Shown piece after piece: positions 1 to 64,000 of a stretch of 64,000 nucleotides of DNA. How positions within the stretch are numbered: position 1 is the stretch's first letter; each line of letters opens with the position of its first letter. Under the pieces are notes generated by a model. That model was given only the letters and a program-made list of their open reading frames with translations, was not told the origin of the DNA and did not search any database. The translations under genes were made by a program, and so were the position numbers. The DNA comes from Prevotella sp. (lineage in GTDB: Bacteria; Bacteroidota; Bacteroidia; Bacteroidales; Bacteroidaceae), in assembly GCA_017417465.1 (NCBI GenBank), contig JAFPZD010000040.1, forward strand, positions 62,001 through 126,000, in the 5' to 3' direction.

Positions 1-882
1 GCCTTCCGCGACATCGACCTGGAGAACAAGCTCCTCGACGAAGCTCATAAGATAGGACTCGGTGCACAGTTTGGCGGTAAGTACATGGCTCACGACATCC
101 GCGTCGTACGCCTGCCGCGCCACGGTGCCTCATGTCCCATTGGCATGGGCGTCAGCTGCTCGGCTGACCGTAACATCAAAGGCAAGATCAACGCCCAGGG
201 CATCTGGCTCGAGAAGATGGACTCGAACCCCTCGGAGCTGATTCCTGCCGAGTACGCCAAGGCTGGCGAGGGACAGAACACCATCGAGATCGACCTCAAC
301 GAGGGCATCGACGCCGTTCGCCGCGAACTGACAAAGTATCCCGTCTCGACCCGCGTCAACCTGAAGGGCACCATCATCGTGGCCCGCGACATTGCCCACG
401 CCAAGCTGAAGGCCCGCATCGACGCTGGCGAGGAGATGCCCGAGTACTTCAAGAAGTATCCCGTGCTCTATGCCGGACCGGCCAAGACGCCCGAAGGCTA
501 TCCCTGTGGCTCAATGGGCCCGACGACTGCCAACCGCATGGATCCCTATGTGGACGAGTTCCAGAGTCTGGGCGCCTCGCTGGTGATGATTGCCAAGGGC
601 AACCGCTCACAGCAGGTCACCGATGCCTGCCAGAAGTATGGCGGCTTCTATCTGGGAAGCATCGGCGGTGTGGCTGCCGTGCTGTCGCAGTCGAGCATCA
701 AGTCGATCAAGTGCGTCGAATATCCCGAACTGGGCATGGAGGCCATCTGGAAGATTGAGGTTGAGGACTTCCCCGCCTTCATCCTCGTCGACGACAAGGG
801 CAACGACTTCTTCAAGACGCTGAAGCCGTGGACGCCCTGTCCCAAGACCAAGATTGCCGACGTGAATCTAAAGATGTGCTAA
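1..882 (+). CDS. fumA: Fumarate hydratase class I, C-terminal part (5' truncated by window edge)
   Basis: Interconverts fumarate and malate using an oxygen-sensitive 4Fe-4S cluster; in anaerobic Bacteroidales it serves the reductive branch to succinate. The frame is open from base 1, so about 293 C-terminal residues are present and the N-terminal half lies outside the window. Recognisable class I fumarase segments are '[20 protein letters not shown]', '[20 protein letters not shown]' and '[19 protein letters not shown]', followed by the beta-domain run '[13 protein letters not shown]' and '[11 protein letters not shown]'. An internal ATG at base 85 is not the start because family similarity continues upstream of it. 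The next gene begins one base after the stop. Confidence 0.93.
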
Positions 883-883
883 T

Positions 884-2530
884 ATGAAGACCAAAAGAAC
901 CAATCATCAGGGCGCGAAGTGGGTTTCCACTTTTGCCCTGATGGCTCTTTTCACCCTTAGCAGCACAGCGCAGACAAAGTTTCATCGCTACAACTGTATG
1001 GCGCCAGGCGAACAGGAGCAGTCCGAAGGTGCCATGAGCCGCGTCAGCCAACGACACCGCTTGCCGACGTTTAAGCCCGATATGTGGACGTACAACCAGG
1101 ACAAGCACAGCATCGTGGTGCTCGTGGAGTTCACCGACAGGGCGTTCTCGATGGAGAACCCGCGTGAGCGCTACGACAGCATCTTCAACTGTCCCGGCTA
1201 CAACGAGGGCCGCGGTCCGGGCTGTGTGGCCGACTACTTCCGCGAGCAGTCGGGCGGGCTGTGCGACATCACGTTCGACGTGTATGGCCCCGTGAAGGTC
1301 AGCACGTCTGAAAAAAGTAACGGCACTTACGGCTCTTCGGCACTGCGCGAGGCGTTGAAGCACGTGGTGGACTCGCTGAATGTCTCTGCCACCCAGACCG
1401 ACACACCCCCGATGGGCACTGGCACCGACTGGACGGGCAACGGCTATGCCACGCAGGTGGTCTTCGTCTTTGCCGGCTATGGCGGCAATGAGAATGCAGA
1501 GATCTGTAAAAAGAGCATCTGGCCCAACACCAGCTCGTTCTCAGCGCTCACACTGCCGTCGGGTGTCAAGGCCAATGTCTATACGGCCAGTGCTGAGCTG
1601 TGGTCGACGGGCAAGCTCTGCGGCATCGGTACCATCTGCCATGAGTTCTCGCACTCGCTGGGACTGCCCGACATTTATCCCACGTCGAAAAACGCCACAG
1701 AGTATTCAGTGGTCGACGAGTGGGACCTGATGGACGGTGGCAACTTCACCAACAACGGCTGGTGCCCCTGCAATTACACCGCCCTCGAGAAGATGCTGCT
1801 GGGTTGGAAGACGCCTATCGAGCTCGACTCGGCAACGACCGTGCTCGACATGAAGCCCATTTCGGAAGGTGGTGAGACCTATCTGGTGCGTAACACGAAC
1901 AACGAATATTACCTGCTGGAGAACCGCCAGTGGTCGGGCTGGGACCTGCGCCTGCCTGGTCATGGTCTGCTCATCTCACATGTAGACTACAATGCGTCAA
2001 AGTGGAGTGGAAACACGGTCAACAACGATCCCAGTCATCACCGCTTTGACCTGGTGCATGCCGACAACATGGACTACACCGGCTGGGACAATTACATCTA
2101 TGCCCACCCGGAAATCTATAAAGGTGGTAACCCCTACATCAGTGGCCACAACCATCACCTGAGCAACACGCCATATCCTTATACGACCGAAGATGGCACG
2201 GTGAAACGTGAGCTGACCGACGAGTCGGTGCCTGCAGCCACGATGTTCAATCCCAATGGCGATGGCATCAAGCTCATGTCGAAGCCCATCACCGACATCA
2301 CGGAGACCGACGACGGGCTTGTCAGCTTCCGCTTCTGCCAACTGAAGGGCGACGTCAACTACGACGGTGTGGTCGACGTGGCCGACTATGTGGCCATCGC
2401 CCACCACATCCTGGGCAACACGCCTGAGATGTTCGACCCGCTGGGAGCCGACGTCAATGGCGATGGCGTGATTAACGTGGCCGACTATACGGCCGTCGTA
2501 CACATCATCCTCGAGGGGAGTGAAGAGTAA
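884..2530 (+). CDS. Secreted M6-family metalloprotease with C-terminal type I dockerin
   Basis: Predicted exported zinc metallopeptidase of 548 residues. A signal peptide covers about residues 1-30 (basic start, hydrophobic 'TFALMALFTLSSTAQ'). The zinc motif HEFSHSLGLPD (H253, E254, H257, Asp further on) matches HExxHxxGxxD, as in M6 immune-inhibitor-A-like proteases. 'NNEYYLLENRQWSGWD' and 'GHGLLISHVD' are typical of the M6 fold. Residues about 489-548 form a dockerin with two calcium loops, 'GDVNYDGVVDVADY' and 'GADVNGDGVINVADY'. The start lies one base after the fumarase stop, so the genes may be cotranscribed although no functional link is evident. The dockerin may attach the protease to a cohesin-bearing protein or only stabilise the C-terminus; no cohesin was seen in this window. 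Confidence 0.88.
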   Translation: MKTKRTNHQGAKWVSTFALMALFTLSSTAQTKFHRYNCMAPGEQEQSEGAMSRVSQRHRLPTFKPDMWTYNQDKHSIVVLVEFTDRAFSMENPRERYDSIFNCPGYNEGRGPGCVADYFREQSGGLCDITFDVYGPVKVSTSEKSNGTYGSSALREALKHVVDSLNVSATQTDTPPMGTGTDWTGNGYATQVVFVFAGYGGNENAEICKKSIWPNTSSFSALTLPSGVKANVYTASAELWSTGKLCGIGTICHEFSHSLGLPDIYPTSKNATEYSVVDEWDLMDGGNFTNNGWCPCNYTALEKMLLGWKTPIELDSATTVLDMKPISEGGETYLVRNTNNEYYLLENRQWSGWDLRLPGHGLLISHVDYNASKWSGNTVNNDPSHHRFDLVHADNMDYTGWDNYIYAHPEIYKGGNPYISGHNHHLSNTPYPYTTEDGTVKRELTDESVPAATMFNPNGDGIKLMSKPITDITETDDGLVSFRFCQLKGDVNYDGVVDVADYVAIAHHILGNTPEMFDPLGADVNGDGVINVADYTAVVHIILEGSEE

Positions 2531-2598
2531 ACGTGCATTAACTACTATTACTATCAACAATAAACACTAAACTTTTAATTAAACAACAAACAACAATT

Positions 2599-3393
2599 AT
2601 GAGAGTTATTATTGAACCGAACTACGACTTAATGTCGCAATGGGCAGCCAACTACGTCGTTGAGAAAATCAATGCAGCCAAGCCAACCGCTGAGAAGCCC
2701 TTCGTGCTCGGCCTGCCTACAGGCTCATCGCCCATCGGCATGTACCGCGGGCTTGTGAAAGCCTACCAGGAGGGAAAAGTAAGCTTCAAGCACGTGCTGA
2801 CGTTCAACATGGACGAGTATGTCGGACTGCCCGAAGAGCATCCCGAGAGCTACCACTCATTCATGTTCACCAACCTCTTTAACCACATCGACTGCCCGAA
2901 GGAGAACATCCACATCCTGAACGGAAACGCCACCGACCTGGCTGCCGAGTGCGCCCACTACGAGCAGATGATCGAGGAGGCCGGCGGCATCGACCTGTTC
3001 CTGGGAGGAATAGGCCCCGACGGCCACATCGCCTTCAACGAGCCGGGCTCGAGCCTCACCAGCCGCACACGCCAGAAGACGCTGACCACCGACACCATCA
3101 TCGCCAACTCGCGCTTCTTCGAGAACGACATCAACAAGGTGCCCAAGACGGCACTCACCGTCGGCGTTGGCACCGTGATGGCTGCCAAGGAGGTGATGAT
3201 CCTGGTCAACGGTCACGCCAAGTGCCGCGCCCTGCAAGCCGCCATCGAGGGTAGCGTGAACCACATGTGGACCATCAGCGCCCTGCAGATGCACCAGCAT
3301 GGCATCATCGTCTGCGACGAGGCTGCCTGCGACGAGCTGAAGGTTGGCACCTACCGCTACTTTAAGGATATTGAGCGTAAAAATCTTTTGTAA
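2599..3393 (+). CDS. nagB: Glucosamine-6-phosphate deaminase
   Basis: Converts glucosamine 6-phosphate to fructose 6-phosphate and ammonia, linking amino-sugar catabolism to glycolysis; cytoplasmic. At 264 residues it has the usual length. Visible motifs are the substrate loop '[15 protein letters not shown]', the catalytic-Asp segment 'FNMDEYVGL', and '[17 protein letters not shown]' with the catalytic His and Glu. Bases 2531-2598 upstream are AT-rich with no clear TAnnTTTG box, so the promoter is unresolved. The gene is followed closely by a strong promoter for the TonB receptor. Confidence 0.96.
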
Positions 3394-3407
3394 TTACTTG
3401 CAATAAA

Positions 3408-3439
3408 TTTGCGCAATTCACTTTTATTTTGTACCTTTG
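3408..3439 (+). promoter_or_regulatory. Bacteroidetes-type promoter for the TonB receptor gene
   Basis: TTTG at 3408-3411, a 20-nt spacer, then TACCTTTG at 3432-3439. This fits the -33/-7 consensus of the Bacteroides primary sigma factor. The annotated ATG at 3468 lies 28 bases after the -7 box. Confidence 0.8.
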
Positions 3440-3461
3440 CACCAGAAACAAGCAAAGGTAC
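3431..3461. repeat. 10-bp perfect inverted repeat overlapping the -7 box
   Basis: GTACCTTTGC at 3431-3440 and its exact reverse complement at 3452-3461 are separated by 11 nt. The left arm contains the -7 element; the right arm ends 6 bases before the start codon. It may be an operator, or the symmetry may be incidental. Confidence 0.7.
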
Positions 3462-3467
3462 TTTTTT

Positions 3468-6173
3468 ATGCTTAAATCTTTCGTGAAACTAACAACACTA
3501 TTGCTGTCATTCCTGTTATGCGCAGCCACCCTACAGGCACAGCAGAAAGGCTACAGCCTGCGGGTGAAGCTGACAGAGAGAGGAACGGGCGAAGCCATCA
3601 TCATGGCCACACTCCACCTACAACCGTCAGGAGCCATGGCCGTCAGCGACATCAACGGACAGGCCACCATCGACAATGTGTCGGCCGGCGACTACGCGCT
3701 GCAAATCAGCTATGTGGGCTTCGAGCCTATCAACACGCGCCTGAAGGTCGACCGCGACCTGACGCTGAACTACCAGATGCAGCCCTCGTCGCTGGCACTG
3801 AAGGAGGTGACCGTCACTGCCAAGCAGCGCGAGAACGGCGCCTCGACCAGCAGTGTCGTTGGTCGTCAGGCCATCGACCACCTGCAGGCCACGTCGCTGG
3901 CCGACGTCATGCAGCTCATCCCTGGCCAGCTGATGGGCAACCGTGACCTGACGCAGCAGTCGAACCTGCAGCTGCGCACGCTGGTGAACAACAACACCAG
4001 CGCCTTCGGCTCCAGCGTCGTCGTCGATGGCATGCCCATGTCGAACAACGGACAGATGACGCAAGGACAGTTTACGCCCTCAGCCTTTACAGGCACCGAC
4101 CTGCGCCAGATATCGGCCGACAACATCGAGGAGGTCGAGGTGGTGCGCGGCATACCTTCGGCCGAGTATGGCGACCTGACCAGCGGTCTCGTCGTCGTCC
4201 ACTCGAAAGTGGGTGTCACACCACTGCAGGTAAAGGCCAAGATCAATCCCGGCCTGCAGAACTACAGTGCGGGCAAGGGCCTGTCGATGGGCGCCGCAGG
4301 CGTGCTGAACGTCAGTGGCGACTATGCCAAGGCATGGGGCGACCCACGCCAGAAGACGCGCAGCTACGACCGCTACACGATGAACATCGGCTGGGGCAAG
4401 GACCTGACGAAGAAGTGGCACGCCGACACGAAGCTGCGCATGATGCGTGCCAAAGACTGGAGTGGCAACGACCCTGACGCCATCGACGATGGCACCTACT
4501 CGAAGAACACCACGACCACGCTCGGACTGACCCACAACGGACGCGTGCGCATGGACCTGCCGCTGATGCGCTCGCTGAAGTACACGCTGGGCATCTCGTA
4601 CAGCATGATCGACTCGAAGAACTCGTCGTTCGTGGCTAATCCCACAGGCCTGCTGCCCATCCTCACGGCCATGGAGACAGGCTACTACGACGTGCCTTGG
4701 ATGACGACGTCCTATTTGGCAACAGGCATCACCGAGAGTCGTCCGGGCAACGTCTTTGTAAAACTGTCCGACGACTTCTTCCTGCGTAAGGGAAAGACGG
4801 TGCAGAGCTTCAAGCTCGGCGCCGACTATCACTACGACTGGAACAGTGGCAAGGGCTACTACAACGAGAACCCGCAGCGCCCCTACCGTCCCAACAGCAA
4901 CGGGCGTCCACGCGCTTTCAACGACATTCCCGGCCTGCACCAGATAGCGCTGTTCGCCGAGGACCAGTTCACCTATAATATAAATAAGGTGAACCGCCTG
5001 CGCATAGGTCTTGGACTGCGCTTCACGGCCCTGCAGCCTTTCAGCGACTTGGCCACTACGGCCCTCTCGCCCCGTCTGAACGCCGCGTTCAGCGTTGCCA
5101 AATGGCTCGACCTGCGTGCCGGCATCGGCATGAACGCGAAGACGCCAGGCCTTAGCTACCTCTATCCCGACAAGAAGTACGACGACCGTGTGGCCGTCAA
5201 CTACATGCCACAGGACGGCTCACAGCAAATACTGAATTACCATACCGAGGTCTACGACGTGAAGCGCTCAGTGGACCTGAAGAACGCCACGACGACCAAG
5301 GTGGAGGTGGGCTTCGACCTGAAACTGCCTGGCCATCGCACGCTCAGCGTGCTGGCCTACCGCGACAAGACGCCGAACGGATTTGGTGCGGCTACTGAGT
5401 ACTTCACCTACGCGTCGAACTACTATACCGTTGACGCATTGCATCCGATGAGCAACCCTATCGACGTCCGTCAGGATCTTGTCTTCATGACCACAGGAAA
5501 GATTGGCAATACCAACACGACGGTGAACCGTGGCCTGGAGTTCGACTTCGAGCTGGGCGAGGTGAAGCCCTTGCACACCAGCTTCTTCTTCAGTGGTGCA
5601 TGGAGCGAGACGAAGACGTGGTCGACCGACCTGAATGCACAGTCGGTGCGCACGGCACTGCTGCCCGCCAGCTACGCCTCACTGGGGCTCACACCCTTCA
5701 AGGTGGTCTATCCTGAAGGCGAGGACTTCGACCGCTACCGCCGCTTCCTCACCACCCTGCGCGCCGTCACGCATATCCCCGCCCTGCACATGGTGGCATC
5801 GTTCACGGCACAGGCCATCTGGCATAACTCCAACTGGAGCTACATCGCCGACAAAGGCGTCATCGGCTACATCACACCCGACCTGCAGTACCATCGACTC
5901 AGCGGTGAGCAGACCATCAGCTACGACAACGTACAGGTCAGCGTCAGCGACCTTGCTATCAAGCACTCTGACAACGACCCGACGAAGAACCCCGTCACGT
6001 GGAATCTCTCGGCACGCCTCACCAAGGAACTTGGCAAGATGGGCGGACTGTCGCTCTACGTCAACAACGCCCTCTTCTACGAGCCCTTCCTCAAGGGTAA
6101 CAACACCACAACGCTCTCACAGCGCAACACCGGCACATTCCAGTTCGGAGCCGAGCTGAGCCTGAACCTGTAG
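3468..6173 (+). CDS. TonB-dependent outer-membrane receptor with carboxypeptidase-like N-terminal domain
   Basis: Predicted outer-membrane active transporter of 901 residues. It has a signal peptide ('TTLLLSFLLCAATLQAQ'), a carboxypeptidase-regulatory-like beta domain at about residues 22-105 ('GTGEAIIMATLHLQPSG', 'YVGFEPINTRLKV'), then the plug ('LKEVTVTAKQ', 'SSVVVDGMPM', 'IEEVEVVRGIPSAEYGDLTSG'). The remainder is a 22-stranded-type barrel ending in 'FQFGAELSLNL'. The ATG at 3468 is chosen because an in-frame upstream TTG at 3429 lies inside the promoter. No SusD homologue follows. Instead a DUF4876 lipoprotein and a DUF6850 barrel do, suggesting a non-SusCD uptake system of unknown substrate. 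Confidence 0.93.
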   Translation: MLKSFVKLTTLLLSFLLCAATLQAQQKGYSLRVKLTERGTGEAIIMATLHLQPSGAMAVSDINGQATIDNVSAGDYALQISYVGFEPINTRLKVDRDLTLNYQMQPSSLALKEVTVTAKQRENGASTSSVVGRQAIDHLQATSLADVMQLIPGQLMGNRDLTQQSNLQLRTLVNNNTSAFGSSVVVDGMPMSNNGQMTQGQFTPSAFTGTDLRQISADNIEEVEVVRGIPSAEYGDLTSGLVVVHSKVGVTPLQVKAKINPGLQNYSAGKGLSMGAAGVLNVSGDYAKAWGDPRQKTRSYDRYTMNIGWGKDLTKKWHADTKLRMMRAKDWSGNDPDAIDDGTYSKNTTTTLGLTHNGRVRMDLPLMRSLKYTLGISYSMIDSKNSSFVANPTGLLPILTAMETGYYDVPWMTTSYLATGITESRPGNVFVKLSDDFFLRKGKTVQSFKLGADYHYDWNSGKGYYNENPQRPYRPNSNGRPRAFNDIPGLHQIALFAEDQFTYNINKVNRLRIGLGLRFTALQPFSDLATTALSPRLNAAFSVAKWLDLRAGIGMNAKTPGLSYLYPDKKYDDRVAVNYMPQDGSQQILNYHTEVYDVKRSVDLKNATTTKVEVGFDLKLPGHRTLSVLAYRDKTPNGFGAATEYFTYASNYYTVDALHPMSNPIDVRQDLVFMTTGKIGNTNTTVNRGLEFDFELGEVKPLHTSFFFSGAWSETKTWSTDLNAQSVRTALLPASYASLGLTPFKVVYPEGEDFDRYRRFLTTLRAVTHIPALHMVASFTAQAIWHNSNWSYIADKGVIGYITPDLQYHRLSGEQTISYDNVQVSVSDLAIKHSDNDPTKNPVTWNLSARLTKELGKMGGLSLYVNNALFYEPFLKGNNTTTLSQRNTGTFQFGAELSLNL

Positions 6174-6230
6174 GGCCACCCCTCCCCCCCACGGGATGGG
6201 AGTCTATATAAAAACAAGAATTCAAAGCGT

Positions 6231-7523
6231 ATGAAAAATATTGCAGTTATGTATAAGTTTAGACCCTCGTTTGCGGCCACCCGCCGATGGACTTTGAGGC
6301 TTCTGACCGCCTTGTCGCCCCTCGTTTGGGGAGGGATTGCAGGTGGACTTCTCACCGCCTGTGTCAACTTCGAAGACGCCACGCATGCCCTCGACGTACA
6401 GGTGCAACTGACCATGCCGCAGGAGTTCACTGCCAGCGACTTTGCCGGCCACGAGGTCGCCATGATACTCGGCACTCAGCGCATCATTGCCACGACCAAC
6501 GATCAGGGCATCGCCACATTCAAAGGCATCGTGCCCGACGTCTACGACATCTCATGCTCGTGGGAGCTAAGCGCCGACGACTACCGCAAGATGACCGCCG
6601 ACCAGCAGGTGGTCAGCGGGGCAACAGTGTCGGGCGCCCTCAACGCCCGCCTCATCAAGGAGACTGAGACCATCGTCCTGCCCACCAAGCTCAGCATCAA
6701 CCGCGACATCCTGATAGGCAAGATCTACTACGCCGGATCGAAGGACAACAACAACCGCAACTACGATGCAGGCAAGTACGTCGAACTCTACAACCAGAGC
6801 GACAACGAGGCCGACGCCAGTGGCCTCTACATCGGACTGGTCGAGGCAGAGAGCAACCAGGCCTACACGCTGGAGAACCTCCACAACGCCTTTGCCGACT
6901 CGGTGGTGCTGCTCAAGCAGGTGTTCCGCATCCCTGCTGACAAGCCCCACATGGTGGCGTCTGGTGGCACCGTGCTCATCGTCAACAGCGCCATCGACCA
7001 CAAGGCTAACAACAACGACATGGAGCACGACCTGACCGATGCCGACTTCGAGGCCAAAGACCACAGTAGCAGACCCGTACCGAACAATCCCAACACGCCT
7101 GCCCTGGAGCTCATCTACACCATGTATCCCTCCATATCGATTATGAACCTGGTGCAGAGCGGCCCCTGCAGCGTGGTCATCTTCCGCACCGATGAAGCCC
7201 CGACCGCATGGCCCAAGGTCTACGCCTTTGGCAAGACCAGCGGCAACCAGTGGATACTGCTACCCAAACGCCTCATCATCGACGGTGTGGAGGTACTCAC
7301 TAACAAGGCAACAGGCATCGACGTGAAGACCAAGCGCCTCTACGACGACATCGATGCTGGCTACACCAACATCAACGCTACCACCGGTAGAAATGGCGAG
7401 ACCGTCTATCGCAGGACCAGCAAGCAGGCCGACGCCGGCCACGTCATCCTCATGGACACTAACAACAGCTCCAACGACTTCACAACTTCAACTACCATAA
7501 AACCGCGCGAATATGACAAGTAA
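6231..7523 (+). CDS. DUF4876-type lipoprotein
   Basis: 430 residues with an N-terminal hydrophobic segment and lipobox ('GLLTAC', Cys44), so probably exported and lipidated. The next part ('ALDVQVQLTMPQEF', 'NDQGIATFKGIVPDVYDISC') resembles a beta-sandwich module. Later segments ('GKIYYAGSKDNNN', 'YVELYNQSDNEADASGLYIG') resemble lamin-tail-like surface domains. I recognise the family as DUF4876 from memory; its function is unknown. The n-region before the hydrophobic core is unusually long, and its DNA contains a G-rich palindrome-like sequence (see findings). A second ATG at 6249 is a possible start. The 3' end overlaps the next gene by 11 bases (ATGACAAGTAA), suggesting translational coupling. 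Confidence 0.72.
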   Translation: MKNIAVMYKFRPSFAATRRWTLRLLTALSPLVWGGIAGGLLTACVNFEDATHALDVQVQLTMPQEFTASDFAGHEVAMILGTQRIIATTNDQGIATFKGIVPDVYDISCSWELSADDYRKMTADQQVVSGATVSGALNARLIKETETIVLPTKLSINRDILIGKIYYAGSKDNNNRNYDAGKYVELYNQSDNEADASGLYIGLVEAESNQAYTLENLHNAFADSVVLLKQVFRIPADKPHMVASGGTVLIVNSAIDHKANNNDMEHDLTDADFEAKDHSSRPVPNNPNTPALELIYTMYPSISIMNLVQSGPCSVVIFRTDEAPTAWPKVYAFGKTSGNQWILLPKRLIIDGVEVLTNKATGIDVKTKRLYDDIDAGYTNINATTGRNGETVYRRTSKQADAGHVILMDTNNSSNDFTTSTTIKPREYDK

Positions 7524-9174
7524 GATAGTATCAATAGTTTCTATAGCTTCTATAGCATCTATAACGTCTATAGCATCTATAGCATCTATAGTATCTATAG
7601 TATCTATAGTATCTATAGTTTCTATAGCATCTATAGTTCCCATTGAGGCTCAAGCGCAAGAAGGCAAATACCGCTTTGCCGACGCCACACAGCTGTGGCG
7701 ACTTACCGACAATGCTGCGGGCCTCACCATCGACGCTGGAGCAACCCGCAACTACAACCGCGGCTTTGCAGAGTTCGACATGCAGCACCGTGAGGGCGAC
7801 TACCGCCGTGTGCAGGAGGGGGGGCAGCGTAACCAGCTCACATTCCACACCGAGCGCTACCAGCGCGTAGGCCACCACCTCGTCGGCTATGGCAAGTTCC
7901 ACTTCGACATGGATCGCACCAAAGACCGTGCCTGGTGCGACGTCATGCGACCCTACAACAGCAATCCCTTCTTCGGGGGCAGTAGCGTCCACGGCAAGTA
8001 CGACACCCAGCAGTTCGATCTCACGGCTGCCCTTGGCACCTTCGACTATAGTGGTTTCCGTTTCGGTAGTCGCCTCGACTATAAGGTGGGCGACCTGAGC
8101 CGTCTGCGCGATCCACGCTCGCGCTCCGAACTGCTGCAATACCGTCTGACACCTGCCGTCACCTACACCACTGGCAACCACACCATAGGCCTCAGCGGTC
8201 ACTACGACCGCCGCAAGGAGAAGATACCGAACATAACCACCGTGCAGCAGGACCCCAACCTGATGTACTACCAGATGACGGGCATGGAGCAGGCAACGGG
8301 CCTTATCGGCGGCTTTAGTGGCTACAACCGCGAATGGGTGAACCACCAGTTCGGCGCACAGCTTGCCTATGGCTACAACAAAACGCAACTCTCATCTGCC
8401 AGTTCTCAGTTCTCACGTCTCAGCTCTCTCACCACCATCGGCATTGCCCGTGGCGTCGAGGATGTATGGGGAACCTACAAGTATGAGCCGGGACGCTACA
8501 CCTCTTATATATATAATGTAGCATCGCACAACCGTCTCAACACGGGTCGTCTCCTTCACCAGCTCGACCTCGACATTGCCTTTACCAAGGGCTACGCCGA
8601 CGAGTATCGCCAGCTGCTCATTCAGGAGCGCGACGCTGAGAAGGGCTACACCAGCTACCACTACGAGACACAGATAGAGTATCGCAAGCGTTATCAGGTG
8701 AAGACCCACGACGCCACGTTGCACTACCGCCTCTCTACCCTCTCGGGAACCGCCATCCGCGGCTATGTCGGTGCTGCTGCCACGCTTCAGGGGGCCAGCA
8801 ACAAGCACCTGCTGCCCACCTCACAGCTGGAGTACCAACGCCAGAACTTCTCGTTCGAGAGTGGCTATGCTTTCTTCAAGAACCACCTATGGCTCGATGC
8901 TACTGTCACCTACAGCCATGCGTCAAAGGCCGACATCGACATTGCCACACCGCAAATGGCGTCCAACACCTATGCTTCCGAGGTGCTCATTCCTGACATG
9001 GCTTACTATGGGGCCGACTACTGGCGCGGTCAGCTGTCGCTGAAGTACGAGTTCCCCTTCATGCTTAAAGGTGCACGCTCAACAGCTTTCGTCAAGGCCT
9101 ACGCCGACGGCATCAAGGCCGATGACGAGCTCGACCGCACGACTGTCGGTCTCTCACTCGGACTCTATTATTAA
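7513..9174 (+). CDS. DUF6850-type outer-membrane beta-barrel protein with repeat-built signal peptide
   Basis: 553 residues. The N-terminus is almost entirely Ser-Ile-(Ala/Val/Thr) triplets from residue 7 to about 42, followed by 'IEAQAQEGKYRF', which looks like a signal-peptidase site. The mature part is rich in alternating aromatic and polar strands and ends in 'DELDRTTVGLSLGLYY', typical of a barrel with a C-terminal aromatic. I place it in DUF6850 from memory; function unknown. It is coupled to the DUF4876 gene by an 11-base overlap. The three genes 3468-9174 probably form one outer-membrane complex. A low-complexity stretch at about 8392-8430 ('SSASSQFSRLSS') looks like an inserted repeat. 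Confidence 0.68.
   Translation: MTSKIVSIVSIASIASITSIASIASIVSIVSIVSIVSIASIVPIEAQAQEGKYRFADATQLWRLTDNAAGLTIDAGATRNYNRGFAEFDMQHREGDYRRVQEGGQRNQLTFHTERYQRVGHHLVGYGKFHFDMDRTKDRAWCDVMRPYNSNPFFGGSSVHGKYDTQQFDLTAALGTFDYSGFRFGSRLDYKVGDLSRLRDPRSRSELLQYRLTPAVTYTTGNHTIGLSGHYDRRKEKIPNITTVQQDPNLMYYQMTGMEQATGLIGGFSGYNREWVNHQFGAQLAYGYNKTQLSSASSQFSRLSSLTTIGIARGVEDVWGTYKYEPGRYTSYIYNVASHNRLNTGRLLHQLDLDIAFTKGYADEYRQLLIQERDAEKGYTSYHYETQIEYRKRYQVKTHDATLHYRLSTLSGTAIRGYVGAAATLQGASNKHLLPTSQLEYQRQNFSFESGYAFFKNHLWLDATVTYSHASKADIDIATPQMASNTYASEVLIPDMAYYGADYWRGQLSLKYEFPFMLKGARSTAFVKAYADGIKADDELDRTTVGLSLGLYY
7531..7638 (+). repeat. 9-bp tandem repeat, 12 units, inside coding sequence
   Basis: Twelve consecutive 9-bp units of the form TCTATAGYN (the first starts TCA and one has ACG at the end) encode Ser-Ile-Ala/Val/Thr. 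Because the period is a multiple of three, gain or loss of units keeps the frame and only changes the length of the signal peptide core. Confidence 0.97.
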
Positions 9175-9205
9175 CACAATAGCCAGACTTAATGAATTAA
9201 CAGTT

Positions 9206-10609
9206 ATGAAAGCAAATTTCAATCTTCTCATCCCAACGGCTTTTCTCCTGCTAGCACTCGCAGGCTGTAAGTCGAACGTGAAGACGGCTGACGAGGTCGT
9301 CGTCTCTGAGTACAATCCCACCGACGCCCGTGCCTTCGGCATGCTTGGCGACGTCAAGGAGGTACACGTCACCATCATCAAGGATAATGCCGGCCCTGGC
9401 GAAGAACCGGTCGTAGAGCGCGACATGCTCGTCATGTCGTTCGACCAGAAAGGGCGCATCACCCGCGACCCCTACGGCAACAAATACGTCTATGATGCTG
9501 ACGGTAACTTCATCGAAGGTGTCTCCGACAAGTCGACCATGGAGCGTGACAGCCTGGGACGCATCATCGCCTATGCCAACAAACTGAACGACAACGACCG
9601 AGAACAGTACGGCATGTCATTCTTCTATGACGAACAGGGACGCATCGCCACCATGACCAGGAGCTACTGGGAGGTGGGCTACGACGACACGCTCGTCTAT
9701 AAGTCTGACAAGGTCTACCCCGACAGGTTCATCAGTGATGGCGCCGTAGAGTCAATGGTCGAACGCGTCTACATTGACTACGACTATAAAAAAATCGATG
9801 AGAAGGGCAACTGGACAGAACGCACGTGCAAGACGCTCTACAAATGCTGGAACGCAGGCGAACAGGAGTCGGACGCTGAGGTCGAACGCTGGACGACAAC
9901 CGAGCAGCGCACCATCAGGTATTATTCAGATGAGCCCGAGAAACCCGCTAACGAAGTGGCTGAGGACGTCGACGACCGCTTCTTTGCCGACATCTTCGGC
10001 TTCGGGCTATTAGGTCACGTGAAGGAGGTGGTCACCACGTCGTTCACTGCTTACGAGGATGGCAAAGGGGCACTTGTGAAACAAGCCGAGATCGAAGGCA
10101 GCCGCGCCACCATCAGCTTTGATGCCGAAGGACGTGTCACTGAAGATCCCTACGGCGGCATCTATGTCTACGATGCCGAGGGCAATTTCGTCAAGGGAGC
10201 CTCAGCCATGTCGATCATGAAGCGCGATGACCAGCAGCGCGTCGTCAACTACCAGACGAAGCAAGACGACGAGGACGATGCCATGTTCCGCAACGACTAC
10301 ACCTACGATCCACAGGGACGACTCGTCAAGGTCAACCAGGTGTTCTGGGAGTCCACAGAGACCTCCACCTTCGTTTACGATGGTGATGAGATTTATCCCA
10401 AGAAGCGCCTCTTCGACAACTACGACGAGGGGCTCCACGTCACCTCCGAGACTACTTACCGCTACACACAATTCGACGACCACGGCAACTGGACCCAGCG
10501 TGAGCTCCGTTACAAGGGCACCGAGGCAGAAGAGGATGGTTTCAACAACAACGACGTCACCCACTGGGACGGTGCAATGATCGAAGAGCGCAGCATCAGT
10601 TATTATTGA
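9206..10609 (+). CDS. Internally duplicated lipoprotein with YD-like repeats
   Basis: 467 residues from the ATG at 9206, chosen because it starts a clean lipoprotein signal ('FLLLALAGCKSN'); the open frame further upstream overlaps the barrel gene. The mature protein is two homologous halves. Both contain a 'LGxVKEV' start, 'GRxTxDPYGxxYVYDAxGNF', an 'FYDEQGRIATM'/'TYDPQGRLVKV' segment, and 'GNWTxR' near the end. The DxxGR and YDxxG pattern recalls RHS/YD repeats, though too short for a full RHS cage. It lies 31 bases after the barrel gene and may be part of that outer-membrane system. Function unknown. Confidence 0.75.
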   Translation: MKANFNLLIPTAFLLLALAGCKSNVKTADEVVVSEYNPTDARAFGMLGDVKEVHVTIIKDNAGPGEEPVVERDMLVMSFDQKGRITRDPYGNKYVYDADGNFIEGVSDKSTMERDSLGRIIAYANKLNDNDREQYGMSFFYDEQGRIATMTRSYWEVGYDDTLVYKSDKVYPDRFISDGAVESMVERVYIDYDYKKIDEKGNWTERTCKTLYKCWNAGEQESDAEVERWTTTEQRTIRYYSDEPEKPANEVAEDVDDRFFADIFGFGLLGHVKEVVTTSFTAYEDGKGALVKQAEIEGSRATISFDAEGRVTEDPYGGIYVYDAEGNFVKGASAMSIMKRDDQQRVVNYQTKQDDEDDAMFRNDYTYDPQGRLVKVNQVFWESTETSTFVYDGDEIYPKKRLFDNYDEGLHVTSETTYRYTQFDDHGNWTQRELRYKGTEAEEDGFNNNDVTHWDGAMIEERSISYY

Positions 10610-10766
10610 ACCCAAATTGGTCATTAGAAACAATAACCGTAAGAGACCTCCCCTAACCCCGCCTGTAGGAGGGGGATAAGTTACCTTATCCGCTGCAGGT
10701 CTATCTTATCCCCCTCCTACAGGAGGGGTTAGGGGAGGTCTCTTGTGCTAACGACCGATTCGGGTT
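10609..10766. repeat. Composite palindromic element
   Basis: Outer arms at 10609-10627 and 10748-10766 are 19-bp inverted repeats with three mismatches (right arm CTAACGACCGATTCGGGTT). Nested inside are 40-bp arms at 10641-10680 and 10705-10744 with one mismatch and a 24-nt loop; these are G/C-tract rich (cores CTCCCCTAACCCC and GGGGTTAGGGGAG). The outer-arm sequence recurs at 19406-19441. It lies between convergent genes. Confidence 0.9.
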
Positions 10767-10772
10767 GAAGCT

Positions 10773-10824
10773 GGCCACGGTTCAACGTGGGAAGCTGCCA
10801 CGGTTCAACACGGTTTAACACGGG
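10773..10824 (+). repeat. GCCACGGTTCAACACGG repeat, two copies
   Basis: Copies start at 10773 and 10797, followed by a partial unit (TTTAACACGG). The same family with TTGAA in place of TTCAA recurs five times at 47687-47855. Confidence 0.8.
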
Positions 10825-10860
10825 AGTGGCCACGACTCAGTTAGAGCCGTGGCCACTTTT
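10825..10860 (+). terminator. Rho-independent-like terminator hairpin
   Basis: A 14-bp stem with one mismatch (AGTGGCCACGACTC / GAGCCGTGGCCACT) closes a 5-nt loop and is followed by TTTT. It lies between the lipoprotein gene and convergent galE and probably terminates plus-strand transcription. Confidence 0.7.
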
Positions 10861-10888
10861 AGTAAAGAACCGTGCTTTCTGAAAGCGA

Positions 10889-11929
10889 TTACTGCACGCC
10901 GTCCTCGCGGAGCTTTTCCTGCCAGCGCCATGCAGACTTGAGAACCTCTTCGGTAGGTGTGTCAGCCTTCCATCCGAGCACGCGGTTGGCCTTGTCAACG
11001 TTGCCCCACACCTTCTCGATATCACCCTCGCGGCGAGGTGCAAACTCCCAGTTGAGCTTCACGCCAGTGGCCTTCTCGAAGCCCTCAACAACCTCGAGGG
11101 TCGACAGGCCGCGGCCCGTACCGATGTTGAACACCTCGACAGGGTCGGTCTCCGGCTTATCAAGCACGCGCTCCATGGCCTTGACGTGAGCCTTGGCCAG
11201 GTCGACGACGTAGATATAGTCGCGGATGCAGGTGCCGTCGGGCGTCTTGTAGTCGTTGCCGAAAATCTTCAGCTGCTTGCGGATGCCGATGGCGGTCTGC
11301 GTGACGAAAGGAATCAGGTTCATGGGCACGCCATTGGGTAGCTCACCGATGAGTGCTGAGGGATGAGCGCCGATGGGATTGAAATAACGGAGGATGATGC
11401 TCTTGATAGGAGCGCCACTGTGGATATAGTCCTGGATGATCTCCTCGTTGATCTGCTTCGTGTTGCCATAGGGCGAGAGGGCTTTCTGGATAGGTGCCTG
11501 CTCAGTGACGGGCAGGTTCTCTTCGGTAGGCTGGCCATAGACGGTGCACGAGCTGGAGAAGATGATGCCCTTGACGTCGTACTTCGGCATAAGCTCCAAG
11601 AGGTTGATGAGCGAAGTGATGTTGTTACGATAGTAGAGCAACGGCTTCTCAACACTCTCGCCGACAGCCTTCGAAGCGGCAAAGTGGATGATACCCTCAA
11701 TCTTGGGATACTTGCGGAAGACACCTTCGAGGGCTTCCATGTCACAGCAGTCGACCTTCTCAAAAGCGGGACGCACGCCGGTGATTTTCTCAATGCCGTC
11801 GACAACATTGGCGTTCGAGTTCGACAGGTTATCAATGATGACAACTTCGTAGCCTGCCTCTTGCAGCTCTACGGTGGTGTGGCTACCGATGAATCCGGTG
11901 CCACCCGTAACGAGGATTGTTTGTTTCAT
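10889..11929 (-). CDS. galE: UDP-glucose 4-epimerase
   Basis: NAD-dependent epimerase interconverting UDP-glucose and UDP-galactose; cytoplasmic. At 346 residues it has the standard length. The Rossmann motif 'GGTGFIGSHT' is at the N-terminus, followed by 'SSSCTVYGQP' and the catalytic Tyr/Lys pair in 'SPYGNTKQINEE'. 'FNPIGAHPSALIGE' and 'GTCIRDYIYVVDLA' are GalE-specific. It is the last gene of a minus-strand operon, starting 15 bases after the M48 protease gene and preceded by a ROK sugar kinase, which suggests a sugar-processing context. Confidence 0.96.
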   Translation of the reverse strand: MKQTILVTGGTGFIGSHTTVELQEAGYEVVIIDNLSNSNANVVDGIEKITGVRPAFEKVDCCDMEALEGVFRKYPKIEGIIHFAASKAVGESVEKPLLYYRNNITSLINLLELMPKYDVKGIIFSSSCTVYGQPTEENLPVTEQAPIQKALSPYGNTKQINEEIIQDYIHSGAPIKSIILRYFNPIGAHPSALIGELPNGVPMNLIPFVTQTAIGIRKQLKIFGNDYKTPDGTCIRDYIYVVDLAKAHVKAMERVLDKPETDPVEVFNIGTGRGLSTLEVVEGFEKATGVKLNWEFAPRREGDIEKVWGNVDKANRVLGWKADTPTEEVLKSAWRWQEKLREDGVQ

Positions 11930-11944
11930 GCTATCTCTTTTGCT

Positions 11945-12757
11945 TTATTTTTTCTTATAATACTGCATGGCCTCAGGCATCCAGCCCTGGATGTTCTTGA
12001 TGCGAGTAGCATCGCTGGGGTGGTCGCTGAGGAACTCGGCTGTCTGGTTGTTCGACATGGAAGCCATGCGCTGCCAGAAGGTCAGGGCCACCTGCGGGTT
12101 GTAGCCAGCCATAGCCGCGAAGATGAGACCCATGTGGTCGGCCTCGTTCTCATGACCGCGTGAATAGCTGAGGTTCTTGAAGTTGAAGCCCTGGGCGGCA
12201 ATAGCCTGAACGATGCTCTGCGTGTTCTGCCCCATGCCTAAGGCACCGGCCACGGCAGTACCAATCTGCAGGCCATACTGCTGCTTGATTTGCGTGCTGA
12301 GCTGCTCAGCTGAGTGCTTAGCCACTGCGTGAGCAATCTCATGGCCAAGAACGATGGCCAGCGATGCCTCATCCTGCGTAACGGGAAGGATGCCCTCGTA
12401 GACCACAATCTTACCGCCAGGCATGCACCATGCGTTCACCTGCTTGTCCTGCACGAGGTTAAACTCCCATGCGAAGTTCTGCACTTCTGCAGCCAGTCCG
12501 TTGGCCTTCAGATAGTTGGTGACGGCATTGGCAAGGTTCTGCCCCACGCGCTTCACCATAGCGGTGTTCTGCGCATTGGTCGACTTCTTAGCCGTCTTCA
12601 TGAACTCCTGATACTGCTGCGAGGCCAGCGAGAGCACCTCGCCATCGCTGACTAACAGCGTCTGCTGGCGCCCTGTGATGGGCACCGTCGAGGTGGTGCC
12701 GCAGCTCACCATGAGTGCGGCCACCATCGACAAGATGATTGTTCTGATGTATTTCAT
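11945..12757 (-). CDS. M48-family metalloprotease lipoprotein
   Basis: 270-residue exported zinc protease of the Oma1/LoiP/YcaL type. Lipobox 'LMVSC' with Cys19; zinc site HEIAHAVAKH (H139, E140, H143); third ligand in 'SRGHENEADHMGL'. Family members act in periplasmic or outer-membrane protein quality control. It lies between the ROK kinase (41-base gap) and galE (15-base gap) on the same strand, which is probably an operon of convenience rather than shared function. Confidence 0.92.
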   Translation of the reverse strand: MKYIRTIILSMVAALMVSCGTTSTVPITGRQQTLLVSDGEVLSLASQQYQEFMKTAKKSTNAQNTAMVKRVGQNLANAVTNYLKANGLAAEVQNFAWEFNLVQDKQVNAWCMPGGKIVVYEGILPVTQDEASLAIVLGHEIAHAVAKHSAEQLSTQIKQQYGLQIGTAVAGALGMGQNTQSIVQAIAAQGFNFKNLSYSRGHENEADHMGLIFAAMAGYNPQVALTFWQRMASMSNNQTAEFLSDHPSDATRIKNIQGWMPEAMQYYKKK

Positions 12758-12798
12758 CGTCTTTCCTTTTTTTACCTTATTATTTGTTTAGCTTTCCA

Positions 12799-13773
12799 TC
12801 AGATTTCCCAGCCCACGGCAGAAGCGCCGAGCACAGCTGCAGAAGCGCCATCGAGACCGCTGACAAGGAACTTAGCCTTGCCTTTGAAGATCTTCAACAC
12901 ATGCTCGTCGTACGACTCACGAATGGGCTTCATGATAAGCTCGCCAGCCTTTACCATGCCACCGAAGAAGATGAATGCCTCGGGCGATGAGAAAGCAGCG
13001 AAGTTGGCGCAAGCCTCACCAAGCATGTGGCCCGTGAACTGATAGATCTCGTTGGCCAACTCGTCGCCCTTGCCGGCAGCAATGGCCACATCGAGCGAAG
13101 TGATGTCCTCGGGACGCATCTCACGCAGCAGTGACGGACGCTCAGTGGTAGCCAGCAGCTCACGAGCCGTGCGAGCCACACCCGTTGCCGAGCAATAAGC
13201 CTCCAGACAGCCCTTACGTCCACAACCGCAGGGACGGCCGTTCTTCTCGACGATGACATGGCCCAACTCGCCTGCGAAACCATCGCAGCCGTAGAGCAGC
13301 TGGCCATTCACGACGATGCCAGAGCCGACGCCTGTGCCCAGCGTGATGACGATGAAGTTCTTCATGCCACGAGCAACACCGTAGACCATCTCACCAATGG
13401 CAGCAGCATTGGCGTCGTTGGTCAGTGCCACGGGCACGCCCAGCTTGTCGCTGAACATCTTGGCCAGGGGCACAACACCCTCGTGAGCCCACGGCAGGTT
13501 GGGTGCGAACTCGATGGTACCGTTATAGTAGTTGCCATTGGGGGCGCCCACGCCCATGGCCTTGATGGTCTCGATGCCACCAACCTGCTCGATGACAGGC
13601 TCCAGAGCCTCCACCGATGCATTTACGAACTCGTCGGCAGTCTTGTAGGCTCCCGTCTTGATGGCTGTCGTGGCCTTAATCTCGCCACGTGCATCCACAA
13701 TACCAAACACTGAGTTAGTGCCTCCTAAGTCCAAGCCAATGACGTACGGCTTGATGTTTGTCTGATCACTCAT
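12799..13773 (-). CDS. ROK-family sugar kinase (glucokinase-like)
   Basis: 324-residue cytoplasmic kinase, probably phosphorylating glucose or a related hexose. The N-terminal phosphate-binding motif is 'GLDLGGTNSVFGIVD'. 'GNYYNGTIEFAPNLPW' and 'ALTNDANAAAIGE' match ROK sugar-binding and catalytic segments, 'TLGTGVGSGIVV' is the second phosphate loop, and CGCGRKGCLE is the ROK zinc motif CxCGxxGCxE. First gene of the minus-strand kinase-protease-galE operon, with a TACCTTTG box on the minus strand about 52 bases upstream. ROK transcription factors are excluded because no HTH precedes the kinase fold. Confidence 0.93.
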   Translation of the reverse strand: MSDQTNIKPYVIGLDLGGTNSVFGIVDARGEIKATTAIKTGAYKTADEFVNASVEALEPVIEQVGGIETIKAMGVGAPNGNYYNGTIEFAPNLPWAHEGVVPLAKMFSDKLGVPVALTNDANAAAIGEMVYGVARGMKNFIVITLGTGVGSGIVVNGQLLYGCDGFAGELGHVIVEKNGRPCGCGRKGCLEAYCSATGVARTARELLATTERPSLLREMRPEDITSLDVAIAAGKGDELANEIYQFTGHMLGEACANFAAFSSPEAFIFFGGMVKAGELIMKPIRESYDEHVLKIFKGKAKFLVSGLDGASAAVLGASAVGWEI

Positions 13774-13824
13774 AACATTAAGTTTTTACGTTTTACGATT
13801 TTAGTTATTAACTCATTTTGATTG

Positions 13825-13832
13825 CAAAGGTA
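13825..13832 (-). promoter_or_regulatory. -7 box for the ROK-M48-galE operon
   Basis: TACCTTTG on the minus strand (CAAAGGTA on plus). No convincing TTTG at the expected -33 distance. It forms a divergent promoter region with the LysE gene. Confidence 0.6.
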
Positions 13833-13917
13833 AGCATTTTCAAAGAAATCTACTGCCATTTAACTCCCTTTAACTCACAAATTCATCTTTCATCACTAAA
13901 AATCCAAAAAACTTTCG

Positions 13918-13925
13918 TACCTTTG
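13918..13925 (+). promoter_or_regulatory. -7 box for the LysE-family gene
   Basis: TACCTTTG lies only 8 bases before the ATG at 13934, so the mRNA would be nearly leaderless from this start. No clear -33 TTTG is visible. If the true start is the next ATG (13979-13981), the leader would be about 50 nt. Confidence 0.6.
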
Positions 13926-13933
13926 CAGCCAAT

Positions 13934-14596
13934 ATGCATTTCGACGTTCCAAATATATTGGATTTCATCTTCAAAGGGATGATGATTGGCATCATTGCAT
14001 CGGCGCCAATGGGCCCCGTAGGTGTGCTTTGTGTACAGCGCACGCTGAACAAGGGTCGGTGGTACGGATTCGTCACCGGATGCGGTGCTGCCGTCAGTGA
14101 CATCATCTACGCTGGCATCACCGGACTCGGCATGAGCTTTGTGGTTGACTTCGTCGATGATGCCCAGCGCCGCTTCTACCTGCAGATCATCGGTAGCCTG
14201 ATGCTGCTGGCCTTCGGCTGGTTCACCTATCGTACCGACCCCACGAAGAACATGCACTTGAGTGGCAAGAACAAGGGCACGCTGACCCACAATGCCATTA
14301 CAGCCTTCTTCGTCACGCTGAGCAACCCCCTCATCATCTTCCTCTTTATCGCACTCTATGCACAGTTCGCCTTCGTGCTGCCCAACCATCCCTTTGAGAT
14401 GATTGTCGGATTCCTGAGCATTGTCGGTGGCGCACTGCTCTGGTGGTGGGGACTGACATGGTTGGTCGACAAGATACGCACCAAATTCGACGAGAACGGC
14501 ATCCGCATCATCAACCAAGTCATTGGCGTGGCCGTCATTATCGGCTCCATCATCATGCTCCTCGGCACTACCACCAACCTGCTACGCTTCTTCTAA
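13934..14596 (+). CDS. LysE/RhtB-family amino-acid exporter
   Basis: 220-residue inner-membrane protein with about six hydrophobic segments. The N-terminal 'GMMIGIIASAPMGPVGVLCVQ' is the LysE signature (PxGP), followed by 'GFVTGCGAAVSDIIYAGI' and 'ITAFFVTLSNPLIIFLFI'. Family members export amino acids or related solutes; the substrate here cannot be read from sequence. It starts a plus-strand run, and its promoter is divergent from that of the ROK operon. Confidence 0.88.
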   Translation: MHFDVPNILDFIFKGMMIGIIASAPMGPVGVLCVQRTLNKGRWYGFVTGCGAAVSDIIYAGITGLGMSFVVDFVDDAQRRFYLQIIGSLMLLAFGWFTYRTDPTKNMHLSGKNKGTLTHNAITAFFVTLSNPLIIFLFIALYAQFAFVLPNHPFEMIVGFLSIVGGALLWWWGLTWLVDKIRTKFDENGIRIINQVIGVAVIIGSIIMLLGTTTNLLRFF

Positions 14597-14601
14597 AAAA
14601 A

Positions 14602-14660
14602 ATAGTAAATAGAAAATCGTAAATAAATAGTAAATCGTAAATCGTCAAATAGTAAATCAC
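14602..14660 (+). repeat. AT-rich low-complexity tract of AAATCGT/AAATAGT units
   Basis: Variants of AAATAGTAAATCGTAAATC are repeated up to 4 bases before the GTG start of the next gene. Related tracts lie at 15215-15256, 44580-44606, and, inverted, at 62628-62660. Confidence 0.8.
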
Positions 14661-14664
14661 AAAA

Positions 14665-15210
14665 GTGTTTATAGCTAACGACTTAAGGAAAAACAACATT
14701 GCAGAATACCTGCTCTACATGTGGCAAGTTGAGGACACCATCCGTGCCTTCGACTGCTCGCTAAGCAGAATCAAGCGCGAGTATCTCTGCCGCTTCGACC
14801 TCGACGAAGAACAGATGGAAGAGGAGACCGACTGGTGGGGCAACCTCATCCGCATGATGAACCAGGAAGGTTGCCGCGAACGCGGACACCTACAAATAAA
14901 TAAGGTGACGCTACAGCTGCTTGCCGAACTGCACCAGCAGCTGCTCGCCTCAACCAAGTTTCCGTTCTACAGTGCCGCTTACTACAAGGTGCTGCCATTC
15001 ATCGTGGAGCTGCGTAACCGCGGTGCCAATCGCGAAGAGAACGAGGTGGAGACCTGCCTGAACCTGCTCTATGGCGTCATGATACTACGTCTGCAGAAGA
15101 AGCCCATCTCACCCAACACCGAACATGCCGTCAAGGAAGTGTCGACACTCATCGGCATGCTCAGCGACTACTACAAGCAAGACAAGGAAGAAGGATTGAA
15201 GTTCGACTAA
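14665..15210 (+). CDS. DUF4924-family protein
   Basis: 181 residues, no signal peptide, so probably cytoplasmic and largely helical. The start 'MFIANDLRKNNIAEYLLYMWQ' and the region around 'TDWWGNLIRMMNQEGC' are what I remember as the DUF4924 family of Bacteroidetes; no function is known to me. It uses a GTG start directly after a low-complexity tract. Position between the LysE exporter and rfbD does not suggest a role. Confidence 0.75.
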   Translation: MFIANDLRKNNIAEYLLYMWQVEDTIRAFDCSLSRIKREYLCRFDLDEEQMEEETDWWGNLIRMMNQEGCRERGHLQINKVTLQLLAELHQQLLASTKFPFYSAAYYKVLPFIVELRNRGANREENEVETCLNLLYGVMILRLQKKPISPNTEHAVKEVSTLIGMLSDYYKQDKEEGLKFD

Positions 15211-15214
15211 CTGC

Positions 15215-15256
15215 CAATCGTCAAACAGTAAACCACTAAACCGTCAAATTGTTAAA
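15215..15256 (+). repeat. Low-complexity tract before rfbD
   Basis: Units such as AATCGTCAAACAGTAAACC and CCGTCAAATTGTTAAA fill nearly the whole gap between DUF4924 and rfbD, ending at its GTG start. Same family as 14602-14660. Confidence 0.65.
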
Positions 15257-16108
15257 GTGAACATTCTTATTACTGGCTGCAACGGCCAATTAGGCAACGA
15301 GATACAACTGCTGGAACAGCAGCATCCAGAGCACACCTATTTTAATACCGACGTGCAGGAGCTTGACATCACCGACCGTCATGCTGTTGAGCGCTTCGTC
15401 ATCGACAATGCCATTGACGGCATCGTCAACTGCGCTGCCTACACCGCTGTCGACAAAGCCGAGGAGAACACCCAGCTGTGCGCCCTGCTCAACACGGCAG
15501 CACCGGGATTCCTGGCTGCTGCCATCGAGAAGAGAGGCGGCTGGCTGATACAGGTCTCGACCGACTACGTCTTCGATGGCACCAACCATCGACCCTATGT
15601 CGAGAGCGACCCCGTCTGTCCCAACAGTGTCTATGGCCGTACTAAGCTGGCCGGTGAACAGGAGGCACAGCGTGCCTGCCGCCACACCATGATCATACGC
15701 ACGGCATGGCTTTATAGCTCCTTTGGCAACAACTTCGTGAAGACCATGATGCGCCTCGGCAGAGAGAAGACTGAGCTTGGCGTCATCTTCGACCAGATAG
15801 GCACGCCGACCTATGCCCGCGACTTGGCAGTGGCCATCTTTGCCGCTATCAGCAAAGGTGTAAAAACCGGTGTTTATCACTTTAGCAATGAAGGTGTTAT
15901 ATCGTGGTACGACTTTGCAAAGGCCATTCACCGCATAGCTGGTATTCGCGACTGCCATGTGCGGCCACTGCACACCAGCGAATACCCCACCCCAGCCACG
16001 CGTCCACACTACTCCGTGCTTGACAAGACGAAAATCAAAGAGACATACGGCATCGAGATTCCTTACTGGGAAGAGTCGCTCGAAGCGTGTATAGGCTTAC
16101 TTGCCTGA
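15257..16108 (+). CDS. rfbD: dTDP-4-dehydrorhamnose reductase
   Basis: Last step of dTDP-L-rhamnose synthesis: NAD(P)H reduction of dTDP-4-keto-L-rhamnose, feeding O-antigen or other surface glycans. 283 residues; GTG start. Motifs are 'ITGCNGQLGNEI' (nucleotide binding), 'VNCAAYTAVDKAEE', 'QVSTDYVFDGT' and 'YGRTKLAGEQEA' (catalytic Tyr/Lys). rfbA, rfbB and rfbC are not adjacent. prfC follows after 21 bases. Confidence 0.95.
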   Translation: MNILITGCNGQLGNEIQLLEQQHPEHTYFNTDVQELDITDRHAVERFVIDNAIDGIVNCAAYTAVDKAEENTQLCALLNTAAPGFLAAAIEKRGGWLIQVSTDYVFDGTNHRPYVESDPVCPNSVYGRTKLAGEQEAQRACRHTMIIRTAWLYSSFGNNFVKTMMRLGREKTELGVIFDQIGTPTYARDLAVAIFAAISKGVKTGVYHFSNEGVISWYDFAKAIHRIAGIRDCHVRPLHTSEYPTPATRPHYSVLDKTKIKETYGIEIPYWEESLEACIGLLA

Positions 16109-16129
16109 CCCTCCAATAAAAAGAAGACA

Positions 16130-17719
16130 ATGAACCAAGAAATAGAAAGAAGACGAACATTTGCGATCATCTCGCACCCCGATGCCGGTAAGACCACGCT
16201 GACCGAGAAGTTCCTGCTTTTTGGCGGACAGATACAGGTGGCCGGCGCCGTCAAGAACAACAAGATCAGGAAGACAGCTACCAGCGACTGGATGGACATC
16301 GAGAAGCAACGCGGCATCTCGGTCTCCACATCGGTCATGGAGTTTGACTACACGCCAGAGGGGAAAGACATTGAGTACAAGGTCAACATCCTCGACACCC
16401 CTGGTCACCAAGACTTTGCCGAGGACACCTTCCGCACGCTGACTGCCGTCGACTCGGCCATCATCGTCGTCGACGGTGCCAAGGGCGTGGAGACACAGAC
16501 GCGCAAGCTGATGACCGTCTGCCGCATGCGAAAGACCCCCGTCATCATCTTTATCAACAAGATGGACCGTGAGGGCCGTGACCCCTTCGACCTGCTCGAC
16601 GAGCTGGAGAAAGAGCTGGAAATCAGTGTGCGCCCACTCTCGTGGCCTATCAACCAGGGTGCGAAGTTCAAGGGCGTGTTCAACATTTACGAGAACAAGC
16701 TCGACCTCTTCACGCCTGACAAGCAGCGCGTCACGGAGAAAGTCAGTGTGGATGTCAGTTCTGCCGAACTTGATGCACGTGTAGGCGAGCAGGATGCCGC
16801 AAAGCTGCGCGACGATCTGGAGCTGGTCGACGGTGTCTACCCCGAGTTCAATGTAGAGGACTACCGACAGGCCGAAGTGGCCCCCGTGTTCTTCGGTTCG
16901 GCACTGAACAACTTTGGCGTTCAGGAACTGCTGAACTGCTTCGTGGAGATAGCACCCTCGCCACGGCCCACAAAGGCTGAGGAGCGTGACGTACAGCCCG
17001 AGGAGCCGAAGTTCACAGGCTTCATCTTTAAGATTACGGCTAACATCGACCCCAACCACCGCTCGTGTATCGCCTTCTGCAAGGTGTGCTCAGGGCGCTT
17101 CCAGCGTAACGTGCCCTACCTGCATGTGCGCCAAGGCAAGACGCTGCGCTTCACCTCGCCCACACAGTTCATGGCCCAGCGTAAGTCGACCATCGACGAG
17201 GCATGGCCTGGCGACATTGTGGGACTGCCCGACACGGGTGGCATCTTCAAGATTGGCGACACGCTGACCGAGGGCGAGCAGCTGCACTTCCGTGGTCTGC
17301 CTTCGTTCTCGCCAGAACTGTTCAAGTATATCGAGAACGACGACCCGATGAAGGCCAAGCAGCTGCAGAAGGGCATCGACCAGCTCATGGACGAGGGCGT
17401 GGCGCAGCTCTTCGTCAACCAGTTCAACAACCGCAAGATCATCGGCACTGTCGGACAGCTGCAGTTCGAAGTCATCCAGTACCGCTTGGAGAACGAGTAC
17501 AACGCCCGCTGCCGCTGGGAGCCCGTACACCTCTATAAAGCCTGCTGGATATCGAGCGACGATGACAAGGAGCTCGAAGCCTTCAAGAAGCGCAAGTACC
17601 AGTATATGGCCAAGGACAAGGAGGGGCGCGACGTCTTTCTCGCTGACTCCGGCTACATGCTCAGCATGGCTCAGGAGGACTTCAAGCACATCCGTTTCCA
17701 CTTCACGTCGGAATTCTAG
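16130..17719 (+). CDS. prfC: Peptide chain release factor 3
   Basis: Translational GTPase that recycles RF1/RF2 after termination; 529 residues, normal length. G1 '[14 protein letters not shown]', G3 'DTPGHQDF' and G4 '[10 protein letters not shown]' are all present, and '[20 protein letters not shown]' is the switch region typical of RF3. Domains II and III follow. The long open frames antisense to this gene are shadows of its codon bias. Confidence 0.97.
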
Positions 17720-17759
17720 TATTAATGTAATAACAGCTTAAGACAAATTGAAAATCAGA

Positions 17760-17818
17760 AACATAGAGGCACACGACTCATGACCGTGAAGAGAATGAAA
17801 GCGCCGTGCCTCTGTGTT
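17760..17818 (+). terminator. Hairpin between prfC and the DUF4468 gene
   Basis: 13-bp arms with one mismatch (17760-17772 and 17806-17818, core AGAGGCAC/GTGCCTCT) around a 33-nt loop. There is no U-run directly after the stem, so it may act as an RNA-stability element rather than a terminator. Confidence 0.4.
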
Positions 17819-17833
17819 CATTAAACACAACGA

Positions 17834-18595
17834 ATGGCTATGATTAAGACAAGGTTATGGGTGTTGGCCGCCATCCTCACATTTTGCGGCTCACTGGTCG
17901 TTCAGGCACAAGTAATGAAAGCCGCCGATCTGGAGAAATATGCGAAGCAGAAGTACGGTGACAAATGGCTTGACGCTGCTGCCAACCTGTCAAGTGGATT
18001 GCTGTTGGACAAGAACCAGTCGCTGACCTATCAGCAGGTTGTCGAGGTGCCTGATAAGACCAAACAACAGCTGTATGTAGATCTGAACTACTGGGCAACG
18101 GCCACCTTCAAGGACAAGCAGGCCATCACGCTTAACGACAAGGAAGCCGGATGCATCATCGTGTCGTCGACCATCGACGGCATTGCCGACCATACGGGTA
18201 CCGTCAACCGCTATGTGGTCAGCATCACCCCCGTCATCCGTCTCGACATTAAGGATGGACGCATCCGTGTCACATTCACCGTACAAAACTATGATATTCT
18301 TAAGGCCGAGGATGCCGGCTGGATTGGTGGACTGTTTGACAACAGTGACAACCGCCAGAGCCACCAGAACGTCTACAGCGACGGCAAGCGCATGAAGGGC
18401 GATAAGACCGACCGCCGCCTCTACGACGAGCAGTGGGAGATAGCCCAGCACTATCCCTTCGTTGCGAAGGACCCTCAGAAGCGCACCTGCGCCAAGGCCT
18501 TGGTGATGACGCATGCTTACTCCAACGCCATCATTGACAAGGTGGAAGAGGCCGTGAAGCACGGTATTGTCGGTAACGAGGATGACGACTGGTAA
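17834..18595 (+). CDS. Secreted DUF4468-domain protein
   Basis: 253 residues with a signal peptide ('VLAAILTFCGSLVVQAQ'). The central part ('LTYQQVVEVPDKTKQQLYVDLNYW' up to 20 residues at a time, then 'VTFTVQNYDIL') matches what I know as DUF4468, a Bacteroidetes periplasmic domain with a TBP-like fold. Function unknown. An alternative ATG lies at 17840. It is followed 13 bases later by a Sua5-like gene; no functional link is apparent. Confidence 0.75.
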   Translation: MAMIKTRLWVLAAILTFCGSLVVQAQVMKAADLEKYAKQKYGDKWLDAAANLSSGLLLDKNQSLTYQQVVEVPDKTKQQLYVDLNYWATATFKDKQAITLNDKEAGCIIVSSTIDGIADHTGTVNRYVVSITPVIRLDIKDGRIRVTFTVQNYDILKAEDAGWIGGLFDNSDNRQSHQNVYSDGKRMKGDKTDRRLYDEQWEIAQHYPFVAKDPQKRTCAKALVMTHAYSNAIIDKVEEAVKHGIVGNEDDDW

Positions 18596-18608
18596 ATCTG
18601 ATTGAATC

Positions 18609-19175
18609 ATGACTCAAGAACAAGACATCAAGAATGCAGTAGAGGTGCTGCGCCGAGGCGGCGTCATACTCTACCCCACCGACACCATCTGGGGCATCGG
18701 CTGCGATGCCACCAACGAAGAAGCCGTGCGACGCGTCTACCAGATAAAGCAGCGCGACGACTCGAAAGCCCTTATCTGCCTAGTCGACAGTGATGCCCGA
18801 CTGCAACGCTACGTCCGTCAGGTGCCTGACGTGGGATGGCAACTCATCGATTGCATCGACAAGCCCACAACGCTCATCCTCGACGGAGCCGTCAACCTGG
18901 CACCGAACCTCATTGCCGACGATGGCTCCATCGGCATACGCATCACCAAGGAGCCGTTCTCGCACGAGCTGTGCTACCGCTTCCAGAAAGCCATCGTCTC
19001 AACATCGGCCAACATCAGTGGCGAGCCGGCCGCACAGAACTACCGCGACATCGACCCGCGACTGCTGGAACAGGTCGACTACGTCTGCTGGAGTCGCCGT
19101 CAGGAGCATAAGCCCCACAAGCCGTCAAGCATCATAAAGCTCACGAAGGACGGCATCGTCACCATCATCCGCTGA
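18609..19175 (+). CDS. Sua5/YciO/YrdC-family L-threonylcarbamoyladenylate synthase
   Basis: Forms threonylcarbamoyl-AMP from threonine, bicarbonate and ATP for the t6A37 modification of tRNAs reading ANN codons; cytoplasmic. 188 residues is the short YrdC-type form without the Sua5 C-terminal domain. Visible motifs are 'GGVILYPTDTIWGIGCDATN', 'KQRDDSKALICLV' (nucleotide and substrate binding) and 'IVSTSANISGEPA'. Assignment to the core t6A enzyme rather than a YciO paralogue is probable but not proven from sequence alone. Confidence 0.9.
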   Translation: MTQEQDIKNAVEVLRRGGVILYPTDTIWGIGCDATNEEAVRRVYQIKQRDDSKALICLVDSDARLQRYVRQVPDVGWQLIDCIDKPTTLILDGAVNLAPNLIADDGSIGIRITKEPFSHELCYRFQKAIVSTSANISGEPAAQNYRDIDPRLLEQVDYVCWSRRQEHKPHKPSSIIKLTKDGIVTIIR

Positions 19176-19296
19176 CGGATTAAGCACCGCTTACCCCTGA
19201 TGCGCGATGACACTACGCCGAGATCTCTTGATGGAATCTACCGGATAAACGTTGCTTTAAGCCCGTCTTTTTGATCGCGAACAACGGGTGAAAGTT

Positions 19297-19380
19297 AAAA
19301 CTGCGTCAGTGTTTGATAAAACAGCGCCTTTGTTTGATAAAACTGCGTCAGTGTTTGATAAAACTGCGTCATTGTTTGCC
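19297..19380 (+). repeat. 21-bp tandem repeat, four units
   Basis: Unit AAAACTGCGTCAGTGTTTGAT starts at 19297, 19318, 19339 and 19360; the second and fourth copies are diverged. It lies in the 400-base gap 19176-19576, whose first 120 bases hold nothing recognisable. Confidence 0.93.
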
Positions 19381-19405
19381 CTTTTATTCGGATTGGACAT
19401 ATAGT

Positions 19406-19438
19406 CCAAACCGTTCGTTAGCCTAACGACCGGTTTGG
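19406..19438. repeat. 33-bp palindrome related to the 10609-10766 element
   Basis: 16-bp arms with one mismatch around a single C (left CCAAACCGTTCGTTAG). The right half continues as CTAACGACCGGTTTGGGTT, which differs at only two of 19 positions from the right outer arm at 10748-10766. Confidence 0.85.
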
Positions 19439-19504
19439 GTTTATTGTTCAGCTCATACCAAGCCGCTTTTTACCTTTACTGAGAGAACAAAATGCCACAT
19501 TTCC

Positions 19505-19535
19505 TTTGTCATCTCAAAAAAAAAGCGTAACTTTG
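19505..19535 (+). promoter_or_regulatory. Promoter for the phosphoesterase gene
   Basis: TTTG at 19505-19508, a 19-nt spacer and TAACTTTG at 19528-19535 give a full match to the Bacteroidetes consensus. The ATG is at 19577. Confidence 0.78.
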
Positions 19536-19576
19536 CAGCCAGTTTCTACTATACCACTAAATTAAAACCTAAACGT

Positions 19577-20977
19577 ATGATGAAAAAACTATCCATGCTG
19601 TGCTCTCTGCTTTGGATGACCATTGCCACAGTATGCGCACAGATGACCTTCACACTCAACGGTGTGACCTATGGCGATGTGGCAGAACGCGACGCCAAAG
19701 GCTTCACCACCGTAACACTGCCCGCTGGCACTGACCTCAGCGGCCTGATTACCGCTGTACAAGTGGACGGAAATTCCATCGACGCCACTCAAGTGACGCC
19801 AAATCCCACGACGACCAAACTCAGCTACAACGAGCTGAAAGTCTTCACCTACAATAACAAAGCCTACGGCTTCCGCTTTGCCGAAGACGTCTGGTTCTGC
19901 GCAGTGTTCATCTCCGACTGTCACGTCAATCAGGGCAGCGGGCATGATGGCACCAGTGCTGCTGACCTCAAAACGATTATGAACAACATCATTAGCATGG
20001 GCAAGGACGGCACAAAGAAGGTCAACTTCACAACCGAAGGCGCCACGAGCCTCGTGCCCAAGACCAGTATCATCTTCTGCCTTGGCGACATCGATCAGGA
20101 CAAAGGCAACGACAGTAACGACGGCAAGCACACCACTTTCCTCAACGCAACGGCAGAGGTGGCCAAGGATGCAGGCATACCGTTTATTTTTATTGCTGGC
20201 AACCACGACTTCACACCCGACTACTGGACAGGTAACGATGGAGATGACGGCGTGACCTACGGCAACACAGGCGGCGCTAATGCTGACGAGCAGACCATTT
20301 CGGCCATCAAGACCAACAACAACTACTGGAACACTGCCGGCGTCTTCGACGAGGATATCCAGTACTTCAGTTCCGGCAACAACTATGGTTTCGAACCGCA
20401 GCACTTCACCTTCAAGTTCAAGGACGTGCGCTTCTACTGCGCCAACAACTACTGGTTCCAGAAACCTTACAAGAAACCAGGACTGCTCTCCTCGGCAACC
20501 TACTATGCCCCAGACCCTATCGTCAGCAACCTAAACACCTTCGTCGAGAGTCATACCAACGAGGCCAGCGTTTGGATGCAACACTATCCATGGCTCGCAG
20601 GCAGCGATTGCAACCGCTGGTGGCTCGACCAAAATGATGTAGGCAAGTACAAGACGTCGAGCAACGCCTCAATCTACGGTTCAAGCACCTCCGGCATCGC
20701 CTATAACGACGCCACGTCTGCCAACACCCTAAAGAAAGACCCGCTCTCAGCCATCATGATGAAGACTGCCGGCAAGGTCGACGGCAAGGTGCAGCACTTC
20801 TCCGGCCACTACCACCGCTTTGACGACCGTACATACACCAGCACGGTCAACTCCGATAACATGGTGCATGATTACACCGTCGCCGCCCCTGGCAATACCA
20901 ACCAGTCGAACAACGCCTTCGTTGTCCTTTTCAAGCGCGGCGAGGGCGTAAAGGAGGTTATTCAGACGCAATTCTAA
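19577..20977 (+). CDS. Secreted calcineurin-like metallophosphoesterase
   Basis: 466 residues with a signal peptide ('MLCSLLWMTIATVCAQ'). A short N-terminal beta module is followed by the two-metal phosphoesterase core: 'FISDCHVNQGSGHDG' (DxH), 'CLGDIDQD' (GDxxD), 'FIAGNHDF' (GNHD), and near the C-terminus 'FSGHYHRFDD' (GHxH). All metal-ligand motifs are present, so it should be active. The substrate may be a phosphomonoester, diester or nucleotide; sequence does not say. It has its own promoter and opens the secreted-protein block. A second phosphoesterase-type domain occurs in the gene at 25082. Confidence 0.87.
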   Translation: MMKKLSMLCSLLWMTIATVCAQMTFTLNGVTYGDVAERDAKGFTTVTLPAGTDLSGLITAVQVDGNSIDATQVTPNPTTTKLSYNELKVFTYNNKAYGFRFAEDVWFCAVFISDCHVNQGSGHDGTSAADLKTIMNNIISMGKDGTKKVNFTTEGATSLVPKTSIIFCLGDIDQDKGNDSNDGKHTTFLNATAEVAKDAGIPFIFIAGNHDFTPDYWTGNDGDDGVTYGNTGGANADEQTISAIKTNNNYWNTAGVFDEDIQYFSSGNNYGFEPQHFTFKFKDVRFYCANNYWFQKPYKKPGLLSSATYYAPDPIVSNLNTFVESHTNEASVWMQHYPWLAGSDCNRWWLDQNDVGKYKTSSNASIYGSSTSGIAYNDATSANTLKKDPLSAIMMKTAGKVDGKVQHFSGHYHRFDDRTYTSTVNSDNMVHDYTVAAPGNTNQSNNAFVVLFKRGEGVKEVIQTQF

Positions 20978-21023
20978 ATGTAAAGTGAAGAGTGAATAAT
21001 TTGCTACCGCATCAATATCAAAT

Positions 21024-24000
21024 ATGAAAGCTATGAAACGATATATATTCGCAGTCCTCGCACTGAGCTTACTTGGCAGTTTCCCCGCCAAGGCCGACAC
21101 CGACAAACTCACCGCCGCAGATGGCTGGACAAAGATCACTACACTGCCCACGGCTACCGACATCGCCAACAACTATTATATTATTGTAGACAACAGCCAA
21201 GACTTGATGCTCGGCATCGCCAAAGGTGTGAATCAGAATACTAAATGGTACTCGCTCGGCGTGTATTATCAAACGTCGGTAGATCCAACATCCAAGAATA
21301 TAAACCCCATGGTTTGGACGTTGGAGACACAAGGAAACGGTTTCGCCATGCGCAACCTCGACCAGCCCGCCTCGCCTTTCCAAACAGAATGGAATGCAGC
21401 ATGGATGTTCGACACCAACGATGTCTATGATACGGCTAACGATTGGTGCAAAGTTATCCTGGCATACGCTGATGGTTCATGGACCATACAAAACGGCTAT
21501 TATCCCAATTCCGGCTATCTCGGCCCGTGGAACGACGGGATCTTCACCAATGGTGCCGAGTGCGCTGCCAACAAGAGTGGCAACAACATTGGTCATTTCC
21601 ATATTTATGCCATCAGCCGTGCACAGTTCAAGCAGAACCTCCTCGACAATGCCTCTGAAACTAATCCCGTTGACCTCACGCCGTGGTACGTTGCCAACGC
21701 TACCTTCGACGCAAACAACCGTTCCGGCTGGATGGAGGAAGGCTCTGGCGGTAATAACAACACCACCATAGGCTGCGAGATCTGGCATCGCTCCGGCTTT
21801 AAGATCTATCAGAACCTCACGGTACCCAATGGCAAATACAAGGTGTCCGTTCAAGCCACGGGTAGCACTTCTGGAACGGTCTATGGAACAAGTGGCAACA
21901 TCACTAAGACAAAAAGCGCAACCGTAGACAACAAGGACAATTTCCAGAGCTCGGTATTGGAAATGATCAAAGACCGAAACTACGGACGCATCACCACCGA
22001 CGAAATTACTGTCAGCAACGGCGCGCTTACCATGGGCTTCAAGGATGAGACAACCGACCAATGGGATGTCTTCGACAACTTCAAGCTCTACTGCACAGGC
22101 CTTGACCTTTCGGCATACGAGACTCAGCTGGCCGAACTGGTACAAGAGTGTAACGACTTCATCAATAATAACGTCGTTCCAACAGCCTGCGAGACGATCA
22201 TCGCCAATGCTGTTTCCACTTACAACAAATCGTATTCAACGGCCAAGGAATACTCCACTGCCATCATAGCCTTGACAGCAGTACTTGACACCTATAGGAA
22301 CAATGCTGAACTCAAGGCCGCCTACGCCGCCTACAATGCTTTCAAGGCCAAGGTTGAGGCTCTGCCAACAGGAGAGACATCCAATTCGAACCTGGCCACG
22401 TTTACCAGTTCCATAGACGAAGCAACCACCAGCGTGGAAGCTGCCACAACGGCAGCAGCCATCGAGACTCAGACAGCCAACATCCGCGCTGCCGCCCTCA
22501 CTTATATTTCTAACGAAGACGGACAGTTCGACATCACCTTCCTCGCCTCACAGAACTACGGGGACTGGAAGAGAACAGACGGCTCGGCTGCCGGTATCGT
22601 CCGAGACGAGTTCCTGGCCAACCGCCCAAGCACCATCCCGTCGTTTGCCGAGAACTTTGAGTGGACAGCTGAAACAACGGGCAATGTGCTCTATCAGACT
22701 GTCAGCGACCTACCCGCCGGCTACTATCAAGTGGGCATGTACACCATGGCACTGAGCACATCGGGGCGTGACACGCAGATTACCACCGACGCCACCGAAG
22801 GTGATGCCAACCGCTCGTTTGCTTTTGCTGGCAACTTGAGCGATCCCTCCTCCATTCAGCGCACAGGCATGCCCATCAAGTTTGCCACGGCAGTTGACTT
22901 CGCCGACCTGACCACCCTCGACGTGAACGTACACCTGTCAAACGCCGGCAACCTCACCTTTGGCGTGCAGAAAGACGCCAACGGCTCCAACTGGCATTTC
23001 GCACAAATCGTCAGTATCGTCTATAGCAATGCGCCCGACCTGACCAACCTCAAGGCCACCCGCGATGCGCTCGTTGCTGAGGCTCAGGGCCTGCTGGCTG
23101 GTGCCGATGCTGACTATCTGACCTCTGAGCAGAAGGCTGCCCTTCAGAGTGCTATCACTGCAGGTAACAATGCCAACACCTTTGACGACCTGAACACCGT
23201 CACGCTCACCACCCTGCCCAACGCCATCAACACTGCCAAGCAGCAGATTCAGCAGGCGAAGGCCGCCATCCCTGTGATGATTGACGCCCTGGAGCGCTTC
23301 GAGAACGACTACAACCTGGCCGACGGCACCGACTACCGCCGCCTCACGATGAGCGCTGAAGCATGGACAGACCTGCTTGGTGCCGTGAACGATGTTTCAA
23401 CAGCCCTTGACGACATCTCCCAAGCCTCTAACTATGCAACCATCGCACAAGCCCTCGTCGACCAGATGGATGCTACCGATGCTTCGTTGCGCCTCTTTAA
23501 GAGCTACAAGGCGATGGTGGAAGGCACAACGGCTCTTGGTGTTGTTGGCAACTATGGCGCAGATAGCAACATGGATACCGATGCTACTGAGGAGACTGCC
23601 ATCACAGCCCTTAACACCGCTTTCGGCACCTACGCAGCAGGACAGTCCGGCGACTTCAATGTCGATGCCTTCCTTGGCGAGAATCTCAACTTCAGTGCCG
23701 CTGAAGGAAGCCAATTAGGAACAGTAGGCTATGTTTATGATATGGCAGGCTGGGAGGAAACATACGAAGACGTTACTGACTGGGCACGTCTGCGTAACCA
23801 AAATCCTGATGACAACAACAAATATGCAGGTCAACTCTATATTCGCACCAACTGGACGGACAAAGCCACCATTTTGACAGCTGGCAAGCAAAAGATGCTC
23901 CCTGTGGGTAAGTACCAGCTCTCTCTTTCTTGGAACAGCGACATGGAGAACATGACTAACCTCTCCTGCTACAAGCTTGGTGATGAAAGCATGTCTATAG

Positions 24001-24881
24001 GTAAAGAAACTACTGAAGCTACTCCCATCACTTACATTTTCGAAGTGACCGATGCCGCTACTCCATTCGACCTTGTAATAGGTTTCCAGAAGAAGAACTC
24101 AGGAGGTACACCTGCCCAAATCATTGTCGACGACGTGGTGTTGACCTACTTGTCGCAATCGTTGAAGCTGGCCGATGCCGACGACAATAGCACCCTGATT
24201 TCAGAAAGGAACGGGCTTGCCTTCGACGTGACCTTGCAAGGCCGCACACTCTTCAAGGATGACTCGTGGAACACCCTCTGCCTGCCCTTCGATACTGAAT
24301 TGACAGGCGATTTCGATAACGCCACACTCATGGAGCTCGACACGGAAACCGAAGTTGACGGCCATGTCACTGGCCTCGAAGGCTCGACGCTCTACATGAA
24401 CTTCAAGACGGCTGATGCCATCACTGCCGGCACACCTTATATTATTAAGTGGGGTAGCGGCATCGCTATTGAGAACCCGACGTTCACCGGCGTTACTATA
24501 GTAGGAGCTGCTGCCTCCAGTGTTGGAAACGACGACATAACCTTCGTGGGCACCTACGACCCTGTTCCTCTTGCCAAGGATGACCAGACCAACCTCTTCC
24601 TCGGTGTGGGCAATACGCTTTACTGGCCCAACGTTGACAACTACAAAGTCAACGCCTTCCGTGCCTATTTCAAGCTGGCCGAGCCAACACCAGTCCGCCA
24701 GTTCGTCTTGAACTTCGGTGACGGCAACCAGACGGCCATCGATGCGCAGCCAATTCTCAATTCTCAATTCTCAACTCTCAATTCAGGAGTGGTTTATGAC
24801 CTGCAAGGCCGACGCCTGTCAAATAGTCACATCAAGAATGGACTCTACATCCAAAACGGAAAGAAAGTAATCATCAAATAA
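21024..24881 (+). CDS. Large multidomain secreted surface protein
   Basis: 1285 residues with a signal peptide ('YIFAVLALSLLGSFPAKAD'); a second ATG at 21033 is equally plausible. Approximate order: an N-terminal module (25-220, beginning around 'NNYYIIVDNSQDLMLGI'); a jelly-roll-like module (about 225-355: 'NATFDANNRSGWMEE', 'FKIYQNLTVPNGKYKVSVQA', 'FDNFKLYC'); helical Ala-rich stretches (about 360-495 and 670-860) resembling FIVAR-type spacers; further beta modules with 'LPAGYYQVGMYTMALS'; and a C-terminal module (from about 1045: 'DSWNTLCLPFD', 'GTPYIIKWGSG'). It ends in 'GLYIQNGKKVIIK'. The N- and C-terminal modules are shared with the gene at 25082. No catalytic motif recognised; likely carbohydrate or surface binding. 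Confidence 0.7.
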   Translation: MKAMKRYIFAVLALSLLGSFPAKADTDKLTAADGWTKITTLPTATDIANNYYIIVDNSQDLMLGIAKGVNQNTKWYSLGVYYQTSVDPTSKNINPMVWTLETQGNGFAMRNLDQPASPFQTEWNAAWMFDTNDVYDTANDWCKVILAYADGSWTIQNGYYPNSGYLGPWNDGIFTNGAECAANKSGNNIGHFHIYAISRAQFKQNLLDNASETNPVDLTPWYVANATFDANNRSGWMEEGSGGNNNTTIGCEIWHRSGFKIYQNLTVPNGKYKVSVQATGSTSGTVYGTSGNITKTKSATVDNKDNFQSSVLEMIKDRNYGRITTDEITVSNGALTMGFKDETTDQWDVFDNFKLYCTGLDLSAYETQLAELVQECNDFINNNVVPTACETIIANAVSTYNKSYSTAKEYSTAIIALTAVLDTYRNNAELKAAYAAYNAFKAKVEALPTGETSNSNLATFTSSIDEATTSVEAATTAAAIETQTANIRAAALTYISNEDGQFDITFLASQNYGDWKRTDGSAAGIVRDEFLANRPSTIPSFAENFEWTAETTGNVLYQTVSDLPAGYYQVGMYTMALSTSGRDTQITTDATEGDANRSFAFAGNLSDPSSIQRTGMPIKFATAVDFADLTTLDVNVHLSNAGNLTFGVQKDANGSNWHFAQIVSIVYSNAPDLTNLKATRDALVAEAQGLLAGADADYLTSEQKAALQSAITAGNNANTFDDLNTVTLTTLPNAINTAKQQIQQAKAAIPVMIDALERFENDYNLADGTDYRRLTMSAEAWTDLLGAVNDVSTALDDISQASNYATIAQALVDQMDATDASLRLFKSYKAMVEGTTALGVVGNYGADSNMDTDATEETAITALNTAFGTYAAGQSGDFNVDAFLGENLNFSAAEGSQLGTVGYVYDMAGWEETYEDVTDWARLRNQNPDDNNKYAGQLYIRTNWTDKATILTAGKQKMLPVGKYQLSLSWNSDMENMTNLSCYKLGDESMSIGKETTEATPITYIFEVTDAATPFDLVIGFQKKNSGGTPAQIIVDDVVLTYLSQSLKLADADDNSTLISERNGLAFDVTLQGRTLFKDDSWNTLCLPFDTELTGDFDNATLMELDTETEVDGHVTGLEGSTLYMNFKTADAITAGTPYIIKWGSGIAIENPTFTGVTIVGAAASSVGNDDITFVGTYDPVPLAKDDQTNLFLGVGNTLYWPNVDNYKVNAFRAYFKLAEPTPVRQFVLNFGDGNQTAIDAQPILNSQFSTLNSGVVYDLQGRRLSNSHIKNGLYIQNGKKVIIK

Positions 24882-24895
24882 TAAACATTATAATT

Positions 24896-25063
24896 ATGAA
24901 AAAGCAGTATCAATCGCCGACCATTGAGGTCGCAAAAATGGCAATCGAGAACCTGATGAAAGTTGGCTCTATCCAAGGTAACACAAACATCAAAATGGGC
25001 GGAGGAGGCTCCGGCCCCGCCCGTGGGCGCGAAGGCTCATCTTGGGATGATGACGAGGATTAA
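24896..25063 (+). CDS. Small glycine-rich, acidic-tailed peptide
   Basis: 55 codons (ATG 24896, TAA 25061-25063). Layout: a basic start (MKKQYQSPTIEV), an amphipathic middle ('AKMAIENLMKVGSIQG'), a Gly-rich linker (GGGGSG), a short basic patch (ARGREG), then the terminus SSWDDDED. It lies 14 bases after one large surface-protein gene and 18 bases before its paralogue, so it is probably cotranscribed. From memory, Bacteroidales carry many unnamed peptides with a similar 'KKxYxxPxIEV' start and acidic end. No function is known to me; a modified-peptide precursor, a signalling peptide or an exported adaptor are all open. Confidence 0.65.
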   Translation: MKKQYQSPTIEVAKMAIENLMKVGSIQGNTNIKMGGGGSGPARGREGSSWDDDED

Positions 25064-25081
25064 CCCTACAACCCTAAAGCC

Positions 25082-28000
25082 ATGAAGAAAGCCATGCACA
25101 TCATGGTGGCGCTGCTCACATGGGCAGCTGCCACCTTGTCTGCCCATGCCGCAGACTACACCACGTTCCTCACCACTGAACGTGGATTCACTGAGGTGAC
25201 CAGCATAGACGACATGATTGACGATGGTGGATACTATTATATCATCGTTCCTGCCGAGACTCCAAATCTTATTGTAGGTATAGGACGCTACGAGGATAAA
25301 CCTGACTGGGCTGGCGATAATACGAAAGCATTGCGCTTGAGGTCAGCTGCTACTGACCCTGTAGCAGAAATGTCGAACTTCTTTACTATAGAAAAAGACG
25401 GTGACTATATAGGTTTCCGCAATGTAGTAGAAAACAGTGACCTTTTCCAGACCCACGACAATAATGGATATATGTACGTACTTACATATTCCGATCCAAC
25501 ACTTGATGAATGGAGTTATTTAACTCCTACCTATCAAGACGACTACTGGCTCTTTGAGAACGGAAAGTATCCCATGACGTGCGAAGCCCAGTGGAAGGGG
25601 TATATGGGTTCGTGGACACCAGGGCGACTTGAGGTAGGCGAGCCAATTGCTCTCAACCGCACAAATGTTGGGGATGATGTGGCAGGTCATTACCGCCTGT
25701 TCCGTATAGCAAAGAATGATTTGATAGCATTGAAACGTACCCCTCTGTATTCAGCCACACCTAGCAACCCCGTTGATGCCACATGGTTTATTGTCAATCC
25801 CTCATTCGAGACTGGCGACGAAACGGGATGGATATTGCAAAACAGGAATAATGGTGATAATGAATTTAGAACGCGCGAATATGGTATGACCAACAAGGAT
25901 GGAGACTATCTAATGAATGTTTACACTTGGTGGAATGACCATACTGTCAGCCAGGTAGTCAGCAACATTCCGAGTGGTGAATATGAATTGTCAGCTGTGC
26001 TTTGTACATTCTCTGACCGAACTGCCACACTGACTGGTCAGACTTCTGTTACGTCACAGACAGCAACTGTCAACGGCATTAATGACCAGACGGGTATTCC
26101 TGCTTCTGTCAATGTGACCGTAGGCAATGACCAAAAACTAACCATTGTCGCACACAGTACAACAGACTGGTGGAGTAGCAAAGAACGAGATACCGATTAT
26201 TACAAAATATTGTTCTATAAAGTTGACGATATCCGTCTCACCTGCAAAAGCGTTTTCTTGAACGGTTATGCTCTTCCTTTGCCTAACAATGAGGTTACAA
26301 TTCTTAAACCCAACCAGTGGTACTACTATGACGTGACGCTTGGCGCAGAGTATGTTCTAATTGGTGCCCTTGACGGTATGGTGTACAGCACCGACGGCGA
26401 CAAGACTATTGATAATGTAAACGCCAGTACCCCGTCACGAAAGATGGAACTTGCCGCCGGACGTATATACTTCAAGACCACCCGCAGCGATGCTACGCTC
26501 TACATCACCCCGTCATGCACTGTCAATGAAGGTACTTTCTCAGCTGTGGCACTCAATGTGGACGGCCTGCCGAACAAGATTTTGTTTTATAACCTTAACG
26601 AGGACGGCCCGGGCGAGAGCGGCACCAAGAAGATAAGCCAGTATCTGGCATCGAAGGGCTACGATTTCATTGGATGTAGCGAGGACTTTAACTATAACGG
26701 TTCGCTGATGGAGTCGTTGAAAGCTGAATACAGCTGTGGCTCTATTCGTAAGACGCTGAGCGTAGGAGGTTTGAGTGGAGGCCTTCCGTTCGACACCGAC
26801 GGTCTGAACCTTCTCTGGAAGAACAGCAAGATTAGTGCCACAAACGAGAGCTGGACACGATGGACTTCAACAACAAGCACCGACGGCAACCAGTATGTAA
26901 AGAAAGGCTACCGCCACTATGACGTACTCATCGACGGCAGTGCACTCATTGATGTCTTTATCCTCCACATGGATGCCGGCGATGCCTCCGACTCGCGACA
27001 CGCTCAGTGGGAACAGCTGGCCGGAGCCATCAACAGTGCCGATGCCACGCGCCCGAAACTCATTATCGGTGACACCAATAGCCGTTGGACGCGTGAGGAG
27101 ATTGCAGCCCATTTCATGAACCGACTGAACGCCAATCTCGCAGCTTCCGACGTCTGGGTTGAGAAATGTCGTAATAACGTCTATCCCACTACGGCTATGG
27201 GTGACCTGACCGACCAGTCTGACCCATCGAACTTCTCGAACTACGAGATTGTGGACAAGATTATCTACATCAACCCCACGGCTCCGAACACTTTGCAATT
27301 GGTTCCCCAGAGCTTCAAGATTGAGAATGACTACACCTACGACTACGTGGATCACGATGGTAACACGAAACCCCTCGGCGACCATCGTCCTGTCGTTGTA
27401 GAGTTCAAGTGGATAAAGTCAGGTGATGCTGTAAACATGCCAATAACCCTGACAGACAACGGTGACAACACAACGACCATCAGGAACACCAGCGGTATAG
27501 TTGCTGACGTCACTATTCAAGACCGCACGCTTTACAAGGACAACTCATGGAACACGCTGTGCCTGCCCTTCAACATGACAGCCGATCAGGTGACGACTCA
27601 GTTGGCACCCTCAGAACTAAAGGAACTTGACACCGCAGCTGACAACTACGAACATGTGACGGGCCTCGACGGCTCTACGCTCTACCTGAACTTCAAGGAT
27701 GCTCAGACTATTGAAGTCGGGAAGCCCTACCTCATCAAGTGGTCAAACGGCGGCAGCAACATCGTCAATCCGCAGTTCACGGGTGTTACTGTATCCGATA
27801 GCGAGGCAATGGGTATCGCCAGCACCGACGGAACTGTCACCTTCCAAGGAACCTACGCCCCCGTTGCCCTTGCCAAGGACGACAAGACGAACCTCTATCT
27901 TGACGAAGAGGACACCCTCAACTGGCCCATCATCGACAACTTCTACGTCAATGCTTTCCGCGCCTACTTCCACTTGTCACCAAACAGTGGCGCCCGGAAG

Positions 28001-28171
28001 TTCGTCCTTAACTTTGGCGACAACGTGAGTACCGGCATCAGGAGCCTCACCCCCACTCCCAACGATGAAGGCAGCATATACTCCCTGACAGGCGTAAAAC
28101 TGCAGGGTGAGCCAAAGAAGAACGGTCTGTTTATCCAAAACGGCAAAAAGAGAATCATCACAGGAAAGTGA
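25082..28171 (+). CDS. Secreted surface protein with exonuclease/endonuclease/phosphatase (EEP) domain
   Basis: 1029 residues with a signal peptide ('IMVALLTWAAATLSAHA'). The N-terminal module ('GGYYYIIVPAETPNLIVGIG') and jelly-roll-like module ('NPSFETGDETGWIL', 'IPSGEYELSAVL') parallel the protein at 21024. Residues about 486-775 form an EEP-fold domain: 'ALNVDGLPNKI' (catalytic Asn), 'DFIGCSEDF' (metal Glu), 'IDVFILHMDAGD', 'LIIGDTNSRW' (Asp/Asn) and 'GDHRPVVVEF' (Asp-His). Then follow the shared C-terminal module ('NSWNTLCLPFN', 'GKPYLIKWSNG') and the tail 'GLFIQNGKK'. EEP enzymes cleave phosphodiesters or phosphomonoesters (nucleases, inositol phosphatases, sphingomyelinases); the substrate is not readable. 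The N-terminal third is visibly more AT-rich than its surroundings. Confidence 0.78.
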   Translation: MKKAMHIMVALLTWAAATLSAHAADYTTFLTTERGFTEVTSIDDMIDDGGYYYIIVPAETPNLIVGIGRYEDKPDWAGDNTKALRLRSAATDPVAEMSNFFTIEKDGDYIGFRNVVENSDLFQTHDNNGYMYVLTYSDPTLDEWSYLTPTYQDDYWLFENGKYPMTCEAQWKGYMGSWTPGRLEVGEPIALNRTNVGDDVAGHYRLFRIAKNDLIALKRTPLYSATPSNPVDATWFIVNPSFETGDETGWILQNRNNGDNEFRTREYGMTNKDGDYLMNVYTWWNDHTVSQVVSNIPSGEYELSAVLCTFSDRTATLTGQTSVTSQTATVNGINDQTGIPASVNVTVGNDQKLTIVAHSTTDWWSSKERDTDYYKILFYKVDDIRLTCKSVFLNGYALPLPNNEVTILKPNQWYYYDVTLGAEYVLIGALDGMVYSTDGDKTIDNVNASTPSRKMELAAGRIYFKTTRSDATLYITPSCTVNEGTFSAVALNVDGLPNKILFYNLNEDGPGESGTKKISQYLASKGYDFIGCSEDFNYNGSLMESLKAEYSCGSIRKTLSVGGLSGGLPFDTDGLNLLWKNSKISATNESWTRWTSTTSTDGNQYVKKGYRHYDVLIDGSALIDVFILHMDAGDASDSRHAQWEQLAGAINSADATRPKLIIGDTNSRWTREEIAAHFMNRLNANLAASDVWVEKCRNNVYPTTAMGDLTDQSDPSNFSNYEIVDKIIYINPTAPNTLQLVPQSFKIENDYTYDYVDHDGNTKPLGDHRPVVVEFKWIKSGDAVNMPITLTDNGDNTTTIRNTSGIVADVTIQDRTLYKDNSWNTLCLPFNMTADQVTTQLAPSELKELDTAADNYEHVTGLDGSTLYLNFKDAQTIEVGKPYLIKWSNGGSNIVNPQFTGVTVSDSEAMGIASTDGTVTFQGTYAPVALAKDDKTNLYLDEEDTLNWPIIDNFYVNAFRAYFHLSPNSGARKFVLNFGDNVSTGIRSLTPTPNDEGSIYSLTGVKLQGEPKKNGLFIQNGKKRIITGK

Positions 28172-28194
28172 GTCACACTTCCATCGAATGAACA

Positions 28195-28770
28195 ATGACG
28201 ACAGGTAACGGCATCAAGCTCTACATCAACGACCGCCTACAGGACCTCGACCTCGATGAGGCCCTTGCGCGGTTGTCAGAGCAACGACGCGAACAGGCCC
28301 TGCGCTTCCGCTTCGAGCAGGGGCGCCGGGCCTGCGCCGCTGCCTACCTGCTGCTCTGCGAAGGACTGCGCCACGACTATGGGCTGACGGAACTGCCACG
28401 CTTCGAGTACGGCGAGCACGGTAAGCCTGTCATCGTCGGCCATCCCGACATTCACTTTAATCTGAGTCACTGCCACGAGGCCGCCATCTGCGCCATCAGC
28501 GACCAGCCTGTCGGCGTCGACATCGAGTCGATTCGACCTCTTAAAGAATCGTTGGTAAACTACACGATGAATGATGACGAAGTGAACCAGATTCTAACCT
28601 CCGAGAACCCCGCCCTGACTTTTACAAGCCTTTGGACCATGAAGGAGGCCGTCGTGAAACGTTCCGGACTGGGACTCACCAACGACCTGAAGCACCTGCT
28701 CTGTCCGCGTCCACAAGGACTGACGACAGTTGTCAGTGCCGACGGACACTATGTCTACAGCTATCTATAA
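28195..28770 (+). CDS. 4'-phosphopantetheinyl transferase superfamily protein
   Basis: Transfers phosphopantetheine from CoA to a carrier-protein serine; cytoplasmic. 191 residues. 'FNLSHCHEAAICAIS' and 'VGVDIESIRPL' carry the Mg-binding Asp and Glu, and 'SLWTMKEAVVKRSGLGL' is the W-KEA-K motif, so the Sfp-type core appears intact. No carrier protein, PKS or NRPS gene is visible nearby. It may act on the fatty-acid ACP or on a distant pathway; its position between an EEP protein and GH92 looks incidental. Confidence 0.88.
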   Translation: MTTGNGIKLYINDRLQDLDLDEALARLSEQRREQALRFRFEQGRRACAAAYLLLCEGLRHDYGLTELPRFEYGEHGKPVIVGHPDIHFNLSHCHEAAICAISDQPVGVDIESIRPLKESLVNYTMNDDEVNQILTSENPALTFTSLWTMKEAVVKRSGLGLTNDLKHLLCPRPQGLTTVVSADGHYVYSYL

Positions 28771-28789
28771 TCAACCAATACTCAACACA

Positions 28790-31132
28790 ATGAAACGACT
28801 TATCACAGCACTGGCATTAGCCACAATGCTCGGTAGCGCTCAAGCCACCACAACGCCCGTCGACCACGTTAGCACCCTGGTGGGAACGCTGTCGAAACAC
28901 TCTCTTTCAACCGGTAACACTTATCCTGCCACGGCCCTGCCATGGGGCATGAACTTCTGGACTCCCCAGACGGGGCGTATGGGCGACGGCTGGCAGTACG
29001 TCTATACCGAAGACAAGATTCGCGGTTTTAAGCAGACGCACCAACCCTCGCCGTGGATCAACGACTACGGACAGTTCTCCATCATGCCCATCGTCGACAG
29101 GGAAGGGGAAACAACGTCCGAATTCATCTACGACGAAGAAAAGCGTGCCAGTTGGTTCTCCCACAAGACCGAAGTCGCTACGCCTTATTATTATAAGGTC
29201 TATCTGGCCGACTACGACGTATGGGCCGAGATTACGCCCACTGAGCGTGCCGCCATCATGCGCTTTACCTTCCCCGATAGCAAGAAGATTAACAGCCTGT
29301 CACGTATTGTCGTCGATGCCTTCGACAAGGGCTCGGCCATCAAGTACGATGTAAACAAGAACACCATCTGTGGCTACAGCTCGCGCAACAGTGGTGGCGT
29401 GCCCGCCAACTTCCGCAACTATTTCGTCCTCCAGTTCGACACCCAGTTCCAGTATTGGGGAATACAGAAAGATGGCAATATCTTTGTAGGAAGCGAAGCT
29501 GAGGGCGACCATGTGTTGGCGATGGTGGGCTTCGACACAAAGAAAGGCCAGCAGATCACGGTCCGCGTGGCCTCGTCGTTCATCAGCGAGGAGCAGGCAT
29601 GGCAGAATCTCAAGGAACTAGGCAACCGCTCTTTCGACCAGGTGTGCGCCGACGGTCGCCAGCGCTGGAACGACGTGCTGGGCCGCATCGAAGTAGAGGA
29701 CACCGACATCGACCACCTGCGCACATTCTACTCCTGCCTCTACCGTTCGGTGCTCTTCCCTCGCGCATTCTATGAAATCGATGCAAATGGCAACCCCATT
29801 CACTATAGCCCTCACACCGGTGAGGTATGCCCTGGCTACTATTTCACCGACACCGGCTTCTGGGACACGTTCCGCTGCCTGTTCCCCTTGCTGAACCTGG
29901 TCTATCCCGAGATGAACGAGAAGATGCAAGAGGGTCTGGTGAACTGCTACAAAGAGAGCGGTTTCCTGCCCGAATGGGCAAGCCCCGGTCATCGTGGCTG
30001 CATGGTGGGCAACAACTCTGCATCGGTCGTTGCCGATGCCTATCTGAAAGGACTGAAAAACTATGATATTGAATCACTCTGGCAGGCTGTCGTCCACGGC
30101 GCCAACGCCGTTCATCCGCAGGTTTCTTCGACGGGTCGACTGGGCTTTGAGTATTATAACAAGCTGGGCTACGTGCCCTACGACGTGGGCATCAACGAGA
30201 ACGTGGCACGCACCTTAGAGTATGCCTACGACGACTGGTGCATCTACCAACTAGGCAAAAAGCTTGGTAAGAAGGAGAAAGAGCTGAAGCCCTTCCGTGA
30301 GCGTGCCCTGAACTACCGCAACGTCTTTGACCCAGAGACGAAGCTGATGCGCGGCCGCAATCAAGACGGTACCTTCCAGTCACCGTTCTCACCGCTGAAG
30401 TGGGGCGATGCCTTCACCGAGGGTAATGCTTGGCACTACACGTGGTCGGTATTCCACGACCCCGAAGGTCTGATCCAACTCATGGGCGGCAACGACGTGT
30501 TCGTCAGCATGCTCGACTCCGTGTTCAACGTGCCACCCCTCTTCGACGAGAGCTACTACCGCGCCGTCATTCATGAGATACGTGAAATGCAGATTATGGG
30601 TATGGGTAACTATGCCCACGGCAACCAGCCCATCCAGCACATGATCTATCTCTACGACTGGGCCGGACAGCCCTGGAAGGCTCAGCAGCACATACGTGAG
30701 GTGATGGACCGCCTCTACAACGCCCTGCCCGACGGTTACTGCGGCGATGAGGACAACGGCCAGACATCAGCCTGGTACGTCTTCTCGGCCATGGGCTTCT
30801 ATCCCGTCTGCCCCGGCTCCGGCGAATATGCGCTTGGAACGCCCTACTTCCCCCACATTGTGCTCCACCTGCCTACTGGCCGCACACTGACCATCGATGC
30901 CCGTGATGTACAGAATCCATACATCGGTAGCATGACGCTGAACGGACAGTCTTACGACCGCAACTACCTCTGTCACGACGACCTGCTGAAAGGCGGCAAT
31001 ATCGTCTACCAGATGCAGGCACAGCCTAACCTGCAGCGTGGAACCTCGGCCGATGCTGCTCCCTACTCCTTCACTTCACGGACATCGCCCGGCACTCTGC
31101 CGTACTCATCTTTGAAGCACTTGGTAAAGTAG
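28790..31132 (+). CDS. Glycoside hydrolase family 92 alpha-mannosidase
   Basis: 780 residues from the ATG at 28790, which gives a clean signal peptide ('LITALALATMLGSAQA'); an earlier in-frame ATG overlaps the preceding gene. GH92 enzymes are calcium-dependent exo-alpha-mannosidases acting on N-glycans and yeast mannan. Typical segments: 'DHVSTLVGT' at the N-terminus, 'FWDTFRCLFPLLNLVYPE', 'GNQPIQHMIYLYDWAGQPW', and 'GDEDNGQTSAWYVFSAMGFY' containing acidic catalytic residues. The usual family end, near 'APYSF', is followed by about 18 extra residues encoded antisense to the last codons of the convergent regulator gene (70-base overlap). The adjacent regulator may control it. Confidence 0.93.
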   Translation: MKRLITALALATMLGSAQATTTPVDHVSTLVGTLSKHSLSTGNTYPATALPWGMNFWTPQTGRMGDGWQYVYTEDKIRGFKQTHQPSPWINDYGQFSIMPIVDREGETTSEFIYDEEKRASWFSHKTEVATPYYYKVYLADYDVWAEITPTERAAIMRFTFPDSKKINSLSRIVVDAFDKGSAIKYDVNKNTICGYSSRNSGGVPANFRNYFVLQFDTQFQYWGIQKDGNIFVGSEAEGDHVLAMVGFDTKKGQQITVRVASSFISEEQAWQNLKELGNRSFDQVCADGRQRWNDVLGRIEVEDTDIDHLRTFYSCLYRSVLFPRAFYEIDANGNPIHYSPHTGEVCPGYYFTDTGFWDTFRCLFPLLNLVYPEMNEKMQEGLVNCYKESGFLPEWASPGHRGCMVGNNSASVVADAYLKGLKNYDIESLWQAVVHGANAVHPQVSSTGRLGFEYYNKLGYVPYDVGINENVARTLEYAYDDWCIYQLGKKLGKKEKELKPFRERALNYRNVFDPETKLMRGRNQDGTFQSPFSPLKWGDAFTEGNAWHYTWSVFHDPEGLIQLMGGNDVFVSMLDSVFNVPPLFDESYYRAVIHEIREMQIMGMGNYAHGNQPIQHMIYLYDWAGQPWKAQQHIREVMDRLYNALPDGYCGDEDNGQTSAWYVFSAMGFYPVCPGSGEYALGTPYFPHIVLHLPTGRTLTIDARDVQNPYIGSMTLNGQSYDRNYLCHDDLLKGGNIVYQMQAQPNLQRGTSADAAPYSFTSRTSPGTLPYSSLKHLVK

Positions 31133-33297
31133 CTTGGCGTGGTAAAGCCAACCTTATAGGCAACCTCGCTGACGGTGAGGTCGGTACTTTGCAACAGCTC
31201 ACGAGCCTTGGCCAGACGGGCTTTGCGAATCAAGTCAACGGGTGTGGAACCCGTCAGCGCCTTTACCTTGCGGTAGAGCTGTACGCGACTGAGCCCCATA
31301 TCGGCACCAAGGTCCTCGACACTGAGATTACTGTCGCTCAGGCGTGCCTCAACGACAGCCTTGAAACGCATGACAAAGGGAGACGAGGGCTGCGCGTCGG
31401 CCACAGCCTCCATCGTCGGAACGGCGGTCTCTTCTGAGGCCGCCTCTTTTTCTTCATCCTTGCTGCCCCACAAGTCTTTCAGTACCCTCCTGCTATGCAG
31501 CAAGTTGGTGATGCGTGCCTGCAGCAGTTCTTTTTCGAACGGTTTGGTGATGTAAGCGTCGGCACCACTCTCATAGCCCTCTATCTGGTGACTGCTGAGT
31601 GCCCGAGCTGTGAGAAGAATGACAGGGATATGACTGGTCACGAAGTCAGACTTCACCTGCTGACAGAATTCAAGACCGTTCATCACCGGCATCATCACGT
31701 CACTGACAATCAGGTCGGGCACCTGCTCACGCGCCACTGCCAGTCCACGTTGACCATCTTCGGCCTCATACACTTGATAGTCGGCTTGCAGGATGCTACG
31801 CAGGTAGGCACGCACGTCGGCATTATCATCGACAATCAGGAGTGTGGGCATTTCTTCCTGCTGTCCACTGCCAAGCGTCTGGGAAGCTGAGGGCTGCATG
31901 GCAATAGGCTCACACCATGCGGCCGTTCCGTTTCCACTATTGTCAGCTACGCTACTCACGCTTCGCTTGCCTGCCTGCATGTCGAGTATCTTATTGATAA
32001 GCCCCGAGAGGTGGGTCGTGTTGCGCCTGACAATAGCAAACAACTCTGCCGCCGACTCAGGTGCCTCGCTGATGGTAGGCGTGGCAGCCAACAAATCGAG
32101 TGGTCCCTCGATGAGCGTCAACGGCGTCCGCAGCTCGTGGGCTGCCTCCGTGTAAAAGTCCAGTTGCTCGCGTTCCATCTGCGTCCGCTCCTGATGAAGG
32201 CGTGCCCTTTGACGGAAGAAGAGCCACAAGGCGACCACCAACAAGAGCAGCAGTACGATGACACCAATGGCCAACAGTGTGACGGTGCGCTGGGCCGACA
32301 ATTGCTGCAGATAGCCCGTCGCCATCTGGTGTAGCTGCTCCAGATAGGCCGTCTGGCGCATCACTTCCTCACTCTCCATGAGTAGAACGTTCGCATTACT
32401 GCTGGTGACGATGGCCGACATCAACGATGTATCCTTCTCGTAAGGCCGTCCTTCCAGAATGTCGACTGCCACTTGCAGCAGCACGTCACCGTATGTTGGA
32501 TAGATATATGAGGCATCGAGCAGCGAGTCACGCACCAGCTGAATACCCCCGCCCTCACCCGGCAGGCCATCGATGCCACAGAACAGCGGCAGACGACCTT
32601 CTGGACGCTGTTCCATATAAGCCTTACGGGCACCCATAGCCGAGCGGTCGTTCATACCGAAAACGAGGTCGACGTCAATGTCACGATGCGACGACAGCCA
32701 CGACTTCACAATATCGAAAGCCGTTGGCTCAGTCCAGTCGCCCTGCAGCGTGGCCACCACACTGACGCCGGGATAGCGGTTCAGTGCATCGGTAAAGCCA
32801 TTGTGGCGCTCAATGGCCGGTGATGAGCCTTTCAACCCCATGATTTCCAGTACTCGTCCCCTACCCTTCAGCCTTGTTGCAACGTAGTCACCCATGACAC
32901 GCCCCATCTCATAGTTATCGGCTCCTAAAAAAGCGGTGTATTTCTGCGAGTTTGTTTTGCGCTCAAAGACAATGACGGGGATACCCTGATCATAGGCACG
33001 GTCGATGGCCGGCGAGATGGTAGCCATCTGGTTGGGAGCCACAATAAGCAGGTCGATGCCCTTGGCCAAGAGACTGTCGATCTGCTGCACCTGACGCGCA
33101 TCGCTGTCATAAGCCGCAGCAAAACAGAGCTCCACATTATCATGGAAATAGGCCGCCATCCGAAGCTCAGCGTTCTGCTTGTCGCGCCAGATGTCATCGG
33201 AACACTGCGACACGCCAATGCGATAGTTCTTGCTTCGCCCTGTACATGCCGCCAGACCCACGATGATGGCCATAGCAATCAGGAATTGTCTGTACAT
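31063..33297 (-). CDS. Envelope-spanning hybrid regulator: sugar-binding sensor, DHp, REC and AraC HTH, without HATPase domain
   Basis: 744 residues. N-terminal signal/lipobox-like segment ('IIVGLAACTG'), then a periplasmic sugar-binding-protein fold at about 25-315 ('YRIGVSQCSDDIWRDKQN', 'IDLLIVAPNQ', 'GIPVIVFERK'), TM helix at 338-361, and a DHp helix pair with H387 in 'AAHELRTPLTLIEGPLDLL'. Residues 441-483 are a short linker leading directly to a receiver domain ('LLIVDDNADVRAYL', phospho-acceptor D533 in 'SDVMMP', K585 in 'TKPF') and a C-terminal AraC-type HTH (about 645-744). In hybrid two-component systems of Bacteroides a HATPase of about 110-150 residues lies between DHp and REC; here it is absent. 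It is convergent with GH92, a plausible target. Confidence 0.88.
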   Translation of the reverse strand: MYRQFLIAMAIIVGLAACTGRSKNYRIGVSQCSDDIWRDKQNAELRMAAYFHDNVELCFAAAYDSDARQVQQIDSLLAKGIDLLIVAPNQMATISPAIDRAYDQGIPVIVFERKTNSQKYTAFLGADNYEMGRVMGDYVATRLKGRGRVLEIMGLKGSSPAIERHNGFTDALNRYPGVSVVATLQGDWTEPTAFDIVKSWLSSHRDIDVDLVFGMNDRSAMGARKAYMEQRPEGRLPLFCGIDGLPGEGGGIQLVRDSLLDASYIYPTYGDVLLQVAVDILEGRPYEKDTSLMSAIVTSSNANVLLMESEEVMRQTAYLEQLHQMATGYLQQLSAQRTVTLLAIGVIVLLLLLVVALWLFFRQRARLHQERTQMEREQLDFYTEAAHELRTPLTLIEGPLDLLAATPTISEAPESAAELFAIVRRNTTHLSGLINKILDMQAGKRSVSSVADNSGNGTAAWCEPIAMQPSASQTLGSGQQEEMPTLLIVDDNADVRAYLRSILQADYQVYEAEDGQRGLAVAREQVPDLIVSDVMMPVMNGLEFCQQVKSDFVTSHIPVILLTARALSSHQIEGYESGADAYITKPFEKELLQARITNLLHSRRVLKDLWGSKDEEKEAASEETAVPTMEAVADAQPSSPFVMRFKAVVEARLSDSNLSVEDLGADMGLSRVQLYRKVKALTGSTPVDLIRKARLAKARELLQSTDLTVSEVAYKVGFTTPSYFTKCFKDEYGRVPGDVREVKE

Positions 33298-33326
33298 AAA
33301 AGCTATCGTTTTTAGTTTTCTGAGTG

Positions 33327-33334
33327 CAAAGGTA
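33327..33334 (-). promoter_or_regulatory. -7 box for the hybrid regulator gene
   Basis: TACCTTTG on the minus strand, 29 bases upstream of the start codon at 33297. Confidence 0.6.
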
Positions 33335-33419
33335 CGAAAAAGAAGCGAATAAACAGCGTTGTATTTCTAAAAAAATACGAAAAATAAGCACTTTATACTG
33401 CAGTTTCAGGAAAAATGTG

Positions 33420-33427
33420 TAACTTTG
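33420..33427 (+). promoter_or_regulatory. -7 box for the lpxD operon
   Basis: TAACTTTG, 29 bases before the lpxD ATG. It could drive much of the 33457-42651 run, where gaps are small. The -33 element is not well matched. Confidence 0.6.
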
Positions 33428-33456
33428 CACGCTATAAGTGTAATAGAAAATATTAT

Positions 33457-34497
33457 ATGGAGTTTACTGCCAAACAAATTGCCGAACTCATCGGTGGTCG
33501 TGTGGAAGGCAACGAGCAGGCCGCTGTCAGTTCTTTTGCAAAGATTGAAGAAGGAAAGGAGGGAGCTATTTCGTTCCTTTCGAACCCCAAATACACTCAT
33601 TATCTCTACGACACTAAATCGAGTGTCGTCCTTGTGAACAACGACCTGAAGCTTGAACATGACGTGGCTCCCACACTCATCCGTGTGGCTAACGCCTACG
33701 AGGCTGTGGCCCGCCTGCTGCAGGTCTACGAATCGATGAAGCCCCACAAGACTGGCATCGACGCCTTGGCTTCAGTGGCTTCAACAGCCCAGGTTGGCAA
33801 AGATGTTTATATCGGAGCATTTGCCGTTATTGGCGAGGGTGCTGTGATTGGTGATGGCACGCAGGTCTATCCCCACACCGTCATTGGTGACGGCGTAGTG
33901 ATTGGAACAGGCTGTCTGCTCTACCCTAATGTCACGGTCTACCAGGGCTGCCAGATAGGCAACCACGTAACCATCCATGCTGGCAGCGTCATCGGTGCCG
34001 ATGGTTTCGGATTTGCCCCCAACCAAGAAGGTTACGACAAGATTCCACAAATTGGCATTGTCGTCATTGAGGACGATGTTGAAATTGGTGCCAATACATG
34101 CATCGACCGTTCGACGATGGGCGAGACGCGCATCCATCGCGGTGTGAAACTTGACAACCTGATTCAGGTTGCCCACAACTGTGAAATTGGCGAGAACACC
34201 GTCATGTCGGCACAAGTCGGCATGGCTGGCTCGACGAAGATTGGAGCATGGTGCATGGTGGGCGGTCAGGCTGGTTTTGCAGGCCATATCCATGTGGCTG
34301 ACAAAACTAATGTTGGAGCACAGTGCGGCGTCATCAGCAACACCAAGGGCAACGGTGAAACGCTCATCGGCTCGCCTGCCATGGACCCACGCGAATACTT
34401 TAAGGCCGTGGCCTATTGGAAGCGCATGGGCGACCTGACTCAGGAAGTGTACAAACTGAAGAAGCAGGTTGAAGAAATGAAAAGAAGTGATAAGTAA
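33457..34497 (+). CDS. lpxD: UDP-3-O-(3-hydroxyacyl)glucosamine N-acyltransferase
   Basis: Third step of lipid A synthesis, adding the N-linked hydroxyacyl chain; cytoplasmic trimer. 346 residues from the ATG at 33457, chosen because '[14 protein letters not shown]' is the typical LpxD start and the upstream frame opening overlaps the promoter. N-terminal LpxD domain, then left-handed beta-helix hexapeptide repeats ('[18 protein letters not shown]', '[14 protein letters not shown]'), with the catalytic His in '[12 protein letters not shown]'. First gene of the lpxD-lpxC/fabZ-lpxA cluster. Confidence 0.96.
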
Positions 34498-34533
34498 AAG
34501 TGAAGGCGATAATCGTAAACCGATAATAAAAAG

Positions 34534-35916
34534 ATGAAACAAAAAACTCTGAAAGGCAGCTTCTCGCTCTGCGGAAAAGGGCTGCACACAGGACTGAGCC
34601 TAACGGTGACTTTCAATCCCGCACCAGAGAATCACGGCTACAAGATTCAGCGCATCGACCTTGAGGGGATGCCCACGATCGATGCCATTGCCGAGAACGT
34701 GGTGGACACACACCGCGGCACGGTGTTAGGCAAAGGCGACATACGCATATCAACCATTGAGCACGGCCTGTCGGCCCTCTACGCCCTCGGCGTTGACAAC
34801 GCCCTCATTCAGGTGAACGGCCCCGAATTCCCCATCCTCGACGGCTCTGCAGTGAAGTATGTCGAGAAGATTCAGGAAGTAGGCATCGAGGAGCAGAGTG
34901 CTCCCAAGGACTGGTATGTCATCAGAAAGAAAATCGAAGTGCGTGACGACGACACCGACTCATGCATCACTATTCTGCCCGATGAGGAGTTCTCGCTCAC
35001 AACGATGTGCTCGTTCGAGTCGAAGTTCATCAACAGCCAGTTTGCCACCCTCGACAATATCCACAAGTATGCCACTGAGATAGCCCCTGCACGCACGTTC
35101 GTCTTTGTACGCGATTTAGAGCCACTGCTTCAGGCTAACCTTATCAAGGGTGGCGACCTCGACAACGCCATCGTCATCTACGAGCGTCAAACCACGCAGG
35201 AACGCCTTGACATGCTGGCCGACATGCTCCACGCGGAGCACCGCAATGCCAACGACCTGGGCTACATCCAGCACAAGCCGCTGGTGTGGGAGAACGAGTG
35301 TACGCGCCACAAGCTACTCGATATCATCGGCGACATGGCTCTCATCGGCAAGCCCATCAAGGGACGTATCGTGGCCACCCGCCCAGGACACACTATTAAT
35401 AATAAGTTCGCACGCGAGATGCGTAAGGAGATTCGTAAGCACGAGATCCAGGCACCAGCCTACGACCCCAACGAGACGCCCGTGATGGACGTTAACCGCA
35501 TCCGCGAACTGCTGCCCCACCGCTACCCCATGCAGTTGGTTGACAAGGTGATCGAGATTGGCGCCAACACCATTGTTGGTGTGAAGAACGTCACTAGCAA
35601 CGAGCCATTCTTCCAGGGGCACTTCCCTCAGGAGCCCGTCATGCCCGGCGTCCTTCAGATCGAAGCCATGGCACAGGTAGGCGGTCTGTTGGTGCTCAGC
35701 GGTGTCGAGGAGCCCGAGCGCTGGTCGACCTACTTCCTTAAGATTGATGGCGTGAAGTTCCGCCAGAAGGTGGTCCCCGGTGACACACTGCTCTTCAAGG
35801 TCGACATGCTGACGCCTATCCGTCACGGCATTGCTACCATGCACGGCTACGTCTTCGTCGGCGACCACGTCGTCAGCGAGGCATCATTCACCGCCCAAAT
35901 CATCAAGAACAAGTAA
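34534..35916 (+). CDS. lpxC/fabZ: Bifunctional UDP-3-O-acyl-N-acetylglucosamine deacetylase / 3-hydroxyacyl-ACP dehydratase
   Basis: LpxC-FabZ fusion of 460 residues, a Bacteroidetes hallmark joining the committed lipid A step to fatty-acid elongation. The LpxC part (about 1-305) shows 'LKGSFSLCGKGLHTGLS', 'ISTIEHGLSALYALGVDNA' (zinc His) and 'GPEFPILDGSA'. The FabZ part (about 320-460) shows 'LLPHRYPMQLVDKV' (catalytic His) and 'GHFPQEPVMPGVLQIEAMAQ' (catalytic Glu). It lies 36 bases after lpxD and 12 before lpxA. Confidence 0.97.
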   Translation: MKQKTLKGSFSLCGKGLHTGLSLTVTFNPAPENHGYKIQRIDLEGMPTIDAIAENVVDTHRGTVLGKGDIRISTIEHGLSALYALGVDNALIQVNGPEFPILDGSAVKYVEKIQEVGIEEQSAPKDWYVIRKKIEVRDDDTDSCITILPDEEFSLTTMCSFESKFINSQFATLDNIHKYATEIAPARTFVFVRDLEPLLQANLIKGGDLDNAIVIYERQTTQERLDMLADMLHAEHRNANDLGYIQHKPLVWENECTRHKLLDIIGDMALIGKPIKGRIVATRPGHTINNKFAREMRKEIRKHEIQAPAYDPNETPVMDVNRIRELLPHRYPMQLVDKVIEIGANTIVGVKNVTSNEPFFQGHFPQEPVMPGVLQIEAMAQVGGLLVLSGVEEPERWSTYFLKIDGVKFRQKVVPGDTLLFKVDMLTPIRHGIATMHGYVFVGDHVVSEASFTAQIIKNK

Positions 35917-35928
35917 CACTATCCCCTA

Positions 35929-36699
35929 ATGAACCAAATTCATCCTTTAGCTGTTGTCCATCCGGAAGCACAGTTAGGCGACAACAATGTAATAGGCCCT
36001 TTCTGCGTCATTAGCAAGAACGTGGTCATCGGCGACAACAACACGCTGTACAACGGCGTAACCATCCACGAGGGAGCACGTATCGGCAACGGTAACGAGT
36101 TCTTCCCTGGCGCATCCATCGCCACAAAGCCCCAAGACCTGAAGTTCAAAGGTGAGGATACCGTTGCTGTCATTGGCGACAACAACTCCTTCCGTGAGAA
36201 TGTCACCATCAGCCGCGGCACTGCCTCAAAAGGCATGACCATCGTCGGTTCCAACAACCTACTGATGGAGTGCGTCCACGTGGCCCACGACTGCGTGTTG
36301 GGCAATGGCCTTATCATTGGCAACGCCACGAAGTTCGCCGGCGAGGTCGAGATTGCTGATAATGCCACCATCTCTTCCACCGTGCTCTGCCATCAGTTCT
36401 GCAACATCGGCGGCTTTGTCATGATTCAGGGCGGATGCCGATTCTCACAGGACATCCCCCCCTACATCATCGCAGGCAAGGATCCTATCCGCTACTGCGG
36501 CATCAACATCATCGGGCTGCGCCGTCGTGGTTTCTCTAACGAGACCATTGAGACCATCCACGACACCTACCGTACCATCTATGCCCATGGCATCATCAAG
36601 GACGGTATCGCCGAGGCACGCGCCAAGTACCCCGACTCGAAAGAAGTAGAATATATCTGCACGTTCATCGAGAATTCGAAACGCGGTATCATCAGGTGA
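35929..36699 (+). CDS. lpxA: UDP-N-acetylglucosamine acyltransferase
   Basis: First step of lipid A synthesis, O-acylating UDP-GlcNAc. 256 residues of standard length: hexapeptide beta-helix beginning '[20 protein letters not shown]', catalytic His in '[13 protein letters not shown]', and a helical C-terminal part ('[19 protein letters not shown]'). Its stop overlaps the GTG start of miaA (GTGA). Confidence 0.97.
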
Positions 36700-37622
36700 A
36701 AACGCTTGTCGTCATAACAGGACCCACGGCCGTCGGAAAGACTGACCTCTGCCTTCAGTTAGCTGATCACTTTGCAATACCTATCATCAACGCTGACTCC
36801 AGGCAAATTTACCGTGACTTGAAAATAGGAACTGCCGCACCTACTGAGCAACAGCTTCAGCAGGTGCGGCACTATTTCGTGGGCACACTGGGACTTGACG
36901 ACTACTACAGCGCCTCGATATACGAGCAGCAAGTGCTCGAACTACTAACGGAGTTGTTCACTACAAGCGACTATGCCCTGATGAGCGGTGGCAGCATGAT
37001 GTATATCGACGCAGTTTGCAACGGCATCGACGATATTCCTACCGTCGACGACCAGACACGCGCTACCATGAAACAGCGGCTGGCCGACGAAGGCCTGGAG
37101 GCTCTCTGCGAAGAACTGCTACAACTGGATCCAGAACACTACAACGTCGTCGACCTAAAGAATCCGCGGCGCGTAGTACATGCCTTGGAGATATGTCACG
37201 CCACCGGTCAGACCTACACTTCATTCCGCCTCAACCAGCGCAAGGAGCGTCCCTTCCGTATTGTAAAGATTGGGGTAACACGCTCACGTGCCGACATTTA
37301 TGAACGCATCAACCGCCGTGTTGACCGCATGATGGCCGACGGACTGCTCGACGAGGCACGCAGTCTCTATGAGCGCACTCACGACGTCCCACGCCCCAAC
37401 TCACTGAACACCGTGGGCTACAAAGAGCTGTTCGACTATTTCGAGGGCAAGTGGCCCCTCGACGAAGCCGTAGAACGCATCAAGGGCAACACACGCCGTT
37501 ATGCCCGCAAGCAACTGACGTGGTTCAAGCGCGACCCTGACATGCGCTGGTTCTCACCCGACGACACTAACCAAATCATCGACTATGTCATTCATCTGGA
37601 ATCAAATAAAAAGAGGTCTTAG
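36696..37622 (+). CDS. miaA: tRNA dimethylallyltransferase (first of two)
   Basis: Adds a dimethylallyl group to N6 of A37 in tRNAs reading codons that begin with U. 308 residues; GTG start overlapping lpxA. P-loop '[15 protein letters not shown]', '[19 protein letters not shown]' and '[15 protein letters not shown]' (where other MiaA have GGTGLY) are visible. A paralogue lies at 53950-54882. The 3' end overlaps the penicillin-binding protein gene by 38 bases. Confidence 0.94.
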
Positions 37623-40083
37623 CTGGCTTTGGAATGCTTTCAAACGCGCCGGCTCATGGTACGTCCACCTGTTTAAGGGTCGCCCTTGGTGGGCTAAGAT
37701 TCTGTCAGCACTGGCAACGCTGGTAGTGCTTTTCATACTCTACCTTGGCGCCGTGGACATCAACGCCTTCGGACTTTTCGGCAAGTCACCCAGCATTCGC
37801 ACCATCCTGAACACACGCCCTGCACAAGCATCTGAGGTTTATAGTGCCGACAGCGTGATGATAGGCAAATACTGGAGCGAGAACCGCATGCCCGTGACCT
37901 ACGACGATGTGAATCCAGTCTTCTGGCACGCTCTCATCGATACCGAGGACGAGCGCTTCTACCGTCACATAGGTATCGACTTCCCTGCGTTCTTCGCCGC
38001 CCTTAAGGACTACATCGTCAGTGGCGATGCACGCGGCGCATCGACCATCACGCAGCAGTTGGCCAAGAACCTGTTCCGTGTGCGCACCGAGTACTCCACG
38101 GGACTGTTGGGAAAAATTCCCGGCCTGGCCATTGTCATCATGAAGACCAAGGAGTGGATAACAGCCTTGAAGCTGGAGGCCCACTTCTCAAAGAACGAGA
38201 TATTGACGATGTATGCCAACACCGTCGACTTCGGTTCTAACGCCTATGGCATCAAGACCGCCTGCCGTACCTACTTCGGCATCATGCCCAAAGACTTGAA
38301 AGCCGAGCAGGCCGCCGTCCTCGTGGGCATGCTGAAAGCCACGACAACCTACAACCCCCGGCTACATCCTGAAAACAGCAAGGCACGCCGCAACGTCGTG
38401 CTGGCCAACATGGTGCTTCATGGCCACCTCACGCAGTCGGACTATAACCGTCTGTCGCAGGAAGACATCAGCCTCGACTACGACGTGGAGAATATCTACG
38501 ATGGCGAGGCCAGCTACTTCCGCGTAGCGCTTGCACAGCAGCTGAAGGGCTGGTGCCAGGAGAACGGCTTCGACCTCTATACCGACGGATTGAAAATCTA
38601 CACCACCCTCGACACACGCATGCAGCGCTATGCCGAGAAGGCTGCCCTCACGCAGATGAAGAAGGTACAAGAGAACTTCAAGGAGCACTGGGCAGGCACT
38701 ACGCCTTGGCGCGACGAGCGCTACCAGGAGATTCCAAACTTCATCGAGAACATTGCCAAGCGCAGCAGCTACTACCGCCAACTCGAAAAACGTTTCGAGG
38801 GCGACCAAGACTCCATCTGGTACTATATGAACAAGCCCCACAGCGTAAAGCTCTTCACCTACGATGGCATGATAGAGAAAGACATGTCGACCATGGACAG
38901 CATACGCTACATGGTGCGCTACATGCACTGCGGATTCGTGGCTATTGAACCCCTGACGGGCTATGTCAAGGCTTGGGTGGGCGACATCGACTTCAACTCA
39001 TGGAAGTACGACAAGGTGACTGCCAACCGTCAGCCAGGCTCCACCTTTAAGCTCTTCGTCTACACCGAGGCCATGAACCAAGGACTTACGCCCTGCGACA
39101 CACGCGTCGACAGTTACTATCGAATGAGCCTCGACGAGGCAAGGTCGAACCGCGGACGCGTATGGGTTCCACACAATGCCAACGGCTACGTCACGGGTAG
39201 CAGCATGACCTTGAAGAGGGCGTTTGCAAAGAGTGTCAACACCATTGCAGCCAAGTTAGGACAAGAGGTGGGTATCGACCGCGTCATCTACACCGCTCAC
39301 CAGATGGGCATCAAGAGCCAACTCGAGAAGGTGCCCTCGCTGGCGTTGGGCTCAAGCGACGTTAACCTGCTTGAACTAGTCAATGCCTACACCACCATCA
39401 TCAACGATGGCAAGGCGCACGAGCCGGTCATGGTAACGCGCATCCTCGACCGCGACGGCAACGAGATTTACAAGGACGAGACAGAACAGAAGCAGGTGGT
39501 CACCTACCGCACGGCCTTCTTCATGCAGCAGTTACTGATGGGTGGCCTTAGCGGCACAAGCTACGGTCTGCAGAACTACATCCGACAGTTTGCCGAGCGT
39601 ACTGACTTCGGTGGCAAGACAGGCACGTCGAACAACCACTCCGATGCCTGGTTCGTAGGTGTCTCGCCGAAATTGGTATGTGGTGCATGGGTCGGTGGCG
39701 AATACCGTGCCATCCACTTCCGCACAGGCGCACTGGGACAGGGCGGCAAGACGGCCCTTCCCATCTGCGGACAGTTCTTTGAGTCGGTGCTCTCCGACCC
39801 ACAGTTCCAGTATTATCATGGGAAATTTGCCCCCGTTCATGGCGACGAGATACGCGAGAACATGTACGAGTGTACTGGCTACTATGGCCGACGCGACAGC
39901 TTGATGTCCGACAGCCTTGTGTTCTTCGACATTCCTGACCTAAATAGCATGGACGAGTATGGTGACGATGAAGAAGCACCTGCCTCTGTACCTGCTGAAG
40001 GACAACACACCGGCGAGCACAGCGCGGAAACGGGCGCAGGAGAAACACCAGCGAACACACCGGCCACCACACCCGAAGAGTAA
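37585..40083 (+). CDS. Class A penicillin-binding protein (PBP1A-type)
   Basis: Bifunctional peptidoglycan glycosyltransferase/transpeptidase of 832 residues. TM helix at about 34-56 ('[19 protein letters not shown]'). Glycosyltransferase motifs '[14 protein letters not shown]' and '[15 protein letters not shown]'; transpeptidase motifs 'PGSTFKLF' (SxxK), 'KSVNT' (SxN) and 'GGKTGTSN' (KTG). The C-terminal 50 residues are Pro/Glu/Ala-rich and disordered. The start lies inside the 3' end of miaA; '[16 protein letters not shown]' is a good cytoplasmic tail. The PIF1-like helicase follows after 6 bases. Confidence 0.95.
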
Positions 40084-40089
40084 GCACAC

Positions 40090-41847
40090 ATGGAGCTTGA
40101 CCTGAACAATAAAGAGTGGCAGGATGCCCTTCAGATTGTCAACTTCACCCGGCGCTCGCTATTCCTTACCGGAAAAGCGGGCACGGGCAAGTCGACTTTC
40201 CTGCGCTATGTTGTCAAGAACACGAAGAAGAAGTGCGTTGTCCTCGCCCCCACAGGCATAGCAGCCATCAACGCTGGCGGGCAGACGCTCCACAGCTTCT
40301 TCAAGCTTCCGTTCCACCCACTGCTTCCCAACGACGTGCGCTACGACCGACGCCACATCAAGGAGACACTGAAATACACCAGCGAACGCCGTAAACTGTT
40401 GCGCGAAGTGGAGCTCATCATCATCGACGAGATATCGATGGTGCGTGCCGACATCATCGACTTCATCGATAAGGTACTACGCATCTATACGCGCAACTAC
40501 GAACCCTTCGGCGGTAAGCAGCTGCTGCTCGTGGGCGACATCTTCCAGTTGGAGCCGGTATTAAAAGAGGAAGACCGACAATTGCTCCACCCCTTCTACC
40601 AGTCGGCCTACTTCTTCAACGCAAAAGTGTGGCAACAGATGCGACTCGTCAGCATCGAACTGCGCAAGGTGTATCGACAGAGCGACAGCAACTTTGTCGC
40701 CATGCTCGACCGCATACGTCAGAACCATGCTACGCAGCAAGACCTGACCATGCTCAACGCGCGTGTCAATTCTGATCTCAATACGCGATTCCCAACCCCT
40801 AATCCTCAAGCCTCCAATCCTCTTACCATCATCCTTGCGACACGCCGCGACATTGTAGACTACACCAACGAGCAGCGGCTGGCTGAACTCGATGGTTCGC
40901 CTGTGACCTTCACTGGCTATATCAAGGACGATTTCCCAGAGTCATCGCTGCCTACACCCATGGAGCTGCAAGTGAAGCTGGGCGCACAAATCATCTTTAT
41001 CAAAAACGACAAGGACAAGCGCTGGGTGAACGGCACCCTCGGTATCATCACAGAGATCGATGAGGAAGGAGGCATCATCACCGTTCAGGACGAGAAAGGC
41101 GTCGAGTTCGAGGTTGAACGCGAGGTGTGGGAGAACATGCGCTACACCTTTAACGAGAAAGAGCAACGCATCGAGGAAGAGCTACTGGGCACCTACACAC
41201 AGTTCCCGCTCCGACTGGCATGGGCCATCACCGTACACAAGAGCCAGGGACTGACGTTCAATCAGGTCGACATCGACTTCACCGGTGGCGCCTTCGCCGG
41301 CGGACAGACCTACGTGGCACTGTCGCGATGCACGTCTCTCGAGGGCATCAGGCTTGTGGCACCCATCCGCCAGCAGGACATCTTCGTACGCTCCGAGGTG
41401 GTTCAGTTCGCTACCCGCTATAACGACCCCGCACTCATCGGGCAAGCCATGCAGGAAGGAAAAGCCGACCGTGAATACCACGACGCCATCAAGGCTTTCG
41501 ACCGTGGCGACTTCGAGGCTTGCCTCGATAATTTCTTCCTCGCCATCCATAGCCGTTACGACATCGAGAAGCCCGTTCCCCGCCGCTTCATACGCTACAA
41601 GTTAGGCGTCATCAACCGCCAGAAAACTGAGATACAGCGCCTCAACGACATCATTAAGTCGCTGAAAGAAGAACGCCGACAACGCGACGAGACGCTGAAA
41701 CGCCTCGCTGCCGAGTACACGCTGATGGGTCGCGAATGTGAACGTGAACACATGAACGACGCAGCCATCCGTAACTACGAGAAAGCCCTCGAACTATACC
41801 CCGAAGCCAACGATACACGCCGAAGGCTGAAAAAACTGAAAAAGTAA
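40090..41847 (+). CDS. PIF1/RecD-like superfamily 1 helicase with C-terminal coiled-coil/TPR extension
   Basis: 585 residues, cytoplasmic. Walker A 'LTGKAGTGKSTFLRY', motif Ia 'LAPTGIAAINAGGQTLHSFF', Walker B 'IIIDEISMV', 'LVGDIFQLEPVL' and the late motif 'ITVHKSQGLTFNQV' with 'YVALSRC' define a PIF1/RecD-type 5'-3' helicase. Residues about 450-585 resemble a coiled coil and TPR-like helices ('NDAAIRNYEKALELYPEAND'). An in-frame Pro/Ser/Asn-rich stretch at about 40770-40825 ('RFPTPNPQASNPLT') looks inserted. Role in genome maintenance inferred. Confidence 0.88.
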   Translation: MELDLNNKEWQDALQIVNFTRRSLFLTGKAGTGKSTFLRYVVKNTKKKCVVLAPTGIAAINAGGQTLHSFFKLPFHPLLPNDVRYDRRHIKETLKYTSERRKLLREVELIIIDEISMVRADIIDFIDKVLRIYTRNYEPFGGKQLLLVGDIFQLEPVLKEEDRQLLHPFYQSAYFFNAKVWQQMRLVSIELRKVYRQSDSNFVAMLDRIRQNHATQQDLTMLNARVNSDLNTRFPTPNPQASNPLTIILATRRDIVDYTNEQRLAELDGSPVTFTGYIKDDFPESSLPTPMELQVKLGAQIIFIKNDKDKRWVNGTLGIITEIDEEGGIITVQDEKGVEFEVEREVWENMRYTFNEKEQRIEEELLGTYTQFPLRLAWAITVHKSQGLTFNQVDIDFTGGAFAGGQTYVALSRCTSLEGIRLVAPIRQQDIFVRSEVVQFATRYNDPALIGQAMQEGKADREYHDAIKAFDRGDFEACLDNFFLAIHSRYDIEKPVPRRFIRYKLGVINRQKTEIQRLNDIIKSLKEERRQRDETLKRLAAEYTLMGRECEREHMNDAAIRNYEKALELYPEANDTRRRLKKLKK

Positions 41848-41877
41848 ACCACCACCAAACTCCCAAACTCATAAACC

Positions 41878-42651
41878 ATGACCAAAATCGGACGCTACAA
41901 TTTCATGGCAGAGCCATTCCACTGCGACTGCTCAGGACGCCTCTTCATGGGGCATCTGGGCAATCACCTGCTCAACGCCGCCGACTTCCACTCTACCGAC
42001 CGCGGCTTTGGCATGCACTACCTGAACACGATCCACCGCACGTGGGTGCTCTCACGATTGGCTATCGAAATGGTGGAGATGCCCCAACAATACACACACT
42101 TCCAAGTGGAGACATGGGTAGAGAGTGCCATGCGCTTCTTCACACAGCGTAACTTCCGCATCGTGGCCACCGACCCTCATGCCGCATCACCCGAAGAGCC
42201 CAACGAGGCTTACGTCTACGGCTATGGGCGCAGTGTCTGGGCCATGATCGACACCGAAACGCGCCAGCCTGCCGACCTCCTGGCCATCAACGATGGTTCA
42301 CTCACCAACTGGATTGAGAAAGACTACCCCTGCCCCATCGACAAGGGTGGACGGGTTCGCATGGACGACAACGCCAGCCTGGTGCGCACCATCGACACGT
42401 ACTATAACGACGTGGACATCAACGGCCACATCAACTCCGTGAAATACATCGAGCACGTACTCGACCTATGGCCCATCGACTGGCATCGTGAACACCCCAT
42501 CCGCCGCTTCGAGATAGCCTATGTCGCCGAAGCCCACGCAGGCGACCGTCTCTCGTTCTTCACCGAACAGGTCTCAGAACTGGAAACTTGCATCCGCATT
42601 GTCAAGAACGATGACACTGAGGTGTGCCGCAGCAAGGTGCGCTTTGGGTAG
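41878..42651 (+). CDS. Acyl-ACP thioesterase
   Basis: Releases fatty acids from acyl-ACP; double hot-dog fold. 257 residues. The 'MGHLGNHLLNAADFHSTDRG' N-terminal helix, 'WVLSRLAIEM', and the second hot-dog catalytic segment 'YNDVDINGHINSVKYIEHVL' (Asp/Asn/His) fit the FatA/FatB-like bacterial family. It is the last gene of the closely spaced run from lpxD. Confidence 0.93.
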   Translation: MTKIGRYNFMAEPFHCDCSGRLFMGHLGNHLLNAADFHSTDRGFGMHYLNTIHRTWVLSRLAIEMVEMPQQYTHFQVETWVESAMRFFTQRNFRIVATDPHAASPEEPNEAYVYGYGRSVWAMIDTETRQPADLLAINDGSLTNWIEKDYPCPIDKGGRVRMDDNASLVRTIDTYYNDVDINGHINSVKYIEHVLDLWPIDWHREHPIRRFEIAYVAEAHAGDRLSFFTEQVSELETCIRIVKNDDTEVCRSKVRFG

Positions 42652-42742
42652 AAACTATATGTTTACAACCAGCAAACTATATCTTTATCACAAAAAAGAA
42701 AGATTTTTCCGCTTTTTTGAATGGTAATACAAAAAAAAGTTG

Positions 42743-42750
42743 TAACTTTG
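42743..42750 (+). promoter_or_regulatory. -7 box for sppA
   Basis: TAACTTTG, 32 bases before the sppA ATG. A TTTG at 42716-42719 gives a 23-nt spacer, slightly long for the consensus. Confidence 0.6.
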
Positions 42751-42782
42751 CCCGTTGAATATCAATTAAATAATAAGTAACA

Positions 42783-44579
42783 ATGAAAGACTTCATGAAG
42801 TACACCGCCGCGACCATCTGCGGCATCATTATTTTGTCGGTCATTGCCGGCATTATGTTTATGATTTCTCTCGCAGGGCTCATGGCCAGCGACTCCGCTG
42901 GGAAGAAGGCAGAGAAGAACTCAGTCTTTGTGCTAAAACTTAACGGCAACGTCAGCGAACGTGCCGAGGAAGGTAGTCCCATGGGCATGCTCTTAGGTCA
43001 GGCGGACATGGAGAACATGGGTCTTGACGACATCCTAAGCGCCATCGCCAAGGCAAAGGACGAGAAGAACATTCAGGGCATCTACATTGAAGGTGGTACC
43101 ACAATGTTCGACTCACCCGCTACGGCCCAGCAGATACGCGACGCCCTGAAAGACTTCCGCAAGAGCGGTAAGTGGATCTTTGCCTATGCCGACCAATACG
43201 AGCAGTCAAGCTACTACATCGCTTCGGTGGCCGACAGCATCTTCCTGAACAAGACGGGTATGATCGACTTCAAGGGTTTGGGTGGCAAAGGCTACTACCT
43301 GACCGGATTGCTTGAAAAGGTCGGTGTGAAATATCAGTGCACTCGCGTTGGAAAATATAAGAGTGCCGTAGAGCAGATGACGCAGAAGCAGATGAGCGAC
43401 AATGATCGTGAACAGCGCGAGGCCTACATCGGCAGCATCTGGAAGCACATGCTCAGCGATATGGCTGAGAGCCGTGGCGTTACAGCCGAGCAGCTGAACC
43501 AGCTGGCCGACGACAGCATCATGACTTTCGCCAAGGTCGATGACTACGTGGCTGCCCACCTCATCGACGGCTACATGTACCCCGATGAGATGAAGGCACT
43601 TGTAAAGCAGAAGTTAGGCATCGACAAGGATAAGGACATCAAGCAGATGACCCTCGCCGACGTCAAAGCCATGCCATCGAAGAAGAAGGAGAAGGGTGAC
43701 AAGATTGCTGTCTACTATGCTTACGGCGAGATCATCGACGAGATATCCTCCGGCTTCATGAGCGAGCACAGCATCGTTGGTGGCACCGTGGTCGACGATC
43801 TGAACAAGCTGGCCGATGATGAAAAGGTAAGGGCCGTCGTACTCCGTGTGAACTCTCCTGGCGGCAGTGCCGTGGCTTCCGAGCAGATATGGCACGCCCT
43901 GAAACAACTGAAGGAGAAGAAGCCCCTCGTGGTCTCTATGGGCGGACTAGCAGCTTCTGGTGGTTACATGATCAGTGCACCCGCCAACTACATCGTTGCT
44001 GAGCCCACCACCATCACCGGCTCCATTGGTATCTTCGGGCTTATTCCCAACGCCAGTCAGTTGGTCACCGACAAGTTGGGCGTCACTTGGGACGGTGTCA
44101 CTACCAATAAGCACGGCGACTATGAAACCAATCTCGTCTTCGCTAAGGAGAACAGCGATGAAATCAAGTATTTGCAGAGCTACGTCGATCGTGGTTATGA
44201 CACCTTCCTCAGCATCGTTGCCGATGGGCGTGGCATGACGAAGGAGCAGGTGCACGAGATTGCACAGGGCCGCGTATGGGTAGCCACCGATGCACTGCCC
44301 ATCAAGCTCGTCGACCAGATTGGCTCGCTCGATGACGCTGTGAAGAAGGCTGTCGAACTAGCCGGCATCAGCGGCGACTACTTCACCGCCCCCTACCCGG
44401 AGAAGACCGACTGGCTGTCCTCACTCATGGCTTCCAGTGAAGGCGATAACGGCAGCTATCTCGACGGACAGCTCCGCGAAATCCTTGGCGACCTCTATGA
44501 GCCTTACCTCGAGCTGCGTCGTGACCAGCAGCGCAACCGCCTGCAGGTACGCCTCCCCTTCTCGACCACCATTAAATAG
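42783..44579 (+). CDS. sppA: Signal peptide peptidase SppA, 67K type
   Basis: Membrane-anchored serine protease degrading cleaved signal peptides in the periplasm. 598 residues is the long, two-domain form. TM at about 10-36 ('IIILSVIAGIMFMISLAGLM'). The Lys of the Ser/Lys dyad is probably in 'RVGKYKSAVEQM' and the nucleophile in 'GGLAASGGYMISAPA'; 'VLRVNSPGGSAVASEQIW' and 'ITGSIGIFGL' are conserved. It has its own promoter; lpxK follows after 27 bases. Confidence 0.95.
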   Translation: MKDFMKYTAATICGIIILSVIAGIMFMISLAGLMASDSAGKKAEKNSVFVLKLNGNVSERAEEGSPMGMLLGQADMENMGLDDILSAIAKAKDEKNIQGIYIEGGTTMFDSPATAQQIRDALKDFRKSGKWIFAYADQYEQSSYYIASVADSIFLNKTGMIDFKGLGGKGYYLTGLLEKVGVKYQCTRVGKYKSAVEQMTQKQMSDNDREQREAYIGSIWKHMLSDMAESRGVTAEQLNQLADDSIMTFAKVDDYVAAHLIDGYMYPDEMKALVKQKLGIDKDKDIKQMTLADVKAMPSKKKEKGDKIAVYYAYGEIIDEISSGFMSEHSIVGGTVVDDLNKLADDEKVRAVVLRVNSPGGSAVASEQIWHALKQLKEKKPLVVSMGGLAASGGYMISAPANYIVAEPTTITGSIGIFGLIPNASQLVTDKLGVTWDGVTTNKHGDYETNLVFAKENSDEIKYLQSYVDRGYDTFLSIVADGRGMTKEQVHEIAQGRVWVATDALPIKLVDQIGSLDDAVKKAVELAGISGDYFTAPYPEKTDWLSSLMASSEGDNGSYLDGQLREILGDLYEPYLELRRDQQRNRLQVRLPFSTTIK

Positions 44580-44606
44580 TAAAACGTAAATCGTCAAATA
44601 GTAAAT
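44580..44606 (+). repeat. Low-complexity tract before lpxK
   Basis: Reads AAACGTAAATCGTCAAATAG followed by TAAA and occupies the whole sppA-lpxK gap, ending at the non-ATG start. Same family as 14602-14660. Confidence 0.75.
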
Positions 44607-45773
44607 TTGGAAGGTGATTTCATTAAAATAAACGAGTGGCTGCTGCCCCTAAGTTGGTTCTACGGCTTAGGGGTACGCTTCCGCAATTTCCTCTTCGACG
44701 TGGGATTGCGGAAAAGCCATGCCTTCACCGTGCCCATCATCTCGGTGGGTAACATCACAGTGGGAGGCACGGGCAAGACCCCCCATGTGGAACACCTCAT
44801 CCGAATGTTACAACAAGAAGGGAAGGTGGCCGTGCTCAGCAGAGGCTACAAGCGAAAGACCAGCGGCTTCGTGCGTGCCGACGAGAACTCAACGGCACGC
44901 GATATTGGCGATGAACCCTGCCAGATGAAGCGCAAGTTTCCCAATGCCATCGTTGCCGTCGATGCCAAGCGCGTACGCGGCATTGAGCGGCTGACAACCG
45001 AAGAGCCAGACATCGACGTTATCCTACTCGATGACGCCTTCCAGCACCGTCAGGTGAAACCAGGCATCAACATTCTGCTCGTCGACTACCATCGCCTTAT
45101 TATTTACGACAAGCTGCTACCTGCGGGACGTCTGCGCGAGCCGCTAAAAGGAAAGAACCGTGCCGACATTGTCATCGTCACCAAGTGTCCAAAGACACTG
45201 AACCCTATGGAGTTCCGCGTACTGACAAAGGCCATGGATGTCTACCCCTACCAGCACCTCTACTTCACTACCACGAAATACGGTAACTTGCAACCCCTCT
45301 TCCCTAATTATAATAAAGGTACGCGCGCGATAGCCGATATCGGTGCCGACAAGCACGTGTTGTTGCTTACCGGCATTGCCTCGCCACGGCAGTTGGCTGA
45401 AGACCTCGCACCACAAACCTCGCACATCACGCCGATCACCTTCGCCGATCACCATGCCTTCCGCCGGAAAGACGTGGCGCGCATCAACCGCACCTTCGAG
45501 GCAATGCCCTCGCCCAAGTGTATCATCACCACTGAGAAGGATGCCGTGCGCCTCACTGCCGTCGAAGGTTTCAGCGATGAGGTGCGCCAGAGTCTCTTCG
45601 TGCTGCCCGTGAGCATCGACTTCATGCTCAATCAAGAAGAAAAGTTCTATGAAAACATTATAGGTTATGTACGCAAGAATTCAAGAAACAGCATCCTGGC
45701 TAAGAGAAAGGATGACCACACAGCCAGAGACAGCCATCGTCCTGGGAACGGGTCTCGGACCATTAGCTTCTGA
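44607..45773 (+). CDS. lpxK: Tetraacyldisaccharide 4'-kinase
   Basis: Phosphorylates the 4' position of the lipid A disaccharide at the inner face of the cytoplasmic membrane. 388 residues; TTG start inferred because '[20 protein letters not shown]' is the usual beginning and no in-frame ATG precedes it. '[20 protein letters not shown]' (P-loop), '[13 protein letters not shown]', '[20 protein letters not shown]' and '[10 protein letters not shown]' are conserved. The frame runs 107 bases into punA; the last 26 or so residues are basic and unlike LpxK. Confidence 0.93.
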
Positions 45774-46476
45774 AATAACCGACACCACGGAGATTCCGTA
45801 CGGCGACATTCCAAACTTCCCCGTCTCCACCGTCGAAGGGCACAGTGGTAAACTTATCTTCGGCAAACTGGGTGGCAAGGACATTATGGCCATGCAGGGA
45901 CGCTTCCACTACTACGAGGGATGGACGATGAAGGAGGTGACCTTCCCCGTCCGCGTCATGAAGGAGTTAGGCATCAAGACGCTCTTCGTGTCGAATGCAG
46001 CTGGTGGCATGAACCCCGCCTTCAAGATTGGCGACCCAATGGTCATCACCGATCACATCAACTTATTCCCCGAACACCCGCTGCGCGGTAAGAACTTCCC
46101 GCAAGGCCCTCGTTTCCCCGACATGCACGAGGCCTACGATCATCGTCTCATTGAGCTGGCTGGACGCATCGCACGCGAGAAGCACATCCGTCTGCAGTAC
46201 GGCGTCTACGTCGGTGTACAAGGCCCAACGTTTGAGACACCCGCCGAATACCGCATGTTCCGCATCATAGGTGGCGATGCCGTCGGCATGTCCACAGTGC
46301 CCGAAGTGATTGTCGCTGTACACTGCGGCATACGCGTCTTTGGCATCAGCGTCATCACCGACCTTGGTGGCTTCGACATGCCCGTAGAGGTGAGCCACGA
46401 AGAGGTGCAGGAGGCCGCCATCAAGGCCCAGCCCATCATGGCTGAACTGATGCGTGAAATGATCCGCCGCTCTTAA
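45667..46476 (+). CDS. punA: Purine nucleoside phosphorylase
   Basis: Phosphorolysis of purine nucleosides for salvage; trimeric PNP family. 269 residues. '[15 protein letters not shown]', 'STVEGHSGKLIFGKLGGKD', 'RFHYYEGWTM' and 'FVSNAAGGMNPAF' (phosphate and base site) are present. The ATG at 45667, inside the lpxK 3' end, is supported because '[12 protein letters not shown]' matches the family N-terminus. Confidence 0.95.
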   Translation: MYARIQETASWLRERMTTQPETAIVLGTGLGPLASEITDTTEIPYGDIPNFPVSTVEGHSGKLIFGKLGGKDIMAMQGRFHYYEGWTMKEVTFPVRVMKELGIKTLFVSNAAGGMNPAFKIGDPMVITDHINLFPEHPLRGKNFPQGPRFPDMHEAYDHRLIELAGRIAREKHIRLQYGVYVGVQGPTFETPAEYRMFRIIGGDAVGMSTVPEVIVAVHCGIRVFGISVITDLGGFDMPVEVSHEEVQEAAIKAQPIMAELMREMIRRS

Positions 46477-46485
46477 CCGTTCACC

Positions 46486-46583
46486 ATGTTGCGCAGCCAA
46501 CACTTATCATTGTACAGTATGTTGCGTTGCCAACACTTATCATTGTCCAGTATGTTGCGTTGCCAACGCAACACTTAATAATT
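46486..46583 (+). repeat. 33-bp tandem repeat, three units, with a 19-bp palindrome
   Basis: Units start at 46486, 46519 and 46552, each opening with ATGTTGCG. The first two differ at three positions; the third diverges after 16 bases. In the third unit GTTGCGTTG-C-CAACGCAAC (46554-46572) is a perfect palindrome 11 bases before the thiL ATG. Confidence 0.93.
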
Positions 46584-47687
46584 ATGGAAATAGCACAACT
46601 CGGCGAGTTCGGCCTCATAGACCGCCTCACCAAAAACCTTGAGAACAAAAACAGCAGCACCCGCTACGGCGTGGGCGACGACTGCGCCGTGCTCCACTAC
46701 CCTGATACAGAGGTGCTGGTCACCACCGACCTCCTCATGGAGGGCGTCCACTTCGACCTTACCTACATCGACCTGCAGCACCTCGGCTACAAAGCTGCGA
46801 TGGTGAACATCAGCGACATCTTCGCCATGAATGGCACACCGCGGCAGATCACCGTCTCACTCGCTATCAGTAAGCGCTTCACCGTCGAGGACATCGAGCA
46901 GCTTTACAGCGGCCTGCGCCTGGCTTGCGAGAAGTGGGGCGTCGACATCGTTGGCGGCGACACCACCAGCAGCTACACTGGCCTGGCCATCAGCATCACC
47001 TGTATTGGCGAAGCTCTGCCACAGGACATCGTTTACCGTAACGGTGCCCGCAACACCGATCTCATTTGTGTCAGCGGTGATCTCGGTGCCGCATACATGG
47101 GTCTACAGCTGCTGGAGCGCGAGAAAGCCGTCTACTACAGCCAGTTCAACGAACTGCAAAAAAAGATTGCCACAGCACAAAAAGAAGGCGACCAAGAAAA
47201 AGTAGCTAACCTCAAATCACAAATATCAAACCTCAGCCAGCCCGACTTCTCTGGCAAGGAATACCTGCTGCAACGACAACTGCAAACCGAGGCTCGCGGT
47301 GACATCATCCAGCGCCTCCGTGAGGCTGGCATACGCCCGACAGCCATGATGGATGTCAGCGACGGCTTGTCGTCTGAGCTCATGCACATCTGCAAGCAGA
47401 GCCACGTGGGATGCCGTATCTACGAGAAAAACCTTCCCATCGACTACCAGACGGCAGTGATGGCCGAGGAGCTAAGCTTGAACGTCACCACTTGTGCCCT
47501 CAACGGTGGCGAGGACTACGAACTCGTGTTCACCGTGCCCATCGGCGACCACGCCAAGATCGAGACGCTCGACGATGTGCATCTCATTGGGCACATCACC
47601 GAAGAGAAATTCGGCAACATCCTCGTCACACGCGACAACCAAGAGTTTGAGCTTAAGGCACAGGGATGGAACCCATTAAAAAGTTAG
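46584..47687 (+). CDS. thiL: Thiamine-monophosphate kinase
   Basis: Phosphorylates thiamine monophosphate to thiamine pyrophosphate. 367 residues from the ATG at 46584; an earlier in-frame TTG at 46527 lies in the 33-bp repeat and is rejected. 'YGVGDDCAVL' and 'TTDLLMEGVHFDL' carry the Mg/ATP-binding Asp residues, 'AMVNISDIFAMNG' and 'VGGDTTSS' are ThiL signatures, and 'MMDVSDGLSSEL' follows. An in-frame stretch at about residues 203-228 ('KVANLKSQISNLSQ') is Asn/Ser/Lys-rich and may be an inserted repeat. Confidence 0.95.
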   Translation: MEIAQLGEFGLIDRLTKNLENKNSSTRYGVGDDCAVLHYPDTEVLVTTDLLMEGVHFDLTYIDLQHLGYKAAMVNISDIFAMNGTPRQITVSLAISKRFTVEDIEQLYSGLRLACEKWGVDIVGGDTTSSYTGLAISITCIGEALPQDIVYRNGARNTDLICVSGDLGAAYMGLQLLEREKAVYYSQFNELQKKIATAQKEGDQEKVANLKSQISNLSQPDFSGKEYLLQRQLQTEARGDIIQRLREAGIRPTAMMDVSDGLSSELMHICKQSHVGCRIYEKNLPIDYQTAVMAEELSLNVTTCALNGGEDYELVFTVPIGDHAKIETLDDVHLIGHITEEKFGNILVTRDNQEFELKAQGWNPLKS

Positions 47688-47855
47688 CCACGGTTGAACA
47701 CGGAAAACGAGAAATTGGCCACGGTTGAACACAGTAAACGAGAAATTGGCCACGGTTGAACACGGTTAAACACGGAAAACGAGAATTAAGCCACGGTTGA
47801 ACACGGTTGAACACGGTAAACGAGAGATGAGCCACAGTTGAACACGGAAAACCGA
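47687..47855 (+). repeat. GCCACGGTTGAACACGG repeat array, five copies
   Basis: Copies start at 47687 (the G of the thiL stop codon), 47718, 47749, 47789 and 47831; some carry an extra TTGAACACGG or TTAAACACGG. They are separated by AAAACGAGAAATTG-like spacers. Same family as 10773-10824. Confidence 0.92.
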
Positions 47856-47934
47856 GAAGGGAAGCAAAAGTGAACCCATGCGATGGCTTATTCCTGAAAA
47901 AACGTTAACAAAAGAAAGATTTTTATCTATTGTC

Positions 47935-47965
47935 TTTCATCTTTGAAAATTTTGTTGTACCTTTG
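47935..47965 (+). promoter_or_regulatory. Promoter for tRNA-Phe
   Basis: TACCTTTG at 47958-47965 with TTTC at 47935-47938 (19-nt spacer), 41 bases before the tRNA. Confidence 0.65.
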
Positions 47966-48006
47966 CACCCGCAAACAAGAAAGGAAAGCGATCTTTCAAA
48001 CATGAT

Positions 48007-48079
48007 GGTGCCTTAGCTCAGTTGGTAGAGCATCGGACTGAAAATCCGTGTGTCCCCGGTTCGATTCCTGGAGGTACCA
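48007..48079 (+). tRNA. tRNA-Phe (GAA)
   Basis: A 73-nt cloverleaf can be folded by eye. The acceptor stem GGTGCCT pairs with AGGTACC (one G-T), the D arm contains AGCTCAGTTGGTAGAGC, the anticodon loop is CTGAAAA with anticodon GAA, and the T loop is GGTTCGATTCC. The discriminator is A and CCA is not encoded. Confidence 0.97.
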
Positions 48080-48096
48080 CTCCTCCTTTCATTATG

Positions 48097-48132
48097 AACC
48101 CCGTGAAGACTTCGGTCGGAACGGGGTTTTTT
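48097..48132 (+). terminator. Rho-independent terminator after tRNA-Phe
   Basis: AACCCCGT at 48097-48104 pairs with ACGGGGTT at 48121-48128, with inner pairing of GAAGACTTC-like bases, followed directly by a T-run to 48132. Confidence 0.85.
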
Positions 48133-48166
48133 GTTGCTTGTTATCATTGAGAGCTTGAGTTGGAAT

Positions 48167-48604
48167 ATGGGAAATATCAAAATTATCAGAGGTGCATTCA
48201 GCACCAAACTGGAGCTGGAACATGCAAGTGTCGTGGCGGGCTTCCCCAGTCCGTCTGACGACTATCACCATGAGACGCTGGACTTCAACCGCGACTATAT
48301 CCGCCACCCCGAGGCCTCGTTCTATGGCGATGTGGAGGGCGACTCTATGAAAGACGCCGGACTACTTGACGGCGACCGAGTGATCATCGACAGAGCTGTA
48401 GAGCCGCACGACGGCTCAATCGTCGTGGCATGGTGGGACGGTGGCTTCACGATGAAGTTCCTCGACCTGTCACATCGCAAAGACGGCTACATCGAGCTTC
48501 GCCCAGCCAATGCCGATTATCCCGTGTTCAAGGTCGACAACCCCGAGAACTTTGAAATATGGGGCGTGGTGATTCACCTTATCCGCACCTTCGAGACCAT
48601 TTAG
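48167..48604 (+). CDS. umuD: UmuD-like S24 autoprotease
   Basis: 145 residues from the ATG at 48167; the earlier in-frame opening lies in the tRNA terminator. LexA/UmuD-type self-cleaving protein activating the partner translesion polymerase. Cleavage site A24-G25 in 'SVVAGFPSP', nucleophile S60 in 'GDSMKDAG', general base K97 in 'GGFTMKFLD'. No DNA-binding domain, so not LexA. umuC follows after a 46-base repeat tract. Confidence 0.93.
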   Translation: MGNIKIIRGAFSTKLELEHASVVAGFPSPSDDYHHETLDFNRDYIRHPEASFYGDVEGDSMKDAGLLDGDRVIIDRAVEPHDGSIVVAWWDGGFTMKFLDLSHRKDGYIELRPANADYPVFKVDNPENFEIWGVVIHLIRTFETI

Positions 48605-48605
48605 G

Positions 48606-48650
48606 CAATTCTCAATTCTCAACTCTCAACTCTCAATTCTCAATTCTCCA
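48606..48650 (+). repeat. Low-complexity tract of CAATTCTCAACTCT units before umuC
   Basis: About six 7-base units of the CAATTCT/CAACTCT type fill the umuD-umuC gap and end at the umuC ATG. A tract of the same kind occurs in frame at about 24750-24786, and an inverted relative lies at 52808-52870. Confidence 0.88.
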
Positions 48651-50027
48651 ATGTACGGAATAGCTGATTTGGACAATTGCTACTGTAGCTGCGAGAAGGT
48701 TTTCAGGCCAGACCTGGAAGGGCAACCGATCGTAGTGCTGTCGAACAACGACGGCTGCGTAGTCGCACGTTCCAACGAAGCGAAGAAGATGGGCATCAAA
48801 GAGGGCACCCCCTACTACCAACTCGCCCAGCTGTTCCCCGGAAAGAAAATCGCAGTGTTCTCATCGAACTACGAGCTTTATGGAGAACTGACGGGCCGCG
48901 TGGTGAGCATCATCCGCAGTGAGACGCCAGCTTACTTCCGTTATTCGATTGATGAATGTTTCATGTATCTCGATGGCATTCCCCTGGTCGACCTTCAGAA
49001 GTGGGGCGAACGACTACACAGGCGGGTGAAGCGTGAGGTGGGCATGCCTATCAGCATTGGCCTGGCACCCAACAAGACGCTGGCCAAGATTGCCTCGAAG
49101 CTGGCTAAGAAGTACGAGGTGTATAAGCACTGCTGCATGATTGACACAGACTACAAACGCGAGAGGGCACTGGAATGGTGCCCCGTCGAGGATGTCTGGG
49201 GCATTGGCCGTCGCTATGCCGCCAAGCTGCAGTCACTGGGCTGCAAGACGGCTCTCGACTTTGCCAATCACCATAAGGACTGGGTACGCCTGACATTCAA
49301 CAACATCAACATCGTACGTACCTGGCAGGAACTCAATGGCGAGGATGTAGTGCCAAACGAGCAACTGGCCAAGAAGAAGAGCATCTGCACCAGCCGTTCG
49401 TTCAACGGCATGATCAACGACTACGATGCCTTGCGCACACATGTGTCAAACTATGCCGTCCGCTGTGCCGAGAAGCTGCGCATGCAGAACACGGTGGCAA
49501 GCATCGTCGGCGTGTTCCTCAACACGAACATGTTTCGTGAGGACCTGCCACAATACTGGAACTTTCAGGAGCAACGGCTCATCACCCCCACCAACTCCAC
49601 CATCACCATTGTGCAGACGGCCAACGAGGTGCTGAAGAAGATCTTTCGCCAGGGCTATCAGTACAAGAAGGCGGGCGTCATCGTCATGGGTATAGGCGCC
49701 GACAGCCCCATCCAGCAGGACCTCTTCGACATCAATGCCGAACTGATTCAAAAGATGCGCCGTCTCGACGAGGTTGTCGACCGCATCAACCGCATGCATG
49801 GCTCCGAGACCATTGTGCTCGGTTCACAGCAATATGTCAGTAAGACGGAAATGGTCGAGCCTGCTCGCTTGGACTCTGCCAAGGGCGAGCAGGCTCGACC
49901 AAAGATTAAGGCTGACGTTTTCGCCAATGCCATCAAGCATGACTTCCGCAGTAAGAACCCAACTACGCGTTGGTCAGACATTGTGCGGCTCAATGTCAAC
50001 GACAAGCCAAAAGAGAAGCCGCTATAA
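48651..50027 (+). CDS. umuC: Y-family DNA polymerase V catalytic subunit
   Basis: Error-prone translesion polymerase, 458 residues. 'IADLDNCYCSCEKVFRPDL' is the Y-family N-terminal metal site, 'PAYFRYSIDECFMYLDG' the second, followed by 'ISIGLAPNKTLAKIASKLAKK' and a helix-hairpin region ('VEDVWGIGRRYAAKLQSLG'). Residues about 401-417 ('VEPARLDSAKGEQARPK') are encoded by an inverted repeat between the core and the C-terminal part (49853-49900). Forms the umuDC pair. Confidence 0.95.
   Translation: MYGIADLDNCYCSCEKVFRPDLEGQPIVVLSNNDGCVVARSNEAKKMGIKEGTPYYQLAQLFPGKKIAVFSSNYELYGELTGRVVSIIRSETPAYFRYSIDECFMYLDGIPLVDLQKWGERLHRRVKREVGMPISIGLAPNKTLAKIASKLAKKYEVYKHCCMIDTDYKRERALEWCPVEDVWGIGRRYAAKLQSLGCKTALDFANHHKDWVRLTFNNINIVRTWQELNGEDVVPNEQLAKKKSICTSRSFNGMINDYDALRTHVSNYAVRCAEKLRMQNTVASIVGVFLNTNMFREDLPQYWNFQEQRLITPTNSTITIVQTANEVLKKIFRQGYQYKKAGVIVMGIGADSPIQQDLFDINAELIQKMRRLDEVVDRINRMHGSETIVLGSQQYVSKTEMVEPARLDSAKGEQARPKIKADVFANAIKHDFRSKNPTTRWSDIVRLNVNDKPKEKPL
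49853..49900. repeat. Inverted repeat inside umuC
   Basis: Left arm 49853-49872 and right arm 49879-49900 share 16 perfectly paired bases (GGTCGAGCCTGCTCGC) plus TTGG/CCAA after a 2-base bulge, with a 6-nt loop. Length and perfection are far above what umuC codons would give by chance. Confidence 0.9.
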
Positions 50028-50046
50028 CCGGCGTTCGTAATGTGGC

Positions 50047-50517
50047 TCAGAATTTCGCCATCTTGATAGCCACCACAGCACACTCGTCGCCCTTGTTGCC
50101 CAGACGGCCACCAGAGCGAGCGCGTGCCTGTTCGATATCATCAGTCGTCAAGAGCCCGAAGACTACGGGAATGGAGCTAGTAGCATTCAGGCGTGCTATG
50201 CCCTGAGTCACACCCTGACAGATGTAGTCAAAGTGGGGCGTCTCGCCACGAATGACGCTACCGAGGATGATGACGGCGTCATAGCCGTCGTTGAGTGTCA
50301 TCTGATGGGCGCCATAGATGAGTTCGAATGAGCCGGGAACGGTTTTCACATGAATGTTCTCGGGCAGTGCGCCATGCTTCTCAAGGGTCGTCGTGCAACC
50401 GTTGAGCAACGCACCAGTAATCTCTGGGTTCCACTCTGAGACGACAATGCCGAAAATCATGTTCGACGCATCTGGCACCCGTGCCAAGTCGTAGTCGGAA
50501 AGATTCTTCGTTGCCAC
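50047..50517 (-). CDS. ribH: 6,7-dimethyl-8-ribityllumazine synthase
   Basis: Penultimate step of riboflavin synthesis. 156 residues. '[19 protein letters not shown]', '[14 protein letters not shown]', '[17 protein letters not shown]' (catalytic His) and '[15 protein letters not shown]' are all conserved. 27 bases after the TPR protein gene, on the same strand. Confidence 0.96.
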
Positions 50518-50544
50518 AACTATGAAAATCTATGAACTGAAGAA

Positions 50545-51240
50545 CTACTCCTTGACGCGCTCGATGTACTCATCGATGGTCTGGTAAGCAGCCGACTGCA
50601 CATACTGGTCCTTCACCTGCTGGTACAGCTTCAGGGCCTCAGCCTTCTTACCCTGGCTCTCAAGGATTTCGCCAGCCTTCACAAGGTACATGGGCGTCAG
50701 CGTGTTGTTGTCGGCCTTGCTGGCAGCCTTCTTGTATTGATCAACAGCCTTGTCGAGCTGATCCATGTGAGCGTAGACATCGCCAAGTGCGCCGATAGCT
50801 GCGGGCGAAATCATCTGGTCGCCAGTATCGCTGAACTTGTTCAGGTAGTCGGCAGCCTTCTGCCACTCACCCATGTGAGCGTAGCACAGACCGGCATAGA
50901 GCTTTGCCACATTGCCGGCAGCGGTAGAACCGAAGTCGTCGATGATGTTCAGGAATCCAGCCACATTGGCAGTGTCGCCATTAAGGGCACGTGCGAAGGC
51001 AGCAGAGTCGCCTAACTGGAGGGCCATGCCGAAAAGATCCTCGGCCATAGCCATCTGCGTGTTAGCTTTCTCCTGACTCGACTTGGCGTGCGAGTTCCAG
51101 AAGATGAGGCCGCAGATGATGACAACAGCGGCGATGGTGCAACCGATGATTGCGTTCTTGTACTTGAGGATAAAAGCCTCGTTCTGGTTCACTGGCTCCT
51201 TCGTTTCAGGAGCAGTCTTGGGTGTTGTTGTATTTGCCAT
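50545..51240 (-). CDS. Membrane-anchored tetratricopeptide-repeat protein
   Basis: 231 residues with one TM helix at about 28-49 ('AIIGCTIAAVVIICGLIFW') after a cytoplasmic, hydrophilic N-terminus; this resembles the YfgM type. The C-terminal part has TPR-like helices ('YAGLCYAHMGEWQKAADYLN', 'GDVYAHMDQLDKAVDQYKKA'). Probably a periplasmic chaperone-associated or scaffold protein. It has a divergent promoter with recF and likely forms an operon with ribH. Confidence 0.82.
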   Translation of the reverse strand: MANTTTPKTAPETKEPVNQNEAFILKYKNAIIGCTIAAVVIICGLIFWNSHAKSSQEKANTQMAMAEDLFGMALQLGDSAAFARALNGDTANVAGFLNIIDDFGSTAAGNVAKLYAGLCYAHMGEWQKAADYLNKFSDTGDQMISPAAIGALGDVYAHMDQLDKAVDQYKKAASKADNNTLTPMYLVKAGEILESQGKKAEALKLYQQVKDQYVQSAAYQTIDEYIERVKE

Positions 51241-51279
51241 TATAATGCTAATTTTTTGTCATTCGCGATTTTCGCGCGG

Positions 51280-51287
51280 CAAAATTA
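51280..51287 (-). promoter_or_regulatory. -7 box for the TPR-ribH operon
   Basis: TAATTTTG on the minus strand, 39 bases upstream of the start codon. Confidence 0.5.
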
Positions 51288-51326
51288 CGCAAAATATCGC
51301 ACATACTGAAATTTATTGCCAACTTT

Positions 51327-51359
51327 TTTCGTTTTTTAGCGCGAAAAGCTGTAATTTTG
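51327..51359 (+). promoter_or_regulatory. Promoter for recF
   Basis: TTTC at 51327-51330 and TAATTTTG at 51352-51359 with a 21-nt spacer; the ATG is at 51381. Divergent from the TPR gene promoter. Confidence 0.55.
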
Positions 51360-51380
51360 CGCTAAATTTCATCATCTGAC

Positions 51381-52517
51381 ATGGTTTTAGAGCGACTTAA
51401 CATCATAAATTACAAGAATATTCGGGAGGCCACGCTCGACCTCTCGCCCAAGTTCAACTGCTTCATCGGACAGAATGGAGCGGGCAAAACCAACGTGCTC
51501 GATGCCATCTATTTCCTGTCGTTCTGCCACTCGGCTCAGACGACGCAAGACTCGGCTGTCGTCCACCACGATGAGGATTTCTTCGTGCTCGAGGGCGACT
51601 ATGCCGAAGGCCTCAACATCTACTGTGGCATGAAACGGGGCACAAAGAAGCACTTCAAGCGCAACAAGAAGGAGTACAAGCGGCTGTCGGAGCACATCGG
51701 CCTCATTCCCATCGTGCTCATCTCGCCGGCTGACACCTTATTGATAGAAGGAGGCAGCGAGGAACGCCGCCGACTGATGGACGTCGTCATTGCTCAGCTC
51801 GACCACCCGTACATCGAAGCGCTGAACCGCTACAACAAAGCCCTGCAACAGCGCAACGCCATGCTCCGCAACGAGGACCAGGAGCCTGACCCTGACGTGC
51901 TGGCACTCTTCGAAGAGCAGATGGCCCACGAGGGCGAACTCATCTACGAGAAGCGTAGTCGCTTCGTCAGCGACCTTATCCCCCTGTTCCAGCAGTTCTA
52001 CGAGATTATCAGCGGTGGGCATGAGCAGGTGTCGCTTAGCTACACGTCGCACTGCCAGCGCGGCCCACTGCTCGAGGTCATCCAGCGCGACCGTATGAAG
52101 GATCGCGCCGTAGGCTACTCGCTCCATGGCATCCACCGCGACGACCTGGAGATACTGCTTAATGGGCATCCCATGCGCCGCGAGGGTTCGCAAGGCCAGC
52201 TCAAGACGTTCGTCATCGCCCTGAAGCTCGCACAGTTCGAGTTCCTCAAACGCAGCAACCGAGCACCTCAACCTGCTGCCGAGGACATGACACCCATTTC
52301 CGGGGGGCTACAATCCCCTACCCCCATCCTGCTTCTCGATGATATCTTCGACAAGCTCGACGCCCACCGCGTGGAGCAGATCATCCAGCTGGTTGCCGGC
52401 GACCAGTTCGGACAGATTTTCATCACCGATACCAACCGCGACCACCTTGACCAGATCCTCAGCCAAGGGCACTTCGACCACAAACTGTTCCACGTAAAAG
52501 ACGGCGAAATTGTTTAA
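51381..52517 (+). CDS. recF: DNA replication and repair protein RecF
   Basis: SMC-like ATPase loading RecA at gaps. 378 residues. Walker A 'FIGQNGAGKTNVLDAIYFLS', signature region 'REGSQGQLKTFVIALKLAQF', Walker B 'PILLLDDIFDKLD'. About 20 residues before Walker B ('APQPAAEDMTPISGGLQSPT') are Pro-rich and look like an in-frame insertion. The DUF721 gene overlaps its end by 8 bases, a common Bacteroidetes pairing. Confidence 0.95.
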   Translation: MVLERLNIINYKNIREATLDLSPKFNCFIGQNGAGKTNVLDAIYFLSFCHSAQTTQDSAVVHHDEDFFVLEGDYAEGLNIYCGMKRGTKKHFKRNKKEYKRLSEHIGLIPIVLISPADTLLIEGGSEERRRLMDVVIAQLDHPYIEALNRYNKALQQRNAMLRNEDQEPDPDVLALFEEQMAHEGELIYEKRSRFVSDLIPLFQQFYEIISGGHEQVSLSYTSHCQRGPLLEVIQRDRMKDRAVGYSLHGIHRDDLEILLNGHPMRREGSQGQLKTFVIALKLAQFEFLKRSNRAPQPAAEDMTPISGGLQSPTPILLLDDIFDKLDAHRVEQIIQLVAGDQFGQIFITDTNRDHLDQILSQGHFDHKLFHVKDGEIV

Positions 52518-52800
52518 GCGAAACGTACAATCCATCAAGGACCTTGTGCTGCGAAACCTGCGCTCACAAGGTTTAGAAACGCCACTACTGCAGAAGCGCC
52601 TCATCGAGGCGTGGCCCACCGTTGCCGGCGAGGCCATTGCCCGCTACACCACCGACGTCAGCATCTACAACCAGACGCTCTTCGTCAGCCTGCGCGTCCC
52701 CGCCCTGCGTGCTGACCTCAGCATGCAAAGGCAGGAGTTCGTCAAGCGTCTTAATGATTATGTCGGTGCACAAATCATTACCGACATTCGGTTCAAGTAA
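52510..52800 (+). CDS. DUF721 / DciA-like protein
   Basis: 96 residues; TTG start overlapping the recF stop by 8 bases. 'IEAWPTVAGEAIARYT' and 'LFVSLRVPALRADLSMQRQE' match the DUF721 KH-like domain. In other phyla DciA loads the replicative helicase DnaB; linkage to recF supports a replication role, by inference. Confidence 0.85.
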   Translation: MFKRNVQSIKDLVLRNLRSQGLETPLLQKRLIEAWPTVAGEAIARYTTDVSIYNQTLFVSLRVPALRADLSMQRQEFVKRLNDYVGAQIITDIRFK

Positions 52801-52850
52801 CTCAACCGAAGGAGTTGAGGAGATGAGGAGTTGAGGAGTTGAGAAGATTA

Positions 52851-52986
52851 GGAGTTGAGGAGGTGAGGAGTTGTGGAGGTAAAGTAGAATAGACCTATTC
52901 CCTACATCAAGCCATTCCTTTTGCAGGCTCTCAGAGCAATAGATGTATTCTACTTTACCTCCACAACTCCTCATCTCCTCAACTCC
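52851..52986. repeat. Palindromic element, copy 1 (GGAGGTAAAGTAGAATA termini)
   Basis: 41-nt arms at 52851-52891 and 52946-52986 with one mismatch; the inner 17 bases GGAGGTAAAGTAGAATA pair perfectly with TATTCTACTTTACCTCC. The 54-nt interior is similar to that of copy 2 at 58666-58752. The outer arms are GAGTTGAGGAG-type low-complexity sequence that extends left to 52808. It lies between convergent genes. Confidence 0.92.
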
Positions 52987-53014
52987 TCAACTCAACAAAG
53001 TTGAGTCTTGCCCC

Positions 53015-53953
53015 TTAGGCAGGAATCAAGAAATTCAGCTCTTCCTGTCCTATCTGAATGCGGTACGGTCCGACGGGCGTGTCGATGAGTCGCCCGTCGA
53101 CACCGACGAAGGCCTTGTGTGCCTCGTCGACCACCAGTTCACGGGTGCGATACGGATGCACGCTGCTATGGTTCAGGATGCGCCCTGTCAGCAAGAGCCA
53201 TAGCCCAGCGAACAGCTGAATCAGCTTGGGACTATAGATGACCGACACGTCGAGCATGCCATTATATGGCACTGCGCTGGGCGTCTGTCCATAGCCCAGG
53301 GCACTGCCGATGCAGACGTTCATCACCGAGCGGTCGATGGTGTCGCTGTTGACGCGGATACGCATTTTGTAGTCGTGGCGATGGAAGAGCATCAGGAGCA
53401 ACGACGAGACGAATGAGAGCGTCCGCGACCACAGCACATGGCGTGTCTGTCGCCGCAGGTTCATGATGTCGGCAATAAGGCCGATGTTCACGCAGTTCAG
53501 GAAGTAGCGGTGGCACTGCTCACCTTTCTTATTAGTATAGCGCAGGCAGCCGACGTCCACCTTGCGAATGCGCCGCTGCGCGAGCCACTCCACCGTCTGC
53601 TCGTCATCGTTGGCCTCAAAGCCCCAGAAGCGTGCGAAGTCGTTGATGGCACCGTTGGGGATGACGCCCAGTGCCACCTCGTCGCGCACCTGTCGCTCCT
53701 CCTGCATCAGGCAGTTGACGGCATCGTTGAGCGCCGAGTCGCCACCCACGATGACAATGGTCTTATAGCCATTATGGATGAGCATGCGCACCAGGCGGTC
53801 GACGCTCTCCATGCTCTCGCTCTGTACGAAGTCGTACTTCACGCCACGCTGGTCAAGTTCCTTCTGCAGGCGCGCCCAGCGCTTACGCTTACTCTTGATG
53901 CCGTTGCGTGGACAGTATAAGATGCCCCAACGGTCAGACGGTTCATAGTTCAT
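53015..53953 (-). CDS. Diacylglycerol kinase-family lipid kinase
   Basis: 312-residue soluble lipid kinase of the DAGK/YegS/NAD-kinase-like fold. 'TIVIVGGDSALNDAVNCLM' stands where the family has GGDGTLNE, and 'LGVIPNGAINDFARFWGF' where it has PxGTxNDxAR, so two catalytic-region Thr/Gly positions are replaced. 'VNIGLIADIMNL' and 'VDGRLIDTPVGPYRI' are conserved. Its start overlaps the miaA paralogue stop by four bases (ATGA). The motif changes may mean altered activity or a phylum-specific variant. Confidence 0.85.
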   Translation of the reverse strand: MNYEPSDRWGILYCPRNGIKSKRKRWARLQKELDQRGVKYDFVQSESMESVDRLVRMLIHNGYKTIVIVGGDSALNDAVNCLMQEERQVRDEVALGVIPNGAINDFARFWGFEANDDEQTVEWLAQRRIRKVDVGCLRYTNKKGEQCHRYFLNCVNIGLIADIMNLRRQTRHVLWSRTLSFVSSLLLMLFHRHDYKMRIRVNSDTIDRSVMNVCIGSALGYGQTPSAVPYNGMLDVSVIYSPKLIQLFAGLWLLLTGRILNHSSVHPYRTRELVVDEAHKAFVGVDGRLIDTPVGPYRIQIGQEELNFLIPA

Positions 53954-54882
53954 AGTTTATTGTTCATAGTTAGAATACGCTCCACCTTTTCCTCCATGGG
54001 TAGCGAAGCGTCAATCCAGTGAATGGTGAAGCCACGGCGCTCCATGCCACGAAACCAGGTCATCTGTCGCTTAGCGAACTGGTGGATGGCAATCTCCAGC
54101 CGACTGAACATCTCGTCGTAGGTGGTCTGCCCTGTGACATACTCCGTCACGAACTTATACTCCAGGCCATAATAGAGAATGTCTTCAGCAGGGATGCCCT
54201 CAGCAAGCAACGAGCGCACCTCGTCAATCATACCCTCTTCCAGGCGTGCTTTCAACCGGCGGGTAATCTTTGCACGGCGCAAATCGCGGTCGATGTCTAC
54301 GCCGAAGACGACACTTTCTACTGGCGGAAGCTCACGGCGTGGCAGCGGATGCTCACGGTTGTAGGTTTCAATCTCAATGGCGCGGATGGCTCGTTGGCAG
54401 GAGTCCACATCCGTGGTGTTATGCATGTTGGAGCCGTTCTGTGCTTTCAGGTCGACGAGCATGCGGGTCAGCTCTGCCAGGGACTTGCCTTCCAGCGCAT
54501 CGCGCAGCTCCTGATTCTGCGGCACTGGCGACAGCCTGTAGCCCCGCAGCACGGCTTCGATGTAAAGTCCCGTGCCCCCGCAGAGGATAGGCAGTGCCCC
54601 ACGGCTACGAATGTTTTGGTAGGCATCGAAGAAATCCTGCTGATACTGGAAGAGATTGTACTTCGTGCCAGGCTCGCAGATGTCGATGAGATGATAGGGC
54701 ACGTCGCCATACTCGCTCAGGTCCTTGCCCGTACCGATGTCCATGCGACGGTAGACCTGGCGTGAGTCGGCCGAGATAATCTCAGCAGGCCGCCCCATCG
54801 AGGTCAGCCTCCGCGCCACTGCCACTGCCAGCGTTGTTTTTCCGCAGGCCGTTGGCCCAAGTATGGTGATCATCTGCTCCAT
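53950..54882 (-). CDS. miaA: tRNA dimethylallyltransferase (second copy)
   Basis: 310 residues. 'ITILGPTACGKTTLAVAVA', 'ISADSRQVYRRMDIGTGKDL', 'CGGTGLYIEAVLRGY' and 'ELPPVESVVFGVDIDR' identify MiaA. The 'MEQM' start at 54882 is chosen because a longer frame to 54933 overlaps the next gene; 54873 is also possible. Compared with the copy at 36696, the P-loop and GGTGLY motif are more canonical, but the 'TAAPT' segment is changed to 'TGKDL'. Whether both are active on the same tRNAs is unknown. Confidence 0.92.
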   Translation of the reverse strand: MEQMITILGPTACGKTTLAVAVARRLTSMGRPAEIISADSRQVYRRMDIGTGKDLSEYGDVPYHLIDICEPGTKYNLFQYQQDFFDAYQNIRSRGALPILCGGTGLYIEAVLRGYRLSPVPQNQELRDALEGKSLAELTRMLVDLKAQNGSNMHNTTDVDSCQRAIRAIEIETYNREHPLPRRELPPVESVVFGVDIDRDLRRAKITRRLKARLEEGMIDEVRSLLAEGIPAEDILYYGLEYKFVTEYVTGQTTYDEMFSRLEIAIHQFAKRQMTWFRGMERRGFTIHWIDASLPMEEKVERILTMNNKL

Positions 54883-54892
54883 GGTGATGGTG

Positions 54893-55846
54893 TTACTGTT
54901 GGCGCTTGAAGTGCAGGGGACCATTCTTGCCAAGTCCGAGGTCAGCGCCCTGCTTGTATGTCAGCGTGAAGCCCTCGTCGGGAGCATAGCCGTCGATGAT
55001 GGCATAACACTGCTGGCCGTCGCCGTCGGTGATGAGCAAACCGATTTTGCCATCCTGCTGATGACAAGCGTAATAGCGCATCATGCGGTAGCCGAAGGAC
55101 AAGAGGCGGTCAGCGTAGAAGCGCACGGGGATGCGCTCGCCATTGACCTCGGCTTCATAGTCGGCCCCGAACTCCACACTGTTGTCAACAGGATTGAAAG
55201 TGATGTTAGCCACACCCTGTTCCTCGCGCAGCACGTTATCGGCAGGGCGGGAAGCAGGCGCCCAGCTCAACTGGTGGCCCTCGTTGTCCACAGCATTGAT
55301 GAGCACAGAGCCAGGATCGTCGGTGGCCATGCGCACCAGCATCGGCTTGGCATTCTCCGTGCGGTAGTAAACCTTCCCGCTGCCCGGATCCTGATTGTCG
55401 AGGAACATGTCGATGTTGTACTCGTTGAGCGACAGCGACGTGTTCTCAGTCCAGGGATTCAGCAGCCAGAGGTCGCCCTTGCCCGTGTCGACAATGTCGG
55501 TGATGTCAGCCAACTCAGGATAGAGCGAGCAGAGCTGGGGATAGAAAGGACTGGCATGAAGCTGGTCGAGAGAGGCAAACGGCCCAATATTGGCCATGAC
55601 GAGCACGAAGTATTCGTCAGTTATCGCATCAGGAATGGGGTCCAGTGGCCCAGGCATCATCAGCTCGGGTATCACAATGCCGGCAGTAGGCACCGTGGCA
55701 CTGTCGGCGCTCACAAGGTCTTCAGACGTATCTCTCATCATGGTCGGACCGTCGAGCATCGGCTCTTTGACGCGGTGACTCGTGCATGCACAAAGCGCCA
55801 TAGCAACGAAACAAATCACACACAATAACAACTGTTTCATCATCAT
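54893..55846 (-). CDS. Lipoprotein of unknown function
   Basis: 317 residues (or 314 from the third Met). Signal peptide and lipobox 'FVAMALCAC'. The mature part has no motif I recognise; it is acidic with many beta-type segments ('LINAVDNEGHQLSWAPASR', 'EAEVNGERIPVRFYADRLL', 'DGDGQQCYAIIDGY'). First gene of a minus-strand group with the miaA paralogue and the lipid kinase, preceded by its own -7 box. A plus-strand open frame of similar length is antisense shadow. Confidence 0.7.
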   Translation of the reverse strand: MMMKQLLLCVICFVAMALCACTSHRVKEPMLDGPTMMRDTSEDLVSADSATVPTAGIVIPELMMPGPLDPIPDAITDEYFVLVMANIGPFASLDQLHASPFYPQLCSLYPELADITDIVDTGKGDLWLLNPWTENTSLSLNEYNIDMFLDNQDPGSGKVYYRTENAKPMLVRMATDDPGSVLINAVDNEGHQLSWAPASRPADNVLREEQGVANITFNPVDNSVEFGADYEAEVNGERIPVRFYADRLLSFGYRMMRYYACHQQDGKIGLLITDGDGQQCYAIIDGYAPDEGFTLTYKQGADLGLGKNGPLHFKRQQ

Positions 55847-55866
55847 AGTTCACATTATAACGTTTG

Positions 55867-55874
55867 CAAAGGTA
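55867..55874 (-). promoter_or_regulatory. -7 box for the lipoprotein-miaA-lipid kinase group
   Basis: TACCTTTG on the minus strand, 20 bases upstream of the start codon. Confidence 0.6.
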
Positions 55875-56010
55875 CAAACTTTTATTTATTCTGCCAAATG
55901 TTCAGACGAAAAAGAGGGCACGGCGCAAGTTTTTTTGGTAAGGCAGGAAGTAGAGGCTGTTTTGGCAACACCAACGGATCGCTCGGAGGAGAACGACAAT
56001 CCGCTCGGAG

Positions 56011-56121
56011 CAAACTGCCAGACTTCTCGGAACAAACTGCCAGACTTCTCGGAACAAACTGCCAGACTTCTCGGAACAAACTGCCAGACTTCTCGGAACA
56101 AACTGCCAGACTTCTCGGCGA
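56011..56121 (+). repeat. 22-bp tandem repeat, about five units
   Basis: Unit CAAACTGCCAGACTTCTCGG plus AA starts at 56011, 56033, 56055, 56077 and 56099; copies are near identical until the last. It lies in the 460-base gap 55847-56307, which contains no credible gene; open frames on both strands through it are periodic translations of the repeat. Confidence 0.96.
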
Positions 56122-56139
56122 TGTCTGCCAACCCGCCAA

Positions 56140-56170
56140 TGTAGGGGCAGGCCTTGTGCCAGCCCCTACA
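56140..56170. repeat. GTAGGGGC-type hairpin (REP-like)
   Basis: 13-bp arms with one mismatch (TGTAGGGGCAGGC / GCCAGCCCCTACA) around a 5-nt loop. Sequences of the form GTAGGGGC...GCCCC are, from memory, common dispersed palindromes in many bacteria. Confidence 0.8.
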
Positions 56171-56235
56171 CTGACGCACCGCCTCAAACCAACAAGGCAA
56201 AGACACCATTCGTAAATATGGCATTTACGAGGTGT

Positions 56236-56301
56236 AAATGCCATACTTACGATGCCGAAATGCCATACTTACGATGCCTAAATGCCATACTTACGAGTAG
56301 T
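56236..56301 (+). repeat. 22-bp tandem repeat, three units
   Basis: Unit AAATGCCATACTTACGATGC plus two bases starts at 56236, 56258 and 56280. An inverted partial copy (ATGGCATTTACG) precedes it at about 56218. It ends 6 bases from the stop of the next minus-strand gene. Confidence 0.92.
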
Positions 56302-56307
56302 AAGAAG

Positions 56308-57753
56308 TTACGGTTGAGCTTCCAAGTCGCGCCAATAGAGGTAAGGCTCTTTGGTCTGAGGCAGCGACTTGAGGTAGCGCTCGCCAGCGTCGGCACTAAT
56401 GGTCTTACCATCGAAGCCACACTCATCGATGTCACCATAGACCTGCAAGCAGTTGAAGGTGCGCACGCGGCGGCTGTTCTGCAATTCGAAGACCTGCGTG
56501 TAGTACGACGGTCCACCGGCCGATCCTGATATGCTCAGGTAGCCCTTGCCGTCGCGTGACTGGTAGAAGGTGGGCTTCAGACGACCTGTCTCCACGCCGA
56601 TGAGCTCCACACGTCCATCGCAATAGGTAAAGAAGGCACCGTTCTCGTCGTCCTTGTCACGCAGCCACACCTCGTCGATACCGTCTTCGTCGATATCAAT
56701 CTGACGCACCTTTGTCAGATCGTACTCCTTGTTCTCGGGGTCATCATCGATATAGAGCTTGCGCATCTTTGCGAGGTCCTTCTTCCAAATGGGGCGCTCC
56801 TCGTCGATATAGTTATAATATTGCGCATACTCAAAGATGCTGAGCGTATCGGCATCGATGGTCATCAGGCCCACGGTGGTACTCTCAGGCGCACCATGCA
56901 GGAAGCAGAGCACCGGACCTTTCGGGCCATCGAAAGCTGCAAGGATGTTGCCGGGAATGTATTCACCACCATCATCAACGTTCCAGGTGGATCCATACTC
57001 CTCGTCGTAATAGCCCTTGACTGGCATATCGTAGACCTTGTCGCCATCGACCAGCACCTCCAAAGCCAGCGGCTGCTTGTCCTTCAGCTTAAACTGCACG
57101 ATGCCGTAGGTATAGCGGCTGCCCATCTTGGCGGCTACGCACGAGCGCTGCACGGTCCTGCCATACTTCTGCTCTAACAGCTTCAGCACGCTGGCGGCAA
57201 ACTTCTCCTTGTAGGGATAGTCGTAGTCGGTCAGCTTCATCGGCGTGTGGGTGACGAGGAAGTCGGAAGTGGTGAGCACGCGCATGCTTCCGAAGTCGAA
57301 GTTCTTGCCCGCAGGATTGTCTGCCTCAGCAAAGGCATAGTTAAGGCCTGCCGACGGCACGTAGTCGTGATGCAGTCCGAAGATAGGGATGGGCTCGCCA
57401 TCGGGGTCGGTAATCTGCTCGCCAACGAACGTTACGTCTTGAGCCTTCTCGTAACCCATGAACAGCTTGGTATAGCGAGCGGCATTGCGGCGCGTGCGCT
57501 CTTGCAGCTCCCACGCAGCTCCAGAGTCTTCGGTTTTCTCAAGTGTTGTCCAAAACACCACCTGCATGTTCTTGGGGTTATGGTAATAGAGGAACACGGG
57601 CAGGAGCGTGGTGTCCTGCTGCTCAACGGTCAGCGTGTCGCCTACTGTCAGCGAGTCGGTGTCGCTACTGCCACTGCCCTGCGCAGCGGGTTTATCCTTA
57701 CATGCCGCAAGCATCACAACGATGCCCACAGCCAAGCAAAAAAACTTTTTCAT
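56308..57753 (-). CDS. Lipoprotein of unknown function with FG-GAP-like segment
   Basis: 481 residues from the ATG at 57753, which gives the lipoprotein signal 'LAVGIVVMLAACKDKP'; a longer frame to 57801 runs into repeat DNA. The segment 'QIDIDEDGIDEVWLRDKDD' resembles a calcium-binding FG-GAP/VCBS loop; 'SISGSAGGPSYYTQVFELQN' is strand-rich. Otherwise unrecognised. It is one of several exported proteins in the 54893-63832 minus-strand region. Confidence 0.7.
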   Translation of the reverse strand: MKKFFCLAVGIVVMLAACKDKPAAQGSGSSDTDSLTVGDTLTVEQQDTTLLPVFLYYHNPKNMQVVFWTTLEKTEDSGAAWELQERTRRNAARYTKLFMGYEKAQDVTFVGEQITDPDGEPIPIFGLHHDYVPSAGLNYAFAEADNPAGKNFDFGSMRVLTTSDFLVTHTPMKLTDYDYPYKEKFAASVLKLLEQKYGRTVQRSCVAAKMGSRYTYGIVQFKLKDKQPLALEVLVDGDKVYDMPVKGYYDEEYGSTWNVDDGGEYIPGNILAAFDGPKGPVLCFLHGAPESTTVGLMTIDADTLSIFEYAQYYNYIDEERPIWKKDLAKMRKLYIDDDPENKEYDLTKVRQIDIDEDGIDEVWLRDKDDENGAFFTYCDGRVELIGVETGRLKPTFYQSRDGKGYLSISGSAGGPSYYTQVFELQNSRRVRTFNCLQVYGDIDECGFDGKTISADAGERYLKSLPQTKEPYLYWRDLEAQP

Positions 57754-57764
57754 CTTGCTATTTG

Positions 57765-57889
57765 ACAATTTCACGATTTCACGATTTGGCTGCGCCGTCA
57801 CTCATTCACCAGGAGGAATGGCGGCAGCAAACTATTCACTATTCATTTTCTCCTCCCCTTCGGGGAGGTTGGGTGGGGTTTCACTATCC
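57765..57889. repeat. Dispersed intergenic repeat (CGATTTGGCTGCGCC...GGCGGCAGCAAAC) plus G-rich palindrome
   Basis: TTTCACGATTTGGCTGCGCC, then GGCGGCAGCAAACTATTCAC: the same block occurs twice at 62650-62835. It is followed at about 57848-57881 by CTCCCCTTCGGGGAGG with GGTTGGGTGGGG, a G-tract palindrome related to 10641-10744. Together they fill the gap between two minus-strand genes. Confidence 0.8.
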
Positions 57890-58579
57890 TCACTTCAACC
57901 CCTTCCACGTGCCTTGGATGTTCTTGCATTGGGTGTAGAGCGACGGACAGTTGAACACCTTGTGGAGTGACGTGCCCGGTTGAAGGATGACCTCGACCTG
58001 ACGTTTCTCGGTGTCCCAGCCCTTACCTATTATATATATGTACACGACGCGCCCCTGACCGGCGAACGTCAGCTCCTGGTGCTTGTTCACACTGGCGCGC
58101 ATCTCGACGGTGTAAGGCTCCTGCGGCTGATAGCCGTTCTGCGGTGTGGCGCCCTTCAGCACGGCAGCAGGCAGATAGCGCTGGCCATAGCTGTCGCCCA
58201 TCTCGGCAGCACGATATTTTTCTTTCAAGATAGACACCACGGAGTTGATGTTCGACGGATAGCAGAGCAGTTGGAAGCAGCGCATGCCCTCGTCGCGGTC
58301 ACGCCCGTAGATTTCCATGGCCATCGGCATCATAGCAGCAGTGCCATGAGGCGTCTTGCCAAGGAACTCGGTGTAGAGCTTCTCAAACTCGTCGTAGTCT
58401 GACGGCACGTTGGTGAAGGTCACCACGCCCGTTGCCGACTGGTCATATTGCTCGGCGGTGAGGTTGCCGCGCATCGTATACTGGTGGGTACCATAGTCCC
58501 ACGAAGACGTTCCGCTCTCCTGAGCCGTCGCCTGCTGACCACCCAAGGCCAGCGCTGCCATCATCATTAGCTTATTCAT
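57890..58579 (-). CDS. Secreted protein of unknown function
   Basis: 229 residues with a short signal peptide ('LMMMAALALGGQQATAQE'). Middle region 'FEKLYTEFLGKTPHGTAAMM' and 'MEIYGRDRDEGMRCFQLLCY' recall a Bacteroidales family I associate with DUF6935, from memory and unverified. The C-terminal part ('VYIYIIGKGWDTEKRQVEV', 'NIQGTWKGLK') suggests a small beta domain. No known function. The palindromic element copy 2 lies directly upstream. Confidence 0.65.
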   Translation of the reverse strand: MNKLMMMAALALGGQQATAQESGTSSWDYGTHQYTMRGNLTAEQYDQSATGVVTFTNVPSDYDEFEKLYTEFLGKTPHGTAAMMPMAMEIYGRDRDEGMRCFQLLCYPSNINSVVSILKEKYRAAEMGDSYGQRYLPAAVLKGATPQNGYQPQEPYTVEMRASVNKHQELTFAGQGRVVYIYIIGKGWDTEKRQVEVILQPGTSLHKVFNCPSLYTQCKNIQGTWKGLK

Positions 58580-58665
58580 ATTCTATGTCTTTTTTATTGG
58601 AGTAAAGGAGGTAAAGGAGTTAGGAGTTAGAAGTTAGAAGTTAGAAGTTAGAAGTTAGGAGTTAG

Positions 58666-58752
58666 GGAGGTAAAGTAGAATAGATTTATTCCCCAGTCAA
58701 TGCACTTCTTTTTCTGAACCTCGGAGCATTAAAGGTATTCTACTTTACCTCC
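58666..58752. repeat. Palindromic element, copy 2 (GGAGGTAAAGTAGAATA termini)
   Basis: 17-bp perfect inverted repeats at 58666-58682 and 58736-58752 are identical to the inner arms of copy 1 and enclose a 53-nt interior with about two thirds of positions shared. Flanks 58605-58665 and 58753-58797 are GTTAGAA/GTAAAGGAG-type low-complexity sequence in inverted orientation. Confidence 0.92.
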
Positions 58753-58803
58753 TCTACTCCTTTACTACTCTTCTCCTTTACCTCCCTTACTCCTTACTAT
58801 TAA

Positions 58804-60294
58804 CTAATTCGTAATCTTCGGTCCGATGTTTCGCGGTTTGAGGGTGTCGGCATCACGAAGCCAGCGGGTATTGTCATCGGCGTACTTGATGTAACCGTCG
58901 GCAACATTACCGAGCGACTGACCTTTAGGCTGGTGAATCTCACAGCTCTCGAGGCTCACTTCGGAGTGGATGCTGAACAACGACCCCGTGTTCTCGGCAA
59001 AGCGACAACGTATGAACTTCGTCGACTGGCATTTCTCATCGATATAGATGCCCGAATAATCCTTGCAACGTACGAAGTCACAGTCGATGAACGTACTGTT
59101 TTCTGAGCTATGCAGCTCCATGATGCCCTCAGAGCAATCGCGGATGATGGTGCTTTCGAGCACGATGTCGTTACACTCGTGGGCTGCAAGGCCGGTGATA
59201 CCACAGCCATAGAGGTCGCAGCCATGGACTTCCACCCGCAAGCAATTCTCGCAATTGATGACGCCACCGGCACACTCGCCGTCGTAGGTATGACCGAGCG
59301 TGAGATTCTCAATCCGCACGTCCCTACAGCCATAGAGCGACAGCACGTCAGCATAGCGTGGCTCGACGATGAGATAACAGTCCTTCGTACCACGGATGGT
59401 GAGGTCGTGGATGTTAACCAGCTCCAACTGGCGCCCATCGTAGACGTCGCTGCTGACAACCAGCTCAACCTTTACCATTTCGCGCTCAGTATAGAACTCA
59501 TCACGCCACTGGCAACCGGCACCTTCGACCCAATCACGGTCGGACAGCACCTCCGACAGGTTGAGCACCGCGCCCTCGGCGATAGTCACAGTGCGATTGC
59601 TACCAAGGGCAGCCAAGAACTCGCTGGCCGTGCTCACCACGAACTCACTTGGATCCTCGTCGTCGGCCGATGCACGCTCTTCATCACACTCCTCCACATC
59701 AACGCCAGCATAGAGGCCTGCCAAAGGTGCGTAGGACAGGAGCTGGTGGTTGGTGCGCTCGATGATGCTCATCTTCTTTTTCTGGTCCAGCTTATCCAGC
59801 ATCTTCTGCTGATCACCGGGATAGACGGTGTGAAGGTAGTGCTGGTTCATCAGCCAGTTGCTGACCTGCTCCAGCGGGTCGGTCTCTTCCTCAGCAAACT
59901 TCTGCTGCGCCACGCAGTTCACGATGTTGTCGGGCGTGAGCACCAACGTCTGGCCAATGGTATGCTCCTCGACATAGAAGCCCAGGAAGTTCATGCCGTC
60001 CTGACGCACATACTGCACGCGGCAGCCATACATACAGCCGAAGGGCGCCAGCTCGCCTGGCGAGCCCTGGATGAGCTCGTATTCGCCAGCCTTTGAGCCA
60101 TGCTTGCGCAACAGCAGATTCTGCTGGTGACCGCTGATGTCCATGCCTTTCAGCCATGCGTTACCGTTAGGCTGAATCTCGGTGACATAGAGATACTCAC
60201 CATCCCAGAACTTGTTGCGGTCCTGAATGGTCTGAGCCTGTACGCCTACAAAGGAGCACAGGCATAACACGATGACAGTCAATAGCTTTCTCAT
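58804..60294 (-). CDS. Secreted right-handed beta-helix protein
   Basis: 496 residues with a signal peptide ('LLTVIVLCLCSFVGVQA'). Residues about 215-450 contain pectate-lyase-like parallel beta-helix repeats ('CRDVRIENLTLGH', 'CLRVEVHGCDLYGCGITGLA', 'SENSTFIDCDFVRCKDYSGI'), rich in Cys and Asn ladders. No clear lyase catalytic residues identified. The TMEM43 gene overlaps its start by four bases, so it is the downstream partner in an operon. Confidence 0.82.
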   Translation of the reverse strand: MRKLLTVIVLCLCSFVGVQAQTIQDRNKFWDGEYLYVTEIQPNGNAWLKGMDISGHQQNLLLRKHGSKAGEYELIQGSPGELAPFGCMYGCRVQYVRQDGMNFLGFYVEEHTIGQTLVLTPDNIVNCVAQQKFAEEETDPLEQVSNWLMNQHYLHTVYPGDQQKMLDKLDQKKKMSIIERTNHQLLSYAPLAGLYAGVDVEECDEERASADDEDPSEFVVSTASEFLAALGSNRTVTIAEGAVLNLSEVLSDRDWVEGAGCQWRDEFYTEREMVKVELVVSSDVYDGRQLELVNIHDLTIRGTKDCYLIVEPRYADVLSLYGCRDVRIENLTLGHTYDGECAGGVINCENCLRVEVHGCDLYGCGITGLAAHECNDIVLESTIIRDCSEGIMELHSSENSTFIDCDFVRCKDYSGIYIDEKCQSTKFIRCRFAENTGSLFSIHSEVSLESCEIHQPKGQSLGNVADGYIKYADDNTRWLRDADTLKPRNIGPKITN

Positions 60295-61556
60295 ACGCCT
60301 TCAGGTGTTGGTGCAGGCTGTGGAACGCCTTGCTGCTGACGGCTCCGGGCTGCCAGTTCCTTCAGTTTGTCCTTACCTTTGAAAGCAAAGATCCAGATGA
60401 GGGCAGCGGCAACGACCAGCAGCGCAATGCCGATGAGCGGCCGGTAGAACAGCCAAGCGATGGCGATGATGACAAGCGACCACGAGAGGCCGACCACGGT
60501 GCAGACGACGCCGACACCCCACCCCACGATGTTGGCCACGAAAGGCACAACCTTGAGAATGGTCGAGAGGAAGGCGAAGATGCCTTTCAGGCCACTGATG
60601 ATGAGCAGAATGCCGATGATGCGGAAGATCCACATCATGGTGTGGTTCATCGAGTGTGCACCTTCGTAAATCTCACTGGCATCGCGGGTGCCCATGACGA
60701 GCGTCGAGAAAGTCTTACCGTTCTTAGCCTTGAAGGTGGTGAACGAGTTACCTTTCTGCTTGGCGATGATGGTGACGTTGGCAGGCATCACCTTAGTGAA
60801 CGTGATGCGCACGTCGCCCACCGACGGGCTGTTGGGGCTAAAGCCGAAGTAGAGCTGGTTCTGCGAGACGTGAACCAGCTTCATCGAGTCTGACTTGCCA
60901 CCAAACTGGCGCTGGATGACCTGCTGGCACTCCTTGTTAAGGGTGGCAAGCAGGGCGGAGTCGAGCTGCAGGTCAACAGGCACATCGCCGCTGATGCTCT
61001 GCACCTGACGCTCGTTCAGCTCGAAAGCGCCGAATGTCACCTTCTCGGCCGTCCACTGCTCGTCGTCGGCAGTAGCCAGCACGAAGTTCTTCTTCTGATA
61101 GGCAGGGTCGTGGAAATTGCCCGAAGCCACGGGACGGTAGGTCCACCCCTCATTGTAAGTGTAGGTGGTGACGATTTCCTCCTTGCCGCCAAGCTTGTCT
61201 TTCGACTCCTGGTGAGCATCCTCCATCACCTGATAGTACTCTACGCGGCGCGTCAGCTTGATAGCCTTGGCGCCTACGCCGAACTTTGCATCGACGAGTG
61301 AGTCCTCAGTGGTGGCGAAACCTGTCGCATAGACCAGGCGACCATCCATCTCAGGGTCGATCTTATTGATGCCGTCGAGCTCGATGGTGACATCCTCAGC
61401 CTCGTTCAGCATCTTGTCAGTTTTCACTACACGGCCTTCGTTCCACCACAGCAGTGCGGTACCGGCCAGGAACATGATGAAGCCCGCGCCAATGCCACGG
61501 AACGAGCTGCCTACGCGTGAGCCATAGCTCACAGTTCTTGTCTCTTGATAAGCCAT
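60291..61556 (-). CDS. TMEM43-family membrane protein
   Basis: 421 residues. N-terminal TM ('GIGAGFIMFLAGTALLWWNE') followed by 'GRVVKTDKMLNEAEDV', the hallmark start of the TMEM43/LUMA family, a large extracytoplasmic domain (about 45-300), then three or so TM helices near 300-395 ('IFRIIGILLIISGLKGIFAF', 'IVGWGVGVVCTVVGLSWSL'). The human homologue is a nuclear-envelope protein; the bacterial role is unknown. The stop overlaps the beta-helix gene by four bases, and an AAA+ gene precedes it by 26 bases. Confidence 0.85.
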   Translation of the reverse strand: MAYQETRTVSYGSRVGSSFRGIGAGFIMFLAGTALLWWNEGRVVKTDKMLNEAEDVTIELDGINKIDPEMDGRLVYATGFATTEDSLVDAKFGVGAKAIKLTRRVEYYQVMEDAHQESKDKLGGKEEIVTTYTYNEGWTYRPVASGNFHDPAYQKKNFVLATADDEQWTAEKVTFGAFELNERQVQSISGDVPVDLQLDSALLATLNKECQQVIQRQFGGKSDSMKLVHVSQNQLYFGFSPNSPSVGDVRITFTKVMPANVTIIAKQKGNSFTTFKAKNGKTFSTLVMGTRDASEIYEGAHSMNHTMMWIFRIIGILLIISGLKGIFAFLSTILKVVPFVANIVGWGVGVVCTVVGLSWSLVIIAIAWLFYRPLIGIALLVVAAALIWIFAFKGKDKLKELAARSRQQQGVPQPAPTPEGV

Positions 61557-61582
61557 ATTGATTTAAGATTTGAAGTTTGAGA

Positions 61583-62623
61583 TTACTTAATGTTGGTTGC
61601 AGACTTGAAGGCCTCGCTCAAGTCTTCGACGGTCAGCTGGGTGAGCTGCTCGGTGGTGAGCCCCTTCGTTCCGCCCAAACGGTCAGCCTGACGCTGCACA
61701 GCCTTCTCGAAGATGTTACGCACGTAGCGGGCATTACCAAAGTTGCGGTCCTTATGGGCCACAGCATAGTCGAGGCGCTCTTTCAGGAAGGCCTCAGCAT
61801 TGGGCGCCAGCTTATACTCGTTTTTACGCATGTACATCTTAAAGATATCGACCAGCTCGGTGGAGGAGTAGTCGGGGAAGTCGATGTAACGGGTAAAACG
61901 CGACTGCAAGCCGGGGTTAGAGTCGATGAAGCGCTTCATCTCGTTGGGATAGCCTGCAATGATGACCACCAAGCGGTCGCGGTAATCCTCCATACGCTTC
62001 AGCAACGTCGAGATGACTTCCTGGCCGTAGTCAGAAGTGCCGCCAAGCTCACCGTTGGGCACCAGCGAATAGGCCTCATCGATAAAGAGCACACCGTCGA
62101 GGGCTTTCGCAATCATCGAGTCGGTTTTCTCGGCTGTCTGGCCAACATAGCCAGCAACGAGTCCTGCACGGTCGGTCTCTACGGAGTGGCCTTTCTTCAG
62201 GATGCCTAAGTCCTTGTAGATGCGGGCGACGATACGTGCAACTGTGGTCTTACCAGTACCGGGACTGCCCGTGAACACCAAGTGGTACGACAGCTTTGGC
62301 ACTTTCAGACCCTGCTCTTCGCGCTGTTTCTGCACACGCACAAAGTTAGCCAGCGAGCGCACCTCCTCTTTCACACTGTTCAAGCCTATCAGCTCGTCGA
62401 GTTCCTGATAGGGGTCGGTCTCTAATGGTTCGTTCACCACGGGCTCGCCCTCCTTCTGCTTGTCTGTCTGCTCGGTTTGCGCCCGCTGCTGGGCATCGTC
62501 AGCCAGCTCTTCATCAACATCAGGTAACAGGGAACCCAGAATGATGAGCCCCACCAGCATCACTGCGAAACCAATAGACAGGCATCCGCAGCCTTTCAGA
62601 ATCTTGTCCTTTGATAAATCCAT
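61583..62623 (-). CDS. Membrane-anchored CbbX/SpoVK-like AAA+ ATPase
   Basis: 346 residues. N-terminal TM at about 12-33 ('CLSIGFAVMLVGLIILGSLL'), an acidic linker, then an AAA+ module from about 75: 'LNSVKEEVRSLANFV', Walker A 'FTGSPGTGKTTVARIVARI', the pore-loop region 'AGLVAGYVGQTAEKT', Walker B 'GVLFIDEAYSLVP', sensor and arginine-finger region 'GLQSRFTRYIDFPDYS'. CbbX-type AAA+ proteins remodel partner proteins; a TM anchor is unusual and suggests an envelope substrate, perhaps the adjacent TMEM43 protein. Confidence 0.88.
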   Translation of the reverse strand: MDLSKDKILKGCGCLSIGFAVMLVGLIILGSLLPDVDEELADDAQQRAQTEQTDKQKEGEPVVNEPLETDPYQELDELIGLNSVKEEVRSLANFVRVQKQREEQGLKVPKLSYHLVFTGSPGTGKTTVARIVARIYKDLGILKKGHSVETDRAGLVAGYVGQTAEKTDSMIAKALDGVLFIDEAYSLVPNGELGGTSDYGQEVISTLLKRMEDYRDRLVVIIAGYPNEMKRFIDSNPGLQSRFTRYIDFPDYSSTELVDIFKMYMRKNEYKLAPNAEAFLKERLDYAVAHKDRNFGNARYVRNIFEKAVQRQADRLGGTKGLTTEQLTQLTVEDLSEAFKSATNIK

Positions 62624-62627
62624 GTTA

Positions 62628-62878
62628 TTTGACGACCTTTATATTTGACGATTTTACGATTTCACTATTTCACTATTTGGCTGCGCCATCCCTATACCTG
62701 AAGGTACGGCGGCAGCAAACTATTCACTATTCACTATTCACTATAAACTATTCACGATTTCACTATTTCACGATTTGGCTACGCCATCCCTATGCCTGAA
62801 GGTACGGCGGCAGCAAACTATTCACTATTCACTATAAACTATTCACTATAAACTATTCACTATAAACTATTCACTATT
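62628..62878. repeat. Repeat-filled intergenic region
   Basis: Contains inverted AAATCGTCAAATAG-type tracts (62628-62660), two copies of the GGCTGCGCC...GGCGGCAGCAAACTATTCAC block (about 62665-62735 and 62765-62830), and ATTCACTATAAACTATTCAC tandem tracts up to the stop of the YARHG gene. No gene seen. Confidence 0.88.
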
Positions 62879-63832
62879 TCACTCTTCGCTCGCCCTTTCG
62901 TTGTGGTCGTCGCGTGATTCGCAATATTTGATGAGGGCCACGTTCAGCTGCTCGACAAACGAGAGGTGAATGTCGTCGTTCGACTCACGGGGGGCGTACC
63001 ACGGCTGAGCGTCGAAGTACTGTCGCAGGTCGGGCGAGGAGAACACGTAGCCGTGGCGCGCCAGAATGGCGTTGCGCATCAGTCGCAGCGAAGACTTCGT
63101 AAAGTGGTATAACACCGCATCAGTCAGAATCATCTGCGAAGCGAAGTCCCAGCGGCTACTCTCAGAATCATTCCAAGTGAGCTTCGACTTACGTCCGCCG
63201 GGTTTATGCTCCGGATAACCATACTCATTCATTAGGCACTCGTAGACGTTCCAACCCTCACGAGTGGCCTTCAGCTCCCACAACCCTCGCCATGCACCGT
63301 CCTTGATGCTGATGAAGTTGGTGGCAAAACTGTTGAAGGTCCACACCTCGTATGCATAGTCCACACTGCCGATGCTGATATGACGGTCGGCGATGAGCAC
63401 GTCGGGCTTGCCCGAGTCCTGACTGTAACTGCCACGAATCTCGCCAATGCGTGTCTGAATGGTGTTGGTTTCCACACTGTTCATCGTCTGTCGGAACACG
63501 GTCGTCAGGTGGTTCTGGTCGTCGTAGACCAAAATGACCGACTGCCCTTCCTCATCGACACGCTTTGCCGACGTACCCATAGGATAGAAGGCATCCTCAA
63601 AGCCCTCAGCAGGCCGGATGGTGAACGACTGCCAGTCTTCATCGACGGGCACCAACTTGAACACCGACTCCTCGCCTTCGCTCATGCTGTACATACGGAT
63701 GAAGCTACCCGCATTAGTTGCCTCATACTGCCCAGTGCCGCAGTACCAATGCGAACCCGTCTTGATATTGTCGGCTTGCAAGCCCAGCAGGGCCATCATT
63801 GCAAGGCTCAATGTGATAAACGCTCTCTTCAT
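62879..63832 (-). CDS. Secreted YARHG-domain protein
   Basis: 317 residues with a signal peptide ('ITLSLAMMALLGLQAD'). The C-terminal region 'LRLMRNAILARHGYVFSSPD' followed by 'LRQYFDAQPWYAP' is the YARHG domain, an extracellular domain of unknown ligand. The preceding 200 residues are strand-rich and unrecognised. It is probably transcribed in the same direction as, and upstream of, the AAA+/TMEM43/beta-helix genes, but a 255-base repeat region separates them. Confidence 0.82.
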   Translation of the reverse strand: MKRAFITLSLAMMALLGLQADNIKTGSHWYCGTGQYEATNAGSFIRMYSMSEGEESVFKLVPVDEDWQSFTIRPAEGFEDAFYPMGTSAKRVDEEGQSVILVYDDQNHLTTVFRQTMNSVETNTIQTRIGEIRGSYSQDSGKPDVLIADRHISIGSVDYAYEVWTFNSFATNFISIKDGAWRGLWELKATREGWNVYECLMNEYGYPEHKPGGRKSKLTWNDSESSRWDFASQMILTDAVLYHFTKSSLRLMRNAILARHGYVFSSPDLRQYFDAQPWYAPRESNDDIHLSFVEQLNVALIKYCESRDDHNERASEE

Positions 63833-64000
63833 ATTGATTAGTTTGATGTTTCAATCCTCAATCTTCATTTTTCTCCACCGTGGGGTGAGCTCCATCGGCT
63901 CGCCCAGGGCTTTCACCATCCGTTCGCCCTCAGCTTCAATACATCATTACGAATTCACCTTTCAATTACTCATAATTGCGGTTCATCAGCGAATTGAAAG
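63833..64000. other. Upstream region of the YARHG gene; no gene recognised
   Basis: No TAnnTTTG box found. A minus-strand frame of about 30 codons ending at about 63857 ('ERMVKALGEPMELTPRWRKM') has gene-like composition but is closed upstream by two stop codons, so it may be the remnant of a gene lying beyond the window or chance. Confidence 0.3.

Follow-up and report, generated by a model that had tools for sequence, protein, structure and literature searches.

REP-associated transposase genes are flanked by their own word, 23S rRNA intervening-sequence proteins are encoded within rRNA, and variant direct repeats have reportedly been described beside four-helix-bundle proteins of the kind considered here. 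Four further systems bear on this study. In Neisseria opa, CTCTT repeats lie in the signal-peptide codons of an outer-membrane protein gene (PMC4534519, PMC3960869). TAACTGA heptamer arrays are intergenic, with few copies in open reading frames, occur also in five Bacteroidetes, and have been proposed to be recognized by a post-transcriptional binder (MacGregor 2015, PMC4679880). REP elements are palindromic words in transcribed spacers (PMC12306157), and the palindromic elements of Rickettsia are dispersed and occur in frame in various unrelated genes (PMC10969869).

The window analysed here, a 64,000-nucleotide stretch of a Prevotella genome, carries a nine-base array with a CTATAG core and an N3 spacer, about 12.6 units long, that codes for the core of a signal peptide (7525..7637, + strand; TRF, unit list and RNA fold). 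Like the opa repeats, it is a tandem repeat within a signal-peptide coding region; unlike the opa unit of 5 bases, which shifts the frame and so acts as an on/off switch, its unit of nine bases is frame-neutral, the array is interrupted, and it is a copy of a dispersed family, so that with a period of 9 it lacks the frame-shifting unit length of an opa-like repeat. CTATAG arrays resemble the TAACTGA arrays in being short tandem words scattered in spacers, with few in open reading frames. The TAACTGA arrays, however, lie mostly in one orientation a few nucleotides before start codons and are non-palindromic, their sets are mostly exact (36 of 169 are split by related heptamers) whereas CTATAG arrays have free spacers, and the binders suggested for them, S1, Csp and Csr, include no four-helix protein (PMC4679880). 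As with the Rickettsia elements, the CTATAG family is palindromic, dispersed and in frame within unrelated genes, but the Rickettsia elements are ~150 bp long and single, without nonamer arrays, and are described in metabolic genes, not in signal peptides (PMC10969869). With REP elements our case has in common palindromic words located in transcribed spacers and a gene with its own word on its flanks. What separates our case from REP is a linked protein that is a four-helix bundle without a known catalytic domain, together with tandem words and free spacers. This word-linked protein belongs to the same family as the 23S rRNA intervening-sequence and Avd-type four-helix bundles (TIGR04258, TIGR02436, PF05635), but its genes are flanked by word arrays, unlike intervening-sequence genes, which lie in rRNA.

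The array and the signal peptide of the DUF6850 gene

The array lies near the start of a DUF6850 gene (7513..9174, + strand, 553 aa; Pfam PF21012, 4.2e-85) whose product is probably an outer-membrane protein. Upstream and co-directional with it lie a TonB-dependent receptor gene (3468..6173, + strand; Pfam Plug and TonB_dep_Rec) and a DUF4876 gene (6231..7523, + strand; Pfam), the last 11 nt of which are shared with the beginning of the DUF6850 gene (7513..7523, + strand); a downstream gene (9206..10609, + strand) has an RHS-repeat profile match slightly below the curated cut-off. In 13 of 13 orthologs checked, the DUF6850 start and the upstream stop likewise overlap, by 8 or 11 nt. Farther upstream, positions 884-2530 encode a peptidase of the M6 type that carries a type I dockerin domain (Pfam).

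TRF assigns the array a period of 9, 12.6 copies, 87% matches and a score of 142. A single base lies between it and the upstream gene's stop codon (7521-7523), and it is in frame from the ATG at 7513 of the 553-aa open reading frame, which bears out the proposal of an earlier sequence-only reading that a nine-base array supplies the hydrophobic core of the DUF6850 signal peptide. Inspection of the codons between this ATG and the conserved mature start found no other in-frame ATG, GTG or TTG. The periodicity of the array (lag-9 score 76.6) was reached by none of 2000 codon shuffles. The palindrome CTATAG is near-constant among its units and the three intervening bases are variable; read in the ATAG phase, its 13 units are of 7 kinds, with a longest identical run of 3, and the same reading's description of a pure array is thereby refuted. 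Folded as RNA, the array gives -29.1 kcal/mol (z -4.5) with an unfolded centroid, and Rfam models gave no match to positions 7300-7900 at E<=0.1. Each of the 11 CTATAG arrays that were folded gives a ladder of 6-bp stems (z -3.1 to -9.2); such hairpin folding is automatic for a palindromic word and is, alone, no evidence of function. A stretch of L193 outside the signal peptide gave z +0.6.

The signal-peptide coding region (7513..7656, + strand) reads MTSK + (I-x-S)n + PIEAQA in translation and in a 30-ortholog alignment, with predicted cleavage after AQA; the translated N-terminus is MTSK-IVSIVSIASIASITSIASIASIVSIVSIVSIVSIASIVPIEAQA-QEGKY. By rule, it has the features of a Sec signal peptide, namely a positive n-region (MTSK), a 40-residue core and an AQA site. 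The core was rightly called unusually long: its longest stretch free of K, R, D, E, H, N and Q spans 40 residues, with a mean hydropathy of 2.24, against a median of 15 and a maximum of 29 in 43 parsed ortholog rows. Most DUF6850 orthologs have ordinary-looking cleavable signal peptides. One ortholog, at locus L180, has the N-terminal sequence MTGKIVSLAISSIAALAPLGAQAQ, also given as MTGKIVSLAISSIAALAPLGAQAQEG, and shares with the window protein both the c-region up to AQAQEG and the mature start. The n-region (MTSK) and the cleavage region (AQAQ) of the window's signal peptide thus look inherited, and we infer export and cleavage of the protein. In a distant DUF6850-like protein (L024), a TLHSSLP-type repeat lies directly behind the signal peptide.

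A dispersed CTATAG family and its placement

A search with 401 bases around the array revealed four further CTATAG arrays in the window's genome, a 90.8%-complete assembly of 4.4 Mb in 278 contigs, and an exact three-unit CTATAG pattern matched 29 windows there, compared with 0 for a reversed control. Three of the four are intergenic, one of these presumably between the ribosomal protein genes of S11 and S4, and the fourth forms a TonB receptor's signal peptide. Across the three non-coding arrays, deviations numbered 9 of 180 in the core and 37 of 90 in the spacer (p 6e-13), a count biased towards a constant core by the acceptance of units with <=2 core mismatches; a lag-only census blind to the word gave 0.92-1.0 for core columns and 0.50-0.58 for spacer columns in the C254 array. 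Copying by fold-back, with reverse-complement spacers, was unsupported in the spacer lists looked at. The window array is one copy of a dispersed tandem family of CTATAG + N3.

The array-built signal peptide of the TonB receptor reads MRSLNKPAWWIDAIASIVSIVSIVTIVSIASVEAVAQ (Pfam Plug, 4e-21). A relative in genome G065, 83% identical, starts MTKRLAVFALLFIVHCTSFIAQA and has an ordinary signal peptide. Because the receptor is conserved while the signal peptides differ, we read this as a replacement of the signal peptide by an array in the window's lineage. The receptor start at L004 overlaps the upstream stop by 17 nt.

Four-unit CTATAG arrays occur in 23 of 150 genus genomes, with up to 89 windows (reversed control, 0 of 150). 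A species-level genome collection holds at least 119 stretches with the pattern, and the 80 titles among the matches listed are Prevotella and other Bacteroidales, except for one Binatota bin. Placement was scored on 80 of the at least 119 pattern loci, with 18 edge arrays left out and open reading frames called by a simple longest-first rule: 15 of the 67 arrays with full flanks lie inside open reading frames and 52 outside, with open reading frames covering 89% of the DNA. The 51 arrays in classified spacers comprise 45 in tandem, 5 in convergent and 1 in divergent spacers, compared with 32, 8.5 and 10 expected by spacer length (p 6e-5 for the tandem and 1.5e-4 for the divergent class); with the expectation taken from spacer count, the excess in tandem spacers is weaker (p 0.014). 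Arrays in the 45 tandem spacers have median distances of 15 nt to the preceding stop and 39 nt to the following ATG, and the window array, which starts at 7525 behind the stop of a co-directional gene, fits this placement. By eye, array direction showed no obvious bias relative to transcription. Arrays at L065, L157, L262 and L268 lie 3' of the same gene, which looks like a nitronate monooxygenase by reading.

In-frame copies were found in genes that, from their Pfam domains, we take to encode AroB, a MetH-like enzyme and GH92, in a presumed MiaB/RimO-type enzyme gene (three units only), and behind the signal peptide of a presumed transglycosylase. At L056, two adjacent genes each carry an in-frame array directly behind the signal peptide (2905-2955 and 3701-3751). 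The n-region of a lipoprotein signal peptide (M28 peptidase domain) contains a CTATAG array of 6 units at L047 (5851-5901) and of 8 units at L072 (5161-5229); the flanks are 93-95% identical, and the two extra units of L072 repeat neighbouring units.

A general rule that signal peptides of the genus are nonamer arrays was rejected. The window and 40 stretches contain 149 signal-peptide-like genes, just 2 of which carry such an array near the start; both are from the window's genome, one of them on a contig fetched for its array. Internal windows of this sample gave 2 of 2469. Among 119 loci chosen for their arrays, a nonamer array lay near the start in 12 of 546 genes and in 3 of 207 signal-peptide-like ones. 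A 49-aa query for other CTATAG signal peptides in the genus matched in 51 of 396 genomes. Fifty fetched places, including two duplicates and one non-hit, were re-read on both strands and yielded, besides the window gene, seven distinct frames with an ATG shortly before the array: L254, L346 and L347 have a conventional start behind the array, L250, L256, L344 and L356 are array frames of doubtful coding status, and a clear cleavage site with a known secreted domain was found in none of the seven, although the last four may yet be CTATAG signal peptides.

Other short arrays were observed in the window. Two 8-bp arrays (52810-52878 and 52959-52998) face each other as inverted copies; among neighbouring array pairs in the sample, 14 of 30 were inverted and 9 of 30 direct, against 11 and 11 of 400 random pairs. 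A near-perfect 22-bp minisatellite (56004-56118, 5.2 copies at 98%) lies within overlapping doubtful open reading frames, and 7- and 8-bp arrays are clustered within a 98-bp duplicated block at 62626-62887.

Other words and the TIGR04258 proteins

A search with the DUF6850 protein matched in 129 of 398 genomes, distant and repeat-only matches included. The codons of the ortholog signal peptides were 9-bp periodic (p<=0.01, codon shuffling) in 7 of 43 distinct parsed rows, the window's included, and the same test at lags 3, 6, 12 and 15 gave 0, 1, 0 and 2 rows; 34 of the 78 ortholog rows were unparsed, two repeat-built ones among them, and one duplicate was removed. In genome G074, the DUF6850 signal peptide is made of ACTAGT+N3 units, of which the genome holds 28 windows, one being the signal peptide itself. 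In genome G408 the units are CCATTRGYC, with eight exact matches that include the signal peptide and two other contigs. As read from their sequences, then, the signal peptide of this one gene was made in three genomes, each time out of a word dispersed in the genome concerned. The signal peptides at L185, L192 and L193 are 9-bp periodic and matched neither of the two word patterns tried, and with these two patterns a link between signal peptide and dispersed word was not found in G239, G391 or G181.

When 287 proteins flanking 183 arrays were clustered, one large cluster emerged, at 12 arrays, and the next largest had 4. The large cluster is a four-helix-bundle suffix protein (TIGR04258, 9e-19; TIGR02436; PF05635), and TIGR04258 is present in 84 of 150 genomes. 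Arrays with 9-10 bp periods lay within 300 bp or inside the frame of 43 of 47 TIGR04258 genes, as opposed to 23 of 409 control genes (113 of 409 with periods of 6-12). The sample comprised 50 loci, three of them without a parsed gene; one of these three, L395, showed 8-bp arrays on manual reading, and L363 and L392 are the same gene. The first 30 loci, the best of the search, had arrays in 28 cases, and the other 20, hand-picked as the four of the window's genome plus others from CTATAG-array genomes, in 15 of 17 parsed.

The words beside these genes, defined after inspection of the flanks, include CTATAG+N3, ACTAGT+N3, CCTAGG+N4, TCTAGA+N3, TGGGAG+N3, TCAGA+N4 and more. On a tree of the four-helix core only, which excludes tails possibly encoded by arrays, CTATAG requires 1 change among 61 proteins (16 with CTATAG), against a mean of 14.5 and a minimum of 11 in 300 shuffles. 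Ten words on 42 proteins require 10 changes, where the minimum possible is 9 and shuffles give a mean of 24.7 and a minimum of 22; the 19 of 61 proteins without a word were counted as not CTATAG and left out of the ten-word count. The full-protein tree requires 2 changes for CTATAG and 10 for the ten words. Judged by these trees, the repeat words follow the TIGR04258 protein tree.

A close CTATAG-clade protein (71-88% identity) occurs in 6 of 150 genomes, five of which have CTATAG arrays. Among the 23 CTATAG-array genomes, only 5 encode a protein that reaches 71% identity with the CTATAG-clade query, and G080 encodes one at 64%; the link of CTATAG arrays to any TIGR04258 gene is weak (18 of 23 versus 66 of 127, p 0.02). 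G408 has a TIGR04258 domain ~0.5 kb from a CCATTRGYC array; no TIGR04258 match was found in G074, with its 28 ACTAGT windows. The window's genome has four TIGR04258 genes (G000:C85, C217, C132 and C21; L392-L395), each beside a different word (CCTAGG, ACTAGT, a CCGGA word and CGTTAT), and no CTATAG-clade or CTATAG-flanked TIGR04258 gene was found in this 90.8%-complete assembly. Either its CTATAG arrays are orphans or the cognate gene is missing from the assembly. A ~62-residue piece in G087, 76% identical to the CTATAG-clade protein, suggests a remnant of a protein that was lost with its arrays left behind.

Explanations for the array and their consequences

Several readings of the long, repetitive core were weighed. 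The earlier suggestion that the core might anchor the protein in the inner membrane, uncleaved, has in its favour a 40-residue uncharged run that exceeds that of any of the 43 parsed ortholog rows; against it, the ortholog L180 has the same c-region up to AQAQEG, and the cleavage region and mature start are common to orthologs that mostly have ordinary-looking cleavable signal peptides, so that we regard an anchor as extremely improbable. It had also been proposed that slippage changes the core in steps of three residues without a frameshift. The arithmetic stands, since the period is 9, and units do differ in number (6 versus 8) at another array, between the relatives L047 and L072; the window array itself is interrupted, and slippage should therefore be slowed there. 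Selection for graded, in-frame tuning of export by a length-variable array is accordingly very unlikely: a period divisible by three, the L047/L072 difference and several orthologs with repeat-built signal peptides are consistent with it, but 7 unit kinds with no identical run longer than 3, and 52 of 67 examined family members lying outside genes, argue against it. The same difference in unit number, the periodicity of 7 of 43 ortholog signal peptides and the L180 sequence (MTGKIVSLAISSIAALAPLGAQAQ) would also fit a local origin, in which pre-existing Ile-Val-Ser triplets grew in place by 9-bp slippage and the likeness elsewhere is convergence. We consider this distinctly unlikely, given that the same genome has CTATAG arrays with free spacers at four more sites, three of them non-coding, and that a second signal peptide, that of the TonB receptor, seems to have been replaced by a CTATAG array.

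A further reading takes the arrays as conserved sites at which the four-helix protein, as a regulator, binds RNA or DNA, and which would mark a regulon. The intercistronic position of the arrays, their conserved core and the matching of word to protein point in this direction. The flanked genes, however, are not a shared set, because the only cluster with more than four members among the 287 flanking proteins is the four-helix gene itself, and in-frame copies occur in housekeeping genes; a regulon therefore seems unlikely to us.

We think it probable that the array came from the dispersed family, is read as a signal-peptide core through the start/stop overlap, and belongs to words that are kept or spread by cognate suffix proteins. 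On this explanation, CTATAG + N3 arrays would settle chiefly between co-directional genes, immediately past a stop codon. Because the DUF6850 start codon lies inside the upstream gene's end, this favoured place would be translated, and an array there would be read as the h-region of a signal peptide. In this orientation one of the open frames, ATA-GNN-NCT, reads Ile-Val/Ala-Ser, which is predicted to be hydrophobic enough for a Sec h-region, placed here between an apparently inherited n-region (MTSK) and an apparently inherited cleavage region (AQAQ). A cognate TIGR04258 suffix protein would help to maintain and spread each word, perhaps by binding that word as a hairpin of DNA or RNA. More tentatively, and with somewhat less than even confidence, we propose that this pairing is Prevotella-wide, with each suffix-protein clade writing or spreading its own 8-10 bp word and with words independently becoming signal peptides at the overlapping start.

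Signal peptides are usually thought to change through point mutation and small indels. If the proposed pairing is true, secretion signals would arise ready-made from dispersed DNA repeats: a dispersed repeat appears to have become the core of two signal peptides in the window's genome, and in relatives other words appear to have taken the same place. How secretion signals originate from non-coding DNA would thereby become directly testable. The match between word and clade would, in addition, provide a candidate target for each four-helix-bundle protein, readable beside its gene, in a family that is poorly understood.
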